From assembly GCA_021371795.1 (NCBI GenBank), contig JAJFVK010000008.1, positions 62,001 through 126,000 of the forward strand: a DNA stretch of 64,000 nucleotides, in the 5' to 3' direction. Positions 1-64,000 of this stretch are shown here, piece by piece; position 1 is the stretch's first letter, and each line of letters begins with the position of its first letter. The notes beneath the pieces were generated by a model. That model was not told where the DNA came from, made no database searches, and saw nothing but the letters and a program-made list of their open reading frames with translations. Both the position numbers and the translations under genes were made by a program. The DNA comes from Planctomycetaceae bacterium (GTDB lineage: Bacteria; Planctomycetota; Phycisphaerae; Sedimentisphaerales; UBA12454).

Positions 1-76
1 TTCTATTGTATTGGCCGTAATTTTCAATCTCTATTTTTGCTTTGCTTTTTTGGGCGTTTTTAATTATTTTACTTTT

Positions 77-511
77 ATGCCTAACACCCATCTTGTCATA
101 TTGAAAAAATGCTATCTCGATAAGATACTTGACGGCAGTAAACCAGTTGAATTGCGTTTGCTCAAAGCCGCTTGTGCGCCTTATGGTGCAGTTGCTATCG
201 GGGATAAATTGTTTCTCAAGCAGTCCAGCGGGCCGGTATGCGCGGTTGCTCGTGTCTCATCTTTTCAGGAATATAATAATCTGACACCTGCAAAAATCAA
301 ACAGTTGAAATCTATTTATAATCATCTTGTTTTCGGCACCGACGAATACTGGGAAATGAAAGCTGATAGCAAATACGCGATTTTCATCTGGATGAAGGAT
401 GTTAAAAATATCAAACCGGTGATGATTGACAAAAAAGACTGGCGTGCGTGGGCGGTTTTGAATTCAAAAAATGATTTTGGACTACTTGGTTCGGCCGATA
501 TTATTGACTAA
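77..511 (+). CDS. ASCH-domain protein, probable RNA-binding
   Basis: The protein of about 144 residues opens with a strand followed by the pattern I-L-x-G-x-K-x-x-E-x-R, characteristic of the ASCH domain, a PUA-like beta-barrel fold thought to bind RNA or modified nucleic acid. The ATG at 77 is preferred to a TTG at 11 because the extra residues are a hydrophobic run not needed by the fold. No convincing Shine-Dalgarno precedes either start. Its last 30 bases overlap the 3' end of the convergent rodA gene, so the two genes share their termini. No substrate can be assigned from context. Confidence 0.7.
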   Translation: MPNTHLVILKKCYLDKILDGSKPVELRLLKAACAPYGAVAIGDKLFLKQSSGPVCAVARVSSFQEYNNLTPAKIKQLKSIYNHLVFGTDEYWEMKADSKYAIFIWMKDVKNIKPVMIDKKDWRAWAVLNSKNDFGLLGSADIID

Positions 512-1714
512 CCCGACGGACATAATATTTACCACAAGGCTCGACCCGCCGTAGCTGATCAGCGGCAGTGTAATTCCCGTAATCGGCATCAGGCCGGTAT
601 TCATACCGATATTTACAATCACCTGAATCGCGAAAATGATGCTGATTCCCGCAGCGACGTAACTGCCGAACATATCGGTACTGGCCGATGCGATTTCCAG
701 TCCGCAGGCGACTAACATCGCATACAAACCTATAACCAGCAGGCCGCCTCCAAAGCCCCATTGATGACTGATAAACGCGAAGATAAAATCGTTATGTTTT
801 TCCGGCAGGAAGGTATAATATTTTACAAAAGGCCCGCTTCTGTATCCTTGTCCGCTCAAACCTCCGGAGGCGATTGCCAGTTTCGACCTTGTCAAATGAA
901 AGCCTTCGTCCGCTTCCCATGTGCGGAGCCGTTCGGCAGAAACGCCGAGCAGTTTCGCCAGCCAGGGTTTTTCCATACATTGCTGTTTGAGCCAGTTGTC
1001 GCTGCCGTCAAGTCGGCTCTGTAAAAGAACAGAGCTTACGCGCATACGCTGATAATCGTGCATATTGAGCCAGAGGACCGGTAGTGCGATTGTTCCGGCC
1101 AGAATTATCAAGACTAAATGCTTAACTTTTGCGCCGGCAAGAAACAGCATTGTCAAAAAGACAGGAAGCATCAGAAGAACCGTGCCCAAATCAGGCTCCA
1201 GAAAAATCAGGCCCATCGGTATAATCGTGAGTATGAACGGCGGCACAAGAGAAAATAAATTTCGATAGTTGCTTCGGTATCGCAAATGCCAGCCGAGCGC
1301 GATGATGTAAATAAGTTTAAAAAATTCCGAAGGCTGAATCTGCAAAAACGAGCCGAACGTTATCCACCGCCGGGAACCTTTCTTGACAGGTACAAAAGGT
1401 ATATCGACGAAACTATCGACAAGTAAAAGAGCGAGCAGGATAATGATGCCGATGTAAAGCCAGCCGCTCATCGCGCCGAGTTTTTTGTAATTGAAGGAGT
1501 TGATGAAAATAAAACCGAGAAATCCGCCGGCAGCGTAAATTGCCTGCTTTTTCCAGATGTCGGTAACTCCGCCCAATGATGCGCTTGAGTCGTAAGGATT
1601 GCCGGAAGCGTAAATCATCATAATACTGATAGCGACAAGACCGGCCGCGGATGCGAGCATTACCATCCGTGTCAAAAAAAGCCTTCCGCGCAAAAAATCA
1701 AACATATCAAACAT
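482..1714 (-). CDS. rodA: Rod shape-determining protein RodA (SEDS glycosyltransferase)
   Basis: A multi-pass inner-membrane protein of about 410 residues with the SEDS family landmarks in order: an RRWI segment followed by QPSEF, an EPDLGT motif, a PEKHNDFIFA segment and a C-terminal LPLISYGGSS. SEDS proteins polymerise lipid II glycan strands; RodA does so in the elongation machinery with a class B PBP and MreBCD. RodA is favoured over FtsW by overall resemblance, but no mreC, mreD or pbp gene is in view. The ATG at 1714 is chosen over an upstream TTG at 1753. It overlaps the convergent ASCH gene by 30 bases. Confidence 0.88.
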   Translation of the reverse strand: MFDMFDFLRGRLFLTRMVMLASAAGLVAISIMMIYASGNPYDSSASLGGVTDIWKKQAIYAAGGFLGFIFINSFNYKKLGAMSGWLYIGIIILLALLLVDSFVDIPFVPVKKGSRRWITFGSFLQIQPSEFFKLIYIIALGWHLRYRSNYRNLFSLVPPFILTIIPMGLIFLEPDLGTVLLMLPVFLTMLFLAGAKVKHLVLIILAGTIALPVLWLNMHDYQRMRVSSVLLQSRLDGSDNWLKQQCMEKPWLAKLLGVSAERLRTWEADEGFHLTRSKLAIASGGLSGQGYRSGPFVKYYTFLPEKHNDFIFAFISHQWGFGGGLLVIGLYAMLVACGLEIASASTDMFGSYVAAGISIIFAIQVIVNIGMNTGLMPITGITLPLISYGGSSLVVNIMSVGLVNNIGRTK

Positions 1715-1819
1715 GAAACAGATGATAACAAAAAAGTTAAAAAGAAAAAGCAAGAAAAAGCGTATTTAAAATCTTTATTGGTAAATATTTATAAGAATAG
1801 CGAAGAAAAATCAAATCCC

Positions 1820-1860
1820 TACGAATTTTTTCGTTGACACTACGAATTGTTTCGTATAGG
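1820..1860 (+). promoter_or_regulatory. Promoter with two tandem dyad operators upstream of the pseudopilin-BlaI-M56 operon
   Basis: A TTGACA -35 box lies at 1834-1839 and a TATAGG -10 at 1855-1860 with a short 15-base spacer. Two dyads straddle it: ACGAA-TTTT-TTCGT at 1821-1834 and TACGAA-TTGT-TTCGTA at 1841-1856. Their centres are 21 bases apart, two helical turns, so dimers would sit on one face of the DNA. The second dyad fills the promoter spacer, which predicts repression. The obvious candidate regulator is the BlaI-type repressor encoded in the same operon; the half-sites differ from the classical TACA/TGTA BlaI box, so this link is inference. Confidence 0.6.
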
Positions 1861-1894
1861 CTGTCTTCTACCGGATTGTTTATAGGAAATATAA

Positions 1895-2794
1895 ATGATT
1901 AAAAAGAGCGGCTGCAAACTAAGAGTTGAGTTTGGCTTTACTTTAATTGAATTGCTTGTGGTAATTTCTATCATTGCAATGCTGCTTTCAATCCTTATGC
2001 CTGCCCTTGGCAAAGCAAGAGAACAGGCAAGACGCATTGATTGTCAATCGCATCTTGAACAGTTAACAACTGCATGGCACATGTACGCTAACAGTAATGA
2101 TGATAAACTTTGTTCGTCCGATACAAGAATAGCCCCAATATTTAATTATACGGCCTGTTGGGTCAATGACGGAATAGCTGATGTGAACAATCTGAAGGGC
2201 GGCAATGAAGATTGCATCAAAAATGGGGTTTTGTGGCCTTACTTAAAAACAATAAAAGTTTATGAATGTCAAAATGCTTCAAACTATAAATCAATAAATG
2301 CCAGGCCAAACCGTATAAGAGATTACTCTTTAGCAAAAACTATGGGATTTCCAAATGATCCTCATGAACAGTTAGGAAAAGTCACACCATTAGCTACAAA
2401 AGAACCATCATTAACTTATAGGGTTTTTTCACGGATTAAAATACCTTCAGAAAAAATGACTTTTATTGATGCCGATGGAGGATATCGCGTAAAAGGGCTT
2501 GATTGGCTATGTGGTCCCTTTTGGCCTGTTGTAGAAGGATCAAATGGTGTTAGATGGGAAATAGGAGAAAAATTACTATTTGGCCATACGAATGCAAACA
2601 TTATCACAGCAAGACATAATAATGGATGCAACCTTTCGTTTGCTGATGGACATTGCAGTTACTGGAAATATAAAGACAAACGTACAATCAAAATGTGTGT
2701 TGAGCAGACAGATAGAGAATTTCAATATGACGCATCGACTAACAATCCTGATTTGGAATATGCGGCTAAAATATTGGAAGGACCGAGTATTTAA
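1895..2794 (+). CDS. Pseudopilin, prepilin-type N-terminus with H-X9-DG motif
   Basis: The N-terminus shows a prepilin cleavage site, G followed by [20 protein letters not shown], then a hydrophilic globular domain. Near residue 241 is H-x9-DG followed by H, the signature of the pseudopilin-like families hugely expanded in Planctomycetota. Such proteins are processed by prepilin peptidase and anchored by the N-terminal helix; their role in planctomycetes is unknown. The next gene starts immediately after this stop codon and is a clear paralogue, so the pair arose by tandem duplication. It is the first gene of a five-gene operon ending in an M56 sensor. Confidence 0.85.
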
Positions 2795-3658
2795 ATGGAG
2801 AAAAAATTACCCATAAAAATTGTAATCTATAAAGGTTTTACCTTGATAGAACTCCTTGTTGTGATATCGATCATTGCTATGATGTTGTCAATTTTAACGC
2901 CCGCACTTAGTCGTGCCAAAGAACAGGCTAAACGCATAGAATGTTTTTCAAACCTTAAACAGCTTACACTCGCATGGTCGATGTATGCAATGAACAACAG
3001 TGATAAATTATGTTCGCCTGATGTAAATTGTTTGGGAGAAGATGGGTGCTGGGTTGTTGACGGGCCGGCAGCGGCTGATAATTGGATTGGAGGAACTGAA
3101 TTAGCAATTAGAAAGGGCGTTTTATGGCCTTATACACAATATATAAAACTATACGGATGCCCCACGGCGGACGGATATGAATCATCCAATGTCAGACCTG
3201 ACCGTTTGCGAGATTATATGATACCCAGAACAATGGGCTTCACCGGACCAAGATGGTACGACGGACAGCCTTGCAGTACCTTTAAAAAATATACTGCAAT
3301 TACAAGACCGTTAGATAAGCTGGCATTTGTCGAAGCAGATGGCGGTCTTGGAGGTGCTACCTCTGACTCTTGGCTAGTTAATGCTTTTTGGCCTTTGAAT
3401 GGTGTATCATCAAAGCCTCAATGGGAATTTATGAGAAATCCTGACCTTATACCAGGTCATATTATCACAGCCAGGCACGATAGGGGCTTTAACATGTCGT
3501 TTGCTGACGGACATTGCGGGTACTATAAATATAAAGACCAACGAACTGTCAAATTGGCGGTTAAATTGATAGATTTTGATTGTAAGTTTGAAATAGAAGC
3601 GTCAGTTGATAATCCTGATTTGGATTATATGGTCGAAATATTACGAGGACCGAAATAA
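2795..3658 (+). CDS. Pseudopilin, second tandem paralogue with H-X9-DG motif
   Basis: The same architecture as the preceding gene: [21 protein letters not shown] transmembrane prepilin segment, conserved ECFSNLKQLTLAW helix, and HDRGFNMSFADGH near the C-terminus (H-x9-DG). Both paralogues share a GVLWPY segment and a C-terminal NPDL(D/E)Y motif. The ATG directly abuts the previous stop and the TAA shares its final A with the next ATG, so translational coupling on both sides is likely. The function is unknown beyond membrane anchoring and probable surface or periplasmic exposure after prepilin processing. Confidence 0.85.
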   Translation: MEKKLPIKIVIYKGFTLIELLVVISIIAMMLSILTPALSRAKEQAKRIECFSNLKQLTLAWSMYAMNNSDKLCSPDVNCLGEDGCWVVDGPAAADNWIGGTELAIRKGVLWPYTQYIKLYGCPTADGYESSNVRPDRLRDYMIPRTMGFTGPRWYDGQPCSTFKKYTAITRPLDKLAFVEADGGLGGATSDSWLVNAFWPLNGVSSKPQWEFMRNPDLIPGHIITARHDRGFNMSFADGHCGYYKYKDQRTVKLAVKLIDFDCKFEIEASVDNPDLDYMVEILRGPK

Positions 3659-4245
3659 TGAGAGAATGGAAATACCTAAAATACGAGTTAAAGGAACGCT
3701 GGCAAAGACTGACTGTCCGAAAATGGATTAATGATAATCCCAAAATTATAATTCGCATAACTATTGCAACTGTAGCTTTATTTTTCATTCTTTTGATAAT
3801 TAAATTGATTCCATACAGGCCGCCGAAGAGTGTTTTCAACCGTAAGGCATGGTTTTATGACCTTAATACGAAAAAACTTTTTGCAGAAGATGGCGATAAA
3901 ATTCCACCGATTGATGCTCCTTCCGGCAAATTGGCTGGAGTCAGGGCTTGTGTGCTTAGTTATGCATTAGAGCCAAATGAATCTGATAAATTTATCGGCT
4001 ATCTGGAAAAATTCACGCCTCAAGGCAGAAAATGCATAGATATTTGCAAAGAGGCGGGGACTAAGGTTACAGAGGAAATGATCAAGGATTTGAATAATAA
4101 CAGGTACGTTTCAAAGCCAAACGATATTAATAACTGGTTTTTGGCGAGCAGTGAGCAAGGGAAAGAAATTTTAAAACAGGCAAATAAAATAAATGATAAG
4201 GGGCAAATGCCCATACGTTGTTCACCAATGCATAAATGTGATTAA
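3658..4245 (+). CDS. Single-pass membrane protein of unknown function, pseudopilin operon
   Basis: This 195-residue protein has a basic N-terminus, one membrane helix at roughly residues 30-50 and an exterior domain beginning with an AWFYDLNTKKLF segment and a PIDAPSGKLAGVRACV segment. It has four cysteines in the exterior part (ACV, KCI, DIC and a final RCSPMHKC). I do not recognise a named domain. Its start codon overlaps the stop of the second pseudopilin (TAATG), so it is co-translated with it and may be a partner or assembly factor for the pseudopilins; that is inference from position only. Confidence 0.75.
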   Translation: MREWKYLKYELKERWQRLTVRKWINDNPKIIIRITIATVALFFILLIIKLIPYRPPKSVFNRKAWFYDLNTKKLFAEDGDKIPPIDAPSGKLAGVRACVLSYALEPNESDKFIGYLEKFTPQGRKCIDICKEAGTKVTEEMIKDLNNNRYVSKPNDINNWFLASSEQGKEILKQANKINDKGQMPIRCSPMHKCD

Positions 4246-4271
4246 AATATAAACGAAAGAAAGGCAGTATT

Positions 4272-4655
4272 ATGGCAAGGAGTAAAATAACGGGACCGAC
4301 GGACAAGGAGCTTGGTATTCTCAATGTTCTGTGGGAAATCGGCCCTGCCACCGTCAGGCAAATCAACGCGGAAATAAATAAACAAACTAAAACAGGCTAC
4401 ACCACCACGCTCAAAATAATGCAGATTATGACGGACAAAGGTTTGCTTGTTCGTGATGGTTCCGGTTTTCAGCATATCTACAAACCTGCGATTAGCGAAG
4501 AAAACACTCAAAAGCAATTGGTTGGCAATCTGCTCGATAGAGCTTTTTCCGGCTCGGCTGAAAAATTGGTTATGCGTGCGCTGTCAGCGAAAAAAGTTTC
4601 CGCTGAAGAACTGGCGAGGATTAAAAAATTACTCAATGATGTGAAGGAGAAATAA
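4272..4655 (+). CDS. BlaI/MecI/CopY family transcriptional repressor
   Basis: 127 residues with the family pattern: an N-terminal winged helix (LGILNVLWEIGPATVRQI, then TGYTTTLKIMQIMTDKGLLVRD) and a C-terminal dimerisation helix (LLNDVKEK). BlaI repressors bind dyads as dimers and are inactivated by proteolysis triggered by a cognate M56 sensor; here the M56 gene starts two bases downstream. There is no beta-lactamase or PBP gene nearby, so the regulated signal is unlikely to be classical beta-lactam resistance. Tandem dyads at 1821-1856 are candidate operators for the whole operon. Confidence 0.9.
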   Translation: MARSKITGPTDKELGILNVLWEIGPATVRQINAEINKQTKTGYTTTLKIMQIMTDKGLLVRDGSGFQHIYKPAISEENTQKQLVGNLLDRAFSGSAEKLVMRALSAKKVSAEELARIKKLLNDVKEK

Positions 4656-4656
4656 A

Positions 4657-7600
4657 ATGCAAACGCTGCAAAATATCTTATCACAGGAAATGGTGCAAAA
4701 ACTCGGCTGGACACTGGTTCATTTTATCTGGCAGGGGGCTGTAATCGCTCTGCTGTGTGCGATAGTTTTAAGATTAATGCGCAAAGTGTCGTCGAATTTG
4801 CGTTATACAGTTGCCTTTATCGCTTTGGCAATTATGGTTGCTGTGCCGATGGTAACAATCAGAATGATACATATTTCTGTTCCCGGCGTAAACCCTGTTC
4901 TTGTCAAAGCAAATAATCTTCAAATAATAGAACCGACAAAAACGATAAAGGTTGATTTGCCGCAGGATACGAATATTAAACCGGCCGCGCCTGTCAAGCA
5001 ATCACTGAAAGACAGATTTACAAAAACCATAGAAACTCTGCTGCCGCAAATAGTAATATGCTGGCTTATTGGTGTGGTTGTTTTAAGTATTTGGTATCTT
5101 GGCGGCTGGACGCAGTTGCAAAGACTTCGCAGGCAAATGACAACGCCGGTTTCCAAAGAGATAAAAACGAAATTAAATCAGCTTTCAAAAATTCTCGGCA
5201 TAAACAAAACAATTGATGTTGTTCAATCGGTATTAGTTAATGTGCCGACGGTTATAGGTCATTTTAAGCCTGTTGTCCTTTTGCCCGCAAGTACGCTTAC
5301 GGGTTTGAGCGGCGAACAAATCGAGGCGATTTTAGCGCACGAACTTGCGCATATAAAACGCTGCGATTATTTGGTCAATATTTTACAGACCGTTGTTGAG
5401 ATACTCGGTTTTTATCATCCGGCCGTGTGGTGGGTTTCAAATAAAATAAGACAGGAACGTGAAAATTGCTGCGATGATGTAGCTGTGCAAATTACAGGCG
5501 ATGAAGTTAATTACGCACAGGCTCTTGCAACGATGGAAGAAATTCGTTTCGGCAGACCGGAATTAGCTGTTGCGGCATCGGGCGGAAATTTGCTTGAGAG
5601 AATCAAACGCCTTCTTGGCAAAGATATTTCAAACAATGAAAAAGCCGGCTGGCTGCCATCCGCAATCGTGATTCTATTGATTGCAGGGTTATTAATTCCA
5701 ATGATGTTGACATTAAGCAGTTGCGATACACAAAGAATCATCAAGTCAGAAATGAATGCAAAGATTAATCGAATCGACATTGATACTGCGACAAAAGCTG
5801 ATGTCACAGAAGTTTTTGGCGAGCCGGAAAAATATATGTGGGGAGATGAAAAAAAGAAAACTGTTGAAGTTTTAGATAAAAATAATCTCCCTGACCGTTA
5901 TATAATGTTTTATCCAAATGATTTCCGCGTTTTTATAGCTAACGACCATATTATAGAATTTCGCTTCGAAGGGCAGAGTGATTATGTTTTCGATGGCGGC
6001 CTTACTGTTGGCTCTTCCATTAAAAAAGCATTTAAAGTATTAGGACGACCCAGGAAAGTTGTTGACGGTCGAAAAAATGAATTTACTGAAAATACATATT
6101 TTAAAAACATAGATGGAAGAAAAGGCTTCGGTTATTACGCTGTTCCTAAAAAAAATATTCGAATCTGGATTGGAGATGACAAAGTACAAGCCATATACCT
6201 GACCCGCAGTAATTATTTTGAAAACAAACCAAGCAGGAAATTGAAAGATAGCGAATTGCCCGAAGGCAGTATTATTGACGCAAACGGATATATAGTCGAT
6301 AAACTTGATTATCCATTCGTTAGGGATTTTTATGTAATTGGCACATGGAAAAGCGTTGATTATGTCAGAGAGATTGAGAATTTCAAGCCGGATAAACAGG
6401 CGTGGATTTGGGGTGAATTGTTCCTGAAAGAAATGGTATTCAACAAAGATGGTACCTTGATTGCGAAAAATGGCAATGCGCCAAAAGGCTATCGTGAAAA
6501 ATGGACAAAGGGATTGGTTTTATATAACAACGACCAGAAAACCGCGTCGAAATATACCATCAAAGAAATAGCCGGCTCAACTTATATGTTCTACGAATGG
6601 AAAAGTGGCGATTATACTATTCGCCATCAGAAGCCAAGCTATTATGTTCTGAAGAAAGTTGAAAAGAATGATTATTCTTCGGTTACAATCAAAGAAGGTG
6701 TTGGATTTGATGATGTGATTGTCGGCGACGCGAAATGCACGAGAGAATTTTTGGTTTCAAAGTTTGGTAAACCAGACGGAGATACGAAGGATACCAAAAC
6801 AAACGGCTGGTGGCTCGACTATCGCAGTAAATACGGAATTGATTTTTGGCTTAATAGCGAGGGCACTCTTTCAGAAATAAGATTAAATCCTGGATTTACA
6901 GGAAGTCTCGAATCCGGCATATCGATGAATTCCACTATGCAGGATGTTTTCAGGGTATATGGCAAACCGATTGCTGAAGTGAATGTTGTTAATGCGAAAA
7001 GGGGCGCGGATATTCAAAAACTATATATAACGACATCCGCAGAACCGCAAAGCAGTTATATATATTACAATCAGGGGACGCTATTGTTCTGGTTCAAAGG
7101 CGACAAAATCAACCAATTCGTAACATTTCCGAAAATGAAAGAAGCAAATAGCGGCTCAGAACCAAACGAAGTAAAAGTTTATGAAGTCGATAAGAGCGTT
7201 GCCGATTTCGCTGATAATGATTTTTCAACGCCTGAATCAGCTTATGCGGCGATAAATAAAATATCAGGTCTTAACGACAATAAAAAATGGGCAGCGGTTA
7301 GTATTAAGAAACTTTCGGAGAATTTTCTGAAAGCTCAATCTAATGAAAACGCTCCTGACCTGGAATGGATAAAGACTCTGGAAAACGCGCAGATTATTGG
7401 AGTACATATTTGGAAAAATAAATATGCGACGGTCATAGCGAAATTGCCGCAGGAATTCTCAAGCAAGCCGATAAAAGCACCTGTGGATGTTCGGTATTTT
7501 GAACTTGAAAATGGCAGATGGCTGAATGCGGGAAATGACAGATTCAACACAATTGAAGATGCAAGAGCAAAGTTTGCTAAAACCCGTGAATATCAGAAAG

Positions 7601-8667
7601 AGGAAAAAGAAAAAACTGAAGAGATTTTAATGAACCCCCAGCCGTTAGAGCAAATGGCACAGCAGCTTTTCGAGAAACTTAAAACAGCAGACTACAATAC
7701 TATCTTGAGTTATTACGATAACGGAAATTGGAAAGAGGATGGGTGGAAAAAACTTGATTTAGATTATATGGTACATACGGCCTGGCCTGATTTTGCACTA
7801 TGGGTTTGCAGGACTTTTAAAGATAATCCAATTGAAACGATCGAACTGGGAAAGGTGTTTATAGGTATTAAGAAAATTAATGAGGTAAATAATCCCGCAA
7901 TCCATTATAAACTTGTTTTAAAAGATGGCGGAATCCTCGAAGGAGATTTGAATTTTGTTTACTGGGCACACAGCAAACAATGGCAGGCCGCGGAAGGTAT
8001 CGACTGGCATTTACAAAAAGACCCGATTAAAAAGCCTGCCGACTCAAATACTGTTGATAAGTCTGTAATTTCGGTTGAATCAAGAATTTTATTTGTAAAC
8101 GAAAAATTCTTCAAGGATATAAAAGATGCAAATTTTGTGGTCGATGTAAATCACGGCAGTGTATTAAACGATGATCAGCGTAACCTGTTGTTGGAAATGG
8201 TACGAGGCAGCAGCGATGTAAATATGCTTACTGCTCCCAGAGTAACTGTTTATGATGGCGAGGACGCGGCTATCATCGTAGTCAAACCAATCGACTATAT
8301 TTCAGATTATAATGAATCTTCGACAGAGCCGCTGCCTAAAGTAGGAAATGTTAGAACGGGTGTGAAAATGACCGTCCTGCCAAAAGTATTAGAGAAAACA
8401 GATTTAATCACATTGGCTTTAGATTTTGAATATACAGATGTGGAATTTGAAAAGAAACTCTATAAGGAAAAATACGAATATCAAATTCCGAATGTGAATA
8501 AAACTCAAATCTTAAGTAGAGTTACGGTAGCTGACGGGCAGACGGTTCTGCTCGGCGGTCAGAAAATTAAAGCAGAGGGAGAGTTGGATACGGCTCTCAT
8601 TCTGGTAAAAGCGCAAAAAACAAACGAAATACTTCCGCCTCCTGACTGTAACGGAATGACACGTTAA
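4657..8667 (+). CDS. Giant M56 (BlaR1-like) sensor peptidase fused to repeat, lipocalin-like and secretin-like domains
   Basis: At 1336 residues this is far longer than BlaR1 (about 600). Residues 1-350 are the M56 part: membrane helices near 18-41, 47-70 and 126-150, the zinc motif HELAH at 228-232, an ENCCDD segment, and a fourth helix around 330-350. Beyond this lie BamE-like repeated segments (about 370-530 and 670-830), a WKSVDYV lipocalin-like module at about 558-668, a region resembling DUF-type scaffolds, and from about 1140 a secretin-like beta domain with a GVKMTVLPKV segment and a VADGQTVLLGGQ segment. The exterior part presumably senses an envelope signal and the protease inactivates the adjacent BlaI repressor; this is inferred from the family. 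The start follows the repressor stop by two bases. Confidence 0.85.
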   Translation: MQTLQNILSQEMVQKLGWTLVHFIWQGAVIALLCAIVLRLMRKVSSNLRYTVAFIALAIMVAVPMVTIRMIHISVPGVNPVLVKANNLQIIEPTKTIKVDLPQDTNIKPAAPVKQSLKDRFTKTIETLLPQIVICWLIGVVVLSIWYLGGWTQLQRLRRQMTTPVSKEIKTKLNQLSKILGINKTIDVVQSVLVNVPTVIGHFKPVVLLPASTLTGLSGEQIEAILAHELAHIKRCDYLVNILQTVVEILGFYHPAVWWVSNKIRQERENCCDDVAVQITGDEVNYAQALATMEEIRFGRPELAVAASGGNLLERIKRLLGKDISNNEKAGWLPSAIVILLIAGLLIPMMLTLSSCDTQRIIKSEMNAKINRIDIDTATKADVTEVFGEPEKYMWGDEKKKTVEVLDKNNLPDRYIMFYPNDFRVFIANDHIIEFRFEGQSDYVFDGGLTVGSSIKKAFKVLGRPRKVVDGRKNEFTENTYFKNIDGRKGFGYYAVPKKNIRIWIGDDKVQAIYLTRSNYFENKPSRKLKDSELPEGSIIDANGYIVDKLDYPFVRDFYVIGTWKSVDYVREIENFKPDKQAWIWGELFLKEMVFNKDGTLIAKNGNAPKGYREKWTKGLVLYNNDQKTASKYTIKEIAGSTYMFYEWKSGDYTIRHQKPSYYVLKKVEKNDYSSVTIKEGVGFDDVIVGDAKCTREFLVSKFGKPDGDTKDTKTNGWWLDYRSKYGIDFWLNSEGTLSEIRLNPGFTGSLESGISMNSTMQDVFRVYGKPIAEVNVVNAKRGADIQKLYITTSAEPQSSYIYYNQGTLLFWFKGDKINQFVTFPKMKEANSGSEPNEVKVYEVDKSVADFADNDFSTPESAYAAINKISGLNDNKKWAAVSIKKLSENFLKAQSNENAPDLEWIKTLENAQIIGVHIWKNKYATVIAKLPQEFSSKPIKAPVDVRYFELENGRWLNAGNDRFNTIEDARAKFAKTREYQKEEKEKTEEILMNPQPLEQMAQQLFEKLKTADYNTILSYYDNGNWKEDGWKKLDLDYMVHTAWPDFALWVCRTFKDNPIETIELGKVFIGIKKINEVNNPAIHYKLVLKDGGILEGDLNFVYWAHSKQWQAAEGIDWHLQKDPIKKPADSNTVDKSVISVESRILFVNEKFFKDIKDANFVVDVNHGSVLNDDQRNLLLEMVRGSSDVNMLTAPRVTVYDGEDAAIIVVKPIDYISDYNESSTEPLPKVGNVRTGVKMTVLPKVLEKTDLITLALDFEYTDVEFEKKLYKEKYEYQIPNVNKTQILSRVTVADGQTVLLGGQKIKAEGELDTALILVKAQKTNEILPPPDCNGMTR

Positions 8668-10460
8668 TCGCTGGTGTCGAGAATTGACATAAAGGCTTTT
8701 TGCGGGATTTCCACGTTGCCAATGTTCTTCATTCGCTTCTTGCCTTCTTTTTGCTTTTTCAAGACCTTCATTTTTCGCGTAACGTCGCCGCCATAGAGTT
8801 TTGCCGTAACGTCTTTTCTGAACGCCTTAATCGATTCTCTGGCGATAATCTTTCCGCCAATCGCCGCCTGCAATGGAATCTCAAATTGATGTCTTGGAAT
8901 CGCCTTGCGAAGTTTCAGTAATAATTTTCTGCCGCGGGCTTCAGCGTTCGAGCGGTGTACGATAAGGCTTAATGCGTCAACCACATCTTTATTAATAAGG
9001 ATTTCAATCCTTACAAGGTCTGCCGCCTCGAAACCGATAAGCTCATAGTCCATTGTCGCGTAGCCTTTGGTTATGCCTTTGAGCTGGTCATAAAAATCAT
9101 AAACTATTTCCGCCAGCGGCGCACGGAAAGACATCATAACGCGCGTTACGCTGATGTAATCAGTTTTCAGCAGAATACATCTTCGCTGCTCGGCGAGCTG
9201 CATAATTCCGCCGATACTGTCTTTTGGTGTTATGATTTCAAGTTTGACAATCGGTTCTCGCAGCTCTTCAATTTTTGTAATATCGGGAAGCTGGCTCGGC
9301 GAATCGACTTTTAGAACATCGCCATCTGTTGTCAGAATTTCATACGTTACAGTCGGTGCGGTCTGCACGACTTCGATATTGTTTTCTCGCTCGAGACGTT
9401 CCTGAATGATTTCCATGTGCAGCATTCCGAGAAAGCCGCAGCGGAAACCAAAACCAAGAGCAGGACTGTTTTGCGGGAAGAATGAAAAGCTCGCGTCATT
9501 GAGTGAAAGTTTTTCAAACGCTGTGCGAAGCTGTGTATATTCGGTATTATTGCCGGGATAAAAATCACTGAAAACCATCTGCTGCGGTTTCTTGTAGCCG
9601 TGCAGTGGTTTTTCAGCAGGGTCGCTCAACAGCGTTATCGTATCGCCGATGGTAACATCCGCAAGAGTTCTGATGTTCGCGATAACGTAACCTACTTCGC
9701 CTGTGCCGAGCGAATCGGTTTTCTTCATCGAAGGCGTAAACTTGCCGAGTTCTGTAATAAGATAAGGACGAGCGGTGCCCATCATTTTAATTTTCTGGCC
9801 GGGCAGCAAAGTACCTGAAAAAACTCTGACGTAGCAAATAACGCCGCGGTAGCCATCGAAATGACTATCGAAAATCAAAGCCTTGATGTGCGGGTCGTTA
9901 TCCAGTTTTGGCGGAGGCATAAGAGTCGTAATCGCGTCGAGCAGTTCTTCAATACCTGCACCGCTTTTTGCGCTGATTTTGAAACATTCATTTCTGCTGA
10001 TGCCCAGCGTGTGTTCGATTTCCTCCGCGACAACATCGGCCTGTGCAGCGGGCAAATCGATTTTATTAATAACCGGAATAATTTCCAATCCGCATTCAAC
10101 CGCCATATACGCGTTTGCCAATGTTTGCGCCTCGACGCCCTGCGTTGCATCGACAATGAGAATCGCGCCTTCACAGGCTGTCATCGAACGTGATACTTCA
10201 TAATGAAAATCAACGTGGCCGGGCGTGTCGATAAGGTTCAGCATATATTCCTTACCTTCATGCTTATAATTCATCGTTACAGCAGAGGCCTTTACGGTAA
10301 TGCCGCGTTCGCGTTCGATGTCCATACTGTCGAGCATCTGGTCCTTGAACTCACGCTGGCTGACCGTGCCTGTCATTAATAAGAGTCTGTCGGCCAACGT
10401 GCTTTTGCCGTGGTCGATATGTGCGATAATGCAAAAATTTCGTATATTGTCTATTGTCAT
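8664..10460 (-). CDS. lepA: Elongation factor 4 (LepA)
   Basis: 598 residues, normal for LepA. The G domain shows AHIDHGKSTLADRLL (P-loop), DTPGHVDF (G3) and NKIDLPAA (G4), followed by domains II and III and the LepA-specific C-terminal domain ending in KMKVLKKQKEGKKRMK. EF4 is a ribosome-associated GTPase that acts on stalled or mis-translocated ribosomes, with some role in initiation. Its stop overlaps the stop of the convergent M56 gene by four bases. A promoter with a good -10 (TATAAT) lies upstream. Confidence 0.97.
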   Translation of the reverse strand: MTIDNIRNFCIIAHIDHGKSTLADRLLLMTGTVSQREFKDQMLDSMDIERERGITVKASAVTMNYKHEGKEYMLNLIDTPGHVDFHYEVSRSMTACEGAILIVDATQGVEAQTLANAYMAVECGLEIIPVINKIDLPAAQADVVAEEIEHTLGISRNECFKISAKSGAGIEELLDAITTLMPPPKLDNDPHIKALIFDSHFDGYRGVICYVRVFSGTLLPGQKIKMMGTARPYLITELGKFTPSMKKTDSLGTGEVGYVIANIRTLADVTIGDTITLLSDPAEKPLHGYKKPQQMVFSDFYPGNNTEYTQLRTAFEKLSLNDASFSFFPQNSPALGFGFRCGFLGMLHMEIIQERLERENNIEVVQTAPTVTYEILTTDGDVLKVDSPSQLPDITKIEELREPIVKLEIITPKDSIGGIMQLAEQRRCILLKTDYISVTRVMMSFRAPLAEIVYDFYDQLKGITKGYATMDYELIGFEAADLVRIEILINKDVVDALSLIVHRSNAEARGRKLLLKLRKAIPRHQFEIPLQAAIGGKIIARESIKAFRKDVTAKLYGGDVTRKMKVLKKQKEGKKRMKNIGNVEIPQKAFMSILDTSD

Positions 10461-10489
10461 TTGTCTTTTCTAATAAAATTTAAAACGTC

Positions 10490-10517
10490 ATTATAGCTTT
10501 TTGTGCGTTTAAAGCAA
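10490..10517 (-). promoter_or_regulatory. Candidate sigma70 promoter for lepA
   Basis: Reading the minus strand, TTGCTT (10517-10512) is separated by 16 bases from TATAAT (10495-10490), about 30 bases upstream of the lepA start. The -10 is consensus; the -35 is only partial, so the assignment is moderate. Confidence 0.45.
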
Positions 10518-10606
10518 TAATCACTTGCGTAAGTTAGGTAAAATTGCATTTTGCCGGATTTTTTGAACCATTTTGGCGTTATGGAACGTATAACGTCATA
10601 GAATTT

Positions 10607-11017
10607 ATGAAAATTAAGCTTAAAACAATTTTGGTTTGTATAGCTCTTTTGGCGGCCGGGTCGCTGGCCTTCGACTCTTATTTTGATTCCGGAGCAAAAT
10701 GCTTGCGGATGTCGATTTGCAAAGTTGTGCAATTAAAGGCTAAATCTCATTCGTGCTGTCAGGCGAAAGTTCAACTTCCCCAAACATCAACCGGAAAATG
10801 CAAGAATCAAAAAAACTGCTGCTATAAAAAACCTTCGCCGACCGCTACTCTTGATAATGAATTTGTATTTGATGAAAATAATGTTAATCCAATCTTTTTG
10901 GCGAGTGCAACTTTAACACGGTCTGATTTCATTTCTAAAATTACGTGTTTATCAACGGGACCTCCATTTCAATTTAATGACAAAGGACAATCCATTCTTT
11001 GCGTTTTCATAATTTGA
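10607..11017 (+). CDS. Small secreted Cys-rich protein
   Basis: Starting from the ATG at 10607, 136 residues with a signal peptide (basic MKIKLK, hydrophobic TILVCIALLAAGSLAF) followed by a mature part with about nine cysteines, including an HSCCQAK segment and a KNCCYKK segment. No known domain is recognised. The paired CC motifs and His suggest metal binding or disulfides in an extracytoplasmic protein. A longer reading from 10544 would place hydrophilic residues before the signal peptide and is less likely. It lies upstream of another Cys-rich secreted gene on the same strand and may be co-regulated with it. Confidence 0.6.
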   Translation: MKIKLKTILVCIALLAAGSLAFDSYFDSGAKCLRMSICKVVQLKAKSHSCCQAKVQLPQTSTGKCKNQKNCCYKKPSPTATLDNEFVFDENNVNPIFLASATLTRSDFISKITCLSTGPPFQFNDKGQSILCVFII

Positions 11018-11084
11018 GATGCACAGAGAGATTGTATTTTGTTGTAATTAAAAATTGAAAACTTAAATTTTTGGAGTATTTAAA

Positions 11085-11423
11085 ATGTTAAAGAAACTTA
11101 GTATAATCGGTTTAGCGTTAGTATTATTTGTCGGCTTGAGTTTGTCCGGGTTTGAATCAAAGGTATTCGCCGGCGAAGGCTGCGGCGCAAAAGCCGGATG
11201 TAATAAGGAAGACGCCAAGCAATGCGACAAAGACAAGGAATGTAAATGCGGCGATGATTGCAAATGCGGGGACAACTGCAAGTGTGAAAACTGTAAATGC
11301 GATAGCTGCAAAAAAGCCAAGGAATGCAAATGCGGCGACAAATGCAAATGCGGCGACAAATGCACATGCGGCAAAGACTGCAAATGCGAAAATTGCAAAT
11401 GCAAAACAGGCTGCAAGAAGTAA
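11085..11423 (+). CDS. Secreted metallothionein-like Cys/Lys-rich repeat protein
   Basis: 112 residues. A signal peptide ([20 protein letters not shown], cleavage near a VFAGE segment) precedes an almost purely repetitive domain of CKCGD, CKCEN and CTCGK units. More than twenty cysteines fall in the mature chain, mostly as C-x-C and C-x-x-C. This is metallothionein-like composition, but the protein is exported, which classical metallothioneins are not. It may sequester soft metals (Cu, Zn, Cd, Hg) outside the cytoplasm; this is inference from composition. A GGAG ribosome site precedes the ATG and a strong terminator follows. Confidence 0.8.
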
Positions 11424-11440
11424 CTCGCCGAGGTAAATTC

Positions 11441-11470
11441 AAAGGCCCGAAATTATCCGGGCCTTTTTTT
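11441..11470 (+). terminator. Rho-independent terminator after the metallothionein-like gene
   Basis: AAAGGCCCG and CGGGCCTTT arms flank a short AAATTAT loop and are followed by a run of T. It sits 18 bases past the stop codon, and by symmetry could also serve the convergent gene ending at 11500. Confidence 0.85.
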
Positions 11471-11499
11471 ATAAAGAAAAATAGGTACCATTTTTCTTT

Positions 11500-12099
11500 C
11501 TACAGTGGCCAATCGCTTGGGCAGTAATCCATCCAGTAGCTCGCGAGAATTTCGAAATCCCTGAAATTAACATTATTGTCGGCGTATAAATCTGCCGACC
11601 AGCCGCTGCCGGTTTTGAGCCATTGCTCGGCCATCGTTTTTAAATGCAGATAATTGACGATGCAGACTTTCACGCCCTGATTGGATAAATCGCTTGAGTT
11701 AAAATTAATCCAGCCGATATTTTCTCCCCAGGCATAGCCTGAAAAGTTACCGTTAGTGTCGATAGAAACGCCGCCATAATCCGGGTCGAAGTTAATCCAT
11801 CCGACATTTTCGCCCCATGCGTAGCCGCTTAAATGTCCATAGCCGTCGTTAGCAACGCCGCCGTAAGTGGTTGGCGAAAGATTAATCCAGCCGATATTTT
11901 CAGCCCAAATATAACCTGTAACTTTATCGCGTTCGACTAACGCACCGCTGCCGGTTACGCCCGGCTCGAAATTTATCCAGCCAACGTTTTCGCCGTAAGC
12001 GTACTGATTGCCGGTGTTTTTCGGGTCGATATTTTCAGCGTTTGCAATACCTGAAATCAAAAGCAATACCGACATTAAAAAGTATAATTTATTTTTCAT
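11500..12099 (-). CDS. Secreted GWINF-repeat protein with dockerin-like C-terminus
   Basis: About 199 residues. A signal peptide (MKNKLYFLMSVLLLISGIANA) is followed by four to five copies of a repeat of the form Y-x-W/Y-G/A-E-N-V/I-G-W-I-N-F/L, each about 35 residues apart. The tail, with a DLYADNNVNFRDFEILASYW segment, resembles a type I dockerin/EF-hand calcium loop followed by the LAxxWL-type ending seen on many secreted planctomycete proteins. The protein is probably surface-associated or part of an extracellular complex. The ATG at 12099 is chosen because it opens the signal peptide; the frame is open further upstream but overlaps the next gene. Confidence 0.75.
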   Translation of the reverse strand: MKNKLYFLMSVLLLISGIANAENIDPKNTGNQYAYGENVGWINFEPGVTGSGALVERDKVTGYIWAENIGWINLSPTTYGGVANDGYGHLSGYAWGENVGWINFDPDYGGVSIDTNGNFSGYAWGENIGWINFNSSDLSNQGVKVCIVNYLHLKTMAEQWLKTGSGWSADLYADNNVNFRDFEILASYWMDYCPSDWPL

Positions 12100-12124
12100 A
12101 GTTTTATTCCTTTGCCTTTTTTTC

Positions 12125-13024
12125 TTACGGCGCACAATTTGTACCGACACAACTTGCCGGTTTGTACATATTATTTGTACCGCTGCCATTATTATAAGCT
12201 GTATTCTGGTCAAGCATACAGTATCCTCCCGCATAAATGCCATAAACCGTACCTGTAGCTGAAGTGCCGTTAGAATAGACTGTATTGCCTATAATGGTAC
12301 TGCCTACATCGGTGATGATTCCATAGACCATAGTGCCGGTCGAAACATCACCATTATCATAAACTGTGTTTCCGGTTATTGTACAACCACCTCCAACAAC
12401 GATACCGAAAATATACGCTGCAACGCCAACCCCGTTAGAATGAACCATATTTCCTGTGATTTTGGCTCCTGCACCGGCATGGATACCGTACACCTGCGAT
12501 CCTGCGGGTGCAAAACCATTATAGACGGATGTGCAGTTTCTGACCTCGTGGCCATAACCGACAAGCTGAATACCCTGTTTTGAATTTGATTGAACACGCA
12601 CATCAATCACACGATTATCTGTTGCGGTAGTATATTCTTCATCTATACCAACAGTGAAATTTCGAATAGTTCCATTTCTGATTTCGACATTACTTTTGCC
12701 AAGAATATAAATACCATATGTAGTTCCGGCACCGTTGCCTATTAGCGAATAGCCGCAAAGGTCTATCGTAACATTATTGGCATCAATTCTTATGCCGTGA
12801 GATGAACATAGTCTTTCGCCCTGAAGGTAATACGAACCGCCGGCAGTGATATAAAACGTAGTGGAACCAAGTGCTGATGCGGGAATAGGAATTCTCGGCT
12901 CTATCTGGTCGAGCGTTTTCATTGTCGGGCCGGGCGGCGATGTTGGCTGCAACTCACCGGCGAAACAAAAATTACAAATTACAATTTGGCAGACAATAAT
13001 TGAAATAATGGACGTGATCTTCAT
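12125..13024 (-). CDS. Secreted right-handed beta-helix protein (NosD/pectate-lyase-like fold)
   Basis: 299 residues with an N-terminal signal peptide (MKITSIISIIVCQIVICNFCFA) and about eight to ten turns of a parallel beta-helix visible as repeats of G-I-x-I/A-x-x-x-x-N/T-I-x-G-N-T-V-x-x-N-G. The segment ASALGSTTFYITAGGSYYL near residue 50 and NNVTIDLCGYSLIG are typical of beta-helix proteins in planctomycetes. No catalytic residues are evident, so carbohydrate binding or structural use is as likely as lyase activity. A clear AAGGAG site precedes the start. It lies just upstream of the GWINF-repeat gene and may be co-transcribed with it. Confidence 0.75.
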   Translation of the reverse strand: MKITSIISIIVCQIVICNFCFAGELQPTSPPGPTMKTLDQIEPRIPIPASALGSTTFYITAGGSYYLQGERLCSSHGIRIDANNVTIDLCGYSLIGNGAGTTYGIYILGKSNVEIRNGTIRNFTVGIDEEYTTATDNRVIDVRVQSNSKQGIQLVGYGHEVRNCTSVYNGFAPAGSQVYGIHAGAGAKITGNMVHSNGVGVAAYIFGIVVGGGCTITGNTVYDNGDVSTGTMVYGIITDVGSTIIGNTVYSNGTSATGTVYGIYAGGYCMLDQNTAYNNGSGTNNMYKPASCVGTNCAP

Positions 13025-13150
13025 TCTTCATTCTCCTTAAAAAAATGATTTTGTATCGATGGATATACTACCGCTGAATGCCTGAAAAAACAAGGAAAAA
13101 GCGGTTCAATTATATGTTTAAAACCTTGTTAAAACTCTCAAAAATGAGGT

Positions 13151-14281
13151 TTAATCGATAACGAGCTGATTTTTCCACTCGCAATTTTTGCCCTTTTCAT
13201 ATCCGATATCAAAAAGGATTTTCATTTCCCTTGGGTCGAACATTTTTTTTGTTTTCGCTACATATTCTTTTGGGATGCACATATATTCGAATTGGGCGTT
13301 GTCTCGTCTGGCCATCCAGTAAATTCGATTCAAATCGCTCCATGTCTGCATCTTCATCATCGTGTAGAAAGAATGTTCGAGAATCCTGATGGCATTTCTT
13401 TTCACCTGCTTCTGGTCGGGAGCGCCGATACCATTCTTGATAACGTAAATATTGCACGGCCCATTTGGCGTTTTTCCAGTTTCGCTTAGAGGTTTGAAAT
13501 AACAGAACACGCCTGTAACAACGCCGCCGTCAACGTGCATTTCATCGTACATATTGCCGTCAGCGGCAACCTCGAAACACACCGGCGGAAACGCGCCCGG
13601 AAAAGCGGATGACGCAAGCAGAACTTTTCTGAAAAGTTCCGTCGCTTTCGGGCTTTTGCTCGAAGCAATCGCACCCATATCCCAAACAACAAAACGCTGC
13701 GCATCGAGATAAGTTGTGCCGACATATAAACGTCTGCCTTTGGCGTGTTCACGTGCGATGGCGTCAATCTTTTCCTGCGTGAGAGTTTTTTCTATTAAAT
13801 CGGAAAGAGGCTGCGTATCGGCATACGATTCGTTCCATAACATTCCAATAAAACCGAGACAACCTTTAACGTCGAATATGTCTTTATCAGAAATTGAAGT
13901 GTAAATTTGTTTCAGTTCTTCATCGCAGTTAGAACCGAGAAATGCAAGCGGGGCGATTAATGCGCCGGTGCTTATTCCGGTAACGACCTGGAACTGCGGA
14001 CGTTTGCCGCTCTGTGTCCAGCCGTACAAAACGCCTGCGCCGAAAGCGCCGTTTGCGCCGCCGCCGGAAAGAGCCAAAAATGCGCAGCCGTTGGCATCGT
14101 TTGGATCCTGTTTGAAATCGGGAATAAAATTCTGGTCAAAAACCCTGATATTGTTCGGCATATCGGGAATTGACGTTTTGTAAATCAGATTTTCAGGTAC
14201 TGCGTGGCGAACCGGCGCACAGCCCGATAACAACGCGGTTATTACTATTGAAATTGACAAAATTGTCTTGTTACGAGTCAT
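13151..14281 (-). CDS. Patatin-like phospholipase lipoprotein
   Basis: 376 residues beginning with a lipoprotein signal peptide (LLSGC lipobox, Cys at residue 21). The patatin catalytic elements are present: the oxyanion loop LSGGGANGAFGAG, the nucleophile elbow GISTG and the catalytic Asp in VDGGV. Patatin enzymes use a Ser-Asp dyad to cleave acyl esters of membrane lipids. The lipobox implies anchoring in the periplasm or outer membrane. AAAGGAC precedes the ATG. The gene is alone on its strand, with no obvious operon partner. Confidence 0.88.
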   Translation of the reverse strand: MTRNKTILSISIVITALLSGCAPVRHAVPENLIYKTSIPDMPNNIRVFDQNFIPDFKQDPNDANGCAFLALSGGGANGAFGAGVLYGWTQSGKRPQFQVVTGISTGALIAPLAFLGSNCDEELKQIYTSISDKDIFDVKGCLGFIGMLWNESYADTQPLSDLIEKTLTQEKIDAIAREHAKGRRLYVGTTYLDAQRFVVWDMGAIASSKSPKATELFRKVLLASSAFPGAFPPVCFEVAADGNMYDEMHVDGGVVTGVFCYFKPLSETGKTPNGPCNIYVIKNGIGAPDQKQVKRNAIRILEHSFYTMMKMQTWSDLNRIYWMARRDNAQFEYMCIPKEYVAKTKKMFDPREMKILFDIGYEKGKNCEWKNQLVID

Positions 14282-14402
14282 TTAAAGTCCTTTTTTGAGA
14301 GATAATTATGTAGAATTTTTCACATTAGTCAATAATTTAAAAAAACAAAAAAGACAACGCCTCACTTTTTATTTTTTTGCCCGTTTTCAATACTGAAAAT
14401 GG

Positions 14403-14431
14403 TTGACAGTCTTTGTTTGCAGGCCTATACT
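14403..14431 (+). promoter_or_regulatory. Sigma70 promoter for pyruvate phosphate dikinase
   Basis: TTGACA (14403-14408), 17-base spacer, TATACT (14426-14431): a near-consensus sigma70 promoter about 80 bases upstream of the ATG at 14512. Confidence 0.75.
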
Positions 14432-14511
14432 TGTCCCCTCAAAATGTTTCTTTATGTAATATTCGTTTAATTGCCCCATGGGGCTACTTTAATTTAAGGA
14501 GTTTTAGAACA

Positions 14512-17232
14512 ATGGCTAAAAGTGCAAAAACAGTTTTCTTCTTCGGCGCAGGCAAGGCTGAAGGTATGAGCGTCGCAAAGGCAGACGCAGATCGCAGAAT
14601 GATACTTGGCGGCAAAGGCGCAGGTCTTGCCGATATGACGTTTGCCGGTTTGCCGGTACCTCCGGGTTTCACAATTTCCGTTGATGAGTGCGAGAACTAT
14701 TACAAACAGGGCAGAAAACTTGCCGAGTCTGTGAAAAAACAAGTTCGCGAAAACATGGCGAAAGTTGAAAAGGATATGAAAAAGAAATTCGGCGATGTCA
14801 ACGACCCGCTTTTGTTCTCGGTTCGTTCAGGCGCTGCTCGTTCGATGCCCGGTATGATGGAAACAATTCTGAACCTCGGCCTTAACGACAAATCAGTCGA
14901 AGGTCTGGCAAAGAAAACCGGCAATCCGCGTTTCGCTTATGACGCATATCGCAGATTCATTCAGATGTACAGCACAACAGCAATGGGTCTTTCAAAAGAG
15001 CCGATGGAAGAAATGCTGCACAACGAAAAGAAAAAAGCCGGCGTTAAAACCGACCCGGAACTCAACGCGGAAGCGCTCAAAGACCTCTGCGAACAGTTCA
15101 AGAAATTCTATTCAGAAAAAATGAAAGGCCAGTCTTTCCCACAGGATCCTTATGAACAACTCTGGGGCGCTATCGGCGCAGTATTCGGAAGCTGGGAAGC
15201 TGACAAGGCAGTTAAGTACCGCCAGGTTGAAAAAATCAGCAACCTTAAAGGTACCGCAGTAAACGTTCAGACGATGGTATTCGGCAATATGGGCGATTCA
15301 TCGGGCACAGGCGTTTGCTTCACACGCGACCCGAACACAGGCGAAAACGTATTCTACGGCGATTGCCTTATCAACGCACAGGGCGAAGACGTTGTTGCCG
15401 GTATCAGAACTCCGATGAAACTTTCAGAGCTTGGCAAACTTCTGCCAAAAGCATACAAGCAGCTCTGTCAGGTTCGTTTGCAGTTAGAAAAACATTACAA
15501 AGATATGCAGGATTTGGAATTTACAGTTCAGGAAGAAAAGCTGTATATGCTCCAGTGCAGAACCGGCAAAAGAACAGCCGCTGCGGTATTCAAAATTGCC
15601 GCTGATATGGTAAAAGAAAAACTGCTCACAAAGGAAGAAGCAGTTGCGAGAATGACGCCGGAAGACATCGAAAGATTGTTCTATCCGCAGCTCGACTTAA
15701 AAGCCGCAAAGAGCGCGACGAAAATAGCAAATGGTATTAACGCCGTTCCAGGCGCAGCGTCAGGCAAAGTAGTATTCACCGCCGCTGAAGCAGAAGAGAT
15801 GGCAAAGAATGGCGAAAAAGTTCTGCTGGTCAGAAAAGAAACATCTCCGGAAGACGTAGGCGGTATGCACGCTGCGGTTGGCATTTTGACAGCGACAGGC
15901 GGAAAGACAAGCCACGCTGCGGTAGTTGCACGCGGTTGGGGTAAATGCTGCGTCGTAGGATGCGAAGCTTTGAATATCAACAACGAAACAAAGAGTATGA
16001 CTGTTGGCGATAGAACGATTAAGCAGGGCGATTTCCTTACACTCGACGGCAACACCGGCGATGTTTATATGGGACAATTAGGTTTGCAGATGCCCGAACA
16101 GCCCGCCGCATATCAGACAATTATGAAATATTGCGACGAGCTTCGTACATTGAAGGTTCGTACAAACGCTGATACGCCGTATGATGCGAAAAAAGCTGTT
16201 GAAATGGGTGCCGAAGGTATCGGCCTTTGCAGAACAGAACATATGTTCTTCGATACAGAAGAAAGACGCCTTGCGATTCAGGAAATGATTGTTGCCGAAG
16301 GTGTTGAGGCACGCAAAGCCGCGCTGGCAAAACTGCTTCCAATTCAGCAGAAAGATTTCGAAGGCATCTTCACGGCGATGAACGGCAAACCTGTTACAAT
16401 TCGTCTGATTGATCCGCCGCTTCATGAGTTCACGCCGAAAGATGATGAAGGTGTGCAAAAGCTAAGTAAAATAACAGGCATTAGTCCTGAAAAGATTAAG
16501 CATCGCTGTGAACAGCTTCACGAATCGAATCCGATGCTTGGCCATCGCGGATGTCGTCTTTGCATTACATATCCGGAAATTCTCGATATGCAGGTAACTG
16601 CGATTATCAAGGCCGCGATAGCATGTGCAAAAGCAGGCGTAAAGGTATTGCCGGAAATTATGATTCCGCTGACAATCGATAAGAAAGAACTTTCAATTCA
16701 GGTTGACCAGGCTCGCGCTCTCGCTAACGGTTTGATTAAAGAAGCGAAGTCGAAAGTTAAATATATGATTGGCACGATGATTGAAATTCCACGTGCCGCA
16801 CTGCTGGCTGACCAGATTGCCGAAGTCGCGGAGTTCTTCTCATGCGGAACAAACGACCTGACGCAAATGACGCTCGGTCTTTCACGCGACGACGCAGGCA
16901 GATTCCTGCCGATTTATGTCGCAAGCGAAAAAGACGGCGGCAAGGGCATCTTCAAGGCTGACCCATTCCAGAGTCTGGATCAGGAAGGCGTTGGTATGCT
17001 TGTGAAGATGGCGATTGAAAAAGGTCGTTCAACACGCAAAGACCTTAAAGTCGGTATCTGCGGCGAACACGGCGGCGAGTCAACAAGCGTTAAGTTCTGC
17101 CATAGCGTTGGTATGAACTACGTTTCCTGCTCACCGTTCAGGGTTCCAATCGCAAGACTGGCTGCCGCACAGGCTGTAATCGCTGATAAAGCTGCCGCAA
17201 AAGGCAAAAAAACAGCGAAAAAAGGCAAATAG
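14512..17232 (+). CDS. ppdK: Pyruvate, phosphate dikinase
   Basis: About 906 residues, the usual length. It interconverts pyruvate, ATP and phosphate with PEP, AMP and pyrophosphate. The N-terminal ATP-grasp domain shows GGKGAGLADM and SVRSGAARSMPGMMETILNLG. The phosphohistidine domain has GGKTSHAAVVARGWGK. The C-terminal PEP/pyruvate TIM barrel has GLCRTEHMFF, SCGTNDLTQM and GICGEHGG. The ATG at 14512 follows AAGGAG at 14496-14501 and gives the conserved N-terminus; in-frame upstream codons are leader. In anaerobes PPDK serves PPi-linked glycolysis or gluconeogenesis. The C-terminus has a short Lys/Ala tail. Confidence 0.96.
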   Translation: MAKSAKTVFFFGAGKAEGMSVAKADADRRMILGGKGAGLADMTFAGLPVPPGFTISVDECENYYKQGRKLAESVKKQVRENMAKVEKDMKKKFGDVNDPLLFSVRSGAARSMPGMMETILNLGLNDKSVEGLAKKTGNPRFAYDAYRRFIQMYSTTAMGLSKEPMEEMLHNEKKKAGVKTDPELNAEALKDLCEQFKKFYSEKMKGQSFPQDPYEQLWGAIGAVFGSWEADKAVKYRQVEKISNLKGTAVNVQTMVFGNMGDSSGTGVCFTRDPNTGENVFYGDCLINAQGEDVVAGIRTPMKLSELGKLLPKAYKQLCQVRLQLEKHYKDMQDLEFTVQEEKLYMLQCRTGKRTAAAVFKIAADMVKEKLLTKEEAVARMTPEDIERLFYPQLDLKAAKSATKIANGINAVPGAASGKVVFTAAEAEEMAKNGEKVLLVRKETSPEDVGGMHAAVGILTATGGKTSHAAVVARGWGKCCVVGCEALNINNETKSMTVGDRTIKQGDFLTLDGNTGDVYMGQLGLQMPEQPAAYQTIMKYCDELRTLKVRTNADTPYDAKKAVEMGAEGIGLCRTEHMFFDTEERRLAIQEMIVAEGVEARKAALAKLLPIQQKDFEGIFTAMNGKPVTIRLIDPPLHEFTPKDDEGVQKLSKITGISPEKIKHRCEQLHESNPMLGHRGCRLCITYPEILDMQVTAIIKAAIACAKAGVKVLPEIMIPLTIDKKELSIQVDQARALANGLIKEAKSKVKYMIGTMIEIPRAALLADQIAEVAEFFSCGTNDLTQMTLGLSRDDAGRFLPIYVASEKDGGKGIFKADPFQSLDQEGVGMLVKMAIEKGRSTRKDLKVGICGEHGGESTSVKFCHSVGMNYVSCSPFRVPIARLAAAQAVIADKAAAKGKKTAKKGK

Positions 17233-17271
17233 GCAAAACTTGACAAAATAACGTCAAAAGTATAGAATATC

Positions 17272-17302
17272 AGGTGCGCTGGTTAGTCCGGCGCACCTTT
17301 TT
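17272..17302 (+). terminator. Rho-independent terminator of the pyruvate phosphate dikinase gene
   Basis: AGGTGCGC pairs with GCGCACCT around an 11-base loop, followed by TTTTTT. It lies 40 bases past the stop codon. Confidence 0.85.
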
Positions 17303-17400
17303 TAATTGAAGAATGAAGATAGAAGATTGAAGATTTGTGGAACTGCCTTCGGCAAAGTAATTAAATTTTCAATCTTCAATATTCAATCTTAAATTTCAAT
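17303..17400. repeat. Imperfect long dyad of GAAGATTGAAGA-type spacer sequence
   Basis: The spacer before the tRNA gene holds GAATGAAGATAGAAGATTGAAGATTT, then a centre with GCCTTCGGC, then AAATTTTCAATCTTCAATATTCAATCTT. The two halves are roughly inverted copies, so the transcript could fold into one long AU-rich hairpin. No role is evident; this resembles short-period intergenic filler. Confidence 0.5.
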
Positions 17401-17474
17401 GGTGGGTGTAGCTCAGCTGGTAGAGCATTAGATTGTGGTTCTAAGGGTCGCGGGTCCGAACCCCGTCACTCACC
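17401..17474 (+). tRNA. tRNA-His (anticodon GTG)
   Basis: The full cloverleaf is readable: acceptor GTGGGTG pairing with CACTCAC (one G-T), D-arm GCTCAGCTGGTAGAGC, anticodon arm TTAGA-TTGTGGT-TCTAA with anticodon GTG, and T-arm GCGGG-TCCGAAC-CCCGT. The extra G at 17401 opposite C at 17474 is the G-1:C73 identity element specific for tRNA-His. CCA is not encoded. Confidence 0.97.
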
Positions 17475-17487
17475 CTTGTGAAATTAG

Positions 17488-17517
17488 GGCAGTGATTTTT
17501 TAATCACTGCCTTTTTT
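17488..17517 (+). terminator. Rho-independent terminator after tRNA-His
   Basis: GGCAGTGATT and AATCACTGCC arms with a TTTT loop are followed by TTTTTT; it starts 14 bases after the tRNA. Confidence 0.85.
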
Positions 17518-17528
17518 GTTTGATTAAA

Positions 17529-18656
17529 ATGAAAAACGAGAATCCTGCACAATCCGTTTATATTCACATTCCATTTTGCAAATCAAAATGTTTATATTGT
17601 GGTTTTTTCTCGAAGCCGCCGGCTCAATTCGATATCGACAAACTTTTAAACGCGGAACTTGAGGAGCTAAAAAATTCTTCGTTTTCCAATCCGATAAAAA
17701 CACTATATGTCGGCGGGGGCAGTCCTGCTTCCATTGGCAGCGTGGCTCTCTGCGGTTTTTTAACCGAAGTTCAGAAAATTACCGGCAAAGCCGAAGAGTT
17801 TACAGTTGAGATTAATCCGGCCGATGTAAACGAATTGTTTTTGCGCAAACTTTTCGAAATCGGCGTCAACAGAATATCCATCGGCGTTCAGTCTTTCAAT
17901 GAAGACGAGCTGCTTTTCCTCGGCAGAAGATATTCTCCGACACAAGTTGAAGAAACAATTAAAATTTGCAAACGAATCGGCTTTCAAAATATCAGCATCG
18001 ATTTGATTTTTGCTGTTCCCGGTTCTAATTTGAACACCTGGCATCAGGACTTGTTAAGGGCAGTCAGAAATGATGTGCAGCATATAAGCGCATATAGCCT
18101 GACGTATGAAACAAACACGCCGCTGGAGAAAATCAAATCGCTGGGGAAAATAAAAATCGTTAATGAAGAATTAGACCGTCTGATGTACGAGCGGACGATT
18201 TGGCTTTTGGGCGAAGAAGGTTTTGAGCATTATGAAATCTCTAATTTCGCAAAGCCCGGCTTCGAGTGCAGGCACAATCTGGCTTATTGGCACAATGATT
18301 TATATATAGGTATCGGCCCGGCCGCGTGCGGATATGTCAAAGGTCTGCGGTACGAAAATATTAACGATATCGATAAATACATTTCGCAAGTTGATAAAGC
18401 ACAGGATAAGACAGAAATTACGCCGATTGAAAAGGCCTGTCAGACTGCGGTGCTTGGTTTGCGACTGGTAAAAGGATTTGATTTAACAGAGTACAAACAA
18501 AAAACCGGTTTTGATATTTTCGAGATATTCAAAAATTCCATCGAGAAAAATCTTAAAAAAAATCTCTTGGAGTTGAAAGATAATCGTTTGAGTCTTACAA
18601 AACAGGCGTTGCCGATAGCTGATAGTATTCTTTGCGATTTTGCCGGAGCTGATTAG
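17529..18656 (+). CDS. hemW: HemW, radical SAM heme chaperone
   Basis: About 375 residues. The radical SAM cysteines are CKSKCLYC (C-x3-C-x2-C) followed by GF, without the extra cysteine found in true coproporphyrinogen dehydrogenase HemN; this favours HemW. Further motifs are GGGSPAS, the EINPADV segment, RISIGVQSFN and DLIFAVPG, and a C-terminal HemN-like domain. HemW proteins bind heme and deliver it to acceptor proteins. An ATG at 17529 is chosen over the TTG at 17520. It lies directly behind the tRNA terminator and faces pgsA convergently. Confidence 0.9.
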   Translation: MKNENPAQSVYIHIPFCKSKCLYCGFFSKPPAQFDIDKLLNAELEELKNSSFSNPIKTLYVGGGSPASIGSVALCGFLTEVQKITGKAEEFTVEINPADVNELFLRKLFEIGVNRISIGVQSFNEDELLFLGRRYSPTQVEETIKICKRIGFQNISIDLIFAVPGSNLNTWHQDLLRAVRNDVQHISAYSLTYETNTPLEKIKSLGKIKIVNEELDRLMYERTIWLLGEEGFEHYEISNFAKPGFECRHNLAYWHNDLYIGIGPAACGYVKGLRYENINDIDKYISQVDKAQDKTEITPIEKACQTAVLGLRLVKGFDLTEYKQKTGFDIFEIFKNSIEKNLKKNLLELKDNRLSLTKQALPIADSILCDFAGAD

Positions 18657-18662
18657 ATGAAA

Positions 18663-19268
18663 TCAGATTTTGACTTTTCTCAAACTTAACACACCGCTCA
18701 TAATGGTTATGAAAATCGTTATCAGGTATGTAATGGTTGTAAACCAGTAACCCCAGGCTGCGGTTTGAACGTGAGCCATTTTGACAAGTACTGTGCCGAC
18801 TGCGAACGCCTGCACGAACATTTTTAATTTTCCGCTCCACGTCGCCGGGAACTTGATGCCTTTTGATTCGCTCCATTGCCTTATAATCGTAACGGTTGCT
18901 TCTCTCAAAATAATAATCGCAACGAATGCCCATTGAACGATGGCGTTTTGTGCGGCGGTGAGATTGAAAAGTTTCGGCTGGCCGATAATCGCGAAAACGA
19001 TGAACGCTCCACAAATCAGCACTTTATCGGCGAACGGGTCAACGATTCTGCCGAATTTGCTGGCGACATTCAGTTTTCTTGCGGCGTAGCCATCGAACAA
19101 ATCCGTCAGGCCGGCCACCACAAAAAGGACAAATACATAATCAAGGTAGCCTGGAAAAGAATAATCTCTGTCTTGCGGAAGCGTCGGCTCAATCAGCATT
19201 AGTATAAGAAATATAACAGCCAATACTAATCTGCCGCCTGTCAGGATGTTTGGTATTTGACGTATCAT
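18663..19268 (-). CDS. pgsA: CDP-diacylglycerol-glycerol-3-phosphate 3-phosphatidyltransferase
   Basis: About 201 residues with several membrane helices and the CDP-alcohol phosphotransferase motif DLFDGYAARKLNVASKFGRI followed by VDPFADK (D-G-x2-A-R-x8-G-x3-D-x3-D). It makes phosphatidylglycerol phosphate, the first step to PG and cardiolipin. The N-terminus IPNILTGGRLVLAVIFLIL fits PgsA rather than phosphatidylserine synthase. The ATG at 19268 is preferred to an upstream TTG. It is followed by the convergent hemW gene six bases away. Confidence 0.92.
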   Translation of the reverse strand: MIRQIPNILTGGRLVLAVIFLILMLIEPTLPQDRDYSFPGYLDYVFVLFVVAGLTDLFDGYAARKLNVASKFGRIVDPFADKVLICGAFIVFAIIGQPKLFNLTAAQNAIVQWAFVAIIILREATVTIIRQWSESKGIKFPATWSGKLKMFVQAFAVGTVLVKMAHVQTAAWGYWFTTITYLITIFITIMSGVLSLRKVKI

Positions 19269-19327
19269 ATTATCCAATATTAAAAACAAAAAATAAAATT
19301 ACAATCAAAAAATTGTCAAAAAAGCGT

Positions 19328-20722
19328 TTAGGGCTTTGGCTCTACGCCGTACGCTACCAAATCGTAATCCTTGAAATCTGTAACTTTTACTTCTATAAAG
19401 CTTCCGGCAGGCTGGTTACAGTTTTGAATGAGACAAACGCTGTCGATATGCGGCGCCTGGCCGTAATATCTGCCGATTGCGGTCTGACCTTCCTCGTTTT
19501 CATCAATCAGGCATTCGATTGTTTGTCCTTCGAGTGCATTATTTTTCGTGAATACGATTTCCTGCTGGGCAAGCATCAGTTTTTCAACGCGTTTGTCTTT
19601 GATTTTTTGCTGAATCTTGCCCTTAAGCTCCGCGGCCTTTGTGCCGGGCTCCGGCCAGAATGCAAAGCATCCGAGCGCATCGAATTTTGTAACTTTTATG
19701 AAATCTAATAGCTCGTTGAAATGCTGCTCTGTTTCGCCGGGGAAGCCGACAATGACAGTCGTCCGCAGCACAACATCGCTGATGTTTTTTCGGATTTTTT
19801 CAATCAGCGCGGCGATTTTTTCCTTTGTGTCCGGCCTGTGCATTGCCTTGAGAATATCGTTATTGATGTGCTGAATAGGCATATCGATATAGTGCAGGAT
19901 TTTTTTGCTCTTGGCGATTGTTTCGATAAGCTCATCGGAAATGCCGGTCGGATTGAGATACATCAGCCGAATCCACTTGAGCTTTTCGATTTTTTCAAGT
20001 TCGCTGATAACTTTCATCAGGCCGTCCTTTTCGCCGAGGTCTCTGCCCCAGCATGTGCAGTCCTGCGCGATAACGGAAATTTCAACGATACCTGAATCGG
20101 CAAGCTGTTTTGCTTCTTTGACAATTTCGTCCAGCGGTTTGCTTCTGAATTTCCCTTTTATGGAGGGTATTGTGCAGAAAGCGCAGTTTCTGTCGCAGCC
20201 TTCGGAAATTCGCAGATACGCCCAGTGTCCGGATGTTATCAAGAGCCTGTCGGAATCGAGTTGTATTTTCGTTGCCCAGTCCTCGGGGCTTTTATACAGT
20301 TTTGCAGCTTGACTTCCTGTGTCATTCCCGCGCAGGCGGGAATCCAGATTTTTAATTACATTTACAATTTCATCTCTTGCGCCAAGGCATACGACTGCGT
20401 CGATTTGCGGAAGCTGTTCAAAAAGTTTTTCCTGCATACGTTCGGCAAGGCAGCCTGCGACGACGACTTTTTTGACGTTGCCTTTGCGTTTGTGGGACAA
20501 TGTATGACTTATCGTCTCGATGGCCTCATCGATTGCCGGCTGAATAAATCCACAGGTGTTAATAACGACTACATCCGCGTTTTCGGTGTCATAATCGATA
20601 ACAAAGCCGGCCTCGGCGATTAGTGCGAGCATTTTTTCCGAATCGACCATATTCTTGGGACAGCCCAGCGAAATAAAGCCTACGGAAACCTGATTATCGG
20701 AACTTTCTTTTGTTTTCATCAT
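19328..20722 (-). CDS. rimO: Ribosomal protein S12 methylthiotransferase RimO with an in-frame repeat insertion
   Basis: About 464 residues with the three MTTase parts: the UPF0004 domain (FISLGCPKNMVDSE, NTCGFI, AGCLAER), the radical SAM domain (EGCDRNCAFCTIP) and a TRAM-like end. The LGCPKN start and sequence resemblance identify RimO rather than MiaB. RimO adds a methylthio group to an aspartate of ribosomal protein S12. Between the first two domains, residues 132-141 read DSRLRGNDTG, the translation of the palindromic repeat at 20324-20343. The linker from about 129 to 160 is longer than usual, so the repeat seems to have been inserted and tolerated. The start (20722 or 20719) is not fixed by a ribosome site. 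Confidence 0.93.
   Translation of the reverse strand: MMKTKESSDNQVSVGFISLGCPKNMVDSEKMLALIAEAGFVIDYDTENADVVVINTCGFIQPAIDEAIETISHTLSHKRKGNVKKVVVAGCLAERMQEKLFEQLPQIDAVVCLGARDEIVNVIKNLDSRLRGNDTGSQAAKLYKSPEDWATKIQLDSDRLLITSGHWAYLRISEGCDRNCAFCTIPSIKGKFRSKPLDEIVKEAKQLADSGIVEISVIAQDCTCWGRDLGEKDGLMKVISELEKIEKLKWIRLMYLNPTGISDELIETIAKSKKILHYIDMPIQHINNDILKAMHRPDTKEKIAALIEKIRKNISDVVLRTTVIVGFPGETEQHFNELLDFIKVTKFDALGCFAFWPEPGTKAAELKGKIQQKIKDKRVEKLMLAQQEIVFTKNNALEGQTIECLIDENEEGQTAIGRYYGQAPHIDSVCLIQNCNQPAGSFIEVKVTDFKDYDLVAYGVEPKP
20321..20347. repeat. Palindromic ATTCCCGC-GCAG-GCGGGAAT repeat inside rimO
   Basis: A perfect 8-base inverted repeat with a four-base loop, flanked by GTC and CC. It matches the widespread ATTCCC-N8-GGGAAT palindrome known as dRS3 in Neisseria and found as intergenic repeats in many bacteria. 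Here it is in a coding region and in frame. Confidence 0.8.
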
Positions 20723-20776
20723 CGCAATAGGATACAAAAAAACGATACAGAATAAAGGATTTTTTTATTTAAAAAC

Positions 20777-20806
20777 TTGACGGATACCGAAAATTTGGGC
20801 TATAAT
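20777..20806 (+). promoter_or_regulatory. Sigma70 promoter for the secretin-coiled-coil gene
   Basis: TTGACG (20777-20782), 18-base spacer, TATAAT (20801-20806), 42 bases upstream of the ATG at 20848. Confidence 0.65.
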
Positions 20807-20847
20807 GCACCCTAAATAGAACTGGGATTATTTAAAAGAAACTTACA

Positions 20848-22770
20848 ATGGACAGATTAGGGGCAAACATCGGCGTTCCATCAGTATTGCTTTTCGTTTT
20901 TATGGCATTTGCTGTTTTTTTAAGCGGCTGTGGAGAAACATTTAGCGATAAATCGGGCGAAATCGAAGCCAGGGCAACGCTAAGCGACATAGAACGAACT
21001 CGTGCAAATCCTAATGTTAATAATCCTCTTCCCACTATGTATATTCAGCCGCCTAAAAGGGTTCAAGTGGCGGATGGCGTCAAAGTCTTTTACTTCACTC
21101 GCGAGCAGCCCGCTGCCCAGATGGCGGCCGTAATTACAAGCCAGCTTAATTACAAGGTAACCGCCAATGATGCCACCAATCAGCTTGTTATTCATTGTGC
21201 CAGTGACGCTGAAGCAGACAAGGTTCTGGAAATTCTAAATCTCATTGATTTATCTCCAATTCAGGTCAATATAGATTGTACGATTGTTGAGCTCTACGCC
21301 GACAAGACTTTTGACAGGGAGACAACCGTAGATATTACAAATCTATTTGGGGAAGATTTTACTTTGGGTGCCAAGAAAGATAGTACAGGCAAAATGCTGG
21401 CCAGTTTTCCGGGGTCTTCTCTTCGTGAAACCAAACGCGGGACTTTCGGCGAAAATATCGGTTACCAAAGCGATAAAATCACAATGCTTGTCGATATGCT
21501 TGTATCGAGAGGCTATTTGAAAATTCTGATGAATCCAACCCTTGAGACTGTCAACGGCCAAAAAGCAAAAGTTATGTCGAGAGATAATACTCCGATTGAG
21601 AAAATTGTTACAACAAATAACGTAGCGCCGTATTCCATTACAGAGTATCAGTGGGTTGAAGATTCTCTTGAAGTTATGCCGCACGTTTATGCCGATGGTT
21701 CTGTGGGTTTGAGTACGGAGATAAAAATCGGCTCCAGTACCAAACCAAAAGGCGTTGTTCAGGCATCTGTAATCACTGAACGGTCTATTAAAGTTGATGA
21801 AAACAGGGTAAAGCCCGGCAATAGTCTTGTCATAGGCGGCATTAGAAGGACTGAAAAACGCGATGTACTCCGTGGGTATCCGATTCTCAAGGATATTCCT
21901 GTTGTTGGCCTGCTGTTTTCAAGCAGGGATTTTGAAGAGTCCGGCTCGGAACTTATTTTCATTCTTACGCCGAGTATTTCTTCCGGCGGGATGGAATACG
22001 CCAAAATGCTTGAAATGGTGGACAAAAAGCAGTCTGCGCCAAAATATGATGAAGGGTTAGGAAAGCTTTTGACCGACCCGACAGGCGATAAGGCTTACAC
22101 CGAACACGTTCAGGAGCAGGCTGATTTAGCAACGACAGAAAAGGCCAGAATCGAAACCGAAGCCAAAAAAACTTTCGCCGAAGCTGAAAAAACGAAGGTA
22201 GAATCAGAACAGGCGACAGCCGAAGCGGCAAACGCGGTAGCACAGGCTGAAAAAGCAAAAGCCGAAGCCGCTATGGAAAAAGCCAAGGCCGAAAAACTTC
22301 AGACTGAATCCCAAATAGCACAGGCTGCCGCTGAAAAAGCCAAGGCTGAATCCGAGAGCGCAAGGGCACTGGCAGACAAGGCAAAAGCAGAAGCCGATAC
22401 TGATAAGCTCGAGACGGAAAAAATAAAAGCGCAGGCTGAAGAGGCTCGCGCCAATGCGGAAAAATCACAGGCAGAGGCCGCACAGGCAAAAGCTGAAGCT
22501 GATAGTGTAAAGTCGCAGGCTGAAAAGGCGCAAGCGCAGGCCGAACAGGCACAAGCCGAGGCCGATAGAATAAAAGCGGAAGCCGAAAAGGTTAAGGCGC
22601 AGGCCGAAACGGCGCAGATTGAAGCTGACAAAGCAAAAGCCGAGGCCGAAAGGGAAAAGGCCGAAGCACAGGGAGGAAGGCGGCCGGTTGACCCAAATGA
22701 CCCCAATAGGCCAAATAATCCTGTTCCGTCGGCAGACCCAAACCATACTGTTAACTTGAAATTAGAATAG
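20848..22770 (+). CDS. Secretin-domain lipoprotein with long Ala/Glu/Lys coiled-coil tail
   Basis: 640 residues. A lipoprotein signal peptide ends in FLSGC (Cys at 28). Residues about 75-135 resemble an N-domain (REQPAAQMAAVITSQLNYKV). Residues about 140-380 are secretin-like, with an NPTLETVNGQKAKV segment, a VKPGNSLVIGGIRRTEKRDV segment, the VPVVGLLFSS segment and the SELIFILTPSI ending. From about 425 to 610 follows a repetitive heptad-like AEKAKAEAE coiled coil and a Pro/Asn-rich tail. The secretin core suggests a GspD/PilQ-related protein, but a free-standing lipoprotein with a periplasmic rod is atypical. No other secretion genes adjoin it. Confidence 0.8.
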   Translation: MDRLGANIGVPSVLLFVFMAFAVFLSGCGETFSDKSGEIEARATLSDIERTRANPNVNNPLPTMYIQPPKRVQVADGVKVFYFTREQPAAQMAAVITSQLNYKVTANDATNQLVIHCASDAEADKVLEILNLIDLSPIQVNIDCTIVELYADKTFDRETTVDITNLFGEDFTLGAKKDSTGKMLASFPGSSLRETKRGTFGENIGYQSDKITMLVDMLVSRGYLKILMNPTLETVNGQKAKVMSRDNTPIEKIVTTNNVAPYSITEYQWVEDSLEVMPHVYADGSVGLSTEIKIGSSTKPKGVVQASVITERSIKVDENRVKPGNSLVIGGIRRTEKRDVLRGYPILKDIPVVGLLFSSRDFEESGSELIFILTPSISSGGMEYAKMLEMVDKKQSAPKYDEGLGKLLTDPTGDKAYTEHVQEQADLATTEKARIETEAKKTFAEAEKTKVESEQATAEAANAVAQAEKAKAEAAMEKAKAEKLQTESQIAQAAAEKAKAESESARALADKAKAEADTDKLETEKIKAQAEEARANAEKSQAEAAQAKAEADSVKSQAEKAQAQAEQAQAEADRIKAEAEKVKAQAETAQIEADKAKAEAEREKAEAQGGRRPVDPNDPNRPNNPVPSADPNHTVNLKLE

Positions 22771-22806
22771 AGATCATCGCCGAAGGCGAATCAATAATTT
22801 TGATAT

Positions 22807-23433
22807 TTAATTTTTCTTGTATGCGAGCATATAGGTATTTCTCTTCTCTTTCATATACTTTCGCTCGAAGTTTGTCCCTACATATTCATTTTCTTTTGCG
22901 CCTGCGGGTTTCATAAATTCCACAGGGGTTAGTTCGTTAGTGAAATTCGCGAAAACATTTTGCATCCAGTGAAAATAATCTTCATGGTCAGTTGCGATAT
23001 TTATCAAACCATTTTTTTTCATGCATCTGATTATTTGCGTTACGTTTTCCTGGCTGATGAATCTTCGCCTGTGATGTGCGCGTTTCGGCCAGGGGTCTGG
23101 AAAATAAATATGAAAACACTCGATGCTGGAGCTGCGGATATGTTTGGCGATAAAAACGGCGGCGTCTGTTCTTAGCATACGGACATTCTCCAAGCCCCTT
23201 CGCCCCATTCTATCTACGGCATATTTGTAGTATTTGTTCGCCCATTCTATGCCGAGGAAATTGATGTCGGGAAATGCCGCCGCCTGACCGACGAGGAAAG
23301 TTCCTTTGCCGGAGCCGACTTCGATATGTACGGCGTTTTTACGTCCGAAAACATTGGACAGCTTTAATTTGCCCTTAATATTATCATCTGAAAGGGCGAC
23401 ATTTTCATAGTCTTTTAGTGTTCTTTTCATCAT
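22807..23433 (-). CDS. trmB: tRNA (guanine-N7)-methyltransferase
   Basis: 208 residues, class I methyltransferase. VEVGSGKG(T) is the SAM-binding motif I, LGIEWANKY follows, and the family motif YFPDPWPKRAHHRRR is present, with a C-terminal NTFERKY segment reading GTNFERKYMKEKRNTY. TrmB makes m7G46 in tRNA. It is convergent with the secretin gene, with a small GCC-GAAG-GGC type hairpin in the spacer at 22779-22790. Either of the first two Met codons can serve as the start. Confidence 0.95.
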   Translation of the reverse strand: MMKRTLKDYENVALSDDNIKGKLKLSNVFGRKNAVHIEVGSGKGTFLVGQAAAFPDINFLGIEWANKYYKYAVDRMGRRGLENVRMLRTDAAVFIAKHIRSSSIECFHIYFPDPWPKRAHHRRRFISQENVTQIIRCMKKNGLINIATDHEDYFHWMQNVFANFTNELTPVEFMKPAGAKENEYVGTNFERKYMKEKRNTYMLAYKKN

Positions 23434-23555
23434 ACATGTATTTTACATATTATTAGATAAAGTCAAGAATGATAATATTCGATACAGATTTTGTGGAACC
23501 TTGTAGTGTGTTTCTGCGTAAATGAATTAGGTGATATGTTTAACGGGATATTAAA

Positions 23556-24242
23556 ATGATTGGACCAATAAAATTACGACGCAAACGTATATTGGTTGAC
23601 GTTGATACCCAGAATGATTTGTTGGTTGCCACCGGCGCCAACTGCATTAAGAATCACCGTCGTGTCCTGATGAATATCCGCAGAATTGTTGCCTGGGCAC
23701 GAATAAAAGGTATCAAATCTGTTTCTACTGTACTATCTAAACCACAACACAATGGCGACAAATTTTGCATTGTCGGCTCGCAGGGCATCAAAAAAATTTC
23801 ATACACACTTCGCGGCAAGAGAGTTGTTTTTAACGCGGATAACTCTACAGATTTGCCAAGGGATATATTTTCTCACTATGAGCAGGTAATATTAAGCAAA
23901 CGTGTTGAAGACCCGTTTGAAGAACCGCGTGCGGAAAGAATTCTGACCGAGTTGAAGGCGGACGAATTTATCGTAATCGGCGCACCAGCCGAAGGCGCTG
24001 TTTCACCAACAGTTCTTGGCCTTTTGCAGAGAGGCAAAAGGGTGGTTGTCATTACCGATGCGATTGGCGTTTACGACCGAAAGAACGCAGAAGTCGCGTT
24101 CCGCAAATGGCAGGCCAAAGGTGCGATTCTGCTGGAGACAAAGGATTTAGCCGGCGCTACACATCTCAAAACGGCCGGGATATGCACTTGCAAAATCTGT
24201 AAACTGACCGAAAAAGAACTCCAGGCACAGGCCAGCGCGTAA
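23556..24242 (+). CDS. Isochorismatase-fold protein lacking the catalytic cysteine
   Basis: 228 residues with the cysteine-hydrolase (isochorismatase/nicotinamidase) fold: LVDVDTQNDL places the catalytic Asp at 17 and SKRVEDPF the lysine at 115. The position that carries the nucleophilic Cys in the family (pattern G-x-x-T-D/E-x-C-V) reads GAPAEGAVSPT, so Ala148 replaces Cys. The usual cis-peptide region is also altered. The protein may therefore be a binding or regulatory relative rather than a hydrolase. A Cys pair near the C-terminus (ICTCKICK) is a separate oddity. It stands alone between trmB and an alkaline phosphatase. Confidence 0.75.
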   Translation: MIGPIKLRRKRILVDVDTQNDLLVATGANCIKNHRRVLMNIRRIVAWARIKGIKSVSTVLSKPQHNGDKFCIVGSQGIKKISYTLRGKRVVFNADNSTDLPRDIFSHYEQVILSKRVEDPFEEPRAERILTELKADEFIVIGAPAEGAVSPTVLGLLQRGKRVVVITDAIGVYDRKNAEVAFRKWQAKGAILLETKDLAGATHLKTAGICTCKICKLTEKELQAQASA

Positions 24243-24244
24243 TA

Positions 24245-25543
24245 TTATTTCTTTGCGGCTTTAACTTCAGAATTTGTGCAATCCATAACTTTGAAGATGG
24301 TGGTGTTATCAATATAGTTTCTGCTGTTAATGCCGAAGTAAAAAGAAGAACCGATTTTGTCAGAGCCGATGATATAGTTATTGAACATTTCGGCGTTTTT
24401 CCCCTTTGCGAAAAAGGGCACTAATGAATTTGTATGTTTTTGGGAGTTGAACTCCATTTTGGGTATTGAAATTCTACCGTTGCTGACGATGTCGCCGAGA
24501 GAATTAACATCTCCGGTTAGGAAACCGCATTCATGGTCGGCTGTAATTATAAGAAGCGTGTCATTCCAAGAGCCATTCTTTTCGACCCATTCGATTACAG
24601 CTTTGACAGCCGCGAAAAAATCCAATTCTTCTTCTATCATTCGGTCTTTCTGATTTGCATGATTTGCCCAATCGACTGCGCCGCCTTCGATCATAATACA
24701 GAAACCATTCGTATTTTTATTAAGAACATTTAATGCGCCGATTGACATCGTTGCCAAAGAAGGAACGTTAGTGTTGAACTTCGCACCGGCAGGGCGTGCC
24801 TGTTGAGCTGTTGTTGCCGCCTGAATGATGCCGATAACTTTGTCCTGATTTAAGCTGCCTTTCGCGAGTTGCTCAAAATCTGTTTTTGTTTCAATCATCG
24901 TAAAATTATTTGCCTTGTTCGCGATGATTTCTTCCCACGTATTTTTACCGCCGACATAGTTATAATCCGGTGCATTTTGTTGTGTTCCATCATCGTTATA
25001 GAACGGATGGCCTGCGCCCATAATTACATCGAGTCCGCTTTTTAAAATCATTTCATTTGCGATTTCGCTGTAATTTGCTCGGCTGCGATTATGTGCTCCG
25101 CAGGCTGCCGGTGTTGCATGGCTGAATGCGACGGTTGTTATCGCGCCTGTAGCGTATCCGCGTTTCGAAGCCAGGTCGAAAATGGATGTTGTGTTTTGGC
25201 CGTTTATCTGGTTGATTGCGTTGTTGTAATGTTTTTTTCCTGTGTATATTGTGCTGGCGGCCGCGGCGGAGTCAGTTGGAATATTTCCCGCCCATTTTAT
25301 ATCACCCCACATCTTCACAGCATTGTAATCTCCTGTCGGGTTACTGGCAGAATACGTCTGCATAGACATTTTTACATCGAAGCCGAACTGTTCCATAAAA
25401 TTATAGCCAAGATACATATTTGCTGCGTTAAGCGTGTTGTAACCCTGACCGTCGCTTATCATAAGAATTACGTTTTGTTTTGCCTGGGTCAGACAACCAC
25501 AGACAGATAACAAGATGATGCATAAAATCTTAATGTTATTCAT
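24245..25543 (-). CDS. Alkaline phosphatase, secreted
   Basis: 432 residues with a signal peptide that has a possible lipobox (SVCGC). Alkaline phosphatase landmarks are present: the metal-binding Asp in MISDGQG, the nucleophile Ser in TDSAAAASTIYTGKK, HNRSRANYSEI, MIEGGAVDWANHAN and TADHECGFLTG. It releases phosphate from organic monoesters outside the cytoplasm. CAGGAAA precedes the ATG. No Pho box or phosphate transporter is in view, so its regulation cannot be inferred. Confidence 0.9.
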   Translation of the reverse strand: MNNIKILCIILLSVCGCLTQAKQNVILMISDGQGYNTLNAANMYLGYNFMEQFGFDVKMSMQTYSASNPTGDYNAVKMWGDIKWAGNIPTDSAAAASTIYTGKKHYNNAINQINGQNTTSIFDLASKRGYATGAITTVAFSHATPAACGAHNRSRANYSEIANEMILKSGLDVIMGAGHPFYNDDGTQQNAPDYNYVGGKNTWEEIIANKANNFTMIETKTDFEQLAKGSLNQDKVIGIIQAATTAQQARPAGAKFNTNVPSLATMSIGALNVLNKNTNGFCIMIEGGAVDWANHANQKDRMIEEELDFFAAVKAVIEWVEKNGSWNDTLLIITADHECGFLTGDVNSLGDIVSNGRISIPKMEFNSQKHTNSLVPFFAKGKNAEMFNNYIIGSDKIGSSFYFGINSRNYIDNTTIFKVMDCTNSEVKAAKK

Positions 25544-25663
25544 GTTTTTTCCTGAAACTAAATTTTTATCAATTTAAAGCACTTTTATTTGGGAAAAATT
25601 AGGAAAGATTTAGGATTGTATTAATAATTTTTAGTGTAGTCAAGTTTTCATTTAAATAACAAA

Positions 25664-25691
25664 TTGGCGGAAAAGGGATACGAATCCAGGA
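25664..25691 (-). other. tRNA 3'-end-like fragment
   Basis: On the minus strand, CCTGGATTCGTATCCCTTTTCCGCCA resembles the T-arm and acceptor 3' end of a tRNA, with an encoded CCA-like end. The T-loop is imperfect and no 5' tRNA half precedes it, so it is at most a degenerate remnant. Confidence 0.25.
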
Positions 25692-25701
25692 CATTGCATA
25701 G

Positions 25702-25726
25702 AAACGACTCCTGACACCGTTTTTCA
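25702..25726. repeat. Degenerate REP-like element (ACTCCTGACACCG)
   Basis: ACGACTCCTGACACCGTTTTT matches the ACTCCTGGCACCGTTTT core found beside the transposase gene at 28030, with one change. It overlaps the stop codon of the neighbouring membrane-protein gene. Confidence 0.65.
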
Positions 25727-26725
25727 TTTAACTGCTTTCTTTAGGACATAATATTGAGGTTTCATTCCACGGATAGTTACATCTCCGCTTAGCCATGGGT
25801 AGAAAAGATATGTTTCGTCATTTATTAATTTTATGCAGTACATAGCTTTTGTTTTTTTGTCACAGGTATATATCCAGTCTTTTTTCCATAAGTCGCTTGA
25901 CGAAGTGGTACCATCGGGATTAAAGCTAATGTCCTTTAGAAATAAACTGCCTTTCCATTGAGTATTACCGAGTTTAAAATCGTTGACCTCGCTGACGAAA
26001 TCCACGCTTTGCCAATAGCCGATAAGATTGCTGTCAGATTCGCTTGCAGTAAGGGGACGCGGTGAATTACCCATCACAGTATTCATCCCCAGTGTACTGC
26101 CGAACAAAATAACAATAAGTATTTTTGAAGTAATCTCTGCCAAAATCAAACTAATAATAAAAGTTACTGCCGCTTTTAAGCCTTTGAAATTACAGGAAAC
26201 AGCGTATGCCCTGTACATCAAAACTACCATCCAGACTATCATTATGATGCTGATTAGTAATGCAGCAGAAAAGATGGCCGCATCGGCGGGATTTAAAACT
26301 GCTGCTTCGTTGTTTTGTCCAAGTTTAGACAGGAGATATTCGCCGAATCTGCGATTTGCGTCCGGCAGCATAACCAGTGTTGTCAACAGTGCAGGCCATC
26401 GGGATAGTGCTTGAGTGCCCAGCACATCAATAAATCGCCACTGTACTTTTGAAACAATTAAAGCTGATAGAACCAAAAACAACACCATACACAACCAGTC
26501 AATTATGCTTTCCGCGAAGAATAACCATACTGGTGCTTTCAGGCCGGTGTGAACATCAAGAACGCCGTCAAAATGCGTATTGCTCAACGCTCCTATATAT
26601 GCAGTTGTCAGAATAACTATGATTCCCAGCAGTAAGGCTTTTCCGCCGGCAATAAACTGAAACGGATTAAACAGCCATTGCCTTAAACTTCTGTTTTGTG
26701 AAAGATTTAATGTTTTATTTTCCAT
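25724..26725 (-). CDS. Multi-pass membrane protein with WxSVDFV lipocalin-like C-terminal module
   Basis: About 333 residues. The first two thirds hold five or six membrane helices in Yip1-like arrangement (LNPFQFIAGG-type start, here FNPFQFIAGGKALLL). The last 110 residues are a soluble module: YWQSVDFVSEVNDF, WKGSLFLKDISFNPDGT, TYLFYPWLSGDVTIRGMKPQYYVLKK. The same module occurs inside the giant M56 protein at 4657. It overlaps the preceding DUF2089 gene by 11 bases, and AAGGTG before the ATG at 26725 fixes the start. It is the last gene of a four-gene operon. Confidence 0.75.
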   Translation of the reverse strand: MENKTLNLSQNRSLRQWLFNPFQFIAGGKALLLGIIVILTTAYIGALSNTHFDGVLDVHTGLKAPVWLFFAESIIDWLCMVLFLVLSALIVSKVQWRFIDVLGTQALSRWPALLTTLVMLPDANRRFGEYLLSKLGQNNEAAVLNPADAAIFSAALLISIIMIVWMVVLMYRAYAVSCNFKGLKAAVTFIISLILAEITSKILIVILFGSTLGMNTVMGNSPRPLTASESDSNLIGYWQSVDFVSEVNDFKLGNTQWKGSLFLKDISFNPDGTTSSSDLWKKDWIYTCDKKTKAMYCIKLINDETYLFYPWLSGDVTIRGMKPQYYVLKKAVK

Positions 26726-27005
26726 TGTTATCACCTTTATTGGCTGAATTTTTTATATGCTCGATAATACCGTCGAGATAATTTCTAACCGTGGGGTAAC
26801 TCAAGTTTTGCAGGTTAGCCATTTCTTTCAGTGACCCGCTGCATTTTACAAATTGCAGAATAAACTCCTGTTCTTCAATTGTCATTTTCGCCAAAGGCGG
26901 CAGTTCAAAAGAACCTTCGATTTCGGTATCGCATTTCTGGCACGACAATCTTTTGATATTGAGTGGACTTTCGCACGCCGGACATATTGATGGTAGTTTT
27001 TTCAT
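26715..27005 (-). CDS. DUF2089-type protein: zinc ribbon plus helix-turn-helix
   Basis: 96 residues. An N-terminal zinc ribbon has CPACESPL and CQKC (C-x2-C...C-x2-C). The remainder, with EEQEFILQFVKCSGSLKEMA then LQNLSYPTVRNYLDGII, is a predicted helix-turn-helix as in DUF2089 proteins. Such proteins are likely transcriptional regulators. In this operon it probably controls the membrane proteins on either side; this is inference from position. Confidence 0.8.
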   Translation of the reverse strand: MKKLPSICPACESPLNIKRLSCQKCDTEIEGSFELPPLAKMTIEEQEFILQFVKCSGSLKEMANLQNLSYPTVRNYLDGIIEHIKNSANKGDNNGK

Positions 27006-27009
27006 TTTT

Positions 27010-27513
27010 TCACTTTTTTATAGCTGAATTAATTGCTGCTGTAAGTTCTTCAGATTTTTGTGAACCGATAAGCAGTTTTTTTCCGTTTTTGAAAACAATC
27101 TGTAATCCTCTGTTGCCTTTCATATTATAGGCCTTGCCGTTTTTACCATATCGTATTCCCCATCCGCCGTATTCCGCTATTGGTTTGTACTCACAAGCGT
27201 AACATTCGTTAATATCTTCAAAAGGAAATTTTTTGAAATTTATGTGTAGTGGAAAAAAGCGAACATACAAACCGTTAGCACAGACTTTTGTCTCCAGTTT
27301 GCACATTCCTATTAATATGGATATTGAGAACGGAATAATTCCCGCTAAAGCAAGAATGATTACCATAGTTGGCTCAATAGGTTTGTTTTGCGAATGCAGA
27401 TAATGAATAACAAATATAATGGCGCCAATGAAAACAAATAAGTCTAACGAGAATATTAATCGTATCCATTTACTTGGTTTTTGTTCTTCACTGAAAATTT
27501 CTGTTTCAATCAT
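27010..27513 (-). CDS. Two-helix membrane protein with PH-like domain (DUF6141-like)
   Basis: 167 residues. Two adjacent membrane helices (about 18-40 and 46-68) precede a domain with an LYVRFFPLHINFKKFPFEDI segment and a GGWGIRYGKNGKAYNMKGNR segment ending in LLIGSQKSEEL, the pattern of bacterial PH-like domains that sense or bind membranes. The family name is tentative. The ATG at 27513 is used; the longer reading upstream overlaps the SdpI gene in another frame. Confidence 0.65.
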   Translation of the reverse strand: MIETEIFSEEQKPSKWIRLIFSLDLFVFIGAIIFVIHYLHSQNKPIEPTMVIILALAGIIPFSISILIGMCKLETKVCANGLYVRFFPLHINFKKFPFEDINECYACEYKPIAEYGGWGIRYGKNGKAYNMKGNRGLQIVFKNGKKLLIGSQKSEELTAAINSAIKK

Positions 27514-27527
27514 GATATTTTCCTGAA

Positions 27528-27866
27528 TTATAGTTTCCAAAGATAAAGAAAAGAAGCGAGGATTACAATTAGTGTTCCACCGGTGAGAAAAAACAGGTTT
27601 CCTGTGATTATATAAAAAGGGTCCGATGTTTTTAATATTACAAGAACAATATTGTAAATAATTTGTATGCAGCCCATGACGATGAAAGCTTTCGCCATAT
27701 ATTTGTTTGCTTTGAACCAAATTTCGCGATTGTCCAAAGTTTTTTCTACTCTAAATCCATACCATTGATTCGGCCCAATTTTTTCCAATAAGAGCGGAAT
27801 TGAAATGGCGACAAAGATCAAATCACAAACAACAAAAAAGAAAATTGATAGTAATATTTCAGACAT
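27528..27866 (-). CDS. SdpI-family membrane protein
   Basis: 112 residues with three to four membrane helices. The SdpI family signature is present: PNQWYGFRVEKTLDNREIWF followed by KANKYMAKAF. SdpI of Bacillus is an immunity protein that also sequesters its repressor at the membrane. Here it is the first gene of an operon with a DUF2089 regulator, which suggests a membrane-stress or immunity unit, but no toxin gene is visible. Confidence 0.8.
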   Translation of the reverse strand: MSEILLSIFFFVVCDLIFVAISIPLLLEKIGPNQWYGFRVEKTLDNREIWFKANKYMAKAFIVMGCIQIIYNIVLVILKTSDPFYIITGNLFFLTGGTLIVILASFLYLWKL

Positions 27867-27966
27867 TTTTACTATTTCCGGATAATTTTATAGAAATAAT
27901 ACAATATAAATGAATAAAATCAATATAAAAATCAATAATATTGATATTTTAATAAATAAAAACAAA

Positions 27967-27992
27967 TAAATGATTCCTGGCACCATTTTTTT
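27967..27992. repeat. REP-like element upstream of the RAYT gene
   Basis: AAATGATTCCTGGCACCATTTTTTT shares the TGAnTCCTGGCACC core with copies at 28694-28715 and, inverted, 28795-28822. Confidence 0.75.
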
Positions 27993-28029
27993 TGTTGCAT
28001 TTTAAAGTGCAGCTGTTAGTATGTGTTTT

Positions 28030-28728
28030 ATGGCAAGACCATTAAGAAGAACGCCGGCAGGTTACGCGTACCATGTTTTCAACAGGGCTAATGCTCGTGT
28101 CCCCATTTTCGTTGACGAAAAAGATTATGCCTGCTTCGAAAAACTCATCGTAGAAGCTGTTGAAAAATTTGATATGCGAGTGTGTACATATTGCATAATG
28201 CCGAATCATTGGCATCTTGTGCTGTGGCCTAAAGAAAACGATTCGCTTTCGGAATTTGTCGGCTGGCTTACTATGACACATACAAAGAGATGGCATAAAG
28301 ACCATCAGACCAATGGATACGGACATTTATATCAGGGGCGTTTCAAAGCATTTCCGGTTCAGAATGATTCGCACTTTTTAACACTGTGCAGATATGTCGA
28401 GCGTAATCCTGTGAACAGTGGTCTTGTAGGGAACGCACAGGATTGGAGATGGTCTGCGATGTGGCATCGTTGCAATGGTGGCAAAAGCAATATGTTACCG
28501 TATTCTGACTGGCCGGTAATTATTCCGGATGGTTGGCTGGGTTTAGTAAATCAAAGTCTTAGCGAAAAAGAGGTTTTAGAGATTCGGCGATGTTTTGATC
28601 GCAGCCGGCCTTTTGGTGAAATTGCCTGGATGCAAAAGACGGCTTCTTCACTTGGTTTGGAATCTGCTATCCAGCCTAAGGGCAGACCTAAAAAAATGAC
28701 TCCTGGCACCGTTTCTGTCCGCAGATAA
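28030..28728 (+). CDS. REP-associated tyrosine transposase (RAYT)
   Basis: About 232 residues of the Y1 transposase family: N-terminal GYAYHVFNRANAR, the IMPNHWHLVLWP motif carrying the HUH metal-binding histidines, and LCRYVERNPVNSGLV, in which the Tyr of the RYVERNP segment is a candidate nucleophile. RAYTs are usually single-copy domesticated relatives of IS200 that act on REP hairpins. The gene is flanked by TGACTCCTGGCACC elements, one of which encodes its own C-terminal MTPGTV segment, so it presumably acts on these. The ATG at 28030 is chosen for the conserved MARPLRR start. Confidence 0.92.
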   Translation: MARPLRRTPAGYAYHVFNRANARVPIFVDEKDYACFEKLIVEAVEKFDMRVCTYCIMPNHWHLVLWPKENDSLSEFVGWLTMTHTKRWHKDHQTNGYGHLYQGRFKAFPVQNDSHFLTLCRYVERNPVNSGLVGNAQDWRWSAMWHRCNGGKSNMLPYSDWPVIIPDGWLGLVNQSLSEKEVLEIRRCFDRSRPFGEIAWMQKTASSLGLESAIQPKGRPKKMTPGTVSVRR

Positions 28729-28822
28729 TACTTCCCATAAATTTATTTGCCTGTCAGTCTGACAGGCAAACTGCTATTTTGCCATTGTTTTTTTAAAAAA
28801 ACGGTGCCAGGAGTCATTTATC
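28694..28822. repeat. Inverted pair of REP-like elements around a perfect palindrome
   Basis: A direct copy AAATGACTCCTGGCACCG (28694-28711) lies in the 3' end of the RAYT gene and an inverted copy CGGTGCCAGGAGTCATTT (28802-28819) follows. Between them, 28746-28770 is a perfect palindrome of 12-base arms TTTGCCTGTCAG/CTGACAGGCAAA with a single-base centre. Together they resemble a REP doublet with an internal hairpin. Confidence 0.75.
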
Positions 28823-28913
28823 TCGTTGTGAATAAATAACTTACAGCTCGAAAATTCATTTGTCTGCCAATGGCACATTATTTGCATCATTAAGATATAG
28901 GATTGGATATTCT

Positions 28914-29312
28914 ATGACCATAGATAGCGTTAAAGTGTTGCTCAACGGTTTCGACTGGGCTTGGCCGCAGGCGGTCAGGCAGATTTTCGAGAACCGAAGC
29001 GTTGAATTACTAATGGTAAAGCGACCCGATGAGGCACTCAATGTTCTTCAGCATCGCAGAGTCCACACCGCTATCGTAGATATGGATTCCAAAACGCTCA
29101 ACGGCTTGAGTATGATAAAAATTATTCGCAGCAGTTTTCCGACTCTGCCGTGCATTTTGCTCGCAGACGAAGCCGAAGACAAACTGCTGGCCGCCGCGCT
29201 GGAACTTGATGTGTTCAGCGTTATGAACAAGCCGGTGGATATAGATTTGCTTCAAAGTCAGTTAAATCGTCTTTTTGTAAAACGATATGATAATTACTTG
29301 TTTAATAGTTGA
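28914..29312 (+). CDS. Stand-alone response-regulator receiver domain protein
   Basis: About 132 residues, one receiver domain and no output domain. The phospho-acceptor is the first Asp of AIVDMDS, and the conserved Lys is in VMNKPVD. The N-terminal acidic pair is weak: VKVLLNGFDWAW replaces the usual DD. The gene directly precedes groES with 12 bases between, so it appears co-transcribed with the chaperonin genes. No histidine kinase is nearby. It may be a divergent or phosphorylation-independent receiver. An ATG at 28914 is used. Confidence 0.75.
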   Translation: MTIDSVKVLLNGFDWAWPQAVRQIFENRSVELLMVKRPDEALNVLQHRRVHTAIVDMDSKTLNGLSMIKIIRSSFPTLPCILLADEAEDKLLAAALELDVFSVMNKPVDIDLLQSQLNRLFVKRYDNYLFNS

Positions 29313-29324
29313 AAGGAAACAGGA

Positions 29325-29615
29325 ATGAAAATCAGACCATTAGCCGCAAAGGTGCTTGTCGAACGCATCGAGGCTGAAAGTAAAACCGCCGGCGGTATCG
29401 TATTGCCGGATTCAGCAAAAGAAAAACCACAAAGAGGAAAAATCGTTAGCGTTGGCGAAGGCAAAATGCTTGACGATGGCTCACGCAGCGAAATGCAGGT
29501 GAAGAAAGGCGATGAAGTGCTCTTCACAAGTTATGCCGGCTCGGAAATCAAACTCGACGGCAAAGAGTACCTCATTATGGAAGAAACAGAAATTATGGCA
29601 GTTGTTGAAAAATAA
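29325..29615 (+). CDS. groES: Co-chaperonin GroES
   Basis: 96 residues with MKIRPLAAKVLVERIEAESK, the mobile loop segment KTAGGIVLPDSAKEKPQ, and VLFTSYAGSEIKLDGKEYLIMEE. GroES caps the GroEL cavity during ATP-dependent folding. GAAAGGA precedes the ATG. It is followed by groEL after 39 bases. No CIRCE inverted repeat (TTAGCACTC...) is visible upstream of either gene. Confidence 0.97.
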   Translation: MKIRPLAAKVLVERIEAESKTAGGIVLPDSAKEKPQRGKIVSVGEGKMLDDGSRSEMQVKKGDEVLFTSYAGSEIKLDGKEYLIMEETEIMAVVEK

Positions 29616-29654
29616 CCGCAAAGCAAAAAAGAATTAGAAATAGGAGTAATACAA

Positions 29655-31283
29655 ATGGCAGCAAAAAAAATAGCATACAATACCGAGGCTCGCGAAGCCA
29701 TCCGTCAGGGCATTAGAAAACTTGCCGCTGCGGTTAAGGTTACGCTTGGTCCCTGCGGAAGAAACGTAGTCCTCGAAAAATCTTACGGCTCACCAACCGT
29801 TACAAAAGACGGCGTGTCAGTCGCGAAGGAAATCGAGCTTGAAGATTCTTATGAGAATATGGGCGCACAGATGGTTAAGGAAGTCGCAAGCAAGACAAGT
29901 TCAGTCGCAGGCGACGGCACAACCACAGCGACAATTCTCGCAGAAGCGATTTTCGAAGAAGGCCTGAAAAATATCACAGCCGGCGCAAATCCGATGCAGG
30001 TTAAACGCGGCATTGATTTGGCTGTTGAGAAAATCATCGATGAACTCAAGAAGATGAGCATAAAGGTCGAATCCAGCAAACAGGTTGAACAGGTCGCTAC
30101 CTGCTCGGCAAATCACGATGCCACAATAGGCAAGACGATGGCACAGGCAATGGAAAAGGTCGGCAAAGACGGCGTTATCACCGTTGAAGAAGGCCAGAGC
30201 CTTGAGACAGTTGTCGAACTCGTCGAAGGTATGCAGTTCGATAAAGGTTATGTCAGTCCGCACTTTGTCAATCACTACGACGATATGACCTGCGTTCTCG
30301 AAAAACCGTACATCCTGATTAACGAAAAGAAAATCACTTCGATTAAATCGCTCGTTCCGCTTCTTGAGAAAGTCGCAAAAGCCGGCCGTCCTCTGCTGAT
30401 AATCGCGGAAGACATTGAAGGCGAAGCGCTCGCTACATTAGTCGTAAACAAACTCCGCGGCATTCTCCAGTGCGCAGCGGTTAAAGCTCCGGGCTTCGGC
30501 GACAGACGCAAAGCAATGCTCGGCGATATCGGCGTTCTCACAGGCGGCGAACCGATTTTTGAAGATCTCGGCATCGACCTCGAGCACATCGAGCTTTCAC
30601 AACTCGGCCAGGCCAAACGCGTTACAATCGACAAGGAAAACACAACCATCGTCGAAGGCGCAGGCAGCACGGGCGAAATCAAAGGCAGAATCGAACAGAT
30701 TAGACGCGAAATCGAAACCACAACAAGTGATTATGATATCGAAAAGCTTCAGGAAAGACTTGCGAAACTTTCAGGCGGCGTAGCGCAGATTAACGTTGGC
30801 GCTGCGACAGAAGCTGAAATGAAAGAGAAAAAAGCACGTGTTGAAGACGCGCTTCACGCATGCAGAGCGGCCGTTGAAGAAGGCATCCTCCCAGGCGGCG
30901 GCGTTTCAATGCTCCGTGCTTTGAAAGCTCTCGATAAGGTAAAAGCGAAAGACGATGAAAAGATTGGCATTGACATTGTACGACGTGCAGTTGTCGCTCC
31001 GATTAAGCAAATCGCCTTGAATGCAGGCCTTGACGGCTCTATCATCGCGCAGAAAGTTATGGAAAGCACAGAACCGAATTTCGGTTATGATGCCATGAGA
31101 AAAGAATACGGCAATATGATTGAGTTCGGCGTTATTGTTCCGACAAAAGTCGAACGTACCGCTTTACAGAATGGTGCTTCAATCGCATCGCTGCTTCTCA
31201 CAACAGACGCTATCGTCAGTGAAATTGCTGAAAAGAAGGAAAATCCTCCAACAATGCCACAGCACGGCGGCGGAATGTACTAA
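29655..31283 (+). CDS. groEL: Chaperonin GroEL
   Basis: 542 residues, full length. It starts [19 protein letters not shown] and contains [33 protein letters not shown] and the [15 protein letters not shown] segment, and ends with a short PQHGGGMY tail that keeps the GGM motif. It assembles a 14-mer that folds proteins with GroES. GGAG precedes the ATG. The codon use is more GC-rich than in neighbouring genes, as expected for high expression. Confidence 0.98.
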
Positions 31284-31310
31284 CTAAATGCAAAATTTAA
31301 AATTTTGGAG

Positions 31311-31345
31311 TCCCGCACCTGTTTCAAAGCAGGTGCGGGATATAT
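31311..31345 (+). terminator. Terminator hairpin after groEL
   Basis: A perfect 11-base stem TCCCGCACCTG/CAGGTGCGGGA with an 8-base loop lies 28 bases after the stop. The U-tract (TATATTT) is weak. Confidence 0.65.
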
Positions 31346-31385
31346 TTATCTCTGTGTTCTCTGTGAACTCTGTGGCTAAATAAAA
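31346..31385. repeat. CTCTGTG-type short-period intergenic repeat
   Basis: TCTCTGTGTTCTCTGTGAACTCTGTGGCTAAAT contains three CTCTGTG units about 9-10 bases apart. Related copies are at 31690-31701 and 31784-31818. Confidence 0.6.
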
Positions 31386-31403
31386 TAAAACTCGGTGGTT
31401 ATT

Positions 31404-31682
31404 ATGTTATTTAATTTTTATTCCAATTCGTTTAGCGGCATTTCAAAAAGTTTCGCCAAAGGTCTTTTCGTTACCGGCCTTTTGATTTTTGGTTTTGGTA
31501 TATTAGTTTGGGTTTTCAAGGAAGTGCTTGCTATTATAGCCGCCGCGATTTTTATGGTTGTTGGCGTTAGCTGTTGTTTGAAAGCAATCAGAATGTATTA
31601 TCTGGCGTGGAAATTCGGCAAAAACAATAACGCCGACAATAACGCCGGCCGCAGCGACAACGTCAAAATCCACATCGAATAA
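31404..31682 (+). CDS. Small two-helix membrane protein of unknown function
   Basis: 92 residues with two membrane helices (LFVTGLLIFGFGILVWVF and VLAIIAAAIFMVVGVSCCL) and an Asn-rich C-terminus. I do not recognise the family. A GTG at 31395 could extend it by three residues. It lies between groEL and the glutamine amidotransferase gene, framed by CTCTGTG repeats. Confidence 0.55.
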   Translation: MLFNFYSNSFSGISKSFAKGLFVTGLLIFGFGILVWVFKEVLAIIAAAIFMVVGVSCCLKAIRMYYLAWKFGKNNNADNNAGRSDNVKIHIE

Positions 31683-31689
31683 TTTTTAT

Positions 31690-31818
31690 ATTTTTTCTCT
31701 GTGTCCACTACTGAAGCGAAGCGAAAGCCCCCGAATCTTCAGGTTTTTTTCTGCCTTGTAAAGGAAAAAAACAGAGGGGGTGTTCTCTGTGGCTATATAA
31801 AAATGTAAACTCTGTGGC
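31690..31818. repeat. CTCTGTG repeat interrupted by an inverted-repeat segment
   Basis: Two CTCTGTG stretches (31690-31701 and 31784-31818) flank about 80 bases that contain an imperfect dyad: CCCCC-TTTTTTT-CCTT against AAGG-AAAAAAA-GGGGG (roughly 31727-31779). It looks like a hairpin element sitting in the short-period repeat, but the boundaries are not certain. Confidence 0.45.
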
Positions 31819-31824
31819 AATTTT

Positions 31825-32523
31825 CTACATATTTGCTTTTTGAATTGTTTCTAAAATCTTCGTCATCACTTTATTAATCTTTTCAAACTTCCCTAAATCC
31901 GAAAACACCTGCTCGGCGTTTTGAATATATTTATCTTTCACAATCTCATCAGGAAAATTATCAAACAGGGCTTTCGCGTATTCATACGTTGTCTCCAGAT
32001 GAAATTGAAAACCGAAAACTCTGTTATTTATAACAAAGCCCTGATTTTTTGTCGCTTCGCTTGATGCCAGATGAACCGCACCTTTTGGCAAATCGAATGT
32101 GTCGCCGTGCCAGTGAAAAGCTTCCATTTTTTGTGAAAAGCAATTTGCCAGAATTGTATTTTGAGCATCTTTTGTCGGTATTAAATCGAACCAGCCGATT
32201 TCCTTATATTTATTGCGATAGATTTTCGCGCCCAGACTTGCCGCGATTAGTTGCGCACCGAGACATACGCCGATAACAACTTTTCCCGCATCGATTGCTT
32301 TTTTGATGAATTGTTTTTCTTCAGTCAGCCAGGGAAATTTTGCATCATCATTAGCGCTCATTGCGCCGCCCATAATAATGAGCCAGTCAAAGCTGTCGAT
32401 GCTCGGCAACGATTGGCCGAGATAAAATTGCGTTGATGCCGAAGGAATATTTTTTTGTTTAAAGTATTCCCCCATACTTCCCAAACCTTCAAACGGTAAA
32501 TGTTGTAACCAATGTATTCTCAT
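31825..32523 (-). CDS. Class I glutamine amidotransferase (GMP-synthase-like)
   Basis: 232 residues of the stand-alone GATase1 family. The nucleophile elbow GVCLGAQLIAASLG holds the catalytic Cys, and the VFGFQFHLETT segment holds the His and acidic partner. FDWLIIMGGAMSAND is the oxyanion region. Such proteins hydrolyse glutamine or gamma-glutamyl compounds; the substrate here is unknown because no synthase domain or partner gene adjoins it. The ATG at 32523 gives MRIHWLQHLPFEGLG, the usual start of the family. Confidence 0.88.
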   Translation of the reverse strand: MRIHWLQHLPFEGLGSMGEYFKQKNIPSASTQFYLGQSLPSIDSFDWLIIMGGAMSANDDAKFPWLTEEKQFIKKAIDAGKVVIGVCLGAQLIAASLGAKIYRNKYKEIGWFDLIPTKDAQNTILANCFSQKMEAFHWHGDTFDLPKGAVHLASSEATKNQGFVINNRVFGFQFHLETTYEYAKALFDNFPDEIVKDKYIQNAEQVFSDLGKFEKINKVMTKILETIQKANM

Positions 32524-32533
32524 AATAGTATAG

Positions 32534-32577
32534 CCCCGCCATCATTTTAATCCCCGCAGGGGACTATGGCGGGGGTT
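32534..32577. terminator. Nested palindrome, candidate terminator between two minus-strand genes
   Basis: An outer CCCCGCCAT/ATGGCGGGG pair encloses an inner CCCCGCAGGGG hairpin, followed on the plus strand by GTTTTA. It lies two bases from the stop codon at 32578. It could act as a terminator for the upstream kinase-like gene or be a palindromic repeat. Confidence 0.55.
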
Positions 32578-33300
32578 TTAACCTTTCAATATTTTCGCCA
32601 ATTTTTCCATCGCTATTTTCGCATCGCCAACCGGTTCAGCAAAAAAAGTTCCATCCGCGAGTCTATTCCAGTTTGGCGAACCTTCGCCGTCGCGGTTGAC
32701 GATTATGTGATTATAATTTTTTGATTCCGCGATTTCCGAAACTGAATCGTTGATGCGTTTTTTTACATCTTCCAAAAATTCCGCGTCAACCTTTCGCTTG
32801 TGAAACGCGATTCTGTTAAATTGTTTATCCGCCATAAGTGATTTTATAAAAATCTCACGCTTAAATCCGCATTTTTCAGCGAACAGGATTTCATCTTCGC
32901 TCGCCGGCGTTAGAAATACAGTTTCAATTTTAATATTTTTAAGATGCTTTGCCGTCAATAACCCCGGCACCATCGGATAATACATTTCCATCAGGATTGT
33001 GTGTTCGGGATAATTGACGATGAGGTCGAGATTAACCGCTTGTGTAAATCCGTGGCACTTGCCGACAACGAAATGCTCGTTCTTCGCAAGAGCGGCCAGT
33101 TCTTCTTCATTCCGCCAGCAGTCCGGATTGTCCCATACCTGCAATTCGTCCGGCCGTGGGATATTATGACGTGATGCCTTGCTCTTGATTACCGACAATT
33201 TTGTAAATTTTACATCAGGCCGGAATTGCTTTACTGCCGCCGTCAACGGCCCTTTGCCCGTGCAGCTTGGTCCGGATAACAAGATTAATCTTTTTCCCAT
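32578..33300 (-). CDS. Guanylate-kinase-like P-loop protein
   Basis: About 240 residues. The Walker A is LILLSGPSCTGKGPLTAAV, followed by KFTKLSVIKSKASR, a guanylate-kinase-like region, and a late NYNHIIVNRDGEGSPNW segment typical of Gmk folds. It differs enough from true Gmk (no SRPPR-type GMP-binding loop recognised) that the substrate is unclear. The ATG at 33300 is chosen; the TTG at 33336 would add residues before the P-loop. No Shine-Dalgarno is clear. Confidence 0.7.
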   Translation of the reverse strand: MGKRLILLSGPSCTGKGPLTAAVKQFRPDVKFTKLSVIKSKASRHNIPRPDELQVWDNPDCWRNEEELAALAKNEHFVVGKCHGFTQAVNLDLIVNYPEHTILMEMYYPMVPGLLTAKHLKNIKIETVFLTPASEDEILFAEKCGFKREIFIKSLMADKQFNRIAFHKRKVDAEFLEDVKKRINDSVSEIAESKNYNHIIVNRDGEGSPNWNRLADGTFFAEPVGDAKIAMEKLAKILKG

Positions 33301-33391
33301 TTGGTAATATTTATATACTTTGGGAAGAGTTGGCAATAAAAATATTTTAAGCCGGACAATCTATAGAAACAATTCCAATTAAAATTATTGC

Positions 33392-33991
33392 TTAATTAAG
33401 GTCGTCAAATTTTACATCGAATGTAGTTACGCTGATTTTCACTTCATCAGAGTTTAATACGCCATTTGGATCTTTGGGTAATGGCCTATTATGGCTAAGT
33501 GCTATCGTTTCATTCGGAGATAAAATTTTCACTTCACTTACCCAATCATTCGTACAGTCGATTAATTCGCCATTTTTATAATATTCAAAATTTACTCTTA
33601 AATTGCTTATGGTTTTGTCGGATTCATTTTTAAGCGAGTAAATTACTTTTTCTCCGTTTTGCCATTCGGATTTAACCTTTTTTATTCCGCTGATAATTAA
33701 TTTTGGTTTTGTATCGACAAAAATTTTGTCTTTATTTTCTTTTTGAGGGGTATTAGGTTTAAAGCCGTCAGAAAATCCATTGTGCATTTGAGTTGCAACC
33801 TCTTTGGCGAACTGCTGAATCGCCTTTGTCTTTTCCGCATCAGAGGCGCCATTCTCGATTATTTTGTTCAATTCTTCATAAGCAGCTCTGATTTCATTGG
33901 CAAGTCTTGGTTTCATTGTACCTGCAAAGACAAATAACGCTGATATAGCAAGGATAACAATTACGATTGGACTGTTAATATATTTCCACAT
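33392..33991 (-). CDS. Single-pass membrane protein with an exported beta domain
   Basis: 199 residues from the ATG at 33991, which follows AGGAG with good spacing. A short cytoplasmic start is followed by one membrane helix (IVIVILAISALFVFAG), a helical stretch (about 35-75), a Lys-rich linker, and a C-terminal domain with a SEWQNGEKVIYSLKNES segment and a LRVNFEYYKNGEL segment, which resembles an FxLYD-type or similar beta-sandwich. The function is unknown. It lies downstream of the small-RNA candidates on the same strand, so read-through past their terminators could reach it. Confidence 0.65.
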   Translation of the reverse strand: MWKYINSPIVIVILAISALFVFAGTMKPRLANEIRAAYEELNKIIENGASDAEKTKAIQQFAKEVATQMHNGFSDGFKPNTPQKENKDKIFVDTKPKLIISGIKKVKSEWQNGEKVIYSLKNESDKTISNLRVNFEYYKNGELIDCTNDWVSEVKILSPNETIALSHNRPLPKDPNGVLNSDEVKISVTTFDVKFDDLN

Positions 33992-34139
33992 TCTTTTGCT
34001 CCTGTGATTATTAATATTACGCTTAACACTTCTCTTCGCCAATTCTGCCGATATTTTAGTCCCGTGATATTAAATGCTTTGAGATTTTTTGGCAATAGAA
34101 ATGTCGTTCTAATACCGGCCGGCAGCATAATATCAGCGC

Positions 34140-34245
34140 AAAAAAAGAGGCAGACGCCTAGGAGGAGTGGTAGTCTGCCTTATTGAGAAAAACAATATTG
34201 TTTTCCACCACTGTTTGTACGTAACGAACCCCTGAAAGGGTTCAT
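34140..34245 (-). ncRNA. Candidate small RNA A with CUCCUCC loop and terminator
   Basis: On the minus strand, about 106 nucleotides that would fold as three hairpins. GAACCC/GGGTTC comes first (34243-34226), then AAAACAAT/ATTGTTTT (34204-34189), and then GGCAGAC/GTCTGCC (34179-34149), whose loop contains CCACTCCTCCTAGG, followed by a T7 tract (34146-34140). The last is a good intrinsic terminator. A weak promoter (TTGCGC, 18 bases, TATAAA at 34256-34251) lies upstream, its -35 inside the tail of the neighbouring element. The CUCCUCC loop could pair with Shine-Dalgarno sequences. No ORF of note lies within it. Confidence 0.45.
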
Positions 34246-34278
34246 TAAATTTTATATAAAATCTTAAAAGAAGAGCGC

Positions 34279-34356
34279 AAAAAAAATGGCAGGCGGCCGA
34301 GGAGAGAAACCGCCATGCCGTGTGCGCCTCCTAAAGAGGAGGAGGTACGTGTGGGT
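34279..34356 (-). ncRNA. Candidate small RNA B with anti-Shine-Dalgarno loops and terminator
   Basis: On the minus strand, about 78 nucleotides. The 5' part has ACCTCCTCCT, with CCTCCT folding on AGGAGG around CTTT. The 3' hairpin pairs GGCAnGGCGG with CCGCCTGCC (34319-34288), its loop reads TTTCTCTCCTCGG, and a T8 tract follows (34286-34279). A promoter TTGACG (34391-34386), 18 bases, TATTTT (34367-34362) would start transcription near 34356. The tail (T-tract then GCGC) and the C/U-rich loop repeat those of RNA A, so the two look like tandem relatives. The C/U-rich loops recall anti-SD trans-acting sRNAs. Confidence 0.55.
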
Positions 34357-34361
34357 ATCCT

Positions 34362-34391
34362 AAAATAACATTACTACCTACTATACGTCAA
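34362..34391 (-). promoter_or_regulatory. Promoter for candidate small RNA B
   Basis: Minus-strand TTGACG (34391-34386), 18-base spacer, TATTTT (34367-34362). No ORF follows on this strand before the terminator at 34319-34279, which supports an RNA product. Confidence 0.5.
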
Positions 34392-34685
34392 GCGAAAAAT
34401 TGAGTTCTTAATAATTTTATCAAAAAAATATGGTAAAAATACAAAGAGGTGCCGAATTTAACAGTCATGGGGACTATGAGGTTAAAGGGGGTTAACAGGA
34501 AAATATGCCAGATAATTACAGTGTTTACACGTCTTGTTTTCGTGCGGCGACGTGTTGTGTGTTTTGCAGGTCTTTAATTGTTTATTTTGTTAAGTGTAGC
34601 ACCATAAAAGGTATATACAATCCCGAAAAATCTGGTAAAATGCCCAAAATTGTAAGAAAAATGATTCTTTATAAGGAGGTTAGGT
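34392..34685 (+). promoter_or_regulatory. Leader region of the symporter gene with strong ribosome site
   Basis: About 290 bases with no supportable gene. A perfect AAGGAGGT (34673-34680) sits five bases before the symporter ATG. An open frame starting at 34505 overlaps the symporter start in another frame and lacks any protein character. No convincing promoter or riboswitch was recognised. Confidence 0.5.
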
Positions 34686-36152
34686 ATGACTGCGAGTATT
34701 GTTCTTCTATCAGTTTTTCTACTGGGTATGGTGGCTATCGGTATATGGGGGATGAAAAAGACGGCAACTCTTAACGATTTTTTTCTTGGCGGCAGGTCGG
34801 TTGGGCCGTGGATGACGGCGTTTGCCTATGGCACAACTTACTTCAGCGCAGTTATTTTTATTGGTTTTGCCGGAAAAATTGGCTGGGGTTTCGGTCTCAA
34901 AGGTCTGGCTATCGCAATCGGCAACGCGTTTATCGGAACAACTTTGGCCTGGTTGGTTCTCGCCAGAAGGGCAAGAAGAATGACGCAGAATCTCGACGCG
35001 ATGACAATGCCGGAGTTTTTGCAGGAAAGATTCGGCAGCAAATACATAAAAATGTTCGCCGCTCTGATAATTTTTGTTTTCCTGATTCCATATTCGGCTT
35101 CAGTTTTCAAAGGGCTGGGTTATTTATTCGAGAAAAATTTTAATATTCAATTCGATACCGCACTTTTAATTATGGTTGCGATTACCGGTTTGTATCTCGT
35201 TCTCGGCGGATATTTCGCGGTAACGCTGACCGATTTCGTGCAGGGTATTATAATGCTTTTCGGCGCTACTATAATGGTGATTCTGCTCTCTAATAAAGCG
35301 GCGGAAATTTCCGGCACAGGCGCGTTTACCGCGGCAACGGACAGATACAATCAATGGCTAAGCACAGTGCCGCCCGAAAAACAGCCGAGTATGTTCGCTT
35401 TGGGTGCGCTTGTATTTATGACATCGTTCGGCGTTTGGGGTATGCCGCAGATGGTTCAGAAATTCTACGCAATCAAAAATGAACAAGTGATAAACAAGGC
35501 AGCGTTGATTACAACGATTTTCGCGGTAATCATTTCTTTCGTCGCATATTACACCGGCGCGTTAGCTCACGTTTTCTACGATAAGCCGCCGATGGGAGCC
35601 AACGGCCCTGACTTCGACAGAATTATTCCGGAACTGCTGACGAGCTATCTACCAAGCGGATTGATGGCGGTTATACTGCTGCTGATTCTTTCTGCGTCGA
35701 TGAGTACGCTTTCGTCGCTGGTGCTTGTCTCGGCGTCCGCCGTCGCGATTGACCTTTACAAGGGACACGTCAATCCGAATATATCAAAAAAGAATTCGCT
35801 GCTTATGATGAGATTTTTGAGTGCGGTGTTTATCGCGATTTCATATTATGTCGCCCGGCATCAGCTTGCGTTTATTGTTGAACTGATGGCGCTTTCGTGG
35901 GGTGCGGTGGCAGGTGCGTTTATGGCCCCGTTCTTTTATGGACTATATTGGAAACGCGCAACGCATGCAAGCGTGGTTGTTGGAATGATTACAGCTATCG
36001 CGATAAATACGATTTTATACTATCAGTATGGTCCGAAGAATTCTCCAATTGCTGCGAGCATCGCAATGATTGTACCGTTCATTATAATACCGGTGGTTAG
36101 CGCTTTCACAAAACCGCCAAAGAACGCGATTATCGAAAAAGCATTTGCATAA
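34686..36152 (+). CDS. Sodium:solute symporter (SSF family)
   Basis: 488 residues with about 13 membrane helices. SSF features include the early DFFLGGRSVGPWMTAFAYG segment, YFSAVIFIGFAG, ARRMTQNLDAMTMPEFLQER, and SASMSTLSSLVLVSASAVA in the sodium-binding region of helix 8. The substrate (sugar, amino or organic acid, proline) cannot be told from sequence alone. The start is firmly fixed by AAGGAGG. The gene is monocistronic, with a terminator after it. Confidence 0.9.
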   Translation: MTASIVLLSVFLLGMVAIGIWGMKKTATLNDFFLGGRSVGPWMTAFAYGTTYFSAVIFIGFAGKIGWGFGLKGLAIAIGNAFIGTTLAWLVLARRARRMTQNLDAMTMPEFLQERFGSKYIKMFAALIIFVFLIPYSASVFKGLGYLFEKNFNIQFDTALLIMVAITGLYLVLGGYFAVTLTDFVQGIIMLFGATIMVILLSNKAAEISGTGAFTAATDRYNQWLSTVPPEKQPSMFALGALVFMTSFGVWGMPQMVQKFYAIKNEQVINKAALITTIFAVIISFVAYYTGALAHVFYDKPPMGANGPDFDRIIPELLTSYLPSGLMAVILLLILSASMSTLSSLVLVSASAVAIDLYKGHVNPNISKKNSLLMMRFLSAVFIAISYYVARHQLAFIVELMALSWGAVAGAFMAPFFYGLYWKRATHASVVVGMITAIAINTILYYQYGPKNSPIAASIAMIVPFIIIPVVSAFTKPPKNAIIEKAFA

Positions 36153-36153
36153 T

Positions 36154-36182
36154 CTGGCTCACCACGAAGAACTCGAAGAAAT
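36154..36182. repeat. CACGAAGAACTCGAAGAA short-period spacer repeat
   Basis: CTCACCACGAAGAACTCGAAGAAATT belongs to the same family of CACGAA-type spacer sequence as 45744-45770, 55245-55325 and 63629-63655. Confidence 0.4.
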
Positions 36183-36183
36183 T

Positions 36184-36217
36184 AAAGGCAATCCTATATA
36201 AAGGGTTGCCTTTTTTG
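36184..36217. terminator. Bidirectional terminator between symporter and pheT
   Basis: AAGGCAATCC and GGGTTGCCTT arms (one G-T pair) with a TATATAAA loop are followed by TTTTTT on the plus strand and preceded by an A-rich run that serves the minus strand. It lies between two convergent genes. Confidence 0.8.
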
Positions 36218-36235
36218 TTTCAGTTAATCTTTAAA

Positions 36236-38251
36236 TTAAGCGACTCTTAACTCTGCTCCGACCGCTGACGCAAGGGCGGCAACAATATCTTTTTGCCAGC
36301 CATCAACTATCTCGTGTTTCAATGTTCCGTCTTCATCGCGGAAAACAAGCGAAAGCGTAACGCTCTTCTTGCCCTGCACAATCGGTTTGCCTCTGTAAAT
36401 GCCGACGAAATTCATTATCTCAAGTTCGGCCGGTGCTTTCGATGCGACGATTTCCTGAATCTTCGACCATTGAACAGGCTCATCAACTATCAGCGACAAA
36501 TCACGGACGATAGATGGGAATTTCGGAAGCGGTTTTGCCTTTATCTGCTCTGCCTGTAAATCGAGCAGCATATTGAAATTAATCTCCGCACCGCAAACAT
36601 TTGTAATCTTAATATCAAAACCCGACAAAATCTGGTCTTTGATAATGCCGGCAAAACCAAACGCATTTCCGTTGACCAAAATTTTCGCGCCGGTCTTTGC
36701 CCAAAAAACTTCTGCCGGTTCGAATGAAACATTGGCCGAAGCTGAAATATTTTTAATCGCGCCTTCGATTGCGCCGCGAATAATTCTGAAATCGCCATCA
36801 CAAACTGCCGCCAGCGAAGTATGCTCGATGTGTTTGCCGTCTGGGGTTTTCGCGAATACGTTCGCCAGTTCGTACATTCTGATATTTTTATTTCCTGCGT
36901 GTACGTTTCTGCTGAAGACTTCTAAAAGTGAGCCAATCAGGGTGCTGCGGAGCATATTCGCGGTCTTGCTGTTTTCGTCGCGGACTGTCAAATGCGTATC
37001 TGTCGCGTTCGGTGCAATCAATTTTGCAACCGCTTCACTGTTGAAGCCGGGGGTTATCGATTCGTAGAAGCCACAGCTATTAAGATAACCGCCGGTCTTG
37101 GCGACAACCTGCTGACGTTTGTCAACCGGTGCGACTTCGATATTTATTTTCTGCGTTGTGTTGACTTTATCGTAGCCGTAGATGCGGCCGACTTCTTCGA
37201 TTAAGTCAATTTCTCTTGAAACATCGCCGCGCCAGGTCGGGATTGTGCAGAGGACTTTATCATTTTCCGGTTTTTGCGGACTGAAACACAGGCCGCGAAG
37301 GATGTCGAAAATAGTCTGCTGCGGAATTTCGATGCCGAGAACTTTTTTAACTCTGGCAAACCGCATTGAAACCATTATATTGTTTTCGACTTTAGCCGGG
37401 TAAACATCGACAACACCTTCGACGATTTTTCCGCCTGCGACTGCGACGATTAGTTGTGCCGTTCGCTGCGAAGCCCAATCGATTTGTTCGATGTCAACGC
37501 CGCGGCCGAATCTGTATGCCGCTTCGCTTGGCAGGTTCAGTGCGCGTGATGTTTTTCTTGTAACGACCGGATTGAATGACGCTTCTTCGAGCAGGATGGT
37601 TGTTGTGCTCATGCTGACTTCGGTATCGATGCCGCCCATAACGCCTGCGACGGCGACCGGGCCGGTTGGGTCTGTTATAACGAGCATGTCCGGCTGCAAA
37701 ACGCAATTTGAGCCGTCGATGCTGGTGATTTTTTCGTTTTGCTTTGCCAGACGGACAATGATTTTGCCCTGATAGATTTTTGCGTAGTCAAAAGCGTGCG
37801 GCGGCTGGCCGGTTTCGAACATTGCGTAGTTTGTCGCGTCAACGACGTTGTTTACGCTGCGGAGGCCGACAGCTTCCAGACGTTTTACCATCCACGAAGG
37901 ACTCGCGCCGACTTTTACGCCTTCAATGATTCGTGCGGTGTATCGGCCGCAGAGTTTCGGCTCTGCGATTTCGACGCTTGCTATTGAAGCGATATCCTTT
38001 TTCACCGGCTCAAATTTAACTTTAGGCAGGTTTAGTTCACGGCCTGTCGCGGCGGCGATTTCTCGCGCAACGCCGATATGACTCAAACAGTCCGGCCGAT
38101 TGCTCGTTACTTCGACGTCGATTACGGCATCGTCAGCGAGGATTTCGACGCTTTCGATGTTAAAGCCGATGCCGCTCAAAAGCGCGGCCAGTTCCTGCGG
38201 AGTTTCTGTTATTGAAACGTATTCTTTAAGCCAGTTTAAGGATGTCTTCAT
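36236..38251 (-). CDS. pheT: Phenylalanyl-tRNA synthetase beta subunit, short form lacking the EMAP domain
   Basis: 671 residues against about 790-800 for the usual bacterial beta chain. It starts MKTSLNWLKEYV (B1), then passes from NIESVEIL directly to DDAVIDVEVTSNRPDCLSHIGVAREIAA, where the tRNA-binding EMAP/OB insertion of about 110 residues is normally found. The B3/B4 core, the B5 domain (VDVYPAK...), the FDX-like end (SIVRDLSLIVDEP) are intact. Catalysis resides in PheS, which is not in this window. Loss of the OB insertion may weaken tRNA binding but is not lethal in known short forms. Confidence 0.93.
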   Translation of the reverse strand: MKTSLNWLKEYVSITETPQELAALLSGIGFNIESVEILADDAVIDVEVTSNRPDCLSHIGVAREIAAATGRELNLPKVKFEPVKKDIASIASVEIAEPKLCGRYTARIIEGVKVGASPSWMVKRLEAVGLRSVNNVVDATNYAMFETGQPPHAFDYAKIYQGKIIVRLAKQNEKITSIDGSNCVLQPDMLVITDPTGPVAVAGVMGGIDTEVSMSTTTILLEEASFNPVVTRKTSRALNLPSEAAYRFGRGVDIEQIDWASQRTAQLIVAVAGGKIVEGVVDVYPAKVENNIMVSMRFARVKKVLGIEIPQQTIFDILRGLCFSPQKPENDKVLCTIPTWRGDVSREIDLIEEVGRIYGYDKVNTTQKINIEVAPVDKRQQVVAKTGGYLNSCGFYESITPGFNSEAVAKLIAPNATDTHLTVRDENSKTANMLRSTLIGSLLEVFSRNVHAGNKNIRMYELANVFAKTPDGKHIEHTSLAAVCDGDFRIIRGAIEGAIKNISASANVSFEPAEVFWAKTGAKILVNGNAFGFAGIIKDQILSGFDIKITNVCGAEINFNMLLDLQAEQIKAKPLPKFPSIVRDLSLIVDEPVQWSKIQEIVASKAPAELEIMNFVGIYRGKPIVQGKKSVTLSLVFRDEDGTLKHEIVDGWQKDIVAALASAVGAELRVA

Positions 38252-38339
38252 TTTTTCTATATACCTGTAAAAACAAACAATTTAACGAGAATGGGGGGGC
38301 GTGTCAATAATTATAAACCCAGCCATGATGCCGGCAGGA

Positions 38340-39215
38340 CTAACCAATTTTGACGGCCGAGACGATTCTGTCGTTATTGGAAAGGTCTTTTTCGACCTTG
38401 ATTTGGCCGAAGATTTTTGTATCTTCGAGCAGTTGTCTGACCGCCGGGCCTTGAAGATAGCCGATTTCGAGCAATAAAAGCCCGTCTTTTTTCAAATGTG
38501 TGCCCACTTCGGCGGTAATTCGACGGTAAATGTCCAGCCCGTCCGGCCCGCCGTTGAGGGCAAGCTGCGGTTCGTGATTTTTCACCTTTGGCTCGAGTTT
38601 TTCCAGTTCCGGATGGCTGATATACGGCGGATTGCACGTAATTAGATCAAATTCTTTGACGTCGAGCCGGTCGATTATCGGTTTAAACAAATCGCCGTGC
38701 AGGAGATGGATTTTTTCGGTCAGATTGTATTTAGCGATATTTTCAGCCGCGATTTTTAATGCGTTATCGCAAATATCGGTCGCGATAACTTTCGCTTCGG
38801 GATAATTCTTTGCGATTGCAACGGCGATACATCCGCTACCTGTGCACAAATCGCAGACGTATTGCGGGGCGATTCGCGTGCGCAGAAATTCGATTGCACG
38901 CTCGACGAGCAGTTCAGTTTCCGGTCGCGGTATCAGGCAGGCGGGGGAGACTTTTAGCGAGATGGAATAAAATTCTGTTCTGCCGGTCAGATATTGGACT
39001 GGTTCGTTGTTGAGGCAGCGTTTGACAAGGCCGCGAAGTTTTTCGAGATTCAGCCTTTCGACTTCCTTGTCGAAGTTCATATACAGTTCGATTCGCTGCA
39101 TATTCAGAACATTTGACAGCAGCAATTCAGCGGTGAGTCTGGGCGAATCGATTTTCTTGTCCGTGAAGTGACCGGTCATCCAGTCGAGTAATTTTTTAGT
39201 TGTCCATTGTTCCAT
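38340..39215 (-). CDS. prmC: Peptide chain release factor N5-glutamine methyltransferase
   Basis: 291 residues. It has the PrmC N-terminal helical domain (LLDWMTGHFTDKKIDSPRLTAELLLSN), a PETELLVERAIEFL segment, the SAM-binding DLCTGSGCIAVAIAKNYP and the catalytic NPPYI. It methylates the GGQ glutamine of RF1 and RF2. The usual neighbour prfA is absent here. It is followed on the minus strand by pheT. Confidence 0.93.
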   Translation of the reverse strand: MEQWTTKKLLDWMTGHFTDKKIDSPRLTAELLLSNVLNMQRIELYMNFDKEVERLNLEKLRGLVKRCLNNEPVQYLTGRTEFYSISLKVSPACLIPRPETELLVERAIEFLRTRIAPQYVCDLCTGSGCIAVAIAKNYPEAKVIATDICDNALKIAAENIAKYNLTEKIHLLHGDLFKPIIDRLDVKEFDLITCNPPYISHPELEKLEPKVKNHEPQLALNGGPDGLDIYRRITAEVGTHLKKDGLLLLEIGYLQGPAVRQLLEDTKIFGQIKVEKDLSNNDRIVSAVKIG

Positions 39216-39249
39216 AGTAAAATCAAAAATGAGGATGGCCTGCGGCCTG

Positions 39250-40299
39250 TTATTTACTAAACGCTTTATCCCAATCTTTCCAAACGGCTTCGAGATTTTT
39301 CTCTTTCAGCATTGCGGCAATCTGCACCGGCGTTCTGTCGTCAGCGACTTCAAACTGCTCGAGTGCGTCATCTTCCTGGCCGTAACCGCCTGGGTTTGTT
39401 TTGCTGCCGGCACTTATTCTTGTTACGCAAATCTGCGAAATATTATCTCTGAATCGCGCCGATTCACGGGTTGACATCACAATTTCCGAATCGGGGAAGC
39501 ATAATCTCAACGCAACCATCATCTGTACAAGTTCAGTGTCGTTAATCATATAGCGAAATAATTTTTCGTCAACATTTTCAGCAGGCCGCATTCTTGGGAA
39601 AGAAAATGAAACTCGCGCCTGCCAGTATTTTTTCATCAGCATATTCGCGTGCTCGGCAAGTGCAATGGTTTGCGTTCGCCAATCGCTTAAACCGATAAGG
39701 AAACCGAGGCCAAGACTTCTAAAACCGGCTTCGGCGGCGCGTGAAAGTGTTTCAAGTCGCCAATCGTAATCCGATTTTGGGCCGGCGGTGTGAAATTTGG
39801 CGAAATCCGCGCGGTCGTAAGTTTCCTGATAGATAGCGATGCTGTCTATACCGGCTGCGAAAAGTTTTTTATACTCTTCTGTGTCGAGCGGATAAATTTC
39901 AATAGATATCGAGCTGAATTTTTCGCGCAGCTTTTTCGCAAGCTCGGCAAGATATTCAACGTTTATAAATTTTTTATCTTCGCCGCTGACCAGCAGTATG
40001 TGCCGGAAGCCTTCGGCAGCAAGTATGTCCGCTTCTTTGCACGCTTCTTCGATTGTCAATCTTGTCCGCGGCAGTTTACTTTTGCAGTTGAATGCGCAAT
40101 AGGGGCAGTGATTAACGCAAAAATTTGAAACGTAAAGCGGTGCGTAAAGCTGAATTGTATTGCCGAACCGCTGACGTGTGATTTGACGAGCCTTCTGTGC
40201 CATCTGCTCAAGATTTTTTTGCGCGTCAACCGAAAGCAAAGCGTCTAATCTCTCTTTGCTGTAACCTGTATCATTATATATTGCTTTTTGAATATCCAT
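39250..40299 (-). CDS. thiH: 2-iminoacetate synthase ThiH
   Basis: 349 residues, radical SAM. CVNHCPYC (C-x3-C-x2-C) holds the cluster, and ETYDRADFAKFH and LGLGFLIGLSDWR are ThiH features. It cleaves tyrosine to dehydroglycine (iminoacetate) for thiazole synthesis, an oxygen-independent route used by anaerobes in place of ThiO. It is the last gene of thiF-thiS-thiG-thiH, starting one base after the thiG stop. The operon follows a TPP riboswitch. Confidence 0.94.
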   Translation of the reverse strand: MDIQKAIYNDTGYSKERLDALLSVDAQKNLEQMAQKARQITRQRFGNTIQLYAPLYVSNFCVNHCPYCAFNCKSKLPRTRLTIEEACKEADILAAEGFRHILLVSGEDKKFINVEYLAELAKKLREKFSSISIEIYPLDTEEYKKLFAAGIDSIAIYQETYDRADFAKFHTAGPKSDYDWRLETLSRAAEAGFRSLGLGFLIGLSDWRTQTIALAEHANMLMKKYWQARVSFSFPRMRPAENVDEKLFRYMINDTELVQMMVALRLCFPDSEIVMSTRESARFRDNISQICVTRISAGSKTNPGGYGQEDDALEQFEVADDRTPVQIAAMLKEKNLEAVWKDWDKAFSK

Positions 40300-40300
40300 G

Positions 40301-41074
40301 TTAATCTCTTAGAAAACCTGTGAGCGGACTTGAGGCGTCGGCCTGATTTTTTACGCCTGCCGAACCTGCTTCAAACGCGTCTCTTCCTGCCTGTACGGCC
40401 AGTTTAAACGCTTGTGCCATTTTAATCGGGTCGCCGGCAGTTGCGATTGCTGTATTGACCAGTACCGCATCGGCTCCCATTTCCAGCGCTTCAGCTGCGT
40501 GCGAGGGCATACCTAATCCCGCATCGACAACGACCGGTACCGTCGCCTGTGCGATAATTATTTCAATCGCTGACCGCGTTTTCAATCCCTGATTCGAGCC
40601 AATCGGCGAAGCAAGCGGCATAACAGTTGCTGTGCCGATGTCCTGAAGCTTTTTTGCGAGCACCGGGTCTGCGTTAATATACGGCAGCACAACGAAACCT
40701 TCCTTCACGAGAATTTCCGCAGCCTTTAACGTTTCAATCGGGTCGGGCAATAAATAATACGGGTCTGGCGTTACTTCGAGTTTGAGCCAGTTAATGTCAG
40801 TTGCCGCACGCGCGAGTCTTGCCAGCCGAATCGCTTCTTCTGCATTGCGTGCGCCGGAAGTATTCGGCAGCAGCAGATATTTTTTCCTGTCAATCGCCGC
40901 GAGCATATTGTCCTGCGGATTCTGAATATCCACTCTGCGAAGCGCAACTGTTACCATTTCTGTTCCAGACGCTTCAATCGATTGCGTCATAATCTGATTT
41001 GAAGAATATTTTCCTGTGCCGATGAATAATCGGCTTGTAAATTCTTTGCCTGCGATAATTAATTTTTTTGACAT
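40301..41074 (-). CDS. thiG: Thiazole synthase ThiG
   Basis: 257 residues, TIM barrel. The N-terminus [19 protein letters not shown] and the C-terminal [20 protein letters not shown] and [13 protein letters not shown] phosphate-binding segments are typical. [19 protein letters not shown] is also family-specific. ThiG condenses DXP, ThiS thiocarboxylate and iminoacetate. The ATG at 41074 follows the thiS stop; an alternative GTG at 41086 would overlap thiS. Confidence 0.95.
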
Positions 41075-41075
41075 A

Positions 41076-41285
41076 TCAGCCGCCACCTACAAACCTTACT
41101 AATTCAATTTTATAACCGTCTTTTAATATTGCGTTTTGAAAACCGCTGCGTGGAACGATTTGGCCGTTTACTTCCGCGACAACCGTTGCTTCATCGACAT
41201 TTAACACATCGAGAAGATTTTTCAACGTTGCCGGCACTTCGTTTTCAAAAATTTTATTTTCACCATTTATTATTAATGCTGCCAT
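41076..41285 (-). CDS. thiS: Sulfur carrier protein ThiS
   Basis: 69 residues of ubiquitin-like fold ending in FVGGG, the C-terminus that is adenylated by ThiF and converted to a thiocarboxylate. The pattern [17 protein letters not shown] and [13 protein letters not shown] matches the family. It sits between thiF and thiG, four bases after thiF. Confidence 0.93.
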
Positions 41286-41288
41286 AGT

Positions 41289-41912
41289 TTAATCCAAAAT
41301 CAATTCCACAATAGCGTTTGCCTGATGTCCTGCGGCGATTGCCACGCGAGGAGCCATAAGGCTGAAACCTGATTCGAGTCCTCTGCTGTCGTCGCCGACG
41401 AGAATTGTTCTATTTGATATTTTTTTCGTTACAATTTCATTGCTGTTGCCGTAGCCGCCAAGTCCGCTTACCGCAATGATGATACTTTTAGTTTTGCTTA
41501 ATACCGTTTCGACAATCATTTGCTTTTGGTCTGCTTTGTCGAAACATTCAGCAATGATAGGGCAGTCTTCGAAAATCTCCGGAATATTTTCAGAAGTTAA
41601 TTTTAAGCTGTGGCCTTCGATTTTCAAAAATGGATTAATCTTCAGCAGGTTTTCCGTTAACGCTTCGACTTTTTTTCTGCCGAGCTGCTCGACAAAATAT
41701 TGCTGACGGTTAAGATTGCTCTGCTCAACAACATCGAAGTCGGCTATGACAAGTCTGCCGATACCGATACGGGCAAGTGAAACAGCGACATTCGAACCAA
41801 GTCCGCCCAGGCCGGCGATGCCGACGGTCGCGGCTTTTAAATTTTTGAAGACAGACTCGCCGTGCCGTTCGATGAGCATTGCTTCAAATTGTTCTTTGTT
41901 TAATTTAGTCAT
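41289..41912 (-). CDS. thiF: ThiF adenylyltransferase for ThiS
   Basis: 207 residues, short clostridial-type ThiF of the E1/MoeB fold. The nucleotide-binding GIAGLGGLGSNVAVSLARIG, then DFDVVEQSNLNRQQYF, are clear. No zinc-binding CxxC pairs are seen, as in the short form. The ATG at 41912 follows directly on the T-tract of the riboswitch terminator, which leaves no room for an ordinary Shine-Dalgarno; Met12 is a possible alternative start. Confidence 0.88.
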   Translation of the reverse strand: MTKLNKEQFEAMLIERHGESVFKNLKAATVGIAGLGGLGSNVAVSLARIGIGRLVIADFDVVEQSNLNRQQYFVEQLGRKKVEALTENLLKINPFLKIEGHSLKLTSENIPEIFEDCPIIAECFDKADQKQMIVETVLSKTKSIIIAVSGLGGYGNSNEIVTKKISNRTILVGDDSRGLESGFSLMAPRVAIAAGHQANAIVELILD

Positions 41913-41947
41913 AAAAAAAAACGCGCCGCCTGCAACAGGAAGCGCGT
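41913..41947 (-). terminator. Riboswitch-controlled terminator abutting the thiF start codon
   Basis: ACGCGC-TTCCTG-TTG-CAGGCG-GCGCGT hairpin (41947-41921) with a T9 tract at 41921-41913, ending at the base before the thiF ATG. It sits between the TPP aptamer and the coding region, as expected of a transcription-attenuating expression platform. Confidence 0.85.
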
Positions 41948-41976
41948 CTTTTAAATTTCAATTTGAAATCCAAAAA

Positions 41977-42095
41977 TGTGCCTTCCTTGCAGGCATTACC
42001 ACTGCTAAAGGTTCGAAGGGTCGTCCCTTTGGGACCTCTCAGCCGGATAACCAATTTGAAATCTCAAATTTCCGTTTCCGGCTCCCCTGTCACAA
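41977..42095 (-). promoter_or_regulatory. TPP riboswitch (THI element)
   Basis: Reading the minus strand, the aptamer shows TTGTG...GGGGAGCC at the 5' side, the P2/P3 arm with an AAATTTGA/TCAAATT hairpin, GGCTGAGAGG (the CUGAGA pyrimidine-sensing motif), ACCCTTCGAACCT, and GGTAATGCCTGCAAGGAA (the pyrophosphate-sensing side), closing with CACA against TGTG. Thiamine pyrophosphate binding would favour the downstream terminator and switch off thiFSGH. Confidence 0.93.
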
Positions 42096-42223
42096 TTCAA
42101 TATTAACTTTTGAGCTATTTTACACATTAGGCAGAGGAAAACAAGTGTAAAATCGCTTGCTTATAAGTCTTGTAATTAACAGTACTTCGTTATATAATAT
42201 TCGTTTTATTCCAGAAAGGCATT

Positions 42224-43654
42224 ATGGCAAATTTAACGAAACTTGAAGATATCGTATCGCTCTGTAAAAGACGCGGTTTTATATTCCAATCCAGCGAAAT
42301 CTATGGCGGACTGGCAAGCTGCTATGATTACGGCCCGTTAGGTTCCGAACTCAAACGCAACGTCCGCAACGCATGGTGGAAGTACACCGTTCAAATGCGC
42401 GACGATGTCGTCGGTTTGGATTGCAGCATCTTCATGCATCCGCTTGTCTGGAAGGCATCCGGCCACGCTGATAAATTCGCAGACATTGTAACCGTCTGCA
42501 AAAAATGCAACGTTCGCAGCAGAGTTGACCATCTTGCCGATGCTCCGAACAAAACCGCCGAAGGTCTTGCCGGCAAAGTTTGTCCTTCATGCGGAGGCGT
42601 TGGCCAGTTCACAGAGCCAATGCCGTTTCGTCTGATGTTCGAAACACAGATGGGCGCAAACGTTGAAGATTCAATGACGATTTTCCTTCGGCCTGAAACC
42701 GCACAGGGAATTTTTGTTAATTTCAGAAACGTGCTTGATACGACAAGAGTAAAAATTCCATTCGGCATCGCGCAAATCGGAAAAAGCTTCAGAAATGAAG
42801 TTACGACAAAGGCGTTCATTTTCAGAACACGCGAATTCGAACAGGCTGAAATAGAATTTTTCTGCGCACCGGGAACAGATGAGAAATGGTTCGAACACTG
42901 GAAGGAATTCCGCTTTAACTGGTACACCAGTTTGGGCATGAAAAAAGAAAACCTGCGTATGCGTGAGCACGACAAAGATGAACTGGCGCATTACGCAAAA
43001 GGCTGCGTTGACGTTGAATACAAATTCCCGTTCGGCTCCGGTGATTGGCAGGAACTTGAAGGCATCGCAAACAGAACCGATTTCGACCTTCGCCAGCATC
43101 AGCGCGGTATGCGAACATTAAACTCATGGTATGAAAAGAAGGGTGACCTTTCCAAAATAGACCTCAACAGCGAGTCTGAAGATTATCAGAAAGGTCCGCT
43201 TTCTTATTTCGATGAAGAAGCAAAGCAAAGATACATTCCGTACGTAATCGAGCCAAGCGCAGGTATCGACAGAAGCTGTCTTGCGTTTCTTGTTGACGCC
43301 TACGATGAGGATGAAGTCAACGGCGAAAAGAGAAGCGTGCTTCGCTTCCATCCGACACTTGCTCCGGTTAAGGCCGCGATATTCCCGCTGGTCAAAAAAG
43401 ACGGCCTGCCTGAAATCGCGACGAATATGTATAACGATTTGAAAAAATATTTCGCCTGCTATTACGATGAAAAAGGCGCAGTCGGCAGACGCTACCGCAG
43501 ACAGGATGAAGCGGGCACGCCGTACTGTATTACCGTTGACGGCCAGAGCAAAGAAGACCAGACGGTAACAATCCGCGAACGCGACAGTATGAAACAGGAC
43601 AGAATCAATCTTTCGCAGGTAAAACAATACTTGAGGGAAAAATTAGATATTTAA
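42224..43654 (+). CDS. glyS: Glycyl-tRNA synthetase, homodimeric (alpha2) type
   Basis: 476 residues. The eukaryote/archaeal-like single-chain GlyRS: class II motifs GFIFQSSEIYGG and CYDYGPLGSELKRN, a Cys cluster (CKKCNVRSR...CPSCGG) for zinc, FRPETAQGIFVNF (here LRPETAQGIF) with FRNEVTTKAFIFRTREFEQAE, and EPSAGIDRS near the C-terminal catalytic region. It charges glycine without a separate beta chain. AAAGGC precedes the ATG. A small lipoprotein gene follows. Confidence 0.95.
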   Translation: MANLTKLEDIVSLCKRRGFIFQSSEIYGGLASCYDYGPLGSELKRNVRNAWWKYTVQMRDDVVGLDCSIFMHPLVWKASGHADKFADIVTVCKKCNVRSRVDHLADAPNKTAEGLAGKVCPSCGGVGQFTEPMPFRLMFETQMGANVEDSMTIFLRPETAQGIFVNFRNVLDTTRVKIPFGIAQIGKSFRNEVTTKAFIFRTREFEQAEIEFFCAPGTDEKWFEHWKEFRFNWYTSLGMKKENLRMREHDKDELAHYAKGCVDVEYKFPFGSGDWQELEGIANRTDFDLRQHQRGMRTLNSWYEKKGDLSKIDLNSESEDYQKGPLSYFDEEAKQRYIPYVIEPSAGIDRSCLAFLVDAYDEDEVNGEKRSVLRFHPTLAPVKAAIFPLVKKDGLPEIATNMYNDLKKYFACYYDEKGAVGRRYRRQDEAGTPYCITVDGQSKEDQTVTIRERDSMKQDRINLSQVKQYLREKLDI

Positions 43655-43668
43655 ACAGGAGCCTGAAA

Positions 43669-43773
43669 ATGATAAAAAAACATTTGATGGTACTGGTAAT
43701 CGTTTTGCCTATGACAATTATTCTTACTTCTTGTACATCGAGTGAAAAAAAAACAGACTCAAGAAAGGAATAG
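43669..43773 (+). CDS. Tiny lipoprotein (34 residues)
   Basis: An ORF too short to be called automatically: AGGAG at 43657-43661, ATG at 43669. A hydrophobic signal segment (LMVLVIVLPMTIILTSC) ends in a lipobox Cys at 22, followed by about a dozen hydrophilic residues. It resembles small entericidin-like or colicin-lysis-like lipoproteins in size, but no homology is recognised. It is four bases before the next gene's start. Confidence 0.6.
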   Translation: MIKKHLMVLVIVLPMTIILTSCTSSEKKTDSRKE

Positions 43774-43777
43774 TAAA

Positions 43778-44233
43778 ATGGTATTTGACAGTATTAAGAA
43801 TTACAAACTTTACACAAACTTATCGCCTCGCATCGCACAGGCGTTAAAAATAGCCGCTGAAACGGATTTCAGCAAAATAAAAGAAGGCAAGTATGTTGTT
43901 GATGGCGAAAATCTGTTTTATATCGTTCAGTCTTACAAAACTGGACCACTTCTTGAAAAAATTGAAGCCCACAAAAAATATATCGATATTCAGTTTATGG
44001 TCAAAGGCTCTGAACGAATGGGTTATGCCAATATAAATGGAATGAAAATACATACTCCTTACGATGAAGAAAAAGACGTAATGTTTTTTCACGCCGACAA
44101 AAGTATAAACTATGTTGATATTAAAGAAGGAATGTTTACGATATTCTGGCCGACAGATGCTCACATGCCCGGCAGGCAGATTGATAAACCGCAGGACGTT
44201 GTAAAGGTTGTGTTTAAAGTTAAGGTTGACTAA
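43778..44233 (+). CDS. YhcH/YjgK/YiaL family protein (DUF386)
   Basis: 151 residues with a cupin-like barrel. Family features are the MVFDSIKNYKLY start, a KYIDIQFMVKGSERMGYAN segment and the C-terminal MFTIFWPTDAHMPGRQ with GD/HMP metal site. Members such as NanQ and YiaL act as sugar anomerases or in sialic-acid and xylose pathways; no such pathway is near. AAGGA at 43765-43769 fixes the ATG at 43778. It is followed two bases later by asnS. Confidence 0.88.
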   Translation: MVFDSIKNYKLYTNLSPRIAQALKIAAETDFSKIKEGKYVVDGENLFYIVQSYKTGPLLEKIEAHKKYIDIQFMVKGSERMGYANINGMKIHTPYDEEKDVMFFHADKSINYVDIKEGMFTIFWPTDAHMPGRQIDKPQDVVKVVFKVKVD

Positions 44234-44235
44234 AA

Positions 44236-45741
44236 ATGTTTAACGACATTGTGAAAATCGTCAATTTAAAAAACTTCGCTGAAAAGGAAGTAACAATCGG
44301 CGGATGGGTTTACCATTCACGTCCGAGCGGAAAATTAATCTTCATCGTTATTCGAGACGGCAGCGGTCTTTGCCAGTGTGTTATCGAAAAGGGCAAAATC
44401 AGCGATGAGCTTTTCGAGCAGATTAAAAAGCTCGGCGCCGAATCGTCGCTGACAATTACCGGCACTGTTCGCAAAGACGAACGAAGCGTCGGCGGATATG
44501 AGATTGTCGTCAGCGGTGCGAAAATTTTGTGCGAATCTGTCGATTATCCGATTACGCCAAAGCAGCACGGCATCGATTTTCTTTTGAAAAATCGTCATCT
44601 GCATTTGCGTTCGCAAAAGCAGTGGTGCATCGGCAAAATCCGTCATACTGTCGTTAACGCAATCAGGCAGTTTTTCAATGATAATGGTTTCACACTTGTT
44701 GATTCTCCGATTCTTACCGGCATTGTCGGCGAAGAAGCGGGAAGTTTATTTAATGTCGATTATTTCGGTATGCCGGCGTTTCTTTCGCAGACCGGCCAGC
44801 TTCATCTCGAATGCGCAGCGTTGAGTTTCGGCAGAGTTTATTGTTTCGGCCCGACGTTTAGAGCGGAAAAAAGCAAGACGCGAAGGCATTTGACGGAATT
44901 TTGGATGGTCGAGCCGGAAATTGCATTCATAGATTTGCCGGGACTTCTGGAAGTTGCTGAAAATTTTGTTTCGTTCGTCGTGCAGAAGGTTCTTAGCGAT
45001 AACGAATCGGAATTGCAAACTTTGGGCGCAAATATTGAATCGCTCAAGAAAATCGTTCCGCCTTTTTACAGGCTTACATATACGCAGGCGCACGAAATTC
45101 TGACAAGTCAGAAAACACAGGATTTTATGGTTGCGCAGTTGGCTGATTTCAAAAATCAGAAACAGGAAATTGAAAATAAAATTACCGCTTTGGAAGCAGA
45201 AGCAAAAGGTCAAATCAAACAATGGCGTCAGGATAAAATCGCTGCTGAATTGATTGACCTGCGAAGCGACCTTGCGGAAGTCGAAACGAAAATTGAAAAT
45301 AATCCAAAGCACGCGCAGCTCGCATCAGAATTCAAGTGGGGCGAGGATTTGGGCGGAAGCGATGAGACAATTATTTCGTTAATGCACGATAAACCAATTT
45401 TTGTAACGCATTATCCTCGTGAAGCGAAAGCGTTTTATATGAAACAGGATGAAGACCCGAGGGTAGTGCAGAATTTTGATATGCTCGCACCGGCCGGCTT
45501 TGGCGAAATCATCGGCGGCTCAATGCGCGAAGACAGCTTCGATAAACTGCTTGAAAAGATAAATGAGCACAAATACAAACTCGAAAATTATCAGTGGTAC
45601 CTCGATTTGCGAAGATACGGCTCTGTTCCGCACGGCGGTTTCGGCTTGGGCGTTGAAAGAACACTCGCGTGGATTACCGGCGAAAAACATATCCGCCAGT
45701 GTATCCCATTCCCAAGAATGATGGACAAAATTTTAATTTAA
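44236..45741 (+). CDS. asnS: Asparaginyl-tRNA synthetase with a coiled-coil insertion
   Basis: 501 residues against about 430-465 for most. The OB anticodon domain (VTIGGWVYHSRPSGK), the class II motif 2 (YCFGPTFRAEKSKTRRHLTEFW) and motif 3 (GFGLGVERTLAWI) are intact. Between YTQAHEIL (about 281) and EFKWGEDLGG (about 360) a charged coiled coil of about 75 residues is inserted in the catalytic domain. AsnRS rather than AspRS is indicated by the RHLTEFWMVEPE segment and overall pattern. It forms an operon with the YhcH gene. Confidence 0.93.
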   Translation: MFNDIVKIVNLKNFAEKEVTIGGWVYHSRPSGKLIFIVIRDGSGLCQCVIEKGKISDELFEQIKKLGAESSLTITGTVRKDERSVGGYEIVVSGAKILCESVDYPITPKQHGIDFLLKNRHLHLRSQKQWCIGKIRHTVVNAIRQFFNDNGFTLVDSPILTGIVGEEAGSLFNVDYFGMPAFLSQTGQLHLECAALSFGRVYCFGPTFRAEKSKTRRHLTEFWMVEPEIAFIDLPGLLEVAENFVSFVVQKVLSDNESELQTLGANIESLKKIVPPFYRLTYTQAHEILTSQKTQDFMVAQLADFKNQKQEIENKITALEAEAKGQIKQWRQDKIAAELIDLRSDLAEVETKIENNPKHAQLASEFKWGEDLGGSDETIISLMHDKPIFVTHYPREAKAFYMKQDEDPRVVQNFDMLAPAGFGEIIGGSMREDSFDKLLEKINEHKYKLENYQWYLDLRRYGSVPHGGFGLGVERTLAWITGEKHIRQCIPFPRMMDKILI

Positions 45742-45743
45742 TT

Positions 45744-45770
45744 AACCACGAATGAACACGAATTAACGCT
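45744..45770. repeat. CACGAA-type short-period repeat after asnS
   Basis: ACCACGAATGAACACGAATTAACGCTAATG, of period about 11. It runs into the start codon of the next gene. Confidence 0.6.
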
Positions 45771-45771
45771 A

Positions 45772-46557
45772 ATGAAGAAAAAAGATTTAATAAAATTGGT
45801 AAAAAATCCAAAGTTCATAAGCGGGATTTATAATTATTGCGACAGGTGGTGTGAGAGATGTCAGTTCACATCCCGATGTCTGAATTTCGAGACGTGTGAG
45901 GGTGAATTCGATACTCCGGAATCCAAAGACATCAATAATAAAGCATTCTGGGATAAAATGCAGGAAGTTTTTGCGGCTACTGCGGAAATGATTAAGGAAA
46001 GTGCCGAAGAGATGGGTGTTGACCTTAATGCTATTGAAGATGGAGAATACGAAAGGCATCGGGAAAACGTCAGGAAATTTACCGACGAACAGCCATATAC
46101 TAAAATTGCACTCGAATATACAAAAATAGTTTCCGAATGGTTTGAATCAAATAAAGCATTACTCGAACAAAAAGCTGACGAGTTAATGGTGCATTTAGAA
46201 GCGGAAATCCCCGGCACAAAACCTGATAAGGAAGCGGCTAAAATCAGAGACTGTATGGATATAATCGGCTGGTATCAGCATCAGATATATGTGAAACTAT
46301 GCAGGGCAACAAGCGGCCTGTTTAAAAGCGAGGTTGAAGATTTCGAATATTGCAAGGAAGATGCGGACGGTTCAGCAAAAGTTGCAATTATAGGAATTGA
46401 ACGTTCTATCGCGGCGTGGGGTGGAATGCTTAATTGTTTTTCTGAACAGGAAAAAACTATTCTCGATATTCTTGTAAAATTGAAAACACTATTAAAACTT
46501 GTTGAAAAATCATTTCCTGATGCAAGAGCATTTGTCAGACCCGGACTGGATGAATAA
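45772..46557 (+). CDS. Conserved protein of unknown function with N-terminal Cys cluster
   Basis: 261 residues. The first 45 residues hold a compact cysteine cluster (YNYCDRWCERCQFTSRCLNF then ETCEG), likely a zinc or Fe-S site. The remainder is helical, with charged amphipathic helices (residues about 60-110 and 180-240). I do not recognise a named domain. The ATG at 45772 is part of the CACGAA repeat upstream, and no Shine-Dalgarno is visible. It is convergent with the ferredoxin-like gene. Confidence 0.75.
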   Translation: MKKKDLIKLVKNPKFISGIYNYCDRWCERCQFTSRCLNFETCEGEFDTPESKDINNKAFWDKMQEVFAATAEMIKESAEEMGVDLNAIEDGEYERHRENVRKFTDEQPYTKIALEYTKIVSEWFESNKALLEQKADELMVHLEAEIPGTKPDKEAAKIRDCMDIIGWYQHQIYVKLCRATSGLFKSEVEDFEYCKEDADGSAKVAIIGIERSIAAWGGMLNCFSEQEKTILDILVKLKTLLKLVEKSFPDARAFVRPGLDE

Positions 46558-46559
46558 TT

Positions 46560-47261
46560 TTATTTTATCTGACCGTCGAGGCTGATTGTAATATCTTTAA
46601 ACTCAAAATCTTTTCCGCTGTTTGCGATTGCCTGCTGAACGATTCTTACCAAACCAAAACAGCAGGGCACTTCCATATGCACAACAGTAAGACTTTTTAT
46701 ACTGCCTGATTTTATGATGTGCGTCAGCTTTTCAATATAAGGTTCGACGTCATTTAACTTGGGACATGCAATAATTATCTTATGGTCTTTGAGCAGTTTG
46801 CTGTGAAAATCGCCCATCGCGAACGGCACGCAATCGGCCGTCAAAAGCAAATCGGCATCCTGCAAAAATGGAGCGTTCGGTGAAATTAGATTGAGCTGCA
46901 CCGGCCAGTGAGTAAGCTGTGAAGTTGTGTCGCCTTGCGCGGCATCTTTTTTTGCGAATTGTTTTGCCATTGTGCCGGGGCATACAAAGCCGTGTCCGTG
47001 CGCGGCCTGCGGTTTGTTTTCATTTTCGAGATGTTTTTTCACAGCTTCTTCATTGAAATCTGCGGATTCTCTTTGTTCGATTGTAATGGCATCCATAGGG
47101 CAATGGCCCAGGCACGCGCCCAGGCCGTCGCAGTATGTTTCGCTGACAAGTTTTGCCTTGCCGTTGATTAATTTTATTGCGCCCTCGGCACACGCAGTAA
47201 CGCATTTGCCGCAGCCGTTGCATTTTTCTTCGTCGATTTTTACGATATTTCTAATAGCCAT
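46560..47261 (-). CDS. Ferredoxin-like protein with two [4Fe-4S] clusters
   Basis: 233 residues. The N-terminal ferredoxin domain has EEKCNGCGKCVTACAEGAI (C-x2-C-x2-C-x3-C) and CDGLGACLGHCPMDAI (an altered C-x5-C-x3-C set), so the second cluster may have one ligand less than usual. A C-terminal domain of about 150 residues contains a CVPFAMGDFHSKLLKDHKII segment and VVHMEVPCCFGLVRIV, as in iron-sulfur-containing proteins found beside hydrogenase or Hcp genes. It may supply electrons to the Hcp encoded downstream of the Rrf2 regulator. Confidence 0.85.
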   Translation of the reverse strand: MAIRNIVKIDEEKCNGCGKCVTACAEGAIKLINGKAKLVSETYCDGLGACLGHCPMDAITIEQRESADFNEEAVKKHLENENKPQAAHGHGFVCPGTMAKQFAKKDAAQGDTTSQLTHWPVQLNLISPNAPFLQDADLLLTADCVPFAMGDFHSKLLKDHKIIIACPKLNDVEPYIEKLTHIIKSGSIKSLTVVHMEVPCCFGLVRIVQQAIANSGKDFEFKDITISLDGQIK

Positions 47262-47281
47262 AATTTTCCCGCCGCATTTCG

Positions 47282-47338
47282 TGTAGGGGCGAACCTATGT
47301 GTTCGCCCATTTGGCAGACACGCAGGTCTGCCCCTACA
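47282..47338. repeat. Palindromic multi-hairpin spacer element
   Basis: Outer arms TGTAGGGGC/GCCCCTACA enclose two hairpins, GGGCGAAC-GTTCGCCC and GGCAGAC-GTCTGCC. This resembles a known class of widespread intergenic palindromes (TAGGGGCGAACC...GGTCTGCCCC). It lies between the ferredoxin and cupin genes. Confidence 0.8.
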
Positions 47339-47348
47339 TTAGTCATAG

Positions 47349-47699
47349 TTAAGCTCGAATCATAATCAAAAGCATTTTAAATTTTTCTTTCGCCTGCACA
47401 GCGTGCGGGACATTGGCGGGCATAATCACAATCTGACCCGCCTTTGCCTTAACTTTTTTTCCGCCGATGGTCAGAACCGCAGAGCCGTCAACAATTTGCA
47501 CGGTTGCGTCATACGGTGCCTGGTGTTCGCTCAAGCCCTGACCGGCATCGAAAGCGAAAAGTGTTACTGTGCCGACGGATTTGTCGATTATCGTTTTGCT
47601 GACAACTGAATCAGCCGAATATTCGATAAGACTGTTTAAATCAGCGGCCTTTGCCAAACAATTTTTGAGAACAGTATTTTTACTTTTCGCTTTTTTCAT
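47349..47699 (-). CDS. Small cupin-domain protein
   Basis: 116 residues, single cupin barrel. The motifs SEHQAPYDATVQIVDGSAVLTIGG and MPANVPHAVQAKEKFKMLL include the metal-binding residues H/E and H. The substrate is unknown. It lies downstream of hcp on the same strand with 13 bases between, so it belongs to the hcp operon and may help in redox or NO stress response. It ends with a partner repeat. Confidence 0.8.
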   Translation of the reverse strand: MKKAKSKNTVLKNCLAKAADLNSLIEYSADSVVSKTIIDKSVGTVTLFAFDAGQGLSEHQAPYDATVQIVDGSAVLTIGGKKVKAKAGQIVIMPANVPHAVQAKEKFKMLLIMIRA

Positions 47700-47712
47700 A
47701 AAATATCATCCT

Positions 47713-48996
47713 TTAACCCAACATTTCAGCCATATCTTTTTCCGGATCGCCGATTGGTTTGATATTGTATTTTTCGACGAGGAAATTCAAAACGTTCGGC
47801 GATACGAACGCCGGCAGAGACGGTCCAAGTCGAATATTTTTTACGCCCATATAAAGCAGTGTCAGCAGAATCGCGACTGCTTTCTGTTCATACCACGACA
47901 CGACGAAAGACAGCGGCAAATCGTTTACACTGCATTTAAAAGCATCAGCGAGTGCCAAAGCGATTTTTACTGCTGAATAGCAATCGTTGCATTGGCCTGT
48001 ATCGATCAGACGCGGTATGCCGTCAATCGTACCGAAATCATGATAATTGAATCTGAATTTTCCACAGGCTGCGGTCAGAATTACACAGTCCTTCGGCACA
48101 AGTTCGGCGACTCTTGTAAAGTAATTTCTTCCCGGCTTCGCGCCGTCGCAGCCGCCGATGAAGAAGAAGCGTTTGATTTTGCCTGCTTTGACCGCGGCGA
48201 TAATTTTATCCGCAAGTCCCAGCACGGCTGTATAATGAAAACCTGTGCTCAATGTTCCGACTTTGTTTTCTTTCAGCGGCGCGGACTTCAGCGCTTTATC
48301 AATCACCTTGCTGAAATCACGGCCTTTAATATGTTCAACGCCCGCGCAGCCCGCAATGCCGCAGGTAAAAATTCTGTCTTTATAGCTGTCTTTCGGCAGC
48401 ATAATGCAATTTGTTGTTACGAGAATCGAGCCGGAGAATGCGTCAAATTCTGTGCGCTGGTTTTGCCACGCGGTTCCGTAATGGCCGACCAGATGCTTAT
48501 ATTTTCGCAGTTGAGGATATCCGTGTGCAGGCAGCATTTCGCCATGAGTATAAATATTGATTCCTTTGCCTTCAGTCTGTTTCAAAAGTTCGAGCAAATC
48601 CAAAAGGTCGTGTCCTGTAACGACGATGCCGAGGCCTGCCTTAGTGCCTGCGCAAACTGTCGCCGGAGTCGGAGCGCCGAATTTCTCAACATGAGCGTCG
48701 TTGAGCATTTGCATTGTTTTCAAATTTATTTTGCCGGCCTTTAGAACAAGCTCTATATGTCTGTTCAAATCGAAATCGACGTTAGTGAGCGTCGAGAAAA
48801 GCGCTTCGTGCATAAAGCCGTCAACTTCAGGGTCGATTTTGCCAAGCTCTCTTGCGTGATATGCATAAGCCGCGATACCTTTGAGGCCGAACACGAGAAT
48901 GTCCTGCAAGCTCTGAATATCAGGGTCTTTGCCGCAAACCCCCGTTTTTGTACAGCCTGTCCCACCCGCGGTCTGTTCACATTGATAACAAAACAT
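47713..48996 (-). CDS. hcp: Hybrid cluster protein, short class (hydroxylamine/NO reductase family)
   Basis: About 427 residues, against about 540-550 for class I. The N-terminal cluster site is MFCYQCEQTAGGTGCTKTGV with Cys spacing C-x2-C-x8-C-x5-C. The hybrid-cluster ligands appear in ACAGVEH-like, CDGAKPGR, CGKFRF and NDCYSAVKIA segments. Hcp proteins reduce hydroxylamine in vitro and NO to N2O in vivo, and act in protein S-nitrosylation. The shortness, from loss of part of domain 1, marks class III. The ATG at 48996 follows AGGAGA. Confidence 0.92.
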   Translation of the reverse strand: MFCYQCEQTAGGTGCTKTGVCGKDPDIQSLQDILVFGLKGIAAYAYHARELGKIDPEVDGFMHEALFSTLTNVDFDLNRHIELVLKAGKINLKTMQMLNDAHVEKFGAPTPATVCAGTKAGLGIVVTGHDLLDLLELLKQTEGKGINIYTHGEMLPAHGYPQLRKYKHLVGHYGTAWQNQRTEFDAFSGSILVTTNCIMLPKDSYKDRIFTCGIAGCAGVEHIKGRDFSKVIDKALKSAPLKENKVGTLSTGFHYTAVLGLADKIIAAVKAGKIKRFFFIGGCDGAKPGRNYFTRVAELVPKDCVILTAACGKFRFNYHDFGTIDGIPRLIDTGQCNDCYSAVKIALALADAFKCSVNDLPLSFVVSWYEQKAVAILLTLLYMGVKNIRLGPSLPAFVSPNVLNFLVEKYNIKPIGDPEKDMAEMLG

Positions 48997-49019
48997 AATA
49001 TCTCCTTTCAAAATTTTTA

Positions 49020-49427
49020 TTATTTTCCACTTAGTAATTTATCAAGCGTTGTTTCTTTTAACGCGTCTTCGATATACTTTTGCAAAGATGCCAGTTTCTT
49101 ACTAACCTGACATTTAGGTCTGTGTGGACAGCTTTTGGCGTTAACAACACACTGGCTGAAACACACATCGCCCTGAATCGCACGTATTACGTCGTGCAGG
49201 TTTATTTTCTTTGGTTCTCTGGCCAGCTCAAATCCGCCCGCTGCGCCCATACGGCTTCCTACCAGTTTCGCCGCTGAAAGTTTCTGCAGCAGTTTGCAGG
49301 CGATAGGTTCAGACACATCCTGATTCTTCGCGAGCTGTCTTGCCGGTATCGGCTGTCCGCCGTAATTCATCGCAAGACCTGCTATCAGTCGCAGAGCATA
49401 ATCGGTATTTCGTCTTATCACATCCAT
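49020..49427 (-). CDS. Rrf2-family [Fe-S] transcriptional regulator of hcp
   Basis: 135 residues. The winged-helix part reads MDVIRRNTDYALRLIAGLA, ARQLAKNQDVSEPIACKLLQKL and GSRMGAAGGFELAREP. Three cysteines near the C-terminus (FSQC-VVNAKSC-PHRPKC) fit the cluster-binding loop of NsrR or IscR. In this family the cluster senses NO, oxygen or Fe-S demand. It precedes hcp, and a promoter with an operator palindrome lies upstream, so it likely controls its own transcription and hcp. Confidence 0.9.
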   Translation of the reverse strand: MDVIRRNTDYALRLIAGLAMNYGGQPIPARQLAKNQDVSEPIACKLLQKLSAAKLVGSRMGAAGGFELAREPKKINLHDVIRAIQGDVCFSQCVVNAKSCPHRPKCQVSKKLASLQKYIEDALKETTLDKLLSGK

Positions 49428-49454
49428 CTTTATACCTGAACATTAACATTAAGT

Positions 49455-49489
49455 AAGACTAATATAGTCTTATATCGGCAATATGTCAA
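49455..49489 (-). promoter_or_regulatory. Rrf2-hcp promoter with AAGACT-N5-AGTCTT operator
   Basis: On the minus strand, TTGACA (49489-49484), 17-base spacer, TATATT (49466-49461). A perfect 6-base-arm palindrome AAGACT-N5-AGTCTT (49455-49471) covers the -10. This arrangement predicts repression by the adjacent Rrf2 protein. Confidence 0.75.
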
Positions 49490-49557
49490 GAAAGTTTCAA
49501 AAAAAATTTAAAATTATTTCATAGATGCTTTGACGAAGTCAAGTTCCGCTTGAGATA

Positions 49558-51081
49558 TCACATTTCAGTGATTTTTCGCCAGTTTCTTCCGTCTTTATGG
49601 ATAAGCGAATCTGCCTGCGGGAGGTTGTCGGCGCCGGCGGGGTAGCTGAAAGGTTCTATCTCCTGCTGCTGTCGGGAGTTGAGGATGTTGTCAATCAGTT
49701 CCCACGCGATTTTTACATCGTCAATTCTTGTAAATAAAGTCTGGTCGCCGAGCATGCAATCCAGTAAAAGCCTCTGGTAGGCGTCGGGCGTATCAGTGCC
49801 AAAAATGTCGGCGTAATTAAAATCCATATTGAGTGTGCCGATGCAAAGTTTCGCTCCGGGTCTTTTCGCCTCGAAGAAAAGACTTATACCTTCACGCGGC
49901 TGAATTTTAAATACCAGAACATTTGACGGCAGTTCGCCGATGCCGGCCGATGCGAACATCGAGTGCGGAACTTTTTTGAATGTTACAGCAATTTCAGTAA
50001 CGCGTTTGGCCAGTCGTTTGCCGGTGCGAAGATAAAACGGCACATCTTTCCATCGCCAGTTATCGATGAAAAGCCTCGCGGCAATATAAGTGTCGGTTTT
50101 TGATTTTTTATCGACGTTCGCTTCATCGCGATACGCCGGCACATCTTTGCCGTCGATTTTACCGGCGGTGTATTGGCCGATTACGACATCCTCGTTCCAG
50201 GGCGATAAATCGAACGGCCTGATACTGCTTAGCAGTTTTACTTTTTCATCGCGTATATGTTCTTCGCCGAAAGAGGTCGGCGGTTCCATCGTTACCAGCG
50301 AAAGCATACTTAACATATGATTTACGAACATATCGCGGATTGCGCCGCTCTTGTCGTAATATCCGCCGCGGGATTCGATGCCGAGCGATTCAGCGATGGT
50401 GATTTGCACGTTATCAATATAATTGCGATTCCAGAGCGGTTCGAAAATTGAGTTCGCGAACCGGAACATCAGAATATTCTGTACGGTGTCTTTGCCGAGG
50501 TAATGGTCGATTCGATAGAGTTGATTTTCAGCGAACCATTTATTGAGACTGTCATTTAATTTCGTCGCGGTTGCCAAATCATGGCCGAACGGTTTTTCAA
50601 TAACGAGCCGGACGGATTTGTCGCCGTTTTTGTTAAGGCCGGCCTTGCCGAGATTATCGGCAACCTGTTCGTAAAGTGTCGGCGGCAGTGAGAAATAAAA
50701 AACTCTGCCCATTTTTTGCGGATAATTCTTTTCGATGTTTGTAAGTTTGTTTTTGATTTTGGTGTAGAAATTTGAATCGCTGTAATCGCCGCTGGCAAAG
50801 TGGAAACTGCTGATGAATCTTTCATCGTCCTCTAATATGCCTTTGGCAGATTTCGACGCGATTTTCCGCATATCTTCGTCGGACATTTCAGTTCTGCCGC
50901 AACCGAGGAAGAAAAAGCCGTTATCGAGCAGGCCGCGTTTGAAAAGGTTTGCCACGGCGGGGATGAGTTTGCGTTTAGACAAATCGCCGGAAGCACCGAA
51001 GACAATCAAGCCTGTCGGTGGTGCCGGCGATTCAGAACAAAGTGCTTGTTCGTTTTTTACCGATGGACGAATTTTTTCCAT
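49558..51081 (-). CDS. zwf: Glucose-6-phosphate 1-dehydrogenase
   Basis: 507 residues. The NADP-binding FGASGDLSKRKLIPAV and the substrate-binding RIDHYLGKD are present, with IEKPFGHDLATA between. It oxidises glucose 6-phosphate to 6-phosphogluconolactone, giving NADPH. It is the last gene of the oxygen-defence run and starts 15 bases after the rubredoxin stop; NADPH production near superoxide reductase makes functional sense, because SOR needs electrons from rubredoxin. Confidence 0.96.
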   Translation of the reverse strand: MEKIRPSVKNEQALCSESPAPPTGLIVFGASGDLSKRKLIPAVANLFKRGLLDNGFFFLGCGRTEMSDEDMRKIASKSAKGILEDDERFISSFHFASGDYSDSNFYTKIKNKLTNIEKNYPQKMGRVFYFSLPPTLYEQVADNLGKAGLNKNGDKSVRLVIEKPFGHDLATATKLNDSLNKWFAENQLYRIDHYLGKDTVQNILMFRFANSIFEPLWNRNYIDNVQITIAESLGIESRGGYYDKSGAIRDMFVNHMLSMLSLVTMEPPTSFGEEHIRDEKVKLLSSIRPFDLSPWNEDVVIGQYTAGKIDGKDVPAYRDEANVDKKSKTDTYIAARLFIDNWRWKDVPFYLRTGKRLAKRVTEIAVTFKKVPHSMFASAGIGELPSNVLVFKIQPREGISLFFEAKRPGAKLCIGTLNMDFNYADIFGTDTPDAYQRLLLDCMLGDQTLFTRIDDVKIAWELIDNILNSRQQQEIEPFSYPAGADNLPQADSLIHKDGRNWRKITEM

Positions 51082-51096
51082 CTGAACTTTCTTTAA

Positions 51097-51261
51097 TTAT
51101 TCACTAAACACTTCGAACTCGTCCTTTGATGCGCCGCACTCCGGGCAGACCCAATTGTCCGGCAAATCCGCGAATTCAGTACCGGCCTCTATTCCGTTAT
51201 CTGGGTCGCCAACTTCAGGATCGTAAATGTAACTGCACAAAAGGCATTGATATTTTTTCAT
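51097..51261 (-). CDS. Rubredoxin
   Basis: 54 residues, too short for automatic calling: [20 protein letters not shown] then a [20 protein letters not shown] segment, with the two C-x2-C pairs that bind one iron. It carries electrons to superoxide reductase. AAGGAAAC precedes the ATG at 51261, and it sits between a ferritin-like gene and zwf. Confidence 0.97.
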
Positions 51262-51288
51262 AGCTGTTTCCTTTATTAATATTTTTTG

Positions 51289-51780
51289 TTATTTTAATTG
51301 TTCAAGATTTTTCTGCAAACTGACTATATGACTCATTTCTTCTTTTATAATCTGTTCGACTTTTTCCTTATCGCTCTGCGATTTGACTAATTCCTTAATA
51401 CCGAGATAGAAATTAATCGAAGTTTGTTCTCCGCTCAAAGCTGTTTTTAAAATTTCTGTCGGCGTTTCCTTGCCGGACAATGTAAGTTGTAATGCGCCTC
51501 TGCCTTCCCAGCCTGAATTTAACGCTATTCCTTTCATATAATAAAGTGCCTCGTTATCGGGGTCAAAAGTATTGGCGTCTTCCATGTTATTTTTATAACT
51601 TTCCAACATGTCAGAGAAGATTTGTCTATGGTTGTCTTCCATTGCGGCCAGTTTGAGCAGAATATCCGCGACAACTTTGTCTTTCGTAACCGATGCTGCG
51701 GTGCGATAATATTGTGCTCCGTTTTGCTCTATCTGTACCGCTATTTCGAAAATTTCCAGTACGGTATAATTAACTGCCAT
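51289..51780 (-). CDS. Ferritin-like/rubrerythrin-type diiron protein
   Basis: 163 residues of four-helix-bundle type. Paired helices each carry E and E-x-x-H type ligands: EIAVQIEQNGAQYY, LAAMEDNHRQIF, ALSGEQTSINFY and IIKEEMSHIVSL. No rubredoxin-like zinc/iron ribbon is present, so it is an erythrin-type protein, probably a peroxide-reducing or iron-storing diiron enzyme. AAGGTG precedes the ATG. Confidence 0.85.
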   Translation of the reverse strand: MAVNYTVLEIFEIAVQIEQNGAQYYRTAASVTKDKVVADILLKLAAMEDNHRQIFSDMLESYKNNMEDANTFDPDNEALYYMKGIALNSGWEGRGALQLTLSGKETPTEILKTALSGEQTSINFYLGIKELVKSQSDKEKVEQIIKEEMSHIVSLQKNLEQLK

Positions 51781-51803
51781 AAAATCACCTTGTTATAAAT
51801 TAA

Positions 51804-52295
51804 TTATTTGCCTCTTTTTGCGAGCTGATGGTCGAGCATTATCAGGCTGCCCGCAGATTCCTTAATCATTTTTAAGGTCTCGACAATTTTCAGCGCGTTA
51901 GCCTCTTCCTCAACCTGCTCATCGATGAACCATTTAAGGAAACTTTCAGTCGCGTAATCTTTCTCGGCACCGGCAAGTTCCATAAGTTTGTTGATTCTGC
52001 CGGTTATATACTGTTCATGTTTATATGCCGCTTCAAACGCGTCAAGTACGCTTTTCCATTCTTTTTGTGGTTTTGGAATCGCTTCAAGTTCGATTCTTCC
52101 GTTGCGTTCATGGATAAAATTGTAAAATTTATCAGCGTGCGTCTTTTCTTCTTTGGTCTGAACATACATCCAGTTTGCAAAACCGTCAAGATTTATAGAA
52201 CGAAAATAAGCCTGCATTGCCGAATAAATATATGCCGAACTTAATTCCGCGTTTATCTGGTTATTCAGTGCTTTTACTATTTTTTCGCTTATCAT
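51804..52295 (-). CDS. ftnA: Ferritin
   Basis: 163 residues from ATG at 52295, which is preceded by AAGGAG. Ferroxidase-centre residues appear in LNNQINAELSSAYIYSAM, KEEKTHADKFYNFI and FIDEQVEEEANALKIVE. It stores iron in a 24-subunit shell and limits Fenton chemistry. The arrangement with SOR, rubredoxin and a second ferritin-like protein is typical of anaerobes exposed to oxygen. Confidence 0.95.
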   Translation of the reverse strand: MISEKIVKALNNQINAELSSAYIYSAMQAYFRSINLDGFANWMYVQTKEEKTHADKFYNFIHERNGRIELEAIPKPQKEWKSVLDAFEAAYKHEQYITGRINKLMELAGAEKDYATESFLKWFIDEQVEEEANALKIVETLKMIKESAGSLIMLDHQLAKRGK

Positions 52296-52321
52296 GATTT
52301 TCTCCTTCATGCTAAATTATA

Positions 52322-52696
52322 TTATGCTTTCCATAGGCCGTGCAGATTGCAATATTCTCTGGCGACTATGTTTTCAGCTTCGATTTTAAATACAGCTTCC
52401 GGTTTCTGGCCCGGTGTCAGATACTGTTTGTAATATTTTCCATCAGCCTGAACTTCAATCCATTCGATGTAGTGTTTTTCTTCCATTGGATGCGCGACAG
52501 AACCGACTTTGATGAGGAAACCGCCGGCGATTTTTTCAATAACAGGAACGTGCTTTTCTTTCGCGGCATCGGTGGTATTTTCCACCATAACTTTCATCGG
52601 CTGACCGCAGCAGACAAGTTCGCCGCCGCCGACGTGAGTAACTTCGATAATGTTCCCACACTCCATACATTTGTAAATTGTGTTTCTCTTAATCAT
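52322..52696 (-). CDS. Desulfoferrodoxin-type superoxide reductase (two iron centres)
   Basis: 124 residues. The N-terminal desulforedoxin centre is [12 protein letters not shown]...VCCGQPM (C-x2-C and CC), and the catalytic Fe(His)4Cys site includes [21 protein letters not shown] and [10 protein letters not shown]. It reduces superoxide to peroxide without making oxygen, using rubredoxin as donor; rubredoxin is encoded two genes downstream. AAGGAG precedes the ATG. Confidence 0.97.
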
Positions 52697-52725
52697 TTTC
52701 TTGCTCCTTTTAAAAATATTCGATA

Positions 52726-52968
52726 TTAGCCTGAAACCACATTATCAGTCTTTGAAAAGTTGTCAAGTTCCTCGAGAAGCTGCCATGTTTTTTTTGCTTC
52801 ATCTTCGTCAAGCACAGCGATAGCAAAACCGGCGTGAATGAGAACAATATCTCCTACCTTAACCTCCGGCACAAGTGAGGTTTTGGTTTGTATACGATTG
52901 CCGATGGCGTCGGCGACAGCCTGGTCGCCTTTCAACTCAACTATTCTCGCAGGTACCGCAAGACACAT
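52726..52968 (-). CDS. hypC: Hydrogenase maturation chaperone HypC
   Basis: 80 residues starting [20 protein letters not shown]; Cys2 is the essential ligand for the Fe(CN)2CO unit. The ATG at 52968 is used because AAGGA is six bases upstream. It follows hypF by 13 bases. No hypD, hypE, hypA, hypB or hydrogenase gene is present in this window. Confidence 0.93.
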
Positions 52969-52980
52969 ACGCATTCCTTT

Positions 52981-55284
52981 CTATATAGCTTTTGCTGCTG
53001 CGATTGCTGCCTGACCGAGCGAGATGCACCCGTCATTGGCAGGCATAAGCCGATTGCATAATACAACAAAGCCGTTTTTTTGCAACCTTTCAATCAGTCT
53101 TTCGGACAGAAATTTATTACAAAATACTCCGCCGCTAATTGCGACTGTTTTTATACCGGTTTTATGACGTGCTTGTTCAGCCAATTTAAAGAAAAATTCA
53201 GCGATTGTGTTGTGGAATTTTGCGCAAATTGACTTTAAATCGATATTATCGAGCCGGTCTTTTATCATTCCCTCGATTAATCCCTTAATCTCTATGGAAA
53301 AGGTATTGTTTTGCTCGACCAGATTAAAACTGTAAGTTTGCTTTTCATTTTTGTCAGCCTGTGATTCGGTCGCCATCGGAATTTGTGCCTCGAAATGATT
53401 GTAATTGCCAAGGCCAATCAGTGCCGCCGCGGCGTCGAACAATCTGCCCAAACTCGATGTCTGCACAACATTAATATTTTTCTCGATTTGCTGTTCGATT
53501 ATTTTTCTTTTTGTATTGTCAGGTTCGATTTGGTTGAGAAGTTTTTCCGGAATGACAATATTGTATTTTTTCGCAAGTCCCAGCAGCGGCCGAACAGCTT
53601 CCTTCGATGCCAAATCGCCGCCCGCAAGCGGATAATAGGATAAATGACCGAACCGCTCGAATTTTTCCAGCGACGCAATCAAACATTCGCATCCCCAAAT
53701 CGCGTCATCTGTTCCATAGCCTGTGCCGTCGGCGACAAGGCCGATGACCGTTTCGGTTGTATCATTTTCAGCCAAGACAGACGCGATGTGCGCCCAGTGG
53801 TGCTGAACTTCGATTATTTTATCAGCTTTTAATTTCCGTGCGTATTGACTCGAAGGATAATTCGGATGCATATCGCACGCGACAACTTTCGGATTGACGT
53901 CGATGAGTTTTTTCAGATGCTCAATGGAATTCAGCCAATGTTTGTAAACGTTCGCGTCCTCCATATCGCCGATATGTTCGCTGACGATGAAGCGATTGTT
54001 TTTTACAAAGCAGAACGTATTTTTCAAATCCGAACCGGCTGCGAAAATTTCCGCTGACGCAGAGCGTTGAGAAATTATCGGCTGCGGCACAAAGCCTCTC
54101 GACCTTCGCAGCAGGGCAGGCGCGTTTGCGACAACGTGCATAACAGAATCGTCAACCTGTCGGTGAATTTCGCGATTGTGCATTAAAAATACATCCGCGA
54201 TTTTGCCGAGTTTTGATAATGCAATGTCGTCTTTGCAAATCAATGGTTCGTCGGCGATATTTCCGCTTGTCATAACTAATGCGTTTATTTTTCCCTCGGC
54301 CATGGCGAATATCAAATGATGCAAAGGCGTAAAGGGCAGCATAAATCCGAAAGTGTTAACGCCTGCCGCGACAGATGGAGTGAGTGTGTTTGGCGTTTTT
54401 TTATTTAGCAGAACAATCGGCGATTCAATACTCTGCAATAATTTTTCAGATTGCTGGTCAACTTGTGCGAAACTTTTTATGGTTTCTATGGCCGCCATCA
54501 TTGCGAATGGCTTTGCGTCTCGCATTTTTCTGCTGCGAAGAGTTTTCACAGCCTGTTCATTTTCCGCATCGCAGGCAAGGTGATACCCGCCAAGTCCTTT
54601 TATCGCTGCGATTTTCCCGTCTTTCAAAAGTTCAACGGTTCTTGCAATAACCTTGTCTGAATCTTCTTCGATGATTTTTCCGGTATTGTTGCAAAGATAA
54701 ATCTTCGGTCCGCAAACAGGGCAAGCTACTGGCTGCGCGTGAAAACGCCTGTCTGTTACATCTACGTATTGTTGTTTGCACTTGTCGCACATTTTGAACT
54801 CGGCCATTGTTGTGTTAGGCCGGTCGTAAGGAATCGTTTTTATAATTGAATATCTCGGCCCGCAGTTTGTGCAGTTGATGAACGGATAGCGATAGCGAAA
54901 ATCGTTTTTGTCAAAAAGCTCACGCAGGCAGTCTTTGCAGGTCGCAATGTCGGCGGTTACTTCAGCAGTGATTGAGCCGGTTGTTTCGCTTTGTTTTATC
55001 TCAAAAGATTTTTCGTTTTCTATTGTGTTAATATTCTGCGTTTGCAGAGTTGAAATTTTTATTAGCGGATTTTCTTTGTTGGAATTTTTAAGATTATCAA
55101 TAAAGTCATTTATATTTTTTTCATTCCCCTGAATTTCAATTATTACTCCCTCGGTATGATTATAAACAAAGCCCGTGAGTTTGAATTTCTCCGCCAGCCT
55201 GAACACAAAAGGCCGAAACCCGATCCCCTGTACTTGTCCATGCAGTCTAATTTCTTTTCTGTATATGTGTTTATTCGTGTCCAT
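52981..55284 (-). CDS. hypF: Carbamoyltransferase HypF
   Basis: 767 residues with all HypF parts in order: acylphosphatase domain (RKEIRLHGQVQGIGFRPFVF), two zinc fingers (CKDCLRELF..NCTNCGPRY and CDKCKQQY..CPVCGPK), a YrdC-like domain (AIKGLGGYHLACDA, VMTSGNIADEPL) and a Kae1-like carbamoyltransferase (VACDMHPNYPSSQYA, QHHWAHIASVLAEN, LVADGTGYGTDD, VAISGGVFCNKFLSERL). It makes the cyanide ligands of NiFe-hydrogenase. The first codons (MDTNKHIY) arise from the CACGAA repeat upstream. Confidence 0.96.
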   Translation of the reverse strand: MDTNKHIYRKEIRLHGQVQGIGFRPFVFRLAEKFKLTGFVYNHTEGVIIEIQGNEKNINDFIDNLKNSNKENPLIKISTLQTQNINTIENEKSFEIKQSETTGSITAEVTADIATCKDCLRELFDKNDFRYRYPFINCTNCGPRYSIIKTIPYDRPNTTMAEFKMCDKCKQQYVDVTDRRFHAQPVACPVCGPKIYLCNNTGKIIEEDSDKVIARTVELLKDGKIAAIKGLGGYHLACDAENEQAVKTLRSRKMRDAKPFAMMAAIETIKSFAQVDQQSEKLLQSIESPIVLLNKKTPNTLTPSVAAGVNTFGFMLPFTPLHHLIFAMAEGKINALVMTSGNIADEPLICKDDIALSKLGKIADVFLMHNREIHRQVDDSVMHVVANAPALLRRSRGFVPQPIISQRSASAEIFAAGSDLKNTFCFVKNNRFIVSEHIGDMEDANVYKHWLNSIEHLKKLIDVNPKVVACDMHPNYPSSQYARKLKADKIIEVQHHWAHIASVLAENDTTETVIGLVADGTGYGTDDAIWGCECLIASLEKFERFGHLSYYPLAGGDLASKEAVRPLLGLAKKYNIVIPEKLLNQIEPDNTKRKIIEQQIEKNINVVQTSSLGRLFDAAAALIGLGNYNHFEAQIPMATESQADKNEKQTYSFNLVEQNNTFSIEIKGLIEGMIKDRLDNIDLKSICAKFHNTIAEFFFKLAEQARHKTGIKTVAISGGVFCNKFLSERLIERLQKNGFVVLCNRLMPANDGCISLGQAAIAAAKAI

Positions 55285-55330
55285 TCGTGGTTAATAGTTT
55301 TTTTCTTTTCATTATTCGTGATTAATAATT
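55245..55330. repeat. CACGAA-type repeat bridging nth and hypF
   Basis: On the minus strand ACCACGAATGGACACGAATAAACACA and, upstream of it, CACGAAATTATTAATCACGAATAATG: four CACGAA units in about 80 bases. They contain the end of nth (HEIINHE, stop) and the start codon of hypF. Confidence 0.7.
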
Positions 55331-55974
55331 TCGTGTGGTAAGCACTCCAACGGGCAGCCGCTGCACTTTGGTTTTGGTCTGCAAAATTCTTTTCCGATAC
55401 GAACCAGCAGCGCGTGATATTCATTGAAAAGTTTTACATCGTTTTCAAGATTATCCTCAAACAGACTTCGTAGCTGTTCATAGTCTGCTTCCGGCTCGAT
55501 AAGTTGATGCCGTGTTGTGATTCTGTAAGTATAAGCATCGACGACGAAAACACATTTTTCCAAAGCGTAGAGTAAAATTGAATAAGCGGTTTCTCTGCCG
55601 ATACCGTTGACCGACAAAAGTTCCTCACGCAGACTGTCGGTGCGCATAGATTCGATTTCCTCAAGTGAACCGTTATGATTTTCAAAAAACCAGTTGAGAA
55701 AATTTTTCAGCCGTTTAGCCTTGATATTATAATAGCCGGCAGGGCGGATGAGTTCGGCGATTTCGTCCTGCGGTAAATCGTGAAGTTTCTCAAGACTCAT
55801 CACGGAAGCATTTTTTAGGTTGTTAATAGCTTTTTCTACGTTCTGCCAGTTGGTATTTTGGGTAAGGATAGCGCCAACGATAATTTCGTCTTTGGTTTCA
55901 CCCGGCCACCAATGCTGCGGCCCAAACCGCTCAAAAAGCAATTCATAAATCTGATGTATCTTGTCTCGTGTCAT
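55312..55974 (-). CDS. nth: Endonuclease III-type DNA glycosylase with iron-sulfur loop
   Basis: 220 residues. HhH-GPD features: an ILTQNTNWQNVEKAINNL segment, LRPAGYYNIKAKRLKNF-like (here IRPAGYYNIKAKRL), LLSVNGIGRETAYSILLYA with the HhH hairpin, VDAYTYRITTRH with the catalytic Asp, and CRPKPKCSGCPLEC, the four-Cys [4Fe-4S] loop. The catalytic lysine position of Nth (G-x-x-x-K) reads NGIGRETAY, so it may be a monofunctional or MutY/MBD4-like relative. The C-terminal HEIINHE comes from the CACGAA repeat. Confidence 0.85.
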   Translation of the reverse strand: MTRDKIHQIYELLFERFGPQHWWPGETKDEIIVGAILTQNTNWQNVEKAINNLKNASVMSLEKLHDLPQDEIAELIRPAGYYNIKAKRLKNFLNWFFENHNGSLEEIESMRTDSLREELLSVNGIGRETAYSILLYALEKCVFVVDAYTYRITTRHQLIEPEADYEQLRSLFEDNLENDVKLFNEYHALLVRIGKEFCRPKPKCSGCPLECLPHEIINHE

Positions 55975-55981
55975 ACCCTGC

Positions 55982-56010
55982 ATTATTCAATATTGCCCAT
56001 TTTCCGTCAA
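55982..56010 (-). promoter_or_regulatory. Candidate promoter for nth and the oxygen-defence run
   Basis: Minus-strand TTGACG (56010-56005), 17-base spacer, AATAAT (55987-55982). The predicted start is within a few bases of the chosen ATG at 55974, so the mRNA would be nearly leaderless. Confidence 0.4.
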
Positions 56011-56112
56011 TAATAATATATCGGATTTAACTGCTTTATTTAAAAGTATTTACAATAACAGTACCATTTGGTCTTGTTTTCATGGGTAAAGCAACGCAAT
56101 TTCATATTTAAA

Positions 56113-56141
56113 TTGACTGACTGGTCAGTCATTATTATAAT
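56113..56141 (+). promoter_or_regulatory. Promoter and TetR operator of the efflux operon
   Basis: TTGACT (56113-56118), 17-base spacer, TATAAT (56136-56141). An 18-base palindrome TGACTGAC-TG-GTCAGTCA (56114-56131) lies over the -35 and spacer. TGACTGRTCAGTCA-like sites are common TetR operators, and a tetR gene is the last of this operon. Confidence 0.85.
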
Positions 56142-56194
56142 ATACATAGAGTCAGCATTAGTATAAATCGCTGATATTTTAGAAGGGTATGGCA

Positions 56195-57118
56195 ATGAAA
56201 TTTAAAAGTTTGGCAGATAGTATAAAGTTATACCGAAAGCCCATAATGCTTGTCGGTGTGATTGTCATTTTGCTGATGCTGTTTTCTTATCAGTATTATT
56301 TGTCTCGTCAGAATATTCCGTTCACCGGTTATGTAATCAGTGATAACATTTATATGTCTTCATCAGTTTCCGGCACAGTTTTTTCCGTTGAGGTCAAGCG
56401 CGGTCAGCGTGTTGAGATTGGCACGCCGTTGTTTCAGATGGATTTGACATCGCTCACAGCGCAGGCGGAAAAAATCGAGGCACAAATCAAAGAAGCCGAA
56501 TCGCAAAAAGCCGTTAAGCAGGCGGAATTAGTTTCCGCCGAGGCCGAGAAAAAATTTGCGATATCTGATATGAATCGTTTTGTTTCGATTAAGGATGCCG
56601 TATCACAGCAGGACATAGATGCCGCACTTGAACGCGCGACCAAAGCCGGCGCCAATATAGTATCAGTTCAAAATCAAATATCCGCAGCGGCCTCGAATAT
56701 TGAAAGCTGCAAAGCGGAGCTTCGGGACATAGAGCATAAAATCAAAGAGTTGGCTCCGAGTTCGCCCGTATCGGGAAGAATAGAAGAACTGATGTATAAG
56801 CCCGGCGAATGGGCGCCCGCAAACGCGGCGATTATTAGTATTGTGCCGGACAAGGAAGTAAAAGTCAGATTTTACATTCCGCAAAATCAGTTAAGTAAGT
56901 ACAGCGTTGGCACAAAAGTTGCAATTGCCTGCGATGGCGGCCCGAAGGATATGACCGCGACGGTAGATTTCATATCGACTCGTCCCGAATATACGCCTCC
57001 GGTTATTTACAGTCTTCGAACAAGGGACAAGCTGGTATTTATGGCCGAAGCCGCGCCGACCCAGCCGCAGCAATTAATCCCCGGCCAGCCTATGGATGTG
57101 CAGCTTGCAGATAGGTGA
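56195..57118 (+). CDS. HlyD-family membrane-fusion (periplasmic adaptor) protein
   Basis: 307 residues from the ATG at 56195, spaced properly from AGAAGGG (the ATG at 56189 is too close). An N-terminal membrane helix (IMLVGVIVILLMLFSYQY), a barrel-sandwich domain (DNIYMSSSVSGTVFSVEV...LAPSSPVSGRIEELMY), and a coiled-coil hairpin (residues about 85-160) are seen. It links an inner-membrane exporter with an outer-membrane channel. It is followed by ABC ATPase and permease genes. Confidence 0.9.
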   Translation: MKFKSLADSIKLYRKPIMLVGVIVILLMLFSYQYYLSRQNIPFTGYVISDNIYMSSSVSGTVFSVEVKRGQRVEIGTPLFQMDLTSLTAQAEKIEAQIKEAESQKAVKQAELVSAEAEKKFAISDMNRFVSIKDAVSQQDIDAALERATKAGANIVSVQNQISAAASNIESCKAELRDIEHKIKELAPSSPVSGRIEELMYKPGEWAPANAAIISIVPDKEVKVRFYIPQNQLSKYSVGTKVAIACDGGPKDMTATVDFISTRPEYTPPVIYSLRTRDKLVFMAEAAPTQPQQLIPGQPMDVQLADR

Positions 57119-57121
57119 TTT

Positions 57122-58027
57122 ATGGAATATGTAATAAATGTTAGCGGGTTAAATAAATATTATGGCGATAAACACGTTGTTAAGGATGTAGCCATAACAA
57201 TTGGTAAAGGCCGTATAATGGGTTTCCTTGGCCCAAACGGCGCGGGCAAAACAACAACGCTGCGAATGCTCTGCGGACTTCTCACTCCAGACAGCGGACA
57301 GGGGCAGGTGCTTGGTTTGAATTTCAGAACCGAAAGTTACAAAATAAAACTTCGCACAGGATATATGACACAGCGTTTTTCGCTTTATGAGGATATGACA
57401 ATCGCGGAGAATCTTCATTTTATGGCGAGGATTTATAGTTTGGATCGCCGCGTGGAACGTGTTGACGCAATGCTTGAGCAGCTTGGTCTTTCGGACAGAC
57501 GGAATCAGTTGGCCGGTGCATTATCAGGCGGCTGGAAGCAGCGTCTGGCATTGGCTGCGACGACTATTCATGAGCCGGATTTGTTACTGCTCGATGAGCC
57601 GACAGCGGGCGTTGACCCCAAAGCTCGACGCGAATTTTGGGATGAGATTCACATGCTGGCCGCAAAAGGCCTTACAGTTATGGTTTCGACGCATTATATG
57701 GATGAGGCCGAAAGATGCCATGACATTGGCTATATTTTATCCGGCAAACTTATCGCCAGAGGAACCGCGCAGGAAATTATCGAGCAATCAGGCCTTATCA
57801 CGTTCAGAGGCACCGGCGAAGGCATCAGCGATATTATGCATGAGCTTACCGTGAATAAAGCGGTGCTGACCGCGTCAGCGTTTGGAACAGCCGTTCACAT
57901 CAGCGGGCTTGGCCTTGATGAACTCAAAACAGTGATAGGGCAGTATAATAAATTCAACTGGCTGCAGATAAGTCCGTCGCTTGAAGATGTTTTCATTTAT
58001 CTTATGAGTAAAAGGCACGAACAATGA
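57122..58027 (+). CDS. ABC transporter ATP-binding protein (ABC-2 efflux type)
   Basis: 301 residues. Walker A GPNGAGKTTT, Q-loop TQRFSLYEDMT, signature LSGGWKQRLALA, Walker B LLLLDEPTAGVDP and H-loop STHYMDEAERC. The signature (SGGWKQR) is the variant usual in the drug/YhiI type of exporter. It overlaps the permease start by four bases (ATGA), so translation is coupled. Confidence 0.93.
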   Translation: MEYVINVSGLNKYYGDKHVVKDVAITIGKGRIMGFLGPNGAGKTTTLRMLCGLLTPDSGQGQVLGLNFRTESYKIKLRTGYMTQRFSLYEDMTIAENLHFMARIYSLDRRVERVDAMLEQLGLSDRRNQLAGALSGGWKQRLALAATTIHEPDLLLLDEPTAGVDPKARREFWDEIHMLAAKGLTVMVSTHYMDEAERCHDIGYILSGKLIARGTAQEIIEQSGLITFRGTGEGISDIMHELTVNKAVLTASAFGTAVHISGLGLDELKTVIGQYNKFNWLQISPSLEDVFIYLMSKRHEQ

Positions 58028-59160
58028 TAATATCGAAATTGAGAATTTTCGCTGTGATGGCCAAAGAGTTTACGCAATTGCATCGCGACCGCGTTACTTA
58101 CGCGATGATTCTGGTGATTCCAATAATGCAGTTGCTTTTGTATGGTTACGCTATCAATATGGACCCGCACCATCTTCCCGCTGCTGTTTTCTCGAACGAC
58201 AAAAGCACGCTCGCGAATACAATTATTAGCGCGATAGAGCAGACGTCTTATGTCGATGTGAAATATCTGCCGACTTCCGAAGCCGAACTCGACAGGCTTA
58301 TGCGTCTTGGCAAAGTTATGCTCACGATAACGATTCCGCCTGACTTTACGCAGCGTGTACTGAAACACGACAATGCGCAAATTCTTGTCGAGGCCGACGC
58401 ATCCGACCCGCAATCTGCCGGCAACGCGCTGGCGGCAATTTCTGCTCTGTCGGAAACAGTGCTTGCGAATGAACTTCGCGGGCCGGTTGGAAATTATAAA
58501 ACCCAAAAGCCGTTCGATGTTGTCGTTCACAGAAAGTTCAATCCCGAAAATATTTCATCATATAATATTGTGCCGGGTATGCTCGGCGTTGTGCTGACGA
58601 TGACGCTTGTGATGATGACTGCGCTTGCGGTTACGCGCGAAACCGAACGCGGCACAATGGAAAGTCTGCTCTCAACGCCGGCAATGCCGCTGGAAATAAT
58701 GATTGGCAAACTGACGCCGTATATTATTGTTGGAATAATACAGGTCAGCGTGATTTTAATATTGGGGAGAATATTATTTGGCGTTCCAATGGCGAAAAGT
58801 CTTGCCGGCTGGTTTGCGCTTTCGATAGGCGCCGCGTTGTTTATCATCGGCAATCTTGGGCTTGGGTATTTTATTTCAACACTTGCACGCAATCAGTTGC
58901 AGGCAATGCAATTATCCGTATTTGTGTTTTTGCCGTCGATATTTTTGTCGGGTTTTATGTTTCCGTTTTACGGTCTGCCCGGCTGGGCAAGATTTATTGG
59001 AAACCTGCTTCCGATAACGCATTTTTTAAGAGTTGTCAGAGGCACGCTTCTGAAAGGCCAGATTTTATCAGATATGGGCACCAGTCTTGCCTGCCTTTCG
59101 ATTATTGTAGTTGTTATTTTAACCATAACAGTAGTGCGTTCACGTACTACACTTGATTAA
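58024..59160 (+). CDS. ABC-2 type permease
   Basis: 378 residues. One N-terminal membrane helix, a large periplasmic domain (about 50-180) with the AVFSNDKST segment, and five or six C-terminal helices. RETERGTMESLLSTPAMPLEIMIGK is the cytoplasmic coupling region of ABC-2 permeases, and SGFMFPFYGLPGWARFIG with LPITHFLRVVRGTLLKG are typical of the YhhJ/YbhR type. It works with the ATPase and HlyD protein upstream in a drug or lipid export system. Confidence 0.92.
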   Translation: MIISKLRIFAVMAKEFTQLHRDRVTYAMILVIPIMQLLLYGYAINMDPHHLPAAVFSNDKSTLANTIISAIEQTSYVDVKYLPTSEAELDRLMRLGKVMLTITIPPDFTQRVLKHDNAQILVEADASDPQSAGNALAAISALSETVLANELRGPVGNYKTQKPFDVVVHRKFNPENISSYNIVPGMLGVVLTMTLVMMTALAVTRETERGTMESLLSTPAMPLEIMIGKLTPYIIVGIIQVSVILILGRILFGVPMAKSLAGWFALSIGAALFIIGNLGLGYFISTLARNQLQAMQLSVFVFLPSIFLSGFMFPFYGLPGWARFIGNLLPITHFLRVVRGTLLKGQILSDMGTSLACLSIIVVVILTITVVRSRTTLD

Positions 59161-59176
59161 TATAGAAGGAATGAAA

Positions 59177-59788
59177 ATGAACGACAGCAAAAAACTTACA
59201 CGTGCCGAAAAAGCAAAGGAAAAACGTGTCGCGATTATCCAGGCCGCGAAGAATGAGTTTATCAGCAAGGGTTTCGAGGCCGCCAGAATCGATGAGATTG
59301 CGAAAAAGGCGAATGTTGCCAAAGGCACTGTGTATTTGTACTTTCCGAATAAGGAAGAATTGTTCAATGAAATGATACGAACTGTTATGATGCCGTTGAT
59401 AGATGATATCAAACAGGCACTTGACGGCCAGACCCAGGCGACAAAGGAATTATACGAGCCGGCGTTTTCGGTGTTATTGAAAAGGATGTTGTCCGCTGAA
59501 GTCGGCCCTGTAATGCGATTGATGATTTCTGAAGCGATTAGATTCCCGAAACTCGGCGAATTTTTCAGGCAGGGGGTGGTTGCGCCGATAATAGAAAAGC
59601 AAAAAATGTTGTTGAAAAGCGCAGGCCAAACCGGAAAACTGCGTAACCCGTTAATAGCGGAATATCCTCAACTGATTCTTTCGCCGATTTTGTTGACGGT
59701 TATCTGGCAGGGACTCTTTAAACAGTTCGTTCCTGACGATGTCTCGGAAATGATGAAGCTGCATTTTGAGTTGCTGTTCAAAAATTAA
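59177..59788 (+). CDS. TetR-family transcriptional repressor of the efflux operon
   Basis: 203 residues from the ATG at 59177, which is correctly spaced from AAGGA. Winged/helix-turn-helix TetR N-terminus: IIQAAKNEFISKGFEAARIDE with IAKKANVAKGTVYLYFPNKEELFNE. The C-terminal ligand domain is not assigned. It lies at the end of the operon, and the operator is at 56114-56131, so it should repress its own operon until an inducing compound binds. Confidence 0.9.
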   Translation: MNDSKKLTRAEKAKEKRVAIIQAAKNEFISKGFEAARIDEIAKKANVAKGTVYLYFPNKEELFNEMIRTVMMPLIDDIKQALDGQTQATKELYEPAFSVLLKRMLSAEVGPVMRLMISEAIRFPKLGEFFRQGVVAPIIEKQKMLLKSAGQTGKLRNPLIAEYPQLILSPILLTVIWQGLFKQFVPDDVSEMMKLHFELLFKN

Positions 59789-59841
59789 TCAAATATTCCT
59801 GTTGTTGATTTTTTTTGTTATTTAGGTTAAACTTCCACACG

Positions 59842-60693
59842 ATGAATAGAAAGGATTCAAAAGTCAGCAGTCGGACTCTCAAGGCCGCGGAAGATAACGG
59901 ATATTTCGCCCGCACGGCCCGGTCGATATACGCGCTGATTTTTCTGCTGCCTTTCATCGTACTTTACGAAATTCTCGTCCTAAAAATCAACCCACAGCTC
60001 CTTAGTTCTCCTTCCAGTCATGTCCGCGGCGGGGTTGTCGCGTTTGTCTGGATACAAAACTTCCTGCAATACATCGGCCTTGACGGCAAATCCTCATGGC
60101 TCTTTGCGCCGCTTGTCATTATCATAACGCTTATTATTTTGCAGATGACTTCCCGCAGGCCGTGGAAGATTGTCTGGCTTGATTTTGTCGCGATGACCGG
60201 CGAGTGCATTACGATTGCGCTTCCGCTGATTGTTCTGGCGATGGTTCTCAATCGTCCGTCGCAGCAGGGTAAACAATTGGCAGCGGTCATAACGAATCTT
60301 GCATCGGGGTATGGCGGCCATAGTTTCTCAATGGATATCATCACCGGAATCGGAGCCGGTATTTACGAAGAGCTGATTTTCAGGCTCGTTTTGATTTGCG
60401 TCTTTATGTTCTTCTTCGAGACAGTTCTTGGCGTAAAAAAGACTAACTCTATTTTGTTTTCGGTGCTAATTTCAGCGGTGCTTTTCAGTTTGCACCATCA
60501 TTATGTTTTCATTCACGGCCATTTCGCAAGATCGGAAATTTTCGCATTGGCGCCGTTTATGTTTCGGACAATAGCCGGTGTTTATTTCGCCATTATATTT
60601 GTAGTACGGGGCTACGGCGTTGTTGCCGGCACACACATTTTCTACGATGTTATCGCCACAATTCTGAACATTTTACTGTTCAAACAGTACTGA
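59842..60693 (+). CDS. CPBP-family intramembrane metalloprotease
   Basis: 283 residues with about seven membrane helices. The CPBP (Abi/CAAX-like) motifs are GIGAGIYEELIFRLVLI (EExxxR) with FSLHHHYVFIHG and GTHIFYDV supplying histidines and an Asp/Asn. Functions in bacteria include bacteriocin immunity and signalling; nothing in the neighbourhood specifies it. The ATG at 59842 is preferred to an upstream alternative. Confidence 0.85.
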   Translation: MNRKDSKVSSRTLKAAEDNGYFARTARSIYALIFLLPFIVLYEILVLKINPQLLSSPSSHVRGGVVAFVWIQNFLQYIGLDGKSSWLFAPLVIIITLIILQMTSRRPWKIVWLDFVAMTGECITIALPLIVLAMVLNRPSQQGKQLAAVITNLASGYGGHSFSMDIITGIGAGIYEELIFRLVLICVFMFFFETVLGVKKTNSILFSVLISAVLFSLHHHYVFIHGHFARSEIFALAPFMFRTIAGVYFAIIFVVRGYGVVAGTHIFYDVIATILNILLFKQY

Positions 60694-60738
60694 AAACAGG
60701 GAAACCTGACGCCCTCAAGGGTAAAAAAAATTGGCTTT

Positions 60739-60766
60739 TTGACAAAGTCGAAAAAAATTATATATT
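60739..60766 (+). promoter_or_regulatory. Candidate promoter upstream of the DUF2617-like gene
   Basis: TTGACA (60739-60744), 16-base spacer, TATATT (60761-60766). A 16-base palindrome TTATCA-ATAC-TGATAA (60839-60854) lies about 70 bases further down, before the ATG; its role is unknown. Confidence 0.4.
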
Positions 60767-60923
60767 TTTTTTACAATCATTATTGCTTCTGTCTGCTGAA
60801 TTTGTGGAATAATCGTCCTATAAGAGCGCAAAACCCGATTATCAATACTGATAACGGCCTTGATTCAAATCTGCGTTTCTGCTAAAATAACAGGGTAAAG
60901 AACAAGAAAAATTGTCGTTCTAA

Positions 60924-61484
60924 ATGGGTTCAAAGATGGATACACCAAATAATACAAATGTAGTTGTCAGCGAGTTGACCTTCACGCTTTACCAAAGGCC
61001 GCTTCATCCGGAGCTTTTCAATATTTTTGAGAAGCGCACAATCAAGACGGATAAATATGAAGCCTTGATTTGGGCGACAGGCGGTTCGCACGTGGTAAGT
61101 GTATTCTCGAATGAGCTTTGTCTTTCCGAACTTATCAGCACGCCGACTCAACTGCTGCCTCGTCGGGGGCTGATTGAACGTTTCCGTTTTGCCGGCCAAA
61201 GAAATCACAAATGCACGCTCGCCAAAGGTTTGAGCTATATGACTGATTTCCAGGTCGAGAAAATGAGCCCGAATCTCTATCGTCAAAGTCATAGCGACCT
61301 TGAAAAGTTCGCACGCAATCGCGGTATGTTTGTGAAGTTTCCGAAAATGGCTGTTGGCGGTCTTGAGCCGTTCAGCTATATCGACTTCGAAGCAAGGCGC
61401 GATGAACTGCACATTCACGCGTTCCACGCATATCCTGACCAGGTTACGATTATCAAAACCCAGTCGCTGTTCGATATGCACTAA
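60924..61484 (+). CDS. DUF2617-like protein of unknown function
   Basis: 186 residues. Conserved features resemble DUF2617: TLYQRPLHPELFNIFEKRTI, GGSHVVSVFSNELCLSEL, LLPRRGLIERFRFAGQRN and the ARRDELHIHAFHAYPDQVTIIKTQSL end. Members are known from planctomycetes and related groups, function unknown. The family assignment is tentative. The Met at 60924 or 60936 can start it. A strong terminator follows. Confidence 0.7.
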   Translation: MGSKMDTPNNTNVVVSELTFTLYQRPLHPELFNIFEKRTIKTDKYEALIWATGGSHVVSVFSNELCLSELISTPTQLLPRRGLIERFRFAGQRNHKCTLAKGLSYMTDFQVEKMSPNLYRQSHSDLEKFARNRGMFVKFPKMAVGGLEPFSYIDFEARRDELHIHAFHAYPDQVTIIKTQSLFDMH

Positions 61485-61525
61485 GCGTTAAGCCTCCTTA
61501 AAAATAAACGCTTACAAAATTCCAA

Positions 61526-61557
61526 CTAACCCTGCTGTCACAGGGTTAGTTTTTTTA
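61526..61557 (+). terminator. Rho-independent terminator after the DUF2617-like gene
   Basis: CTAACCCTG/CAGGGTTAG stem with a CTGTCA loop and a seven-T tract, about 40 bases past the stop codon. Confidence 0.9.
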
Positions 61558-61624
61558 TGCCTAAAATTCTTTGTGCCTTCGTGTCTTAATAGCTATAATA
61601 CCGGTTTTCTACCGGAGTTAATAT

Positions 61625-62824
61625 ATGCTCAGATTGGTAAGCTTTGTCGGCTTGTTTGTGATGGTAATTATTGCCTGGCTGCTTTCATCTAATAGGAAGA
61701 AGATGAACAGTCGGCTGATTATCAGCGGGATAATTTTGCAGTTTGCACTGGCGGTAATTATTCTTCGCACGTCTTTTGGCCAATGCGCCTTCGATAAGGT
61801 CAGACTTTTAATTACTAATCTAATCGGCTTTTCAGCGCAGGGCAGCGAATTTGTTTTCGGCACCGGCTTCAAGGAGCATTTCTTCGCATTTTCAGTTCTG
61901 CCTACGATAATTTTTGTTTCGTCATTGATGACGGTTTTATTTTATCTCGGCGTTTTGCAAAAGATTGTCGAGATTATGGCGAAAGTTATGGTTTATGTGA
62001 TGGATGCTTCCGGCTCTGAATCGCTTGCGACCGCGGCCAATGTCTTTATGGGAATGTCCGAAGCGCCGCTTGTAATCAGGCCTTATATAAAGACAATGAC
62101 GCGTTCGGAAATTATGACGATGATGACTGGCGGAATGGCGACAATCTCCGGCGCAACGCTTGCCGCTTACACCGGCTTCGGCGCAGATGCAGGACACCTG
62201 CTGACCGCTTCGATAATCTCCGCACCAGCCGCGATAGTAATTGCGAAAATTATGGTGCCGGAAACTGAAACCTCGCAAACCAAGGGCGTGGTAAAAGTTG
62301 TAATTCCTCGCGAAGACACAAATGTGCTTGAAGCTGCCTGCCGCGGCGCGGTTGACGGCGCGAAGATGGCGATTAGTATTGCTGCGGTAGTTATTTGTTT
62401 TATCGGATTTGTCGCGATGATAAATTGGCTGCTGGGTTTTCTGCCGAGTTTGAATGCCGAGCCGATTACGATGCAGCGTGTTCTTGGCTGGCTCTTTTCG
62501 CCGCTTGCGTGGACTATGGGAATAGATTTTAAAGATGCTTCGCTTGTCGGCTCATTGCTTGGCGAAAGAATTGTGCTGAACGAATTTATCGCGTACATTG
62601 ATTTGGGCAAAGCGAAGGAGTTGATTTCACCTCGTTCGTTTACGATAGCGACGTATGCTCTTTGTGGTTTCGCGAATTTCGGTTCGGTTGCGATTTTGAT
62701 TGGCGGAATGGGTACGATTGTACCGGAGCGTAAAAAGGATTTCGCGCAGCTCGGTTTTAAATCTATGATAGCCGGCATGCTGGCGTGCTTTATGACCGCC
62801 TGCATCGCAGGAATCTTAATTTAA
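61625..62824 (+). CDS. nupC: Concentrative nucleoside transporter (NupC/CNT family)
   Basis: 399 residues, multi-pass. CNT markers are FVFGTGFKEHFFAFSVLPTII, MGMSEAPLVIRPYIKTMTRSEIMTMMTGG with the ATISGATLAAY segment, and LNEFIAYIDL and ALCGFANFGSVAI near the C-terminus. It imports nucleosides with H+ or Na+. The start ATG has no strong ribosome site. It is followed by the MBL gene 13 bases later. Confidence 0.93.
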   Translation: MLRLVSFVGLFVMVIIAWLLSSNRKKMNSRLIISGIILQFALAVIILRTSFGQCAFDKVRLLITNLIGFSAQGSEFVFGTGFKEHFFAFSVLPTIIFVSSLMTVLFYLGVLQKIVEIMAKVMVYVMDASGSESLATAANVFMGMSEAPLVIRPYIKTMTRSEIMTMMTGGMATISGATLAAYTGFGADAGHLLTASIISAPAAIVIAKIMVPETETSQTKGVVKVVIPREDTNVLEAACRGAVDGAKMAISIAAVVICFIGFVAMINWLLGFLPSLNAEPITMQRVLGWLFSPLAWTMGIDFKDASLVGSLLGERIVLNEFIAYIDLGKAKELISPRSFTIATYALCGFANFGSVAILIGGMGTIVPERKKDFAQLGFKSMIAGMLACFMTACIAGILI

Positions 62825-62837
62825 AAAAAGGAAAAGG

Positions 62838-63623
62838 ATGCCATTGTATTTTCAATCTTTAAGAAGCGGCAGCACTGGAAATTGTCTGCTTGTGCGCACG
62901 GATAAAACCACAATCCTGCTTGATTGCGGCCTGGGTACAATGAGACGAACGCGTGAAATTCTTTCACAGAGCGTAAAAAATCCCAGCCAAATCGATATGA
63001 TTCTGGTTTCGCACCTTCATTCCGACCATATAAGTCATTATCCAATGCGGGTTATTGCTGATGAAGGAATTAAGCTGAAAGTTCACAAGGATTGCCTTAA
63101 CGATTTGGAATGCAGACATTTTCGCAATAGCGGAATGGAGAATTTGAAGGTTGAATGTTATGAAACGAAGAAGTTTCAGTTTGGCGATCTTATCATCGAA
63201 CCATTTCAAATTCCACACAATCCATGTTTTATAACCTGCGGCTTTGTCATTTATCATAACGATAAAAAAATTGTTGTCGCAACGGATTTCAGAGACGCAA
63301 AAGATTTGGAACAGTACTTTATCGACGCGGATTTTATTTTCGTTGAGTCTAATCACGACTTGGAACTGCTGCGAAAATTTTTCAATCCCAACAGTCTCTA
63401 TCACATGCCGAATCCCAAGACAGCGAAATTTGTCTGCGATGTGATAAAAAAAAGCAGAAAAAATCCTTCGCTTGTAATGCTTGGCCATTTGAGCGGCGAA
63501 AGAAATACTCCGCAAATCGCGATAAAGGAAATTAAGACGGCGTTCAAACAAACCGGCATAGACGACAATTTAAAAGTCGTAACCGCTCCTCCTCACGAAA
63601 CCAGTGAAATCATCGAAATATAA
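62838..63623 (+). CDS. Metallo-beta-lactamase-fold hydrolase (YycJ/WalJ-like)
   Basis: 261 residues. RSGSTGNCLLVRTDKTTILLDCGLG, SHLHSDHI (H-x-H-x-D-H) and further His/Asp ligands (VATDFRDA, GHLSGERNTPQ) are typical of the YycJ-type MBL family, often thought to be exonucleases or phosphodiesterases. AAAAGG lies upstream. A CACGAA-type spacer follows. Confidence 0.88.
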   Translation: MPLYFQSLRSGSTGNCLLVRTDKTTILLDCGLGTMRRTREILSQSVKNPSQIDMILVSHLHSDHISHYPMRVIADEGIKLKVHKDCLNDLECRHFRNSGMENLKVECYETKKFQFGDLIIEPFQIPHNPCFITCGFVIYHNDKKIVVATDFRDAKDLEQYFIDADFIFVESNHDLELLRKFFNPNSLYHMPNPKTAKFVCDVIKKSRKNPSLVMLGHLSGERNTPQIAIKEIKTAFKQTGIDDNLKVVTAPPHETSEIIEI

Positions 63624-63628
63624 AAAAA

Positions 63629-63656
63629 TTCGTGTCTATTCGTGAAAATTCGTGGT
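63629..63656. repeat. CGTGTCTATTCGTGAAAATTCGTGG spacer repeat
   Basis: Three ATTCGTG units of about 10-base period, the inverse of the CACGAAT type seen at 45744 and 55245. It lies between the convergent MBL and TRAP genes. Confidence 0.6.
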
Positions 63657-63657
63657 T

Positions 63658-64000
63658 TCATTTCAGCAAGCTCGGCAAATACGTCGCTATCGCCGGAAAC
63701 AGCATCAGCAGAATAATGCAAACGATATACGCTGGCGTGAAAATGTTCACACCTTTATAAACTTCTTTCATCGGCACATCTTTCGCCATCGAGGCTACAA
63801 CAAAAGTTACCGCACCGACCGGCGGGCTAATCGCGCCGAACGTAGTAATGACGGTAATCGTAACGCCGAACCACAGCGGGTCATAACCGAGGCTCGTCGC
63901 GACAGGGAAAAATATCGGAATTGTAATAATCAGCAGCGCCAGCGCATCCATAATCATTCCGCCGACGATATAAATCCCGAAGATAATCATCATAATCACA
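63658..64000 (-). CDS. TRAP transporter large permease (DctM-type), partial
   Basis: The C-terminal 113 residues of a DctM-family permease; the 5' part lies beyond the window. GGMIMDALALLIITIPIFFPV, FGVTITVITTFGAISPPVGAVTFVVASMAKDV and the last membrane helix (IVCIILLMLFPAIATYL) match the family. It imports organic acids with a binding protein and DctQ partner not visible here. Confidence 0.9.
   Translation of the reverse strand, partial: VIMMIIFGIYIVGGMIMDALALLIITIPIFFPVATSLGYDPLWFGVTITVITTFGAISPPVGAVTFVVASMAKDVPMKEVYKGVNIFTPAYIVCIILLMLFPAIATYLPSLLK

Follow-up and report, generated by a model that had tools for sequence, protein, structure and literature searches.

The locus described here probably harbours a TIRYT-type Y1 transposase that is stationary and maintained by vertical descent, accompanied by a cognate family of sites of about 22 bp, on which nicking and movement are predicted. 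It lies in a window of 64,000 nucleotides, the whole stretch of planctomycete DNA that was analyzed, and the picture that emerges is one of a transposase that stays put while its sites disperse slowly. TIRYTs, named in 2013, are a known but little-studied kind, for which a common element consensus, symmetric arms and a conserved tail are now available; since the element type follows the protein type across phyla, a protein-to-site recognition code becomes testable.

The window carries a Y1 (HUH) transposase gene at 28030-28728 on the forward strand, encoding 232 aa (the ORF tool placed the start at an upstream ATG, 28021), and its match to Pfam Y1_Tnp (PF01797, 5.4e-17) bears out the Y1-type assignment made in a preliminary description of this DNA. 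The HUH motif N-H-W-H (28204-28215, +) is invariant in an alignment of 42 proteins (A1), where its W is biased because one homologue search pattern contained NHW, and the codon of the catalytic tyrosine, Y122 in RYVERNP, lies at 28393-28395 (+), the residue being nearly invariant in the same alignment. A phmmer search returned one solved relative, 4er8 (E 0.006), whose HxH aligns to the HUH motif and whose Tyr115 aligns to Tyr122. The AlphaFold2 model of the transposase (pLDDT 90.7), which shows helices at the C-terminus and a tail of low confidence, also found its best PDB match in 4er8 (E 2.7e-8), the structure of E. coli TnpA-REP together with its REP hairpin, with IS200/IS605 transposases ranking after it. 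The NCBIfam REP-associated model scored 67.2 bits, under its cut-off of 80, PHROGs gave a single family of unknown function (7.2e-5), and the best named match, from Planctomycetes bacterium GWF2_41_51, is 86% identical.

The organism's own genome (G000; 2.85 Mb in 28 contigs) holds one copy of this gene, the nearest paralogue being 64% identical. Four Y1 genes were found there, each with flanking repeats, of three types in all. The element type beside the 64% paralogue has few copies in this genome, and the element type GGGACAGCCACC has nine (up to 3 mismatches). Two Y1 paralogues of about 30% identity (L008 and L009) possess the same GRPKK tail and the motifs NHIH and NHVH; the inverted repeat at their flanks is another one, AATTAGGGACAGCCACCTATTTTT, present in nine copies in the genome.

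Toward the C-terminus the protein carries an AT-hook-like tail (KGRPKK), in which Gly218-Arg219-Pro220, encoded at 28681-28689 (+), is as invariant in alignment A1 as the HUH motif. This invariance is valid for A1 alone, because the tail-less L111 and L115 are among the six of 47 full-length named relatives left out of it (the others being L091, L093, L099 and L100). When the six of 80 proteins shorter than 205 aa are excluded, 71 of the 74 full-length proteins carry GRPx within their final 35 residues and 43 of the 74 carry the basic form [RK]GRP[KR], and GRPx is missing from L070 (GRPF), L111 and L115. Across 64 loci, the GRP codons end a median of 12 bp ahead of the downstream element. The core of an AT-hook is GRP flanked by basic residues; we infer the name for the tail from this core, since Pfam AT_hook matched three of the 42 members at E<=1, with a best value of 0.091. 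Among the Pfam matches (E<=1) of the same 42 members there was no HTH family, the C-terminal helices being predicted by the model, and the open-licence literature yielded no related paper linking an AT-hook to RAYT or TnpAREP.

The element itself was traced with TGACTCCTGGCACC, which at up to 2 mismatches matches the window four times (25705, 27971 and 28697 on the forward strand, 28803 on the reverse strand), where 0.10 matches are expected and none of 100 shuffles reaches four. At least three copies frame the gene, one of them inverted, as had been described: the upstream element at 27969-27988 (+), whose orientation is opposite to that of most relatives, the downstream element at 28695-28714 (+), within the 3' end of the gene, and a second, inverted downstream element at 28799-28818 (-), which is the outer partner of the upstream one. 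These outer copies form an inverted pair of 27 bp with 93% complementarity (27966-27992 and 28795-28821). Because the ORF terminates in ...GRPKKMTPGTVSVRR, the copy inside its end encodes MTPGTV, and the translation agrees with the earlier reading on this point. The solitary copy AACGACTCCTGACACCGTTT at 25703-25722 (+), previously placed at 25702-25726 and called degenerate, turned out to be canonical: it has genome and sister-species matches, shares 23 identical bp with a sister-species copy, and its arms pair better.

The core of the window elements is GGTGCCAG and that of many relatives GGGGTCAG; AAACGGTGTCAGGAGTCGTTT is an element sequence of this family, and GGGGTCAGGAGCC is an element type of relatives distinct from the window type. 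When folded as single-stranded DNA, the two flanking copies of the window reach 0 kcal/mol, in the case of the downstream element, and -1.3 kcal/mol, against -3.4 to -6 kcal/mol for four elements of relatives. Rfam at its gathering threshold gave one tRNA in the window. A perfect 12+1+12 palindrome of 25 nt, TTTGCCTGTCAG-T-CTGACAGGCAAA (28746-28770), separates the two downstream elements and is unique in the window; the sister species carries it too, with its centre base complemented, as the match is on the opposite strand.

An element confined to this locus, which the preliminary description had named as a refuting outcome, was not what the genome showed. Exact TGAYTCCTGGCACC occurs five times in the own genome and AATGACTCCTGGCACCGTTT (up to 3 mismatches) 14 times, 10 of these away from the gene, with 0 matches in the reversed control in both cases; a search with the 14-mer alone, allowing 2 mismatches, finds 16 sites, and its reversed control finds 5. 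By mechanical ORFs, the 10 dispersed copies comprise five in intergenic DNA, of which three sit 4-18 bp past a stop codon, two that overlap an ORF end and supply the stop codon of that ORF, and three within coding ORFs. In the case of an EamA-type gene (L015; named by eye), a copy at the 3' end provides the stop codon in G000, and no copy exists at that place in G155, G157, G159 and G160; as it is missing in these four other species of the genus, parsimony points to a gain in this lineage. At a kinase-like gene (L016) the relatives align with the copy without an indel, so that element matches need not all be insertions. The kinase-like gene of G156, G158 and G160 (L152, L154 and L155) contains in-frame insertions of ERSEA-K/Q/E-S-type peptides in the same loop, which are missing in G000, G155, G157 and G159.

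No longer mobile unit was recognized in 35 distinct contexts, in which no base outside about -4 to +22 of the 19-mer, itself the selection pattern, reaches 60%. A few dispersed copies have longer stretches in common (64-88 and 58-93 bp). The element copies of L010, L014, L118 and L127 share 64-88 bp, a possible composite repeat, and in at least L010, L014 and L118 a second palindrome-like stretch, GTTTTCA-ta/gt-ACTGAAAAC, adjoins the element. Downstream of one dispersed element and a hisA-like gene (L002:1825-1880) we observed the stretch CAGCCGTCCTCTGCGAGGATTGAAAT, which we take to resemble a single CRISPR repeat.

We extended the count to 161 genomes of the order with the pattern AAYGACTCCTGRCACCGTTT (up to 2 mismatches), which gave 14 matches in G000, 11 in the sister species G155, 13 in G157 and 2 in G156, and elsewhere at most two per genome (11 matches in nine genomes), the reversed pattern occurring 6 times across all 161. 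Chance as the origin of the window and genome copies is ruled out by the shuffles, the reversed controls and this order-wide count. Transposases at least 60% identical were present only in G000 and G155 among the matches listed. G157 has its 13 elements with a best transposase match of only E 3.2e-13 in an assembly that is 82% complete; elements without a close transposase go against a one-to-one rule and may reflect loss of the gene or an assembly gap.

The gene occupies the same place in G000 and G155, beside a response regulator and groESL, and the elements at its ends have the same orientation in both. With a dN/dS against the sister species of 0.126 (groEL, 0.071), the transposase gene is under purifying selection. 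A block of about 3.6 kb (24245-27866) separates the transposase from an isochorismatase-like gene, and G155 lacks it at this place; it carries an alkaline-phosphatase-like gene (by eye) and genes for DUF2089, DUF6141 and SdpI-family proteins. Six dispersed sites are common to several species, with the same orientation at four and the opposite orientation at two, one further candidate set of dispersed copies having been rejected as a shared site. The opposite orientations are those of G157 relative to G000 and G156, downstream of an acyltransferase-like gene, and of G155 relative to G157 in another spacer. G157 has two copies against one at both of these sites; therefore three explanations fit, and the difference could come from inversion of the site in place, from more than one insertion at a hot spot or from turnover within a tandem pair. 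The hairpin doublets that had been envisaged were not found away from the gene, where six close pairs occur (one in G155 and five in G157), all of them direct.

Matches to the transposase were present in 105 of the 161 genomes of the order, and 83 loci were collected (53 from named genomes, 29 from the order, and the window), of which 76 were usable after removal of three duplicates and four with short flanks. Phyla were taken from record titles, with order-level genomes counted as Planctomycetota and records of unknown phylum kept as their own group; they include Patescibacteria groups and Planctomycetota. At 68 of the 76 loci the gene flanks contain an inverted pair of related elements with a score of at least 28, as against 0.26% of 380 shuffled flank pairs, the shuffles preserving single-base and not dinucleotide composition; a control of mismatched loci passes the same score in 13% of its 912 pairs, an effect of the related elements that the loci have in common. 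A direct pair at this score is also present at 22 of the 76 loci. The inverted pair is missing at eight, two of which (L067 and L093) have a direct pair.

Dropping four of the 68 pairs (L056, L111, L112 and L113) left 128 elements from 64 loci, whose consensus is AAAAGG(G/T)GTCAGG-N-(A/G)CCTTTT. The verrucomicrobial relatives L112 and L113 are flanked by a very different, perfectly palindromic repeat, TGCTCGCAGCATGCTGCGAGCA. Both cores face the gene at 55 of the 64 loci, the nine exceptions including the window and its sister, and the transposase stop codon falls inside the downstream arm match at 45 of 65 loci. A generic element pattern was applied to 34 genomes, which hold 35 of the 53 named loci, and occurred in 24 of them with 147 matches against 1 in the reversed control, a count that includes gene-flanking copies because the pattern came from those genomes' own elements; at least four matches were present in 14 genomes and none in 10, and several had the gene-flanking pair only.

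The two arms of the element are symmetric. After removal of elements scoring below 9, 123 of the 128 were kept, 82 of them unique, and arm positions 4 and 18 are paired in 63 of the 82 (shuffle mean 39, maximum 55), in A-T, T-A and C-G forms. The pair 7-15 is weaker, with 38 against 30 and a shuffle fraction of 0.009. The symmetric register contains 477 paired cells, compared with 225-346 when the arms are slid. Columns 10-12, which are one base apart and unable to pair in a hairpin, also reach 77 of 82, above the shuffle maximum of 74; relatedness alone can therefore yield covariation values of this kind. Symmetric recognition of double-stranded DNA would fit the arm data equally well. Element similarity also follows protein identity, with a Spearman coefficient of 0.38 over 65 loci (null maximum 0.19 of 500) and of 0.30 for cross-phylum pairs (null maximum 0.18 of 200). 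At 50% or more protein identity, the mean element score is 23.2 within phyla (465 pairs) and 22.9 across them (168 pairs).

In the mechanism that we propose, the HUH domain would bind a single strand of the element folded into a weak hairpin, to which the asymmetric GGKGTCAGG core would give polarity, and Tyr122 would nick at the element. A single element would occasionally be moved or copied to a new A/T-rich place, often directly past a stop codon, and the AT-hook-like tail may help to grip the A/T arms. Through the elements at the ends of the gene, its own locus is probably a target of the protein too. A further proposal, which we consider unlikely, is that of a widespread Y1 clade with a predicted C-terminal AT-hook that would handle single quasi-palindromic sites of about 22 bp, not whole elements, move them behind stop codons (the site being able to supply the stop) and invert their asymmetric core in place.

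Elements that are chiefly regulatory, as terminators or operators of the transposase and other genes, and kept and spread by selection and not by the transposase, would account for several copies lying directly past stop codons, for the A-tract and T-tract arms, and for the stop of the gene within the element at those 45 of 65 relatives' loci. Yet the element sequence tracks the transposase across phyla, window-type copies are almost restricted to the genus, three of the 10 dispersed own-genome copies lie in coding ORFs and the window copies fold weakly, which makes this explanation quite improbable. We see still less room for a whole mobile insertion sequence, which we find barely tenable. 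The ends of IS200/IS605 elements are subterminal hairpins, not inverted repeats, whereas the ends of such an element here (27966-28821) would be the 27-bp, 93% inverted pair that encloses the gene and recommends this interpretation; the single gene copy, with its nearest paralogue at 64%, and the same place in the sister species largely contradict an IS200/IS605-type whole element on copy number and synteny.

The preliminary description had spoken of a compact RAYT/REP system in a planctomycete, of which the RAYT-like character of the Y1 transposase and the dispersed element family that belongs to it stand and the canonical RAYT/REP system does not. Own dispersed elements flanking a Y1 gene, and E. 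coli TnpA-REP as the closest fold, would suit such a GTAG system; however, GT[AG]G, sought at both feet of each element, stands at a foot in 6 of 128 elements and in 45 of 1280 random windows and is not enriched, the NCBIfam score is under its cut-off, 14 copies are few, and the 0 and -1.3 kcal/mol of the window copies fall short of a stable hairpin. This system, which the foot test rules out in its canonical form, is in our view very improbable.

Our preferred reading, a stationary transposase with its own site family, can be placed beside several described systems. The E. coli TnpA-REP/REPtron (4er8; PMC8266576) is alike in its alignable HUH fold and catalytic Tyr and in the own elements that flank its gene. 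It differs from the present transposase in that the GTAG foot is missing here and the elements per genome are few, a Tyr stands here where its WQ motif has the Trp, and extra C-terminal helices and a tail are present; canonical RAYT/REP copy number is usually >100, as far as the available text of PMC2817692 goes. Some relatives (G175, G186) have inverted pairs with a spacing of 63-92 bp that resemble REPINs (PMC3116915); unlike these, the genus copies distant from the gene stand alone or form direct pairs. IS200/IS605 elements have small subterminal hairpins in the available text of PMC6006769.

The open-licence literature contained no paper on Sedimentisphaerales with a transposase, and, among the matches listed, no related paper on GGGGTCAG with a transposase and nothing new to the question on group 1 RAYTs with inverted repeats; in the available text of that literature we found no report of the GRP tail, the arm covariation or the stop-in-element habit. 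As far as the available text of Quentin et al. 2018 (PMC6006769) shows, 20 of 26 TIRYTs fall in TnpAY1 subclass 2.1 (Bertels group 1), which probably corresponds to the TIRYTs. This subclass has a median length of 238 (232 here) and is alike in Y-x-x-x-N-P, an extension after the core and low copy number. Its motifs are NHVH or NH[YF]H and YIELNP-type; those here are NHWH and YVERNP, and the W is not among the residues (L, V, I, F, Y, M) that the same text gives for the HUH motif in class 2. Also in that text, its tails are HTH/DnaA-like and its genes have no REP-like sequences nearby, whereas the tail here is AT-hook-like and elements flank the gene.

Taken together, the transposase and its elements, with inverted flanks and a GGGG/GGTG core, fit the TIRYT/TIRtron kind better than canonical RAYT/REP. 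Di Nocera et al. 2013 (PMC3733652), in the part available, described TIRYTs and TIRtrons as Y1 transposases with terminal inverted repeats, some of which overlap the gene as in the window, and whose repeat family in some genomes has further members at other places, standing singly, as dimers or in groups. The terminal inverted repeats of the window are likewise unrelated to GTAG REPs. The arm covariation and the GRP tail seen here are not reported for TIRYTs in the available part of that paper, and the upstream element of the window is reversed with respect to most relatives. Some of the repeats described there carry GGGGWSAS, which the GGGGTCAG core of many relatives fits and from which the GGTGCCAG core of the window is two letters off.

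Follow-up and report, generated by a model that had tools for sequence, protein, structure and literature searches.

Two small RNAs predicted on the minus strand of a planctomycete genome, unit B (34356-34279) and unit A (~34207-34140), very probably represent genuine regulatory RNAs from a hitherto undescribed family, and we favor, with a probability of roughly 0.6, the interpretation that they are co-located and act in trans, with loops that would block the Shine-Dalgarno (SD) sequences of mRNAs. All coordinates refer to the window, the whole stretch of 64,000 nucleotides that was analysed. The initial annotation had described two minus-strand units here, each with a hairpin and a T-tract followed by GCGC, and both were present at the positions given; its interpretation of the pair is supported by the sequence comparisons reported below, except that the idea of a duplication is borne out only in part: A and B have the same layout, a 5' hairpin and a terminator with an anti-SD loop, yet beyond the loop and the terminator/GCGC ends they show little sequence that can be aligned. 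The two units are 140 bp apart, each carries a GC-rich hairpin plus a T-tract at its 3' end, and the GCGC 3' of the T-tract is common to both. The features are as follows.

34686 to 36152, plus strand: divergent sodium:solute symporter gene (Pfam SSF, 6.8e-60), a candidate target
34386 to 34391, minus strand: −35-like TTGACG of B; CTTGACGTA retained in 10 of 12 genomes, gone in L008 and L012
34362 to 34367, minus strand: −10-like TATTTT of B, spacer 18; TTATTTTAG conserved in most close relatives
34279 to 34356, minus strand: unit B, predicted small RNA of ~78 nt (core conservation, fold z, covariance model)
34327 to 34345, minus strand: hairpin 1 of B, CCUCCU(CCU)CUUUAGGAGG, an anti-SD arm and an SD-like arm with two possible registers
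34318 to 34326, minus strand: linker of B; CACACGG (34324-34318) invariant, the diverged loci L014 and L058 included
34288 to 34319, minus strand: hairpin 2 of B, terminator stem with an anti-SD loop; loop region UUUCUCUCCUC at 34309-34299
34279 to 34286, minus strand: T-tract of B (T8)
34275 to 34278, minus strand: GCGC past the T-tract of B, retained in 10 of 12 relatives; the GCGC of the linker is its complement
34187 to 34205, minus strand: 5' hairpin of A, GAAAACAA..UUGUUUUUC, weak and AU; many relatives have a hairpin of different sequence at the same place
34148 to 34180, minus strand: hairpin of A, terminator stem with the anti-SD loop CACUCCUCCUA
34140 to 34147, minus strand: T-tract of A, then GCGC at 34136-34139, partly conserved behind A

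B, whose predicted start is 34356 and whose T8 ends at 34279, reads (A)CCCACACGUACCUCCUCCUCUUUAGGAGGCGCACACGGCAUGGCGGUUUCUCUCCUCGGCCGCCUGCCAUUUUUUUU and folds into two hairpins at −27.7 kcal/mol (z −4.17 vs shuffles), the second of which is a GC-rich terminator stem with one bulge. In hairpin 1, CCUCCU pairs with AGGAGG in either register. Unit A (fold z −4.39 vs shuffles) ends in the terminator hairpin GGCAGAC...GUCUGCC with the loop CCACUCCUCCUAGG, followed by the T-tract. Of the anti-SD loops claimed in the initial annotation, that of A (CCACTCCTCCTAGG) and that of the B terminator (TTTCTCTCCTC) were found as loops, but the B sequence ACCTCCTCCT turned out to be the 5' stem arm of hairpin 1, paired with AGGAGG. 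The TTGACG-N18-TATTTT promoter proposed for B is present and conserved in most relatives, although the box alone occurs at chance level (17 found, 14 expected), so that the promoter is supported by conservation of the box across relatives and not by its count. For A, no clear promoter was seen within the window, and its relatives show only a CGTAT-like box. Within the window, GCGC after a T-tract had no significance as a general terminator feature. The GCGC behind the B T-tract and the GCGC of the linker may form a third helix, or their complementarity may be due to chance; in L014 and L058 the linker has UUCA and the hairpin is followed by UGAA, but the pattern is broken by L005 and L012.

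By DNA search, B was found in 12 of the 13 genomes of family f1 and was absent from all 46 genomes that represented the order's other families. The 66-nt core of B was identical in 11 of the 12 genomes, while the flanks were 45-60% identical and the promoter region was intermediate. Since the PheT proteins of the same B-bearing genomes share only 55-81% identity with the PheT of the window, B is frozen at the RNA level. A covariance model of B, applied to 298 genomes of the class, gave matches only in family f1 and in one relative in family f7, and when 85,000 species genomes were scanned with a pattern, 13 loci were found, all in planctomycete MAGs (mostly Phycisphaerae/Sedimentisphaerales where named). 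One of these loci is L058, the relative in family f7, and another two, L062 and L064, are contig ends that overlap and belong to a single genome. Collections of viral contigs, phage and plasmids contained nothing, and in 392 genomes of the phylum the matches to GGTTNCTCTCCTCGNCC besides the window's own were chance or coding, without the B fold. A second, diverged copy of B (L014, G007:C20:977-1059) lies just downstream of a gene for an HU-type DNA-binding protein and is possibly a 3'UTR copy. L058 (G034, family f7; JAQTMR010000018) has a rebuilt stem, with double changes in 4 of the 11 pairs of hairpin 2 and 0 broken in that sequence, but retains the loop GGUUUCUCUCCUCGGCC and the linker CACACGG; its hairpin is without a T-tract. 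L058 is surrounded by small uncharacterised ORFs, an HNH endonuclease and a 1308-aa protein that fits no family convincingly, a setting that looks like mobile DNA. With the compensatory change at these 4 pairs, 98.5% of the cells in hairpin 2 of B were paired, a value reached by 0 of 500 shuffles.

Covariation across relatives, which the initial annotation had suggested looking for, was thus clear in B, and it was also clear in A, which sits downstream of B in all 12 of the B-bearing f1 genomes. The A loop CCUCCU was invariant in 11 of 11 sequences, while compensatory changes were seen in 8 of the 12 stem pairs. In the A stem, 90.8% of the cells were paired compared to 81.3% in shuffles (0 of 500 reaching the observed value), and partners that had been slid reached at most 61%. 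The model of A was built on a smaller alignment, based on sequence, that gave the same answer; alignment A7 was fitted to the model and hence leans towards structure, unlike A4. A MAFFT alignment (A2) had misplaced the 3' arm of A, and its RNAalifold result is superseded by A4 and A7. In L011, which lies outside the 11-sequence A alignment, the identical CCUCCU loop is closed by a stem of unrelated sequence (CCGCCCGUCAG/CUGACGGGCGG). In G004, an extra terminator hairpin (L082, G004:C66:23479-23523) with CCTCCTCC in its loop and an unrelated stem was also observed, and it is a possible third unit of that genome.

The terminators, the promoter and the retained G-U pairs all lie on the minus strand, which places the RNA on that strand. 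The reading of the hairpins as mere terminators of plus-strand transcripts, which the initial annotation had itself named as a possible refutation, is excluded by the same T-tracts, conserved promoter and G-U pairs. It is also most improbable that a plus-strand copy is the functional one, with its loops AGGAGGAG and GAGGAGAG titrating CsrA through GGA in the manner of CsrB/RsmZ: the genome does have a CsrA gene and the plus-strand hairpin loops do contain GGA motifs, but the loop GGA is confined to the plus strand whereas the T-tracts follow the hairpins, and the promoter points, on the minus strand. In addition, the two G-U pairs of B were kept in nearly all sequences, and A showed 7 G-U cells vs 4 A-C cells, A-C being the wobble form expected for a plus-strand RNA.

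The neighborhood of the pair is variable. Upstream of B lies the divergent symporter in the closest relatives of the window and other genes elsewhere, and beyond A lies mostly pheT, convergent with the pair, or sometimes a symporter or another gene. Such variability speaks against the view that the units are plain terminators of a single gene, and also against a leader; since pheT, the usual next gene past A, is convergent, the pair is not a leader, and since the gene beyond A varies and pheT is on the opposite strand, there is no fixed cis target. That A and B simply terminate pheT or some other gene of the minus strand, as ordinary intrinsic terminators with loops that are C-rich by accident, is therefore improbable, even though both would make good intrinsic terminators and pheT lies upstream on the minus strand in this genome: the pair persists as the neighbors change, pheT is convergent with it in most relatives, and the loops are conserved above the stems. 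Moreover, A and B were the only GC-rich terminators with CTCCT in the loop among the own-genome CTCCT-N8-24-T6 sites that were fetched and folded, which sets the pair above chance, and other matches to model R2 in these genomes were mostly plain terminators with unrelated loops. When R2 was applied to 248 genomes of the class, the matches outside the family were likewise ordinary terminators, without a CCUCC loop. The pattern CTCCT-N8-24-T6, counted across the whole genome of 2.85 Mb, gave 63 matches, fewer than the 73 of the reversed-pattern control. Downstream of pheT in the order's other families, no hairpin resembling A was found, a weak negative given that the filter also missed some known A units.

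An ORF in B, which the initial annotation had denied, does exist: an AGGAGG-N10-ATG opens the frame MAVSLLGRLPFFLR..., which runs through the terminator. The ATG behind the AGGAGG is probably non-coding, and the possibility that B is a leader or dual-function RNA for this peptide, whose SD would be the AGGAGG that CCUCCU sequesters, is very slight. In 12 of 12 close relatives the frame stays open as far as the T-tract's end or close to it, and the GCGC past the T-tract, which would give LR, is kept in 10 of 12. Nevertheless, the ATG is missing in L014 and L058 although the RNA structure is kept there, the changes in L011 alter the peptide (S to A, G to D) with no synonymous changes in the others, and the C-termini are unrelated, with stops mostly past the terminator.

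In the mechanism that we favor, each RNA would be closed by its own intrinsic terminator and would present an anti-SD sequence in its loop, (U)CCUCCU in A and CUCUCCUC in B, with a second anti-SD copy, CCUCCUCCU, in hairpin 1 of B. By pairing with the SD of those mRNAs in which it is a strong AGGAGG, the loop would block binding of the 30S subunit and so lower translation; in A the loop alone would matter, with the stem as a scaffold, whereas the whole molecule would be constrained in B. The 16S tail CCTCCTTT / GGATCACCTCCTTT is present in the genome. Among the 52 long ORFs of the window, whose starts are uncurated, 25 have an SD-like 4-mer or longer, 9 have a 5-mer or longer, and only one, the divergent symporter, has the full AGGAGG. 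Since strong SDs are a minority, an anti-SD seed could be selective. The 5' segment of B was predicted to form a duplex with the symporter leader across the SD and the start codon at −18.8 kcal/mol (unconstrained, without a background set), and the SD varies among the symporter orthologues (AAGGAGG, AAGGAGA, UGGAGG); for these two reasons, we regard the symporter only as a candidate target. Because AGGAGG-N3-10-ATG occurs 59 times genome-wide compared to 43 times for the reversed control, a seed of 6-7 nt alone gives no target list. A Pfam search gave no match for Hfq in the genome, which is compatible with an Hfq-independent anti-SD sRNA such as NfeR1 (PMC10746234). If the proposed mechanism is true, this linked pair, with B frozen and the A stem drifting around a fixed CCUCCU loop, would show that anti-SD sRNAs arise in very distant phyla; and with no detectable Hfq and strong SDs at a minority of starts, selectivity by SD strength would be directly testable here.

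Several observations count against the favored mechanism: the window shows no recognisable promoter for A, the CCUCCU arm of B is sequestered by AGGAGG in hairpin 1, the short seed alone yields no target list, the hairpin of L058 lacks a T-tract, and the freezing of all of B, linker included, exceeds the needs of SD pairing. It is conceivable, though unlikely, that B is instead a structured RNA whose main partner is the ribosome, as a mimic of the 16S tail, or a protein holding the CACACGG linker, so that SD pairing would be secondary in B and A alone would pair with mRNA. The constraint on the whole molecule, linker and both arms included, fits such a role, as do the retention of CACACGG even in L014 and L058 and the resemblance of the 5' arm of B to the 16S tail CCUCCUUU. 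On the other hand, both hairpins of B contain anti-SD sequence, the terminator loop was kept as the stem changed, as would be the case for a pairing loop, and the linkage to A suggests a role in common. Slightly more doubtful is a version in which B, rather than a plain SD-pairing sRNA, is a near-invariant structured RNA that imitates the 16S 3' tail and has ribosomes or a dedicated protein as its partner; A would be its loop-only sibling, in bacteria with no detectable Hfq, and the pairing of GCGC with the linker would serve as a readthrough or 3'-end structure.

In the library searched, we found no paper on any trans-acting sRNA family in planctomycetes. An Rfam search over the window at gathering level matched one tRNA and nothing else, and nothing convincing was obtained for A or B at gathering or relaxed thresholds. 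The comparability to C-rich-loop sRNAs of other phyla, as originally claimed, holds for the anatomy (NfeR1/alpha-r14, LhrC), while A and B failed as members of these families. The alphaproteobacterial alpha-r14/NfeR1 and 'cuckoo' RNAs and the Rhodobacter CcsR1-4 keep an ultraconserved CCUCCUCC-type anti-SD motif unpaired (PMC10746234, PMC10253847); in NfeR1/alpha-r14 RNAs, CCUCCUCCC is displayed by three hairpins whose stems vary, and these RNAs silence mRNAs independently of Hfq by occluding the SD (PMC10746234). A and B resemble this group in that the anti-SD motif is unpaired in hairpins while the stems vary, and in CcsR several copies also occur together. However, the host is a planctomycete and not a proteobacterium, the A and B loops read (U)CCUCCU or CUCUCCUC and never CCUCCUCCC, and the two units have separate terminators, whereas NfeR1 is one RNA with three hairpins and CcsR is a co-transcribed mRNA-sRNA operon. 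The alpha-r14/cuckoo Rfam models gave no match at the cut-off, with a weak suhB/mmgR match at 14 bits (E 2.3). In the multicopy Listeria LhrC1-5, a CU-rich motif lies in loop A, the linker and the terminator loop, and binding of the terminator loop to the SD region of lapB mRNA has been demonstrated (PMC4132741). The likeness to LhrC1-5, and to C-rich sRNAs of the RsaE and FsrA type, is the repeated CU-rich motif, terminator loop included; the LhrC motif is CUCCC/UCCC in Firmicutes, the A and B loops contain no CUCCC, and neither a sequence relation to A or B nor an Rfam match was detected. Window A also aligned at full length to the atoC RNA of delta-proteobacteria (RF01733), with a 5' hairpin and a CCUCCU-loop terminator-like hairpin, but the score was 20 bits vs a cut-off of 50 (E 0.35), the match was not found in A orthologues at E ≤1, and the atoC RNA is annotated as cis-regulatory, unlike the proposed trans role of A; A was thus rejected as an atoC RNA.

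Two further sequence elements were observed. On the plus strand of L062 (G010), a terminator hairpin with the stem GCCGACC and a loop containing TTTGCGCCACTTAGGAGG is followed by T8 and GCGC; this SD-like loop, complementary to the seeds of A and B, could be a sponge or a chance occurrence. Within the window, AACGGTGCCAGGAGTC occurs in four copies within 2 mismatches (0.01 expected), at 25706 (−), 27972 (−), 28698 (−) and 28800 (+), and its core (CTCCTGGCACCG / CTCCTGACACCG with a T-run) is also found elsewhere in the genome as a dispersed repeat.
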